The notes beneath the pieces were generated by a model. It had not been told where the DNA came from and ran no database searches. It was given only the letters and a program-made list of their open reading frames with translations. This document shows positions 1 through 23,691 of a stretch of 23,691 bases of DNA, one piece after another (the first letter of the stretch is position 1; each line of letters begins with the position of its first letter). Location: positions 1 through 23,691 of IMG/VR virus record IMGVR_UViG_3300014501_000188. One strand, given 5' to 3'. The position numbers were made by a program, and so were the translations under genes. The stretch is from a virus.

Positions 1-1
1 A

Positions 2-1333
2 CTTTATGTTTGCGGCACCCAGGACCAGGCCGATGAACACGTGCAATCGATTGGAACACTACTTGAAGGGATGGGGATTGAAAGGGCGCTAACCAGGTAT
101 GGAAACTCGAAGGGATGGCGCCACAACCGGTTAAGAACCAAGGGTGGATTTAACATTGCCGCTTACGGTCTTGACGTTGCTTCGCGCGGAATCAAAATCG
201 ATCACTACCGGCCTGATCTGATTATCTTTGACGATATTGACGAGGGAACGGACACTCCGGACAAGACCGCTAAGAAAATCGACGCCATCACTAATAAAGT
301 GCTCGGAACGGGGTCGGTTGATTTTGATGTTCTGGTCGTTCAAAACCTCATCCATGAGAATTCCGTCGTTTCTCAGCTTTCGGACGGGCGCGCGGGCTTT
401 TTGCTTAATAGAGTCTGTCACGAGCCTGAACCGGCCGTTCGCAACCTTGTAACTGAAGAATATACGGCGGCTAATGGCAGTCGACAGATACGGATTTTAA
501 GCGGCGAACCCACCTGGGAAGGCCAAAGCCTTGCGGTTTGCGAAAGGACCCTCAATAAGCTCGGGATGCGAGCATTCAAGATTGAGTGTCAGCAGGAAGT
601 TAAGGGCGCCGGTGGTTTCTTCTTCGATGAAAAACGCCTAGAAGCCTGGAGCGGCGAACTGCCTCGTCTTATCCGGTTCTGCAGGGCTTGGGACCTAGCG
701 GCCACTGAAGGCGGGGGGGATTATACGGTTGGCGTTCTGATGGGTCTTGCGCCGAACGGGATGCTTTTTGTGCTGGATGTGATCAGAATTCAGTTTGAAT
801 CTCACAAGGTCAGAAAGTTAGTCGATGATATCGCCGATTTGGATAAAGAGTTATGGGGCGATGTTAAAGTTCGTCTTCCTCAGGATCCAAGCCAAGCAGG
901 AAAGGACCAGGCGCGGAGTTATAACAATCTTCTGGCTGATAGCGACCACATCATTAAAGGCGTTCGGGGCAAGAAGGCTAAGCGGTCTGAGAATTGGCAG
1001 GATAAAGTCAATGGCGGAAACGCAAAACTTTTCCTTGCACCCGGCTATGAAGAATTTAAAACGGTTCGAAAAATCCCACTGGATTGGTTTTTCACCTTCC
1101 GGGAAGAGCATCGGCTTTTCAGGGAAGACGAGAAGCATGAATATGACGACCAGGTGGACGCAAGCGCTGACTGCGCAAATGAGTTAGTGGGCGGCAACTC
1201 AAAGTTTATATCGAGCTCAGCGCAACAGACGAACGCAAGCAATGTGCGGACAACCGTCCCGGTTGGGCTAAGAAGGGTTGAAGCGGCCACGCCGACTAAG
1301 CAGAACGAAGGAAGGTTGATTGTAAGAAGATGA
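2..1333 (+). CDS. terL: Phage terminase large subunit, 5' end cut off by window
   Basis: This is the ATP-driven motor that packages DNA and cuts the concatemer. The frame is open from base 2, so the N-terminus with the Walker A loop lies outside the window; the GTG at 41 is internal and not a believable start. A Walker B-like strand DLIIFDDID is coded at about 215-241. The C-terminal RNase H-like nuclease begins near base 670 with RAWDLAAT, followed by GGDYTVGVLMG, the acidic QDPSQAGKDQ near 881, and EYDDQVDA near 1139. These place the metal-binding aspartates as in the family described as TIGR01630/Terminase_6C. The stop overlaps the portal start by 4 bases (ATGA), suggesting translational coupling. 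What is seen is the motif series; the packaging role comes from the family. Sure of the family; the packaging strategy (cos, pac or other) cannot be read from this. Confidence 0.93.
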   Translation, partial: LYVCGTQDQADEHVQSIGTLLEGMGIERALTRYGNSKGWRHNRLRTKGGFNIAAYGLDVASRGIKIDHYRPDLIIFDDIDEGTDTPDKTAKKIDAITNKVLGTGSVDFDVLVVQNLIHENSVVSQLSDGRAGFLLNRVCHEPEPAVRNLVTEEYTAANGSRQIRILSGEPTWEGQSLAVCERTLNKLGMRAFKIECQQEVKGAGGFFFDEKRLEAWSGELPRLIRFCRAWDLAATEGGGDYTVGVLMGLAPNGMLFVLDVIRIQFESHKVRKLVDDIADLDKELWGDVKVRLPQDPSQAGKDQARSYNNLLADSDHIIKGVRGKKAKRSENWQDKVNGGNAKLFLAPGYEEFKTVRKIPLDWFFTFREEHRLFREDEKHEYDDQVDASADCANELVGGNSKFISSSAQQTNASNVRTTVPVGLRRVEAATPTKQNEGRLIVRR

Positions 1334-2904
1334 GAGCATTTCCAACCGTTCCTAATGGTGTTGCAAGACGCGGAACCTACGTGCTCACTGATCAGGGCGC
1401 GATTACGGATTCTGGCGCGATTACCGCTTACAGACCCGCGCAACACAGCAAGCCGCCAGGGATGCTGAAGCGCATTAACCGGGTGGTTGAATCGATGCGC
1501 GGACGGGTTTTGCAGCCTGATGTTACGACCCAGCAAGGTTCTGCAGCCGCTTCACCGACGACCTATTATCAAACACTTTGGCCTCAAAGATTCGAGAAGG
1601 CGCAGTACATCGAAGATTGCTACGACCAGTGGTTCAACGATCCGGCATGCCGCAAGGCCTGTAATATGTTTGTGATGGAGGCTGTCCGTGGTGGAGTGCG
1701 GATTCTTGTCCAGGGTCAGGATTCGATGTCACGCGATGCTCAGGATATCGCCGATAGCTATGTGAAACTTTGGCCGACTGCTGGTGGCCCCTTGGACGGC
1801 ATCAGCCTTCAGGGCGGCGGACTATGCGCGATGATCGCGGGTGAATTCTGGCCGCAGGCGGCGATTGCTGGAAACCCGCTTAGGCAAGACGGCTATATCG
1901 ACCATTTTCTAAACCTGCCGGCCGTTGGCATGGAGCGCAAGACCGATGACGCCGACCAGTTTATCGACATGGCGAATGCTTATGGCCAGGTGGATACACA
2001 GACTTGGCAGGATATTGCGACGTTTCCGTTCTGGAGCGTGTTCAATGCTCGCTGGAACTGGATGCCAGGATCCAAGAATGGCAACCCTGAGATTTTAAGC
2101 GTAAGGCGACTGCGAAGGCTTCTCGAGTTGATGGAAGCGGCGAAGGTGACTCAGGTCCAAGTCCGTGCGCCAATGCGCTACCTGTGGACGTTTGGCGATA
2201 AGGATAACACGGCTTCAAGGTCCGAGCTTATGGATCTGATGGCGCTTAACGGCTTCGTTGAGGGCAAACGCGAAATATTCGATCCAACCGAGGTCGCCCG
2301 CGACTTTTTCAGCAACGGAATCGGAAAGGTTGAGGCCGTTCAAGGGGACAGTGGGATTGGCGAATGCGATCACTTAAAATATTTCCTTGACCGTGTGGCT
2401 GTTGGATGGCCAACACCCCGGGCTCTAATGAACCTTGGCGCGGAGAACATCAACCGTGATGTTTTGAAGGACATGACCCGGCAGTGGTTGAAGCAAACGC
2501 AAACCCTTAACGAGTTTCTTGATCTTCCGATTCTGCACTTCTTTGAGATTCAGCTTGCCTTGCAGGGCATCGATTACAAAACCCTCAAATACGACACGGT
2601 TTGGACAACAAGTAGCGCAGAGGACCCGCTCGACCAGGTTCAGACCCTAACCCTGCTTTACGACGCCGGCGCGATGTCTGAAAAAACCTTTGTATCCAAG
2701 TGTCAGCAGTTTACGGGCGTAACGGATATCGATGCTGAGATTGCTGAAATCCACAAGGATGCTGAACTGGCCACTAAGCAGGAACTGGCGAAGCAGCAAG
2801 CGGCCGCAAAGTTTAACACCAACGCCACCAACAGCGGAATCGGCGGCTCTCAGGCTGCCACAAAAATGAAAGGAATTCTAAACGGGAAGGGATCGACAAA
2901 CTAA
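1330..2904 (+). CDS. Phage portal protein
   Basis: This is probably the dodecameric portal at the unique capsid vertex, through which DNA enters and to which the neck attaches. The call rests on position directly after the terminase, length (524 residues, usual for portals) and internal features. The middle holds a mixed alpha/beta region with VRAPMRYLWTFGDKD at about residues 276-290. GIGECDHLKYFLDRVAVGWPTPRALM, around residues 341-366, resembles the segment of T4 gp20-type portals that precedes the tunnel helix. The C-terminal 60 residues are Lys/Gln/Ala-rich and probably disordered. The ATG at 1330 overlaps the terminase stop and is the natural start. The link to the T4 type is my reading of the pattern, not an alignment. 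An unrelated minor head protein is unlikely given the order of genes. Confidence 0.85.
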   Translation: MRAFPTVPNGVARRGTYVLTDQGAITDSGAITAYRPAQHSKPPGMLKRINRVVESMRGRVLQPDVTTQQGSAAASPTTYYQTLWPQRFEKAQYIEDCYDQWFNDPACRKACNMFVMEAVRGGVRILVQGQDSMSRDAQDIADSYVKLWPTAGGPLDGISLQGGGLCAMIAGEFWPQAAIAGNPLRQDGYIDHFLNLPAVGMERKTDDADQFIDMANAYGQVDTQTWQDIATFPFWSVFNARWNWMPGSKNGNPEILSVRRLRRLLELMEAAKVTQVQVRAPMRYLWTFGDKDNTASRSELMDLMALNGFVEGKREIFDPTEVARDFFSNGIGKVEAVQGDSGIGECDHLKYFLDRVAVGWPTPRALMNLGAENINRDVLKDMTRQWLKQTQTLNEFLDLPILHFFEIQLALQGIDYKTLKYDTVWTTSSAEDPLDQVQTLTLLYDAGAMSEKTFVSKCQQFTGVTDIDAEIAEIHKDAELATKQELAKQQAAAKFNTNATNSGIGGSQAATKMKGILNGKGSTN

Positions 2905-2906
2905 CC

Positions 2907-3260
2907 ATGATACGAACACTCTTAGAGCCATTAGGCATAAAAATCGTCCTCAAGCCACTTGATCCGATCGCAAAGACGGAAGGTGGCATCTACATTCCGG
3001 AGTCCGCACAGGAAATGCAGCAGGAAGCTGTTGTTTTGGCGGTGGGGTCTGGCAAGTTCGATCATGGCTCCTTTGTCATTCCAGAAGTGAAGCCCGGAGA
3101 CATAGTGCTATTCAGCAAGTTTGCAGGTGCCGAAGCCGAAATTGACGGCATGAAGGTCCGGATCACCACCGAAGATCACATTTTAGCAAGGATCAAGAAG
3201 GTTGAGGTAGAAGACCCAACTGAAGATATCCAGGACCGAGAACCGGCCCTGACTAAGTAA
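2907..3260 (+). CDS. GroES-like co-chaperonin (Cpn10 family)
   Basis: This 117-residue protein has the full co-chaperonin plan. It opens with LGIKIVLKPLDP (residues 9-20), matching the first strand of GroES. A mobile loop KTEGGIYIPESA (23-34) carries the hydrophobic triplet IYI, where GroES has IVL to dock on GroEL. AVVLAVGSGK (41-50) follows, then VKPGDIVLFSKFAG (61-74), and HILARIKK near residue 91 closes the fold. The family caps the GroEL ring. Phage versions such as T4 gp31 let host GroEL fold the capsid protein. The gene starts two bases after the portal stop and sits inside the head operon, which fits a role in folding the large capsid precursor. The last 20 residues (EDPTEDIQDREPALTK and nearby) are an acidic tail beyond the usual family end. 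No GroEL gene is seen, so the partner would be the host chaperonin. Confidence 0.9.
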   Translation: MIRTLLEPLGIKIVLKPLDPIAKTEGGIYIPESAQEMQQEAVVLAVGSGKFDHGSFVIPEVKPGDIVLFSKFAGAEAEIDGMKVRITTEDHILARIKKVEVEDPTEDIQDREPALTK

Positions 3261-3272
3261 AGGAGAAAGGAC

Positions 3273-4118
3273 ATGCCAAGAAACAAAGCCAATAAGCCCG
3301 GTTCAAGAACTCGGGTTGCGACTCCGAAAGCGCCTACGGCCGTAGCAGAGAAAGCGCCAGAAGTAGCGCCGATTGCTTCGCCTGCGGTTGTCGATGACTT
3401 GCGATTATCCAACGGGTTGACGGAAGGAAGGCGCGAGCCTTTCGAACCGCAGGATGCTCCCGATGTAGAAGTTGATCCAGAGGGTGGCGAGTTCGATCAC
3501 ATTCCCGTGCGAAAGCTAAGGGAGCGAGCTGTGCTTGCAGGTGTTGGGAGTGTTCCGACAAGTGCGACCAAGGCAGAGATCGCGGCAAAGATTCAAGCGC
3601 TTGGCGAGGATCCCGAGACCTTTAGAGGGTACAGGGCAGCTCCGAGCGTGGTCACTAATGGAACCACATGCGAGTTGCGCTACGACAACCTGATCATCAC
3701 ACTGCGTGATAATGGGCAGTTTGAAGTCAACGGCATCCTTTGCCCTGGTTCCGATATTGATACCTTCATTGGCGCGCTTGGCGGACTTGTGAGCGCGGCG
3801 GATGAGGTGTTTGACGGGATGCATGGTCATGCAGTAGCGCAGCGGTATGCAATCGAAGCCCAACTCGCCGAGAACCCCGACTTTGACGGCACGGTCACTC
3901 CTGAACCGGAAGACGCCGCGATTTCCGCAGAGTGTGAGCGGTTAGGCATCGTCGGCGCCATGAACAACGGGCTCAAGGTAACGACCCTTTGTGAGGCCTA
4001 CGGGATCGCGCTAGGCAAGGACGACAAAGACGAGGATGGTCACCCCGTCCATTCACTTTACGATTACGAGACGCTTCGCGCCAAGGTGCTGGAAGCGGTG
4101 GAGAAGAAGCCTTTATGA
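3273..4118 (+). CDS. Unknown head-module protein with a SAP-like motif
   Basis: I do not recognise this 281-residue protein. A good ribosome binding site (GGAGAAAGG) lies just before the ATG. The first 45 residues are Lys/Pro/Ala-rich and likely disordered. Residues about 76-113, with HIPVRKLRERAVLAGV, then TSATKAEIAAKIQAL, have the helix-turn-helix spacing of SAP/HeH-type nucleic-acid-binding motifs that phage head proteins often carry. The middle (residues 125-165) looks like a small beta fold, with ELRYDNLIITLRDNGQFEVNG. The C-terminus is acidic, with DKDEDGHPVHSLYDYETL. The stop overlaps the next ATG by 4 bases, so it is cotranslated with the membrane-protein gene. It could be a minor head, DNA-binding or scaffold-assisting protein; the function is open. 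Confidence 0.55.
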   Translation: MPRNKANKPGSRTRVATPKAPTAVAEKAPEVAPIASPAVVDDLRLSNGLTEGRREPFEPQDAPDVEVDPEGGEFDHIPVRKLRERAVLAGVGSVPTSATKAEIAAKIQALGEDPETFRGYRAAPSVVTNGTTCELRYDNLIITLRDNGQFEVNGILCPGSDIDTFIGALGGLVSAADEVFDGMHGHAVAQRYAIEAQLAENPDFDGTVTPEPEDAAISAECERLGIVGAMNNGLKVTTLCEAYGIALGKDDKDEDGHPVHSLYDYETLRAKVLEAVEKKPL

Positions 4119-4417
4119 TTCCGTGGTGGGGCTGGGTTTTGATGAGCCCGGTTGCCTACTTCCTCGTCGGCTTGCTTTACGGGCTCTTTGCCGCCGCTAC
4201 ATGGAAATCGAGCGTAGCGCCTGAAATGGGGCTGATAATTTTGGCGTGGCCGGTGGTTTGGCTGATGCTTATCGGTAAAGGCATCTACCGGGCGTGGATG
4301 GGACTGCTCAGCGCTTTAACCGGCATCGCGCTAAGTAGACAGGAAGACAAGCGTCCAGCGCCCACAAAGCGCCGATTTGACGGCATCATGCAAGGAATAA
4401 GAGGCAATGCCAGATAG
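4115..4417 (+). CDS. Small membrane protein of unknown function
   Basis: This 100-residue protein has at least two strongly hydrophobic stretches: about residues 3-30 (WWGWVLMSPVAYFLVGLLYG and onward) and about 38-73 (MGLIILAWPVVWLMLIGKG and onward, perhaps two helices). The last 27 residues are basic and should face the cytoplasm. It is coupled to the preceding gene by an ATGA overlap and overlaps the next gene by 11 bases. Size and topology are compatible with a holin-like or superinfection-exclusion protein. However, no endolysin is visible nearby and there is no recognised family motif, so I leave the function unassigned. Confidence 0.55.
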   Translation: MIPWWGWVLMSPVAYFLVGLLYGLFAAATWKSSVAPEMGLIILAWPVVWLMLIGKGIYRAWMGLLSALTGIALSRQEDKRPAPTKRRFDGIMQGIRGNAR

Positions 4418-4613
4418 TCAGCGGGCCATTGCGATTGCGCAACTAAAACTCGCTTTGAAACTCTGGAGCAAAGACGTATCCGGCGATTTTCGGATCATGT
4501 CTTCCCGCGGCTTTCCCTACCTTGCTCACCGCGCAAAGAAGGGACTGCCCTGGCGATTCTATAAGCCTACCGAGAGGCAACGCGCAGTTCTGAATCACCT
4601 TCTATCACTTTAA
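4407..4613 (+). CDS. Small basic hypothetical protein
   Basis: This is a 68-residue Lys/Arg/Leu-rich protein whose ATG lies 11 bases inside the preceding gene. An amphipathic helix (AIAQLKLALKLWSK, about residues 8-21) is followed by a basic, aromatic segment (GLPWRFYKPTERQRAVL). Overlap with the upstream gene and absence of any better frame support it as real. I recognise no family. Basic charge would allow nucleic-acid contact, but this is inference. It is the last gene before a 72-base gap with a weak hairpin. Confidence 0.45.
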   Translation: MPDSQRAIAIAQLKLALKLWSKDVSGDFRIMSSRGFPYLAHRAKKGLPWRFYKPTERQRAVLNHLLSL

Positions 4614-4670
4614 CTCAATGCTGCCCTAGCTACGGCCAGGGCGAACATCTCATTAAAAACCCAAATATAA

Positions 4671-4688
4671 GGAGGCCGCTTAACGGTG
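4671..4688 (+). promoter_or_regulatory. Strong ribosome binding site deciding a GTG start
   Basis: AAGGAGG lies about 9 bases before a GTG at 4686. No ATG in this frame is better placed, so this site fixes GTG as the start of the beta-rich protein gene. Confidence 0.6.
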
Positions 4689-5639
4689 CCTAATACAAAC
4701 CCAAACCCTCAGTTAATCTCGAATGTCGCCTACTCGCAGGCATCGGTATCGGTCCCTTCGACCGCGAGCTACCCCGTCAGCTTTTGGGCTGATGAGAACG
4801 GTAACGCCGTGCTTGCAGTAGTCAGCCCTGGCAACTCGGCAATAGTCAACGCACAGGCAGGATTCTTCTTTGCGGTTAGTCCGCAGGGTCAGTCTACGTT
4901 CACATGGAGCCCGGTTCTGCCGATGCAGGCGTATTCGCCGGTAGCGGGATCGAACTACCTTTCCAACTCGACACTTGGCAATAACACCATGTATATGGCG
5001 CCGTTCGATATTCCGGACGCGTTACAAGTTAGCGACGTGAACTTCTTTGCTTCAATCGCAACTGTGATCACTGCTTCGAACCAAACCGGTTCCGGCGCTT
5101 TGCAACTCAATGCGGCGATTTACCAGAAGGGAACTGGCACGGCTACGGACCAGCTCTCGCAGATTTGGAGTTCGAGCGCGGGTGTCACGTTTAGCTGTAG
5201 TTCGAACTCAAACTATTCCTTCACGTCTCCACTGGGCACGACGACTTTAGCCTCTTCCAACGCTTCAAACTACATGAAGAATAGCATTGGCGGCTACAGG
5301 CAGTTTGCTTTGCCGTTCGTGACAACGCTTGCGCCTGGCCGCTATTTTATGGCGGTGAACTTCAGCGGCACTAATGCGGATGGCTCCAACTCAATCGGTG
5401 CATCGATTGGGCAGGTGACAAACGCCAACCAGATCAACTATCAGCCATGGGGCGATACATCGGCCGCTTCAAATGTCGGCACTCCTGCTTTCCAGGAAAT
5501 GCTCGGCACCTATTCGGCAACCACAACCGCGTTCCCCGCGACGTTGCCGGTTACGAGTTCACCGATTATCGGAATGCCAACGGCAACTATCCCTTACTTC
5601 AACTTCAGCGCGTTTGCTACGAACTTGTCTGAAGGCTAA
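4686..5639 (+). CDS. Beta-rich probable virion surface or decoration protein
   Basis: This 317-residue protein is dominated by Ser, Thr, Asn, Ala and Gly with alternating hydrophobic residues, the composition of a secreted-looking beta-sandwich phage structural protein. It has almost no Lys or Arg. Features include SVPSTASYPVSFWADENG near residue 22, an AMY-type patch (NNTMYMAPFDIP, near 98) and APGRYFMAVNFSG (near 217), a strand pair typical of jelly-roll surface proteins. A strong Shine-Dalgarno precedes the GTG start, suggesting high expression. It lies directly upstream of a glycosyltransferase and a methyltransferase, so it could be their substrate, but that is inference. A head fibre, capsid decoration or tail appendage are all possible. 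No family was recognised. Confidence 0.5.
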   Translation: MPNTNPNPQLISNVAYSQASVSVPSTASYPVSFWADENGNAVLAVVSPGNSAIVNAQAGFFFAVSPQGQSTFTWSPVLPMQAYSPVAGSNYLSNSTLGNNTMYMAPFDIPDALQVSDVNFFASIATVITASNQTGSGALQLNAAIYQKGTGTATDQLSQIWSSSAGVTFSCSSNSNYSFTSPLGTTTLASSNASNYMKNSIGGYRQFALPFVTTLAPGRYFMAVNFSGTNADGSNSIGASIGQVTNANQINYQPWGDTSAASNVGTPAFQEMLGTYSATTTAFPATLPVTSSPIIGMPTATIPYFNFSAFATNLSEG

Positions 5640-5642
5640 CTC

Positions 5643-6380
5643 ATGAGTGAAAACGGACGAACATCCATGTTCGCCACGCTAGAGGCGGGCGGCAAGCATA
5701 ACGAGAATATCGATGCTACAACCGCCCGCCTCATTGAGGCGGGTTCATGGAAAGACCAGAAGATTGTCGTGATTGTGCCGGCTGCATCTATGGTGCATGC
5801 TAAAGTTGCAATCTGCTGGATGAACCTCGCATTTCCGCCCAACCAGGCGCGGGTTCCATTTCTGGCGCAAGGGACCGAGGTCGGAGAGGCGTATTCGATC
5901 GCCATCGAGGCAGTTCTCGGCCACCCCGACCTTAGCCAGTGGCCTTATATTTTGACAGTCGAACACGATAACGTTCCGCCGCCGTTTGCTGTTATCGACC
6001 TGTTAAAGGCGATGGAAGAGCATCCGGAATACGACTGCATCAGTGGGCTCTATTTTACGAAAGGCGAAGGCGGCTGCGCTCAGATTTGGGGCAACCCGAT
6101 GGAAACGCCTCTTAGTTTCAAGCCCCAACCTCCGAAGGCGAACGAGATCGTGGAGTGTTGCGGAACGGGCATGGGCTTTGCGCTGTGGCGTATGTCCATG
6201 TTCAAGGACGAACGATTAGCTAGGCCGCTTTTTAAGACCAAGCAGGGCGAAGCTGATGGCGGACTTGGTACACAAGATTTGGCGTTCTGGGCAGAAGCCA
6301 GAAAATACGGCTACCGGTGCGCGGTTGACTGCCGCGTGAAAGTTGGCCACATCGATACAAAGACAGGAGAGATTTGGTGA
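5643..6380 (+). CDS. Glycosyltransferase, GT-A fold, family 2-like
   Basis: This is predicted to move a sugar from a nucleotide donor to a phage or host acceptor. The 245-residue protein shows a GT-A layout. An opening strand KIVVIVPAA (residues 40-48) leads to a nucleotide-binding half ending in ILTVEHDNVPP (103-113), where E-x-D stands in for the metal-binding DxD. CDCISGLYF-type strand residues follow near 130-138, then CCGTGMGFALWR (172-183). GTQDLAFWAEARKYGY (209-224) supplies a candidate catalytic Asp, and VGHID (234-238) a late metal-binding His. The stop overlaps the methyltransferase start by 4 bases, so the two are cotranslated. Phages use such enzymes to modify virion proteins, DNA bases or host surface sugars; the position next to a surface-type protein favours the first. 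The acceptor cannot be known from sequence. Confidence 0.78.
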   Translation: MSENGRTSMFATLEAGGKHNENIDATTARLIEAGSWKDQKIVVIVPAASMVHAKVAICWMNLAFPPNQARVPFLAQGTEVGEAYSIAIEAVLGHPDLSQWPYILTVEHDNVPPPFAVIDLLKAMEEHPEYDCISGLYFTKGEGGCAQIWGNPMETPLSFKPQPPKANEIVECCGTGMGFALWRMSMFKDERLARPLFKTKQGEADGGLGTQDLAFWAEARKYGYRCAVDCRVKVGHIDTKTGEIW

Positions 6381-6988
6381 TAGAAGCAGAAGACAGAAAC
6401 CTCGTAATGAGTCCAGGGATCATCGAAGTAGCGAAGGCTTTGAAGATTGACCTTGGCTGTGGCAAGAACCGTAAGCCCGCTGATTGGGTTGGGGTTGATT
6501 CGATCCAGTTTGAAGGAGTTGACCAGGTTGTGGACTTAACAGGTCCTTGGCCATGGGCGGATAACTCGGTCGATGAAGCAAACGCAAGCCACATCATTGA
6601 GCACTTCACGCCAGAGCAAAGGTGCCACTTTGTAAACGAGCTTTGGCGTGTGCTAAAACCGGGCGCGAAAGCCTCCATTATTTGCCCCAACTGGGCGTCG
6701 AATAGAGCTTACGGGGATCCGACCCACCAATGGCCGCCCGTCTCTGATTTTTGGCTGCTCTATCTGAATAAGAAGTGGCGGATCGAGCAAGCGCCCCATA
6801 CCGACTCCTCAGTTTTACCCTGGGGATTCGCCTGTAACTTCCACGTTCAAAACGGCTTCAATATTGACGATGAGACGGTGATGAAGAGTGACGAAGCGCG
6901 GGTTCTGCGGATGAGCCACTACATCAATACCTGCATGGACTTGGTGGCGACGTTCACCAAGCTTGAAGCCGATAACCTAGTCTTCTAA
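6377..6988 (+). CDS. SAM-dependent methyltransferase, class I
   Basis: This 203-residue protein has the Rossmann methyltransferase motifs in order. Motif I is KIDLGCGKNRKP (about 23-34), which binds S-adenosylmethionine. Next come WVGVDSI (37-43) with the acidic residue at the end of strand 2, and ANASHIIEHF (68-77), as in Methyltransf_11 proteins. LWRVLKPGAKASIICP (89-104) follows, a hallmark of small-molecule and sugar methyltransferases. I chose the GTG at 6377 because it overlaps the upstream stop (GTGA) and lies 8 bases after AGGAG; a TTG at 6374 is the alternative. Pairing with a glycosyltransferase suggests it caps or modifies the added sugar. There is no NPPY or similar DNA-methylase motif, so DNA methylation is unlikely. 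Confidence 0.82.
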   Translation: MIEAEDRNLVMSPGIIEVAKALKIDLGCGKNRKPADWVGVDSIQFEGVDQVVDLTGPWPWADNSVDEANASHIIEHFTPEQRCHFVNELWRVLKPGAKASIICPNWASNRAYGDPTHQWPPVSDFWLLYLNKKWRIEQAPHTDSSVLPWGFACNFHVQNGFNIDDETVMKSDEARVLRMSHYINTCMDLVATFTKLEADNLVF

Positions 6989-7018
6989 CATTCCACGCAA
7001 AACACCCCTCCTGATAGC

Positions 7019-7046
7019 GGCCCTGGCATTTTGCCGGGGCCTTTTC
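7019..7046 (+). terminator. Rho-independent terminator before the capsid gene
   Basis: A perfect 9-pair stem (one G-T pair) is formed by GGCCCTGGC and GCCGGGGCC around a five-base loop, followed by TTTT. It ends only about 17 bases before the capsid precursor start, too close for a promoter between them. Confidence 0.85.
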
Positions 7047-7062
7047 ATTTAGCGAGAACACG

Positions 7063-10000
7063 ATGGCAGATTTAACAGCTAAAGACCGAAAGGACATCTC
7101 CAGCGAGGAGTTTGCGGTTCCTCCGAAGGACGGCAAGCCTGGCGCTTATCCGGTTCCAGATAAGGAGCATGCGGCACTTGCGAAGTCCGGGGCATCTCAC
7201 GCGGAGCACGTCGGCAACATCTCTAAGTCCGAAGAAGAGGAGATCGATAAGAAAGCCGACGAGGTTTTGGCCGATGAAGCGGTTGACCTTGCTGCGCACG
7301 AAGCGGCCACGTCGACCATGAACGATAAGGCTTCCCCATCGGATGCGCAACTTATGGCCGGGAACTACCAGAAAGGTCACATTAAAGTTGGGCCGCTTCA
7401 TATCTCGGTTGAGAATCCATCGGGATCGCGCCGAAGGCAGGAATGGCCACCCCTTAGCGACCATTACGGCTATATCAAGGGCACGAAGGGGCACGATAAG
7501 GACCACATTGACGCCTTTGTGAAGCCCGGAACGGATGAGGACCATCAAGGGCCAGTTCACGTCGTTAACCAGAACCACCCAGACGGCAGTTTTGATGAGC
7601 ACAAGGCGATGGTTGGATGGCCGGATGCTTCAACCGCTAAGGCGGGATATCTTTCGAATTACATGCCGAACCAAGAGCAGAACATTCACTCGGTGGTTTC
7701 AATGCCGATGGATGAGTTTCACGCTTGGGCCAAGAGTGATGCGCCTTCACAGGGGCCGTGCATGCCTGCGCAGCCTGTGGCGCATGCGGTAGCCGACTGT
7801 GAGTGCGGATGCGGCGGAAAGTGCCACGAAGTGGCTGTAGACGAAGAATTGGAGGTTGTTGCGGATTGCTTTGCTCCCGCTGAGTTCGAGATAGTTCAGG
7901 ACTCAGCCAGAGAAGGTGTTTTGGGCGTTGTTAAGCAGCCGATTACACGGGCGAACTTCAAGACCAAGAACGGCTACATCTACCGCAGCCCTGGCCCGCT
8001 TGATAAGGCTCTTGTCGAAGCTAACGACCGCTTTAAGCTAAAAACGATCCACACAGAAAAGCATCATCCCGCGCTGATTCAGGGTGCTTGCGATAGCAAT
8101 GGTTGCGGGCCAAAGTTTGCGAACAACTTCGCCAACGTGACCGGAACCCCTTTAAGGGTTGAAGGTCCGGACGCGGCCGGTTGGGTTTATGGCTACCGTG
8201 AGATTGTTGATAGCCCCGATGGGCGCTCAGTCTTCCAGGCGATTAAGGACGGGAAGCCGATGCCCGTTTCCGTGCGGTGGCTCTTCAAGGCAAACCCGCT
8301 AACCAAACAGCCCGACGTTTTACACCTTGTTACCTGGGATGACGTTCTTTCACCCGCAGTCCATGGAGCTGGCTCCATGGCTGTGATCATGGACGATTTT
8401 GAAGACCCTGGCAGCATGACCGACCCAAGACCCGAGGACAAAGACGGACTCGGCGAACCATTTTATGGTGTGAACCGCAACACCGTGAATCCATACGATT
8501 CGCATAACGCGAGTCCAGAAGTGGACAAGATAGCGGCGGACGCGAGTCCGGCAGTAGACGGCGCCTTAGAAGCGCATTCAAAAGGAAAACCAAAAATGAA
8601 CGAAACATTGAAAACCGTTCGCGCTTTTGTGACAGCGGCCACCACGGGCGCGCCTAAAGCCGAACTCTTAAAGACAGTCAAGGCGGCAACCGGAGCGATC
8701 CTGGATGCCTATAACGAAGGCGACCCCGAGGTGCCTGCGTATGTTAAGAGTCTTCTTAGCGGCTGCAAGGTCGTAGCGGATTCGATGGACGCCGCCTATC
8801 ACTCTGGCGTTAAGGGCCCGGTTGTCGAGCTTGGCAACATGATCGGTGCCGATCCTACAGTTGGATGGGGGCCTGACCTGCGGGATGTTCCAGACAACGA
8901 TAACAAGACGGAAATGCGAAATCTTCAGCAGAAGACTTCCACGGCCGTTAAGGGGCTGGAAATCACGGCTGACGAAGAGGCTCAGGCAGCGGAAACCAAG
9001 CGAGTGGAAGATGTTGAAGCCAAGATGGACGAGTTCATTCGCGGTGGTCACCCGATTTCGATGATGGACAAGGACATTCGCGGCCGAATCGCTGCTCACG
9101 TGAAGCGGGTTGCCAAGGATGCCGACGACGTGAAAGCAGTTCTGGACGAGGCGGTTAAGCCGTTCAGCCGCGATAGAGCGGTTGAGAACCTTATCGGACT
9201 TGGCTTTACAGGCGTGAACGTTCTGACCACGACCGTTACGGATGAGGCGAATCCCTCCAACGTGACGAACGTGCGAGAAGTTCGCCCTGGCATGGCAGCG
9301 GTTGACCGCTATCTTGCGGCAATGGACGAGAGTTTGAAGAAGGGCCCCATGGCAAACGATGGGCTTACCCCGAACTTTAACGATCCGTCGACCTTGACGC
9401 GAAGGACTTACAACCGAAGGGTGATGGATCCGATCCTTGATGAGTGTTTCGATATCCAGTACGGGACAACCGGCGGTCTTAACGCGATCTCCGATTCATC
9501 GGATCCATGGGATACGGTCACGAAGGAACTCAATGCGGTTGCCCAAGCTGACTCTTACACCTCGGCTCTTGCTCAGGTTCCGAACCAGCCGACCATCTAC
9601 CGGGCTATGCTCACTCAGGCATTCCAGGACCAAAAGGCGCTCAAGTTTGCTGGCGCGGTTGGACCGGGTCAAGCTGGGAAGGCTAGTTCAGGATGGGAAG
9701 TCAAGACAGGCTTTGGCCGCGTCTTTAAGGTTCCTTATGAGAGCTACACCGACCCGACGGCCTACGGCTTCCAATATGGCGGCTTAGACTTTGGGCTCAC
9801 AAACCCTGAGAACGCCGGCGTCTATGAGGGCACCGTTGATTATTTCTGGGATACATTCTTCCCCTTGTGGCGAAGCGTTGCAACCTCGTCCACGATCCAG
9901 GCAATCAAATCGATCGGCAACGGTCCTTTAAACCTCGATCTGAACGGACGCAACATTTGGCACTCTCAGGCAAGGAAGAGCCGGACCATCGACATGGGCA

Positions 10001-11193
10001 TCAGTAACGAGATGTTCCGCGTCGCTTTGGAGTATGCCGTTACCGCGAAAACCAACGAGACCTACACTTCTGGAAATAACGGACTGGCCAACCAGACAGT
10101 GTTTGGAAACGGCGCTTCGACGGTTGTTCCCGGCCAGGTGACAGCTTCCGTTATCGTGAACCTGAACCCAACCAAGATTGCAAGTGCGGCAGTTGCTTTC
10201 ACGAGCGGCGCGCCCACTGACGACTACGCCATCTATCCGAATCCCAACGTGACCCCTTCGGGCTCGGGTGTGATTCCGATTGGCGCGGTAAGACTGCTTG
10301 CGGGCGCTGCGGTCGGCGTCAACTCAGGGACCTACTTCGGAACCAACGGGCAATCGAAGAATCCTGTCGTTCCGCCTAGGGCTCAGCTCACGCTAACAAG
10401 CGGCGGCGCTGACTCGAACTCGACACTTAACCCGATTAGCGTTTCCGCTCCTGCCGGCGCGGTTCTAGGCTATCTTGGCAGCGACGGATATATCTATTCG
10501 TCTCCTGGCACGTCGGCCACCTATGCGGTTGACTATATGAACGGTGTTATCGTGTTCGCGTCGGGTGTTAGCCAGAACAGCAACGTTCTTGGAACAACTA
10601 TCACCGCCTCGTACAGCTATAGCACGAACTTTGACGTGTTCCCGCTGCAGCCTTCGATCAACGGACTCGCTGGCCTTGCAACCGGCGAAACGCCTCCTGC
10701 GTTTATGGCCCGGTTCCTTGCCCAGTTCGACTTCACGGCTGGCAATATGGCGGCGTGGCCAAGATTCGTAGCTCCTGATATGGCGCTGATGTCCACGACA
10801 ATCAGCCCCAACATCACGGAGGCGACGACCTTCTATAAGCTGAACTCACCTGATGGTACAGACCTGTATCCAGATGAGGAGTTCTTTGCGATCCGCAATG
10901 GCGTTGCGATGGCCAGGACCAATACTCCTTTGTTCGTCGGCGACACGGGCATCCTTCTTACGAGACGGTTCAGCACGAAATACGTGATTGACACGCCTTA
11001 CGAGACAAGGGGCCCGGTTGTGAAGTACGACTCGAACGGAAACGTTATTCCCGGAGAGGCCTACTACGGCGCTGAGAACTCGGCTATCTGCACTCCGCAG
11101 GTGAAGAACTCAGTCGGCACGCTCATCAACCCTGTCGGACGCATTCTGCTTACGCTTCAAGGCGGAAAGCAGTCTTGTGGCCTTCCTAACTAG
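7063..11193 (+). CDS. Capsid polyprotein: pyrophosphatase-like domain, maturation protease, scaffold, major capsid protein
   Basis: One unbroken frame of 1376 residues. Residues 1-95 are acidic and disordered. Residues 100-225 match the InPase domain of phage polyvalent proteins: VENPSG, YGYIKGT, then D145-x-D147-x-x-D150 and FDEHK, like family I pyrophosphatases. A Cys cluster follows (C233, C246, C248, C250, C254). Residues 275-445 resemble T4 gp21 prohead protease: NGYIY (303-307), EKHHP with the likely catalytic His near 334-335, and PVSVRW with likely Ser403. Residues 455-740 are charged and helical, as scaffolds are. The rest fits an HK97-fold capsid protein, with a Gly/Ser/Thr-rich beta insertion at about 1000-1190. 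Normally these are two to four genes. An in-frame ATG with its own ribosome binding site (8596) may also make a shorter scaffold-capsid product. Candidate gp21-type cleavage points (L-x-E) are 463-465 and 694-696. Domain calls are by motif only. Confidence 0.82.
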   Translation: MADLTAKDRKDISSEEFAVPPKDGKPGAYPVPDKEHAALAKSGASHAEHVGNISKSEEEEIDKKADEVLADEAVDLAAHEAATSTMNDKASPSDAQLMAGNYQKGHIKVGPLHISVENPSGSRRRQEWPPLSDHYGYIKGTKGHDKDHIDAFVKPGTDEDHQGPVHVVNQNHPDGSFDEHKAMVGWPDASTAKAGYLSNYMPNQEQNIHSVVSMPMDEFHAWAKSDAPSQGPCMPAQPVAHAVADCECGCGGKCHEVAVDEELEVVADCFAPAEFEIVQDSAREGVLGVVKQPITRANFKTKNGYIYRSPGPLDKALVEANDRFKLKTIHTEKHHPALIQGACDSNGCGPKFANNFANVTGTPLRVEGPDAAGWVYGYREIVDSPDGRSVFQAIKDGKPMPVSVRWLFKANPLTKQPDVLHLVTWDDVLSPAVHGAGSMAVIMDDFEDPGSMTDPRPEDKDGLGEPFYGVNRNTVNPYDSHNASPEVDKIAADASPAVDGALEAHSKGKPKMNETLKTVRAFVTAATTGAPKAELLKTVKAATGAILDAYNEGDPEVPAYVKSLLSGCKVVADSMDAAYHSGVKGPVVELGNMIGADPTVGWGPDLRDVPDNDNKTEMRNLQQKTSTAVKGLEITADEEAQAAETKRVEDVEAKMDEFIRGGHPISMMDKDIRGRIAAHVKRVAKDADDVKAVLDEAVKPFSRDRAVENLIGLGFTGVNVLTTTVTDEANPSNVTNVREVRPGMAAVDRYLAAMDESLKKGPMANDGLTPNFNDPSTLTRRTYNRRVMDPILDECFDIQYGTTGGLNAISDSSDPWDTVTKELNAVAQADSYTSALAQVPNQPTIYRAMLTQAFQDQKALKFAGAVGPGQAGKASSGWEVKTGFGRVFKVPYESYTDPTAYGFQYGGLDFGLTNPENAGVYEGTVDYFWDTFFPLWRSVATSSTIQAIKSIGNGPLNLDLNGRNIWHSQARKSRTIDMGISNEMFRVALEYAVTAKTNETYTSGNNGLANQTVFGNGASTVVPGQVTASVIVNLNPTKIASAAVAFTSGAPTDDYAIYPNPNVTPSGSGVIPIGAVRLLAGAAVGVNSGTYFGTNGQSKNPVVPPRAQLTLTSGGADSNSTLNPISVSAPAGAVLGYLGSDGYIYSSPGTSATYAVDYMNGVIVFASGVSQNSNVLGTTITASYSYSTNFDVFPLQPSINGLAGLATGETPPAFMARFLAQFDFTAGNMAAWPRFVAPDMALMSTTISPNITEATTFYKLNSPDGTDLYPDEEFFAIRNGVAMARTNTPLFVGDTGILLTRRFSTKYVIDTPYETRGPVVKYDSNGNVIPGEAYYGAENSAICTPQVKNSVGTLINPVGRILLTLQGGKQSCGLPN
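8361..8380. repeat. Perfect inverted repeat inside the capsid precursor gene
   Basis: Two 9-base arms (CCATGGAGC and GCTCCATGG) separated by TG form a perfect palindrome-like hairpin within the protease-coding part, about 215 bases before the possible internal start. It encodes the His-Gly-Ala-Gly-Ser-Met stretch, so chance from codon choice is possible. Confidence 0.5.
8582..8598 (+). promoter_or_regulatory. Possible internal ribosome binding site and start (scaffold-capsid)
   Basis: AAGGA stands 9 bases before an ATG at 8596 that is in frame with the polyprotein (Met512). Initiation here would give an 865-residue scaffold plus capsid protein without the pyrophosphatase-like and protease parts. 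The sequence between is A-rich and so probably unstructured, which favours initiation. This resembles the nested starts of lambda C/Nu3, but use of the site is inferred. Confidence 0.4.
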
Positions 11194-11207
11194 GGATCCA
11201 CGTAAAC

Positions 11208-11246
11208 GGCCCCTCGCACGTTAAGCGCGGGGGGCCTCCTGTTTTA
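11208..11246 (+). terminator. Rho-independent terminator after the capsid gene
   Basis: A 10-pair stem (GGCCCCTCGC with GCGGGGGGCC, one T-G pair) with a nine-base loop is followed by TCCTGTTTTA. It lies 15 bases after the capsid stop and 12 bases before the next gene. Confidence 0.85.
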
Positions 11247-11257
11247 GATTTACAGAT

Positions 11258-12250
11258 ATGAACGTTCCCAACTTCACCACGCAGCTTGCGAACTCGCTTG
11301 GCGATCCCACCAATGCGACCTATAGCAGCACTTTGCTACAAACAGCGATGGTGATTGCGGTTGGTTCCTATGGCCGGTGGCGAAAACTGGAGCGGCAATT
11401 TGGAACTGGCCATATTTATGAGGCTGTTACGGCTGGAGCAAGTACGGTGCTTATTGCCGGTGGCCCCTGGGTGGTTGGGCAGGAGATTTCCGTGATGGAT
11501 TCCTATTCAGGAGTTGAGACTTTTACAGTTAACGCGATTGCGGCCGGAACGCCTCTTACGAACTGGATCGGCGTCCCCACACTGGTTACGATTTCAGGAA
11601 TATTTGCAAATAACCACGCGGCCGGAATCTTTGTAAACCAGACCAACGCGGGACTTACGCTTGTTGCCGGCCAATCTAACTATTTTCTAGCAAACGATTT
11701 TAGCGCTTTCGAGAACAGGTCCTGGGATATCGCCAATGGATCCAGGGCATGGGTTAAGAGGCAGGAAAGCTTTTACGATGGTGCTTACCGGATGTCTGAT
11801 TTGCTATCAGGCGTCGGGGAAGGGCAATCTCAAACGTTTGGCGGTATCTCCACGGGGAACGGGTATGCAGGGGTTCCGAATGCGACCGGGATCACAAATA
11901 TTCCTCAGAATGCGAGTACGGGCACCGCTTATGATATCTTGGCCGGGAACCCCCCTCAGCTTGTGATAAACCCTGTGCCCCAATCGTCGGCGTTCTTGCA
12001 GTTCAACTATTATGGTGAGCATTTGCCGGAAACGGTTCCGGATGCAGATGTGGACGCCGTTATAGATGCGGCAACGGCTGTTGCGGTTGCTGCGATCGCG
12101 CAGGGCTATGGCGGCATTACTGATGCCCAGATCGGGGAAGACAAGTTTATGTATTCGGTGACAATGAAGACCCTTGTATCCATTGCGGACGAAGCCATGA
12201 AGCGCTTTGATGTGAAGATTAGGAAGCGCCCGTTTATGATCACAGGTTAA
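11258..12250 (+). CDS. Probable head-tail connector (adaptor) protein
   Basis: Position right after the capsid gene and before a stopper-like gene suggests the adaptor ring that binds the portal. The 330 residues are longer than the usual 100-200. The N-terminus (TTQLANSLGD, then STLLQTAMVIAVGSYGRWRK) and the C-terminus (VDAVIDAATAVAVAAIAQGY, then MKTLVSIADEAMKRF) are helical, as in HK97 gp6-type adaptors. Between them, about residues 58-125 form a beta module (AGASTVLIAGGPWVVGQEIS and onward) like one in the next gene. Residues 190-240 are Gly/Asn/Thr-rich. The start has only a weak ribosome binding site and follows a terminator. The adaptor role is inferred mainly from gene order; another minor head protein is possible. 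Confidence 0.5.
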   Translation: MNVPNFTTQLANSLGDPTNATYSSTLLQTAMVIAVGSYGRWRKLERQFGTGHIYEAVTAGASTVLIAGGPWVVGQEISVMDSYSGVETFTVNAIAAGTPLTNWIGVPTLVTISGIFANNHAAGIFVNQTNAGLTLVAGQSNYFLANDFSAFENRSWDIANGSRAWVKRQESFYDGAYRMSDLLSGVGEGQSQTFGGISTGNGYAGVPNATGITNIPQNASTGTAYDILAGNPPQLVINPVPQSSAFLQFNYYGEHLPETVPDADVDAVIDAATAVAVAAIAQGYGGITDAQIGEDKFMYSVTMKTLVSIADEAMKRFDVKIRKRPFMITG

Positions 12251-12254
12251 CGCG

Positions 12255-12833
12255 ATGGCTACCGGATTTTCAGATGCACAGTTAACGGCTTACCGGGCGG
12301 TTGTCGCTAGGTCTTTTGACCTTACCGGTACCCAACTTCAGCGAATAACGGGCAAAAACGTGGGCGGGGGGCCTTCGGTGACCTTCAATAGCACCAACAC
12401 GCAAATTCCTCTCCACGTTCGTCCAAACAAGCGTTTCCCGCAGGAGAGTGAACAGTCAGGCGTTATGGCCGCTGTGAGGCGGTTTGACGTCATTGCGCCC
12501 TGGAACACGGTCGTGAGCGTAAAAAACCGCTGGGCCGTTAACGACGGGGAAACGACGACTGTTTCTGCGGGCGCGAGTTCTACGGTCCAAACATTAGCAT
12601 CGGTCGCCGGGATTGTCAAAGGCGCATGGCTTTGGTTTGAGACGGCTCTTGTTTGCGCTCAGGTTGTTTCTGTTTCGGGACTTACGGTGACGCTTGCCAG
12701 TTCAGTAGCCACGGTCACAAACGAGGCGGTGCAGATGACGACCCTTTACGAGATCAACGGGCAAGATAGCGGAAAGAGCTTTACGCTGAAAGTTATTTGC
12801 GATTGTGATTTGATCGATGACGGTGCGGTCTAA
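12255..12833 (+). CDS. Probable head-closure (stopper) protein
   Basis: This 192-residue protein follows the adaptor-like gene by four bases, the place of the head-closure ring in siphoviruses. Its first half runs from a helix (DAQLTAYRAVVARSFD) into basic beta strands (IPLHVRPNKRFPQESEQSG) and APWNTVVSVKNRW, a layout seen in head-tail joining proteins. Residues about 100-165 form an inserted beta module, with SSTVQTLASVAGIVKGAWLW, ending in TTLYEINGQDSG. The stop shares bases with the next start (TAATG). The call is from order and fold pattern, not a family signature. Confidence 0.45.
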   Translation: MATGFSDAQLTAYRAVVARSFDLTGTQLQRITGKNVGGGPSVTFNSTNTQIPLHVRPNKRFPQESEQSGVMAAVRRFDVIAPWNTVVSVKNRWAVNDGETTTVSAGASSTVQTLASVAGIVKGAWLWFETALVCAQVVSVSGLTVTLASSVATVTNEAVQMTTLYEINGQDSGKSFTLKVICDCDLIDDGAV

Positions 12834-13297
12834 TGCCTACCTTCGCCACTAACGATATTGATATTCTGCTCCAGCAGGTTTTCAATAGTGACTCGCTGAT
12901 TCTGAGCTATTGCCCGGGTGGATATTGCGCGAGCAACCCGGCTCAAGGAACCGAGTTTCCGTGCATTAGGGCTTGGCAGCAATCACCCGGAAATGACACG
13001 CTTGTTCAAGGAACGTTAGCCGTACTGATGTCTAACCCTAAGTTTATGGTTGGGGTTGAGGATTATTGGGAAGTGGTGGACTGGTTTACCGGATCTTCGC
13101 CTGTGCCGAATGGGATCGATTTAGCGGTAAGGCGCATTCACCAACTCCTGCACGGAATCACGTTCACCGTTAACGGCTTTCAATATTTGGCGACTGCTAA
13201 ATCTGCATCTATGCGGCAACCCGGCGCGCAGATCGAGGGCAAATATAGACCTTGGCAAGGATATTGGTTTGAGTTCAACGTTCAGCAAGCGAATTGA
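12833..13297 (+). CDS. Probable tail-completion or tail-terminator protein
   Basis: This 154-residue protein starts on the last base of the previous stop (TAATG), so the two are coupled. It has YCPGGYCASN near residues 26-35. A long amphipathic segment (DLAVRRIHQLLHG) follows a beta pair, and the end is aromatic (YRPWQGYWFEFNVQQ), fitting small alpha/beta tail-terminator proteins that cap the tail tube and bind the neck. I see no signature sequence that proves it. The position between stopper-like and gp10-like genes supports the class. Confidence 0.4.
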   Translation: MPTFATNDIDILLQQVFNSDSLILSYCPGGYCASNPAQGTEFPCIRAWQQSPGNDTLVQGTLAVLMSNPKFMVGVEDYWEVVDWFTGSSPVPNGIDLAVRRIHQLLHGITFTVNGFQYLATAKSASMRQPGAQIEGKYRPWQGYWFEFNVQQAN

Positions 13298-13312
13298 TAG
13301 GAGAAAAAGACA

Positions 13313-13633
13313 ATGGCAAAAGCAAAATATGAAGTTTTGAAACCGATCGGGATCAAGGGTGTGCATTACATGCCCAAGGCTAACGCGAAAGCAGAGCCGG
13401 TCATCGTTGAGATTGACCCGGCAGAGTACGGCGACACGCTTGATGGCCACATCAAGGAAGGCTATTTTAAGCCTTTGAAAGATGGTGATGTGGCAGCGAA
13501 GCCCAAGCCAAAGACCAAGACGCCGAAGGCCAAAGCAGCGGTTGCGCCCAAGGCGGAGGCAACTGTTGCCGAAGTGCCAAAGGTTGAAGCTCCTGCGGTT
13601 GCGGAACCGGCAACGCCCGCGAAGGCGAGATGA
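13313..13633 (+). CDS. Small neck-region protein with Lys/Pro/Ala-rich tail
   Basis: This 106-residue protein follows a clear ribosome binding site (AGGAGAAAAA). The first 60 residues form a small compact domain (YEVLKPIGIKGVHYMPKA, then VEIDPAEYGDTLDGHIKEGY), a type often found near phage head-tail genes. The last 45 residues are almost only Lys, Pro, Ala, Val, Thr and Glu, with PKPKTKTPKAKAAVAPKAE, like a histone H1 tail: basic first and acidic later. Function is unknown. The basic tail could touch DNA or act as a flexible linker in the virion. Confidence 0.5.
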   Translation: MAKAKYEVLKPIGIKGVHYMPKANAKAEPVIVEIDPAEYGDTLDGHIKEGYFKPLKDGDVAAKPKPKTKTPKAKAAVAPKAEATVAEVPKVEAPAVAEPATPAKAR

Positions 13634-13636
13634 CCT

Positions 13637-13912
13637 ATGCGCAAATATAGGTTCGCCAACATGAACGACCGGCGGTTCTTGGTGGAGTTTTCTTCACCAA
13701 ATGAGTTGGTACCGTTCGGGATCCGCGAGGGCGACCATAAGAAATGGGGCGCTTCGATTGTTCCCTTTGAGATTGAAGTTGATTCGAATGAAGCATGTTG
13801 GGGGATTGCCCAATGTAATAGCTACCAAGAGGCGCTTGATGGAGTCGAAAAGTATCTAGCGGCAAACAGTGGGGTTTGGGTCAATGAAGGTGTTTACACG
13901 GGATCACGATGA
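13637..13912 (+). CDS. Hypothetical protein
   Basis: This 91-residue protein starts three bases after the previous stop and ends in an ATGA overlap with a tiny membrane gene. It is mixed alpha/beta, with YRFANMNDRRFLVEFSS at the start, an aromatic/charged centre and a helix SYQEALDGVEKYLAANSG near the C-terminus. No family is recognised. Tight packing in the operon supports it as real. Confidence 0.5.
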   Translation: MRKYRFANMNDRRFLVEFSSPNELVPFGIREGDHKKWGASIVPFEIEVDSNEACWGIAQCNSYQEALDGVEKYLAANSGVWVNEGVYTGSR

Positions 13913-14034
13913 AACCAATAGACTGGCTATGGCTATCAATAGGATTCCCGTTTGGCATTGCCGTAGCATACGTTTGGGAGTGCTGGACGGGGAGATTTAG
14001 ACATGGGTATTCAGAACCGAATCGTCCGCAATAA
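13909..14034 (+). CDS. Tiny single-span membrane protein
   Basis: A 41-codon frame begins at an ATG overlapping the previous stop (ATGA) and ends inside the next gene. It reads MKPIDWLWLSIGFPFGIAVA at the start, giving one hydrophobic segment (about residues 6-24), then a basic C-terminal tail. It fills the 90-base space between its neighbours, which is otherwise unexplained. Function is unknown. It could instead be untranslated spacer. Confidence 0.4.
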   Translation: MKPIDWLWLSIGFPFGIAVAYVWECWTGRFRHGYSEPNRPQ

Positions 14035-14461
14035 GATGCCAGAGGCGTTAGAAATGCTTCTGGTTGGTGCCCAAGCCTCGCAGTTGGCAGGTGCCAACGC
14101 TCACATGGCGGATATGATTCACGAGCTTACGGAAGAGACCAAGAGCGGAAAGCAGTACAAGGATTTACCGCACCGCTCTTCAGCCCCAGAAGAGGCACCG
14201 GCAGACCAAAGCGGCGAAGTTCGAAGTCTTGGCGAATACGAGCCCCTTATCAAGACATTCGAAGTCACCGAAGGCACGGACGTAGCCGGTCAGATCGGGG
14301 CCAAAGTTAGCGCTGGTGATGGTTCTGGGCTTGCCGAGTACTTGGAGTTTGGAACTTCGAAGATGGCACCGAGGCCGTTCTTTGGACCGGCGGAGGTTAC
14401 GGGGGCCGAGGCGGTTGTGGTGGCGAATGAGGAGTTGGCGAAGAAGTTGAGCACGCTTTAA
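14003..14461 (+). CDS. HK97 gp10-family neck/tail protein
   Basis: This 152-residue protein carries the clearest signature of the neck block: AEYLEFGTSKMAPRPFFGPA (residues 111-130), the conserved GT-x-x-M-x-x-RPF segment of the HK97 gp10 family. Family members are needed to finish or join the tail to the head in siphoviruses. The N-terminal half is helical, and residues about 55-75 are a Pro/Glu-rich linker. The following gene has its own Shine-Dalgarno 19 bases later. Family assignment is firm; the exact position in the virion is less so. Confidence 0.8.
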   Translation: MGIQNRIVRNKMPEALEMLLVGAQASQLAGANAHMADMIHELTEETKSGKQYKDLPHRSSAPEEAPADQSGEVRSLGEYEPLIKTFEVTEGTDVAGQIGAKVSAGDGSGLAEYLEFGTSKMAPRPFFGPAEVTGAEAVVVANEELAKKLSTL

Positions 14462-14480
14462 GATTTTCGTTTGGAGGAAT

Positions 14481-14720
14481 ATGGCAAATATTTGTTACGG
14501 TTCAACGACCATTGAGACAGTCTCTAAAGATGGAGACATGGAGATCACTCAGCGCGTTTATTGCAGTCTCGATACGCGCACAGAAACGGCTTTCGCTGTC
14601 CTGAAGGGGCTAAGTGGAGACGCTATTCTTGAGACTCACGCAAGGGCCGTGATTATCGAAACGTTAGGCGCGCGCCCGACGATTGTTACCCAGATTCAAG
14701 ATGCCACGAAGGCGAGCTGA
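14481..14720 (+). CDS. Hypothetical protein
   Basis: This 79-residue protein has a strong ribosome binding site (GGAGG) five bases before its ATG. Two N-terminal beta strands (YGSTTIETVSKDGDMEITQR) lead into a helical half, with ETAFAVLKGL and ETHARAVIIETLG. I recognise no family. It lies two bases before the next gene and is probably cotranscribed. It could be a small tail accessory or a non-structural insert. Confidence 0.5.
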   Translation: MANICYGSTTIETVSKDGDMEITQRVYCSLDTRTETAFAVLKGLSGDAILETHARAVIIETLGARPTIVTQIQDATKAS

Positions 14721-14722
14721 TA

Positions 14723-14998
14723 ATGCATACGATTTGGAAGTTTCCGCTCACGATTACGGATGAGTTCGATATGGTTTTGCCGGAAGGTGCAACCTTTCTG
14801 AGTGCCCAGCTTCAGAACAATGAGCCCATGGCATGGTTTCTACTTGACCCGGCTGCACCGATGGTCACAACGCCCTTCCGTATCGCCGGAACTGGGCATC
14901 CAGTGCCAGATCACGATAGGCTTCGCTACCTTACGACCTTCCAGAAGGATGGTCTTGTTTGGCACCTGTTTAGGGTGTTGATTTCTTCAAAGGGCTAA
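14723..14998 (+). CDS. Small conserved phage protein, DUF7352-like
   Basis: This 91-residue beta protein opens with HTIWKFPLTI and has PEGATFLSAQLQNNEPMAWF (about 20-39), IAGTGHPVP (53-61) and a C-terminal VWHLFRVL. I recall this pattern from small phage proteins grouped as DUF7352; it has no known function. The family is often found as a stray accessory gene in phages, so its place here need not mean a tail role. It is the last gene before a pair of hairpins that end this part of the operon. Confidence 0.6.
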   Translation: MHTIWKFPLTITDEFDMVLPEGATFLSAQLQNNEPMAWFLLDPAAPMVTTPFRIAGTGHPVPDHDRLRYLTTFQKDGLVWHLFRVLISSKG

Positions 14999-15022
14999 GT
15001 AACTCATTCACTTATCACTTAT

Positions 15023-15088
15023 GGCACCGGGTTTGCCCGTTGCCGCGACTCACTTCGCCCAGCTTTTTCGCGTGGGCATTTTGTTTTA
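15023..15088 (+). terminator. Hairpin pair and probable terminator before the major tail gene
   Basis: Two hairpins lie in the 131-base gap. The first (15023-15044) pairs GGCACCGGG with CCCGTTGCC with one mismatch. The second (15057-15077) pairs GCCCA with TGGGC around an 11-base loop and is followed by ATTTTGTTTTA, the better terminator candidate. Confidence 0.6.
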
Positions 15089-15102
15089 ATGCTTATGCAC
15101 GC

Positions 15103-15117
15103 TAGGCGAAAAGCCTA
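15103..15117 (+). other. Small hairpin just before the major tail gene's ribosome binding site
   Basis: TAGGC and GCCTA form a 5-pair stem around GAAAA. Its last base abuts AAAGGA (15117-15122), the ribosome binding site of the major tail gene. It may mark or protect the mRNA 5' end; this is inference. Confidence 0.35.
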
Positions 15118-15129
15118 AAGGAATCTAAA

Positions 15130-16500
15130 ATGGCACAGCTATGGTCTTTACTCCAGCCAACTTTTGGGCTGGAATCTTTGTCGGCTTACGGTGTAGCGGT
15201 TTCGCCTACCGGGATGCTTTCATGCATCAAGGATGGCAGTTTCGATCTGGGGCCTGAACAGTCGCGGGAAACTTCCGGTACGGCAGGTTATGGGCTCTTG
15301 ACCCGTGATCTTTTGAACACTGAGCTTTCAAAAGGATCTTTCAAGTCCATGCTTGGCTATAGGGGCTTTGGATGGCTGATGAACTCCGGGCGCGGTGCAT
15401 ACTATCTGCTGCAGAATCCAACAGCGGGCGTTTACATTCACGTATGGGATTTGCTCCCGAACATTTCGAACGTAAACGAGGCCCAGTCTTATACATGCCA
15501 GTTGCTTGGCAATGACGGGGTTTCAATGCAGGCGAATGGTGTCGTGTTCGACGGCATCAAGATCGCTACGAGCCGCACGAAGCAGCACGACGTCAGTGTG
15601 AGCATGTTCGGGAATGCGATGTCCCAAACCCTCTCACCGGCAGGAACGACGGAAAGCAACGTTCAGGTAATCACACTCACGGGAACGCCAACCGGCGGAA
15701 GCATTCAGCTTCTTGTTCAGGGATCGGTGATCGTGATTGCTTATAACGCGATTGCGTCCACCATCCAGACATCGATTCGGTTGCTTGGCAGTTTCTACAC
15801 GAACGCAACAGTTAGCGGTTCGATGGGTGGGCCCTGGACGGTCACGACCCCCGCTAGCACTGGCACGGAAGGGTATGGCCCAGTTCCCAAGTTCCAAGTC
15901 AATTATTCCGGACTAACGGGCGGAACTTCACCAACGGCTACGGTGGGAGTGACGACCGTTGGCGGCTACACGATGACGCCCGACATCACCGCGCAGCCTA
16001 CGGACTTATCGGTTCAGTTCTCTTCGACCTACGCAGGGCTCGATAGCGCGCCAAAGGCTACATCTTCGCTCTTTACGACCGATTTCGATTTTGGCCCTAT
16101 TCTGGACCAGATATGGACGCAAACAGCGGGGCTCTCTTCGCCTCAGTATCTAGCTCAAAAGAAAGCCGCTGACATTAAGGACATGATCACGGTGAACATG
16201 GCCTACGATACTGATGCGCAAAGTGTTGTTCAAAACCTGATGACATTCTCTCAGGCAGGGATTCCTACGCCGATGTTCTTGCGAGGGCTGTTCCAGGGAC
16301 CTCTAATTCCAACAACCGCCTACTACAACACGATCCAAGTCGATATGGCTTGTATCGTGACATGGAAGGCCATGAAGGACTCTGATGGCAACATTTGGGG
16401 TGTGGACTTCGAATGCAATGCCCGGTATGACGCGGGAAGTGGTCTGTTTACCCGGGTGAGGTTGATCAACAACGTTCCCGACTATAACACGAGCTTCTAG
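15130..16500 (+). CDS. Major tail protein (tail tube) with Ig-like insertion
   Basis: This is the likely subunit of the tail tube hexamer stack. It is 456 residues and lies before the tail assembly chaperone and tape measure, with its own ribosome binding site and terminators on both sides, as expected for an abundant product. Residues about 1-170 and 285-456 form the tube domain. Between them, residues about 175-281 match the Ig-like beta module common on phage tail proteins: VQVITLTGTPTGGSIQL, then VIAYNAIASTIQTSIRLLG, then VNYSGLTGGTSPTATV. Such modules usually sit on the outside of the tail and may bind sugars or the cell surface. Placing the module inside the chain rather than at the C-terminus is less usual. 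The tube role is inferred from gene order and fold pattern. Confidence 0.82.
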   Translation: MAQLWSLLQPTFGLESLSAYGVAVSPTGMLSCIKDGSFDLGPEQSRETSGTAGYGLLTRDLLNTELSKGSFKSMLGYRGFGWLMNSGRGAYYLLQNPTAGVYIHVWDLLPNISNVNEAQSYTCQLLGNDGVSMQANGVVFDGIKIATSRTKQHDVSVSMFGNAMSQTLSPAGTTESNVQVITLTGTPTGGSIQLLVQGSVIVIAYNAIASTIQTSIRLLGSFYTNATVSGSMGGPWTVTTPASTGTEGYGPVPKFQVNYSGLTGGTSPTATVGVTTVGGYTMTPDITAQPTDLSVQFSSTYAGLDSAPKATSSLFTTDFDFGPILDQIWTQTAGLSSPQYLAQKKAADIKDMITVNMAYDTDAQSVVQNLMTFSQAGIPTPMFLRGLFQGPLIPTTAYYNTIQVDMACIVTWKAMKDSDGNIWGVDFECNARYDAGSGLFTRVRLINNVPDYNTSF

Positions 16501-16553
16501 GCCCCTGCGACCTATTCAACCAAGAGGATTTATCCCTTAAACGACCCACTTTC

Positions 16554-16596
16554 GCCTCGTTTCCACTCTTGGAAGCGGGGCCATTTTTGCTTTTAG
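16554..16596 (+). terminator. Rho-independent terminator after the major tail gene
   Basis: A 12-pair stem (GCCTCGTTTCCA with TGGAAGCGGGGC, two G-T pairs) with a CTCT loop is followed by CATTTTTGCTTTTA. It lies between the major tail gene and the tail chaperone gene. Confidence 0.85.
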
Positions 16597-16608
16597 GAAC
16601 CTTATTTT

Positions 16609-17010
16609 ATGCCCTCCATTTTAGAATTGCAGAATCATGTTCGTTCAGTCACGGTTACCGTGCGGGGAATCAAGATCACCCTTGAGGAGTATTTGTTTGC
16701 CGACACGAAGGAAAAGTACAAGGTTATCGGGGAAGCGGAGGCGGTGTACAGCGGCACGCCGAACTCTTCCGCGAATGCAAGTGAAGTTCTGGCGATGGAC
16801 GATGCAGTTAGGGACCTGTATGCAAAGCGCGTATGCTCAAGGGTGAAGTCGTGGGATATTACTGATGCCAAAGGCAAACCTGTTGATTTGACGCCGAAAG
16901 CTATTGCCGCATCGGACGTCCCTTTTGAACTGATGCGCGATCTGCTTCCAGCGCTCACAATGGTGCCCATCGTCCCGGAAGGGAGCGCCTCGCCCTCGAA
17001 CGGTTCTTAA
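16609..17010 (+). CDS. Tail assembly chaperone, short form
   Basis: This 133-residue protein sits directly between the major tail gene and the tape measure, the place of gpG-type chaperones, which coat the tape measure while the tube forms. It opens with beta strands (SVTVTVRGIKITLEEYLF). Helices follow, with DDAVRDLYAKRVCSRVKSWD and SDVPFELMRDLLPALTM, ending in a Ser/Pro-rich tail. The last 82 bases overlap a second open frame in the -1 register, just as in phages that make a long chaperone by frameshifting. Family recognised by position and layout, not by a diagnostic motif. Confidence 0.7.
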   Translation: MPSILELQNHVRSVTVTVRGIKITLEEYLFADTKEKYKVIGEAEAVYSGTPNSSANASEVLAMDDAVRDLYAKRVCSRVKSWDITDAKGKPVDLTPKAIAASDVPFELMRDLLPALTMVPIVPEGSASPSNGS

Positions 17011-17246
17011 CGAATCTGAAGCGAGGTGTCGAGGCTTGGGTTGTAGATGGTCCATGCCCTATTTATTGCCCGGATTGGGTCCGGGCAGTGATGGTATGCA
17101 ATGAGCATCCACGCGATATTCCTTATTTTTGGGGCGTTCCTGACCCTGACAACCCGCAATGGGGGCCCATCGTTTTGGACTTCCTCAACGCCTACAGACA
17201 CGCCCAATACGAAGCCGACAAAGCCACTGAGCCAGGAAATAAGTAA
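16929..17246 (+). CDS. Probable -1 frameshift extension of the tail assembly chaperone
   Basis: A frame in the -1 register is open from 16929 to the TAA at 17244, which abuts the tape-measure ATG. It overlaps the chaperone end by 82 bases and has no ATG or GTG until 17088-17091, so independent translation would give only about 51 residues. It reads as normal protein: ERFLTNLKRGVEAWVVDG, CPDWVRAVMVCNEHPRD, then PYFWGVPDPDNPQWGP and VLDFLNAYRHAQYEADK. Slippage near 16974-16980 would give a fusion of about 212 residues, like gpGT. No textbook slippery heptamer is visible; C-CCG-GAA is the best candidate, and only its P-site codon re-pairs well. Reinitiation or an unusual start (CTG at 17016) are alternatives. 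Confidence 0.6.
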   Translation, partial: TDARSASSAHNGAHRPGRERLALERFLTNLKRGVEAWVVDGPCPIYCPDWVRAVMVCNEHPRDIPYFWGVPDPDNPQWGPIVLDFLNAYRHAQYEADKATEPGNK

Positions 17247-20200
17247 ATGCCCGTAACTGAATTCGAAACAATCTATACCGGGAATGCCACGCAATTCGTT
17301 GCAACGCATGAAAAGGTTACGGCATTGCAGGAGGAGTTTGTAAAATCTTCCAAGGCTGCGGCGGATTCGTTCTCTTCTGCCAAGTCGGTAACGGCATATA
17401 AAGAGATCGAAGGTGCGGCCGCAAAGGCAGCGACGGTCCAAACGGCGGCGTCAGCCAAAGTCAAAGAGGCGCAGATTGCAGCGACGGCAACAGTCAAGGC
17501 TGCCCAACTTCAAAGCGATGCAGCGATCAAGGCTTCCGATACTCAGTTAGAATCTACGAAGCTTAGGTCTGCTTCAAGAATCAAGGCTGCCAAACTTGCG
17601 GCCAATGCGGAGATCGTGGCTTCTGAGAACGCAGCGGCATCGAAGATCGAAGCAACTCAGCTAAGAATCGAGGCTTCCGAAAAGGCGTCACTGGCGCGAA
17701 GGGAGGCGGCACAACTTAGAGCGCAACAGCGTGCAAGTTCTTGGAGTGCGAAGGGCCGGGCGATAGGCACCGTCGGTAGTGCCATGACGATGGGGGTTAC
17801 GCTTCCCGGGGCGGCCATCATTGGCTATTCCATGAAGGCGGCGATGGACTTCGAGCAGGAACTAGCCACAGTTCAGCGCCTTACCGGGCTCAGCGGCGCT
17901 TCGCTTGATGCCTTCGGCGAAAAGCTAAAGAAGCTTTCTGAGCAGATCCCGCATAGCGCAAAGGAACTTGCGGATACAGCTGGGCTGTCGGCTCAAATGG
18001 GCGTTCCGGCCGATCAGCTTGTTAGCTGGACCGAGATGGTCATGCGGCTAAAGGATACGAGCAAGGGGTTAAAAGATGTTAACGAGCTTGTCATGGACAC
18101 CACGAAGTTCATGCAGGCGATGGGTATTCTTAAAACTGCCGAGAACCTAAAGAATATCGGCTCGATTCTTATTTCATTGCAGCCCGTCGGTGCTACGACT
18201 GAGGGCGAGATTCTTAGTCTCGCGCAGGCTAGTGCAGGGCTTGGCCACGCGATGGGCTTGACTGCACCTCAGATACTAGCGTGGTCCAATGCTTTAGCGG
18301 CCGTTGGCGTTCACTCCGAATCAGGCGCTACCTCTATTGGACGGGTAATGATCTCTATCGATAAGTCGGTTCGGTCTGGATCCAAGCAACTACAACTATT
18401 CGCCCACCTTTCGAGCATGACTGCGAAGCAGTTCACGGAGGCTTGGAAGACTGCGCCTTCTCAGACGATGGCGGCGATTATCGACGGCCTTTCAGGACTC
18501 AAGAAAGCAGGCGGCGATGTAGAAGGTGCTCTTGGCACGATGAGCAATCGCGGCGGCGCTGCGGCGATTCGAATGATGTCCAATCTATTGCCGCTTATCA
18601 ATAATGCTGGCGGGGCATCGGATGCGTTGCGGCAGTCACTTGACCATGCTTCAACCGCTCAAAACAAACAGAACGATATCGTAGCAAAGTCGGCGCCCGT
18701 TTACGCGACGACCGAATCTAAGATGAAGATTCTGAGAGACCAGGCCGAGAATATAGCGATTACCTTGGGCGGCGATTTCAACCAGGCGTTCAAGGATGCG
18801 GCCCCGCTCATCAAAGACGTTCTCAACAAGGTCGATGATGCGGTTAAGGCATTTAGCAAGATGCCGCCTGAGCAGAAAAAGGTTGTTGAAGAGTTTGCGC
18901 TTCTGGCGTTTGCGATTGGGCCTATGGCTACGCTGACATCGAAGGTGATAGGGCTTTATGGTGCGCTTGCTAAGCTAACGGGCCTCGCGATAGGGGACGG
19001 TGCTTTTGGCGGCTTCCTGAAAGCGCTTGGTGTAGGTGCAGGCGGTGCGGCTGCTGGGCTGTTTCTTGCCGGAAACAGCGGCGGAACGGACGAGTACGAC
19101 AGCATACACGCATACGAGCGGGCGCAACAGAATGCGGCCGATAAAGCCGCTGGGCGTTCGCAGACTTTTGGGGCTCTCCCGCCAATGGACGCGAAGGGAA
19201 TCAAAGATAAGCATGACCGCACATTGGCGGAATACTACTTATCGATTCGCAACAATCAGCCCTATGCGGCGGCGCTTGGCGGCTTAGAGAAATCCATGGC
19301 CCAATCGCCAGACGGCACATTCAATTATGGTCCCCCATTTGGCAATGTATATCCGAAAGACTACTTCGCGGGCAAGAAGATCGAAGAAGCTTATCAAAAG
19401 ACGCTAAGGCCTGCATCGACGGAGCATTACGGCCCGTTTAGCCCCGATGTCGCTAACAATCCTGCCTTCAACCTTCGCAGTGCAAGAGGAGGCGGCTTGG
19501 CACCAGGAACGATCATCAAAGACGACGGAACAATTGTTCCGCCAAGTGCTTTAAGTCGAATCCCCTATCTGTCGGATTTTTCTGGTTCCATCGGCCCAGG
19601 TGGCAGTCGTGGGGACTCGGCATTTGTAAACAAGATCGCAGGCGATATGGCCAAACCGCCAAAGAAGCATAAGAAAACCGATGCCGAAAAAGATGCAGAA
19701 GAGATCAAGCAAAGGATTGAGGATCAGAGGCGCGAAGTCGCCGCAAACAAGACTCCGCTTGAAGCCGATAAATATTCACTGACCACTTACGGCGTCCCTT
19801 ATTCGAAGCTGCCAAAGGGCAGCGACAAGCGCAAGGACGTTGGACTTCATACGGACATTACCAACTCTGACGCCATGGACAAGGCGAACGAAGGCTGGGA
19901 GAAGTTCTGGGAAAAAGCGGTCGAGTATGCCGACAAGCAAAGAGAGAAGGCTGAAAAGAGCGCAGAGTCTGTAGACAAGGCGAACGATTCTTGGTTGAAG
20001 ATCTTCGACAAGGCTGCTGAGGAAGGCACGAAGCTTAACGACAAAGCCAAGGAAAAGGCCGATAAAGCCGTTGAGGAGTGGGATAAAGCATTCACGAAGG
20101 GATACGAGAGCGGCGAGAAACTCCAAGAAAAACAGGCCGAAGATTGGTCCAAGTATCTTGAAAAGAGCACTGAAGCGGCCCAAAAGCTATACGACGAAAA

Positions 20201-20867
20201 GCTAAAAACCTACGAGGATAAGGTTAAAGCGTTCTCATCGGACCTTACCGGTTCCTTCATGCAGGTTGTGGAGCATGTGGAGGTCCACGGCGGCCACGGG
20301 CTAGGGAAGGATATCGGCCAAACCGCGAACCAGTTCGCTAGAAATCAGGGCAATAAGTTCTTGTCCGATAAGCTTCAGGGCGGATTGGAGAAAGTGACGG
20401 GCGGCCTGTTTGGCGGAAAGCCGAAAGACCCAGTAGCGGCCCAAAACCTCAATACGAGTTGGCTTGAAAAGAACACTCAGGCATTAATTCAGCTTATCAA
20501 CTCGTTAACGGGTGGTTCCGGCTACGATGGCACGGGCCTTCCTGGCGTGCCGGGTCTTCCTGGTCTTGGAATCCCAAGCATCATTGGCAGCGGCGGTGGG
20601 CCACTCGGTAACGGCGGCGGCGGTCTCTTGAGTTCGCTATTTGGCCTTGCGGGGGGCGCGGGCGCTGGAGTAAGCGGTTCGGCGGTTGCGGCGGCATTGC
20701 CAGGTGTTGGCATCCTTGGGGCGTCCGACAGGCCTCACGTGACCAACAACACGACGACCGTCAATCACAACTACACAACCCCTAGAACCCAGAACGCGAG
20801 GACCGACGCACAAGCGGCGGCGAATACCCATAAATCCATCAAGAGGGTTATTGGAAAGGCAGGATAG
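17247..20867 (+). CDS. Tail tape measure protein
   Basis: This 1206-residue protein sets tail length and is ejected with DNA. Residues about 45-165 are a long Ala/Lys/Glu-rich coiled coil (repeats such as AAKLAANAEI and ASKIEATQLRIEASEKA). Residues about 175-540 match the TP901-type tape-measure core: AMDFEQELATVQRLTGLS, then ETAGLSAQMGV-like and GVHSESGATSIGRVM segments. Residues about 555-612 are hydrophobic and may insert in the host membrane. Residues 878-985 hold three to four diverged Lys/Glu repeats starting with DKANEGW, DKANDSW and DKAVEEW. Near 1091-1150 there is a Gly-rich stretch with a collagen-like GLPGVPGLPGLG. At about 1.5 angstrom per residue, a family rule of thumb, the tail would be roughly 180 nm. 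No peptidase or lysozyme domain was seen. The start directly follows the chaperone stop. Confidence 0.92.
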   Translation: MPVTEFETIYTGNATQFVATHEKVTALQEEFVKSSKAAADSFSSAKSVTAYKEIEGAAAKAATVQTAASAKVKEAQIAATATVKAAQLQSDAAIKASDTQLESTKLRSASRIKAAKLAANAEIVASENAAASKIEATQLRIEASEKASLARREAAQLRAQQRASSWSAKGRAIGTVGSAMTMGVTLPGAAIIGYSMKAAMDFEQELATVQRLTGLSGASLDAFGEKLKKLSEQIPHSAKELADTAGLSAQMGVPADQLVSWTEMVMRLKDTSKGLKDVNELVMDTTKFMQAMGILKTAENLKNIGSILISLQPVGATTEGEILSLAQASAGLGHAMGLTAPQILAWSNALAAVGVHSESGATSIGRVMISIDKSVRSGSKQLQLFAHLSSMTAKQFTEAWKTAPSQTMAAIIDGLSGLKKAGGDVEGALGTMSNRGGAAAIRMMSNLLPLINNAGGASDALRQSLDHASTAQNKQNDIVAKSAPVYATTESKMKILRDQAENIAITLGGDFNQAFKDAAPLIKDVLNKVDDAVKAFSKMPPEQKKVVEEFALLAFAIGPMATLTSKVIGLYGALAKLTGLAIGDGAFGGFLKALGVGAGGAAAGLFLAGNSGGTDEYDSIHAYERAQQNAADKAAGRSQTFGALPPMDAKGIKDKHDRTLAEYYLSIRNNQPYAAALGGLEKSMAQSPDGTFNYGPPFGNVYPKDYFAGKKIEEAYQKTLRPASTEHYGPFSPDVANNPAFNLRSARGGGLAPGTIIKDDGTIVPPSALSRIPYLSDFSGSIGPGGSRGDSAFVNKIAGDMAKPPKKHKKTDAEKDAEEIKQRIEDQRREVAANKTPLEADKYSLTTYGVPYSKLPKGSDKRKDVGLHTDITNSDAMDKANEGWEKFWEKAVEYADKQREKAEKSAESVDKANDSWLKIFDKAAEEGTKLNDKAKEKADKAVEEWDKAFTKGYESGEKLQEKQAEDWSKYLEKSTEAAQKLYDEKLKTYEDKVKAFSSDLTGSFMQVVEHVEVHGGHGLGKDIGQTANQFARNQGNKFLSDKLQGGLEKVTGGLFGGKPKDPVAAQNLNTSWLEKNTQALIQLINSLTGGSGYDGTGLPGVPGLPGLGIPSIIGSGGGPLGNGGGGLLSSLFGLAGGAGAGVSGSAVAAALPGVGILGASDRPHVTNNTTTVNHNYTTPRTQNARTDAQAAANTHKSIKRVIGKAG

Positions 20868-20892
20868 GATTTTTCAGTTAGGAGAAACAAAA

Positions 20893-21408
20893 ATGACAAG
20901 ACGTAACTTTTTCAGCGCCACATTTGGCGCGCTATTTGCCACTGCGGCGGCGGTTGTTGGGGCGAAGGTGCCAGATACCGGATGGTCCAGATTTAAGCCG
21001 TTAAAGGCATATCGTGGCTCGACGCATGTTTTGATTGAAGGCGCGACGCTTAGCCGCGCGACGGTTCGGGATGAATACACATTCAATTTTGCCCGCAAAA
21101 CTTTTGAAGGGGAGTTTCTTCACATAATGGCCGACAGTCACGCGTTTGCTAAGGTGATCTTTTGTCACTCTCTCAGCGGCAAGCGTGAAGAATTCATATT
21201 GGACTGTTACGACTTTGGCAACATGATTCCGCGAACGCTATCAGTTGAAGAATTTGAAGCACGGAATGGCATTATTCTCGATGGAGATGGTGTATGGAGT
21301 GCGTCTGCGGAGGATGCGGCGGCAATGCAGCGAGACAAGGCGCTAGATGAAGCGAGAGACGCGCTCAATAAGCTCATTGGCCAAATGAAGCCACTTCCAC
21401 AGGTTTAA
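20893..21408 (+). CDS. Unknown protein with a twin-arginine-type signal
   Basis: This 171-residue protein begins MTRRNFFSATFGALFATAAA, with two Arg, Phe and a hydrophobic run ending near VVGAKV: the look of a Tat export signal or a signal anchor. I chose the ATG at 20893 because AGGAG lies 8 bases upstream; an upstream TTG at 20851 would bury the signal and overlap the tape-measure gene. The mature part is mixed alpha/beta, with a Cys in VIFCHSLSG and another in ILDCYDFG, and a helical Lys/Asp/Glu C-terminus. No family is recognised. It sits between the tape measure and the distal tail gene. It could act at the host envelope during infection or be a virion tip part. Confidence 0.6.
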   Translation: MTRRNFFSATFGALFATAAAVVGAKVPDTGWSRFKPLKAYRGSTHVLIEGATLSRATVRDEYTFNFARKTFEGEFLHIMADSHAFAKVIFCHSLSGKREEFILDCYDFGNMIPRTLSVEEFEARNGIILDGDGVWSASAEDAAAMQRDKALDEARDALNKLIGQMKPLPQV

Positions 21409-21411
21409 CCC

Positions 21412-22236
21412 ATGATAGTCGATAACGTTGTTTTATCTCCCAGCTGGGTAACCGGTTGGGAGCGGGAATTTGTGATGGAGTCGGCGATTGCGGACGTGGC
21501 ATCGGGGGCGAGCTACGCGAGGCAGCGGTGGCCTTATCCAAAGCGTCAGTTCGTGATTCCTTACGGGAACATGAGATTTGACGCGAGTGCTTCGCCGAAC
21601 TCGCCCAGCGTCGGCGAGCTTTCCAGCTTTATCATGCGCCGCGGCGGCAATGCGCGGGGTTTTTTGGCCTGGGATTTGTATGACTGCCTCCTGAATGCGG
21701 TCCAGATCGGGATTGGTGATGGAAGCACGGAGCAGTTCCAGATCATCCAGCCTTTTGGGGATGCATTCAACTCGTTTAACAGGACCATTTACCATCCAGT
21801 GCCGAGCGGAACGGATGTGCCGGGCCAGATCGTGGTTTCTGCAGGCGGCAACACAACCGCGCCCATGACGGTAACGGTAAACGCTGTTGCGAAGACTGAG
21901 AATACCGATTACGCCGTCGATTACGCCGCTGTGCTGTCCACCTGGCTTACCGGAACCACTTACGGGCTTGCGGACTATGTGACCCTCAACGGTGTTCGCT
22001 ACGTGTCGCTTACGGCTGGAAATGTTGGCAATACACCATCTTCATCCCCTAGTGATTGGGCGGTTTCCACCTTTGGGCTGATGACATTCTTTACGGCTCC
22101 TGGCAACGCCGACGCGATTCTGGTTACCTGTTTGGCTTACACGCCCGTTAGGTTCACTGACGATAAAATATCGATGGACGCGGATTCCATTTCAGTGAAA
22201 TCCAACGTGAGCCTGATCGAACTGTTTTACTCCTAG
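21412..22236 (+). CDS. Distal tail protein, DUF2460 / GTA gp12-like, with CBM-like insert
   Basis: This 274-residue protein has the family marks of DUF2460 (TIGR02217): an N-terminal WVTGWEREFV and YARQRWPYPKRQF, then ELSSFIMRRGGNARGFLAWD (about 70-89) and a C-terminal AYTPVRFTDDKISMDADS. In gene transfer agents and related siphoviruses this protein forms the distal ring between tape measure and hub. Residues about 177-216 are an added module, TWLTGTTYGLADYVTLNG, then YVSLTAGNVGNTPSSSPSDW, spaced like family 5/12 carbohydrate-binding modules. A similar module is in the next gene. The gene starts three bases after its neighbour and precedes the hub gene, as in GTAs. Confidence 0.8.
   Translation: MIVDNVVLSPSWVTGWEREFVMESAIADVASGASYARQRWPYPKRQFVIPYGNMRFDASASPNSPSVGELSSFIMRRGGNARGFLAWDLYDCLLNAVQIGIGDGSTEQFQIIQPFGDAFNSFNRTIYHPVPSGTDVPGQIVVSAGGNTTAPMTVTVNAVAKTENTDYAVDYAAVLSTWLTGTTYGLADYVTLNGVRYVSLTAGNVGNTPSSSPSDWAVSTFGLMTFFTAPGNADAILVTCLAYTPVRFTDDKISMDADSISVKSNVSLIELFYS
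21940..22062 (+). repeat. First copy of a carbohydrate-binding-like module
   Basis: This coding segment is related in protein and partly in DNA (shared TGGCTTACCGG) to 22934-23064 in the next gene. Key positions are TWLTG, YV, Y-x-SL, GN-x-GNTP and a final W. Confidence 0.6.
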
Positions 22237-22244
22237 AGGGTTTT

Positions 22245-23288
22245 ATGCCAAGAAACGTTAACGGCACTCTGTTCAGCATCCAGACGCGTTGCTACGCCTT
22301 CCTATTCAACCTGCCGAATGGCACCCAGTATGGCCTTACGGACGCCTCTGTGCCATTTACTTACCTAGGCGTGAACTTCTCGCCCATGCAGGGCGGCGAA
22401 GCCTCTAACCTGTCTCAGGAGAGCGGGACATCAACCCAGAATATGGAGATCAGGAGTCTTTTAGAAGATTCGCTAAACCTGATCACAAAAGCGGACTTGA
22501 CAAGCGGCCGCTATGAAGGTTGCAACGTTTGGGTTTACGAGGTTGACTGGACGAACCCTAGCGCCAATAACATGATTGTCGGGCGCTACCGCATGCAAAA
22601 GCTAACCTTGCGGGACGTGGACTGGTCTAGCAGCCTTGTAGGGATCGAGGACCTGCTGAAGAATCAGATACACCGCGTAATGGAGAGCAAGTGCGATAGA
22701 AAGCGCTTTGGCGATAAGAGCTGCGATCCTACCCAGACATTGAGGGCGGCTTTAACGTTTGGTCTCCCAGTTTGCCAGGTGCCGAGTCTGTTTACGGTGG
22801 ATTTCGACGCCTCTGCGTTAACGGGACCATCTGCGCTTGCCGGGTTCTTTGCTTCCGGGGATGGTTTGTGGACAGCGGGCAACTCGGATACTGTAGCTTT
22901 TGAGATCAAGCAGCATTTCGCCCCGCCGATTCCTACTTGGCTTACCGGTTCGACATATTCGACGGCTGCCTATGTCGTGCATTCCGGATCGGTTTACATC
23001 TCTCTCGTATCTGGCAATACCGGCAACACGCCGGGCTCATCTCCGGACTGGCTTGCGGTGCCAACAAACCCTACGAATGTCGCGCGGATTCTGCTTGCTA
23101 CGCCGATGCAGTTACAGGTTCAGGTTGGCGATACCGCCAACCTTTGCTGGGGCTGCGATAGGATGTTTTCCACTTGCCAAGCGGTTCAGACTGTTTCGCC
23201 TTTTGCGAATAACTTGAACTTTGGCGGCTTTCCTGGTCTGCCCGATCCCGATTTGGTTAAGCAGGTTGGAAGACAGGCGACTGGGTGA
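22245..23288 (+). CDS. Tail hub protein, DUF2163 / phage BR0599 family, GTA gp13-like
   Basis: This 347-residue protein matches the BR0599/DUF2163 family. The N-terminal half has TQYGLTDASVPFTYLG (26-41), MEIRSLLEDSLNLITKADL and VGRYRMQKLTL. The C-terminal half ends in CWGCDRMFSTCQ (about 301-312) and NNLNFGGFPGLPDPD (322-336), the most telling stretch. In gene transfer agents this protein is the tail hub. Cysteines in CDRKRFGDKSC and CWGCDRMFSTC could bind metal or an iron-sulfur cluster, as tail-tip hubs of other phages do; this is inference. Residues about 230-275 are an inserted carbohydrate-binding-like module. A GTA-like order would put an NlpC/P60 peptidase next; the following gene does not look like one. 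Confidence 0.85.
   Translation: MPRNVNGTLFSIQTRCYAFLFNLPNGTQYGLTDASVPFTYLGVNFSPMQGGEASNLSQESGTSTQNMEIRSLLEDSLNLITKADLTSGRYEGCNVWVYEVDWTNPSANNMIVGRYRMQKLTLRDVDWSSSLVGIEDLLKNQIHRVMESKCDRKRFGDKSCDPTQTLRAALTFGLPVCQVPSLFTVDFDASALTGPSALAGFFASGDGLWTAGNSDTVAFEIKQHFAPPIPTWLTGSTYSTAAYVVHSGSVYISLVSGNTGNTPGSSPDWLAVPTNPTNVARILLATPMQLQVQVGDTANLCWGCDRMFSTCQAVQTVSPFANNLNFGGFPGLPDPDLVKQVGRQATG
22934..23064 (+). repeat. Second copy of a carbohydrate-binding-like module
   Basis: This encodes TWLTGSTYSTAAYVVHSG, then YISLVSGNTGNTPGSSPDW, the diverged partner of 21940-22062. It is inserted just before the C-terminal Cys-rich part of the hub protein. Confidence 0.6.
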
Positions 23289-23289
23289 T

Positions 23290-23691
23290 ATGGGCCAACT
23301 ACCTCCACCGCCTCCAAGGAAACGTGATAAAATGGGAGTACCCGCAAGTCGTCCAATGGGTGTTTATTATCCTCCACGAAACTATAGGGAACGACAGGAA
23401 CGCATGAACAGTTTCGATTTCTCTCTGCTTGGCATTCCACTAGCATGCATTTGGCGGCGCAATCGCTACCAGATTTATGACCTTCGTGACCAGAAGAACG
23501 ACGGATGGGGGCAACGCGTTTACGTTTGCCAAACAAAAGAGCAGATCATGGCTTGGGCTGAACTATGCCTTTTCTCAATGGAGATTAAACCAATAGGCAT
23601 GATTGGTGACTACCCCGATAAGTTTAAGAGCGGTGGAGAACCAGACGGGGCAGCGCCTACGCGGGTGCCAGTTACGATGCTTCATAGTCCT
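23290..23691 (+). CDS. Unknown protein, 3' end cut off by window
   Basis: The frame opens at an ATG one base after the hub stop and stays open for all 134 codons to the window end. The first 45 residues are Pro/Arg-rich (MGQLPPPPPRKRDK, then GVYYPPRNYRERQERMN) and probably disordered. A more folded part follows, with FDFSLLGIPLACIWRRNRY, then VYVCQTKEQIMAWAELCLF. Neither NlpC/P60 nor any other tail-tip enzyme motif is visible so far. The gene may be a small accessory between hub and central fibre genes. Coordinates give only the visible part. Confidence 0.6.
   Translation, partial: MGQLPPPPPRKRDKMGVPASRPMGVYYPPRNYRERQERMNSFDFSLLGIPLACIWRRNRYQIYDLRDQKNDGWGQRVYVCQTKEQIMAWAELCLFSMEIKPIGMIGDYPDKFKSGGEPDGAAPTRVPVTMLHSP

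Follow-up and report, generated by a model that had tools for sequence, protein, structure and literature searches.

Does this bacterial or archaeal virus make a capsid protein that starts with two enzyme domains? The question is raised by one open reading frame in the window, the whole stretch of 23,691 nucleotides that was analyzed (IMG/VR record IMGVR_UViG_3300014501_000188). A sequence-only reading had interpreted this frame as an uninterrupted fusion of a pyrophosphatase-like (InPase) domain, a maturation protease, a scaffold, and a capsid protein. The frame, its parts, and two neighboring genes are as follows:

7063..11193, plus strand: whole polyprotein ORF, 1376 aa (N-terminal module, InPase, protease, scaffold-like region, capsid)
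7063..7272, plus strand: N-terminal module, residues 1-70, common to relatives in which the protease comes right after the module
7345..7734, plus strand: InPase domain, residues 95-224 (PF18823; active-site residues kept)
7798..7827, plus strand: cysteine cluster CECGCGGKCH in a linker, residues 246-255
7858..8382, plus strand: predicted gp21/S77-type prohead protease, residues ~266-440, with His335 and Ser403
8582..8586, plus strand: AAGGA, candidate Shine-Dalgarno (SD) sequence of the internal start, weak (-5.6 kcal/mol)
8596..8598, plus strand: candidate internal start codon, Met512, for an 865-aa scaffold-capsid product (homologous site in relatives; accessibility)
8596..9462, plus strand: scaffold-like region, residues 512 to ~800 (position, predicted helices, weak phrog_3589 match)
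9493..11190, plus strand: predicted HK97-fold major capsid protein, residues ~811-1376
41..1333, plus strand: terminase large subunit, context (phrog_38, E = 1e-34; homolog in L007)
1330..2904, plus strand: portal protein, context (phrog_64, phrog_9232; homologs in L009 and L007)

The claim of an uninterrupted frame holds: 7063-11193 comprises 1376 codons, opens with ATG, and includes zero internal stops. GC and GC3 are uniform along its length (GC3 of 0.51-0.65 by domain), and the codon-usage distance of the InPase segment is 0.48 compared to a mean of 0.46 across all 170-codon windows. Given this evenness of GC, GC3, and codon usage, there is no hint of a chimera or a hidden frameshift. A sequencing error had been feared near 8400-8600, where the protease passes into the scaffold; none is indicated, and this junction also lies within a single frame in the relatives L007 (1062 aa) and L009 (1173 aa).

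InPase (PF18823) was identified by Pfam at residues 95-224 with a score of 123.9 bits versus a curated cut-off of 26.8 (E = 5e-36), which bears out the pyrophosphatase-like domain that had been proposed for residues 95-225. Ten residues (E117, R124, Y135, Y137, D145, D147, D150, D178, E179, and K181) are conserved in comparison with eight phage InPases, among them four acidic residues (D145, D147, D150, and D178) that are, by analogy, putative metal sites. Since these ten residues match, the active site looks intact, and the domain is predicted to be a pyrophosphatase-like enzyme. In the PDB, it matches a single sequence, portal gp19 of 9b41 (E = 1e-17), and InPase forms the C-terminus of Pbunavirus portals. 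In annotated phage records, InPase turns up in portals and minor head proteins, in an internal head protein, as a gene standing alone, and in very large proteins.

The InPase group was previously described in polyvalent proteins and in the BcepF1 portal by Iyer et al. (2017; PMC5512222), who named portals with InPase and no major capsid protein, and who proposed that the domain is packaged in the virion, injected, and acts on pyrophosphate or nucleotide-like compounds. The portals BcepF1.124 and Pa193 gp19 (PDB 9b41) carry the same InPase family, likewise on a head structural protein, although the Pa193 domain lies at the portal C-terminus whereas that of the window is N-terminal on a protease-capsid polyprotein. 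In the cryo-EM structure of Pa193, portal residues 529-765, a range that includes the InPase match, are without discernible density (PMC11042391), as expected for a flexible appendage. The polyvalent proteins (Iyer et al., 2017) share the InPase type of the window but are mostly far larger and multi-domain, and are without a window-type capsid.

With E allowed up to 1, a Pfam scan of the polyprotein yielded no family besides InPase, and the remaining parts were therefore identified via relatives and structure. The protease aligns to that of L007 (E = 5e-19), which has a sub-threshold match to Peptidase_S77 (E = 9e-5). Among 33 aligned relatives, 10 match PF03420 at E <= 0.01; the window is unlisted at E up to 1 and is linked to the family through L007. 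H335 and S403 (window numbering) are identical in 18 of 18 aligned S77-type members, across which E332 and D426 are also conserved. Chains of 5jbl (T4 gp21) occupy Foldseek ranks 1-3 for the protease model (best E = 0.011, probability 0.95), and T4 gp21 is also ranked first in VIA (Z 7.7, rmsd 3.8, 126 residues). Many herpesvirus capsid proteases follow (Z 3.4-5.1); since unrelated folds reach similar scores, the assignment rests on the match to gp21 together with the sequence evidence. Collectively, the homology to L007, the invariant His335 and Ser403, and the nearest fold support the prediction of a gp21-type serine protease, as had been proposed. A scan of the polyprotein for gp21-like cleavage motifs returned too many candidates to name one site.

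For the C-terminal part, capsid structures make up all of the top 50 Foldseek matches of the model, with Z of 16.5 to 8em6 and of 13.3 and 13.7 to HK97 (1ohg and 2gp1). The predicted HK97 fold is thereby supported, in agreement with the earlier interpretation. The region that separates protease from capsid is best termed scaffold-like: its position and predicted helices (residues 700 onward are mostly helical in the model) fit the proposed scaffold, but its family match is marginal (phrog_3589, E = 0.011). The data comprise one InPase-bearing sequence, and both structure models are of moderate confidence (mean pLDDT of 60.5 for the protease and 62.7 for the capsid).

A tblastn search with the part behind InPase identified Brevibacillus phage Emery gp6, a Microcystis phage protein, and three head regions in Brevibacillus/Aneurinibacillus plasmid records, all five of which are single ORFs of 848-1006 aa. 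Further relatives from IMG/VR and genome contigs were gathered via capsid alignments, and a total of 91 ORFs were found to code for both a prohead protease and a window-type capsid (42 non-redundant after removal of ORFs >= 70% identical). Two protease types were detected among these polyproteins, S77/gp21-type and Mu-I-type. Searches of viral contigs with the whole protein or the protease part alone yielded no confirmed close relative. The closest relatives are the IMG/VR polyproteins L007, L009, and L164/L165/L167, all without InPase; L007 and L009 have the terminase large subunit or portal and a downstream gene in common with the window, and L164, L165, and L167 have the N-terminal module in common with it. 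Emery gp6 (phrog_22848) and the Paenibacillaceae prophage polyproteins combine a window-type capsid, a gp21-type protease, and a scaffold-like region in one ORF with a strong internal SD at the junction, but differ in having another N-terminal region ahead of the protease and no InPase.

Because it is carried by 91 ORFs (42 non-redundant), the protease-scaffold-capsid fusion is the rule in the capsid family of the window. A ‘tripartite capsid gene’ of Gifsy-2 is moreover named in the title of a 2010 paper by Effantin et al. (cited in PMC8538268), and judged by that title the gene is three-part like that of the window. Since such a frame is common in the family and named in Gifsy-2, only InPase is unusual, and the earlier view of a non-standard four-function frame survives for InPase (1 of 91 ORFs) but not for the other three parts. 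The parts of the Gifsy-2 gene are a protease, a scaffold, and a coat, the protease being ClpP-like rather than gp21-like; to our knowledge, there is no InPase in that gene. The finding is real, and its surprising part is InPase; the architecture and the conserved catalytic residues, as predicted from sequence and models, are the established part of the scheme.

The window is the only one of the 91 protease-capsid ORFs with InPase, and among ~100 other InPase ORFs (mostly from IMG/VR) none had a protease and capsid alongside it. A candidate second InPase-capsid, the 911-aa ORF L150 with an N-terminal InPase, was rejected: its remainder matches phrog_5880, a protein other than the window capsid. 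For L007, L008, L009, L050, and L044, no InPase was found in the genome or record, a result that shows little since control genomes were also blank.

How InPase came to lie in this gene is suggested by the N-terminal module. Residues 1-70 match phrog_16160 (E = 5e-13), are found by a profile of the L164/L165/L167 N-termini (E = 1.5e-4), and match L164 by BLASTP (E = 1e-6). Seven non-redundant relatives (L164, L165, L167, L170, L185, L188, and L194) encode the same module with the protease directly behind it and without InPase. InPase looks inserted because its two flanking parts adjoin in these relatives, and the alignments thus point to its insertion near the N-terminus of a protease-scaffold-capsid gene. 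In L009, the protease is preceded not by InPase but by a ParB-like domain (phrog_1033, E = 4e-6), which lies behind a TTG start with a strong SD. With InPase in the window and the ParB-like domain in L009 as examples, it is conceivable, if rather doubtful, that the N-terminus is a general cargo slot, in which enzymes would differ by phage, a minor full-length product would load the head, and the protease would free the cargo for injection.

Whether every capsid subunit carries the enzymes depends on where translation starts. In relatives, a start codon (ATG, GTG, or TTG) lies behind an SD after the protease, for example ccaaggaggatgataaaATG in Emery. Considering all start codons beyond residue 60, 22 of 26 non-redundant S77-type ORFs had their strongest internal SD within the junction region (6.4 expected, unmatched in 200,000 draws), a count in which a few sites are not the homologous codon (e.g., L011) because the junction region was broad (up to 220 residues). 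The Mu-type group had no such excess (4 of 16, 3.7 expected). An earlier pooled count was 19 of 35 versus 8.1 expected (P = 7e-5); the P values of these SD counts are optimistic because the sequences are related. SD strength exceeded the synonymous-codon expectation (mean z of -1.3 over 30 loci). These comparisons support two translation products in the S77-type family.

The window and L009 are exceptions to this strong-SD pattern. The SD of Met512 in the window is stronger than that at the gene's own start (-5.6 versus -3.5 kcal/mol), but it ranks 12th of 69, is not significant relative to synonymous codons (0.16), and is not the best in the junction region, where the best SD is that of Met439. 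Met512 ranks first of the 69 start codons in the frame in mRNA accessibility. An internal start had been offered as a way out of a capsid in which every subunit begins with two enzymes; the strong SDs in relatives and the accessibility of Met512 favor it, while the weak SD in the window does not. We infer that the same two products are putatively made in the window, and, given the junction start conserved in relatives, that the capsid subunits probably do not all begin with two enzymes.

On balance, we consider it fairly probable that the locus is a tripartite head gene with an inserted InPase and two starts, in which a minor full-length form brings InPase into the prohead for later injection. 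The ATG at 7063 would yield the full-length 1376-aa form, and the internal ATG at 8596 would yield the 865-aa scaffold-capsid form that would make up most shell subunits. In phage lambda, the nested genes C and Nu3 likewise use an in-frame internal start to make a scaffold product without the protease, and T4 gp21 (S77) has the protease fold and the catalytic His and Ser of the window; in both phages, unlike the window, the capsid protein has a gene to itself. Full-length chains would co-assemble as a minority, with N-termini toward the prohead interior, so that protease and InPase would lie inside. At maturation, the protease would cut itself, the scaffold, and the linkers, leaving the mature shell. 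The freed InPase would most likely be kept in the filled head and be delivered into the cell together with the DNA, as has been suggested for portal InPases, and there may hydrolyze pyrophosphate or a nucleotide-like signal. Retention and injection are the least certain steps, and maturation might instead destroy or release InPase.

Several other readings of the locus were weighed. If there were no internal start, all subunits would be full-length, rapid self-cleavage would strip the module, InPase, and protease, and InPase would equal the shell protein one-to-one. The weak SD in the window and a gene that is open end to end are consistent with this, but 22 of 26 S77-type relatives have a strong SD signal at the junction, the window retains the homologous codon, which tops the 69 start codons in accessibility, and the crowding of several hundred InPase-protease pairs into one prohead seems unlikely; we regard this reading as improbable. 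InPase might instead act in assembly, inside the infected cell or the prohead, for instance by serving as a folded spacer or by clearing pyrophosphate; at maturation it would then be degraded or set free, and it would not be injected. InPase adjoins the protease, processing of the chain they share is expected, and some InPase genes stand alone near other genes, all compatible with such a role. However, the same domain sits on portals, which stay in the virion, and most of the proteins in which it is reported are believed to be packaged (Iyer et al., 2017; PMC5512222). We consider an assembly role less likely than not.

That InPase is present in only 1 of 91 polyproteins would also be expected if its fusion were accidental, either recent or already decaying, confined to one phage and with no role in the head. 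Its active-site residues are all kept, however, and its codon usage is like that of the rest of the gene, and we think an accident quite unlikely. Very improbable, finally, is an artefact of assembly or sequencing by which a head gene became joined to an InPase gene unrelated to it. The sequence is a single metagenomic contig, but the frame is continuous and its composition even, and both flanks of InPase belong to the gene because the module ahead of it matches the N-termini of related polyproteins.

InPase, earlier reported on portals and polyvalent proteins, is thus now recognized on a polyprotein that supplies both the capsid and a protease of its own. Should the two-product scheme be true, one gene would set both the copy number of protease and InPase in the head and the timing of their release. 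The finding also provides a testable reading for a family of fused head genes, most of whose members carry the label hypothetical in phage and plasmid records.

The N-terminus of the related capsid polyprotein at L009, an IMG/VR locus, is formed by a ParB-like domain, and the same place in the window polyprotein is taken by the N-terminal module and the InPase domain (PF18823). The features of the window and of other loci are as follows:

Window 2907-3260, phage-encoded GroES-like co-chaperonin (Cpn10; match E=7e-21)
Window 5643-6988, two proteins in the portal-polyprotein interval, one with a weak glycosyltransferase match, one methyltransferase-like
Window 7798-7827, cysteine cluster CECGCGGKCH, InPase-protease linker
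L009:4988-5479, ParB-like domain (phrog_1033, E=4e-6)
L150:5974-8706, 911-aa protein, InPase at N-terminus
L002:2137-4316, gp5 of Brevibacillus phage Emery, annotated as a joined product

Outside its InPase, the L150 protein matched phrog_5880 (E=3e-73). Paired, zinc-ribbon-like cysteine motifs were observed in the polyproteins of L161, L162, L164, L165, L166, L167, and L171, where they sit in the linker between the protease and the candidate internal start.

Immediately downstream of the window portal gene lies the co-chaperonin gene. The glycosyltransferase match further downstream was to phrog_12406 (E=0.005), and comparison with the ORFs of the retrieved loci identified no homologs of either protein encoded at 5643-6988. 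Emery gp5 has its start in common with gp4 (head morphogenesis), and a programmed frameshift may underlie its joined annotation.
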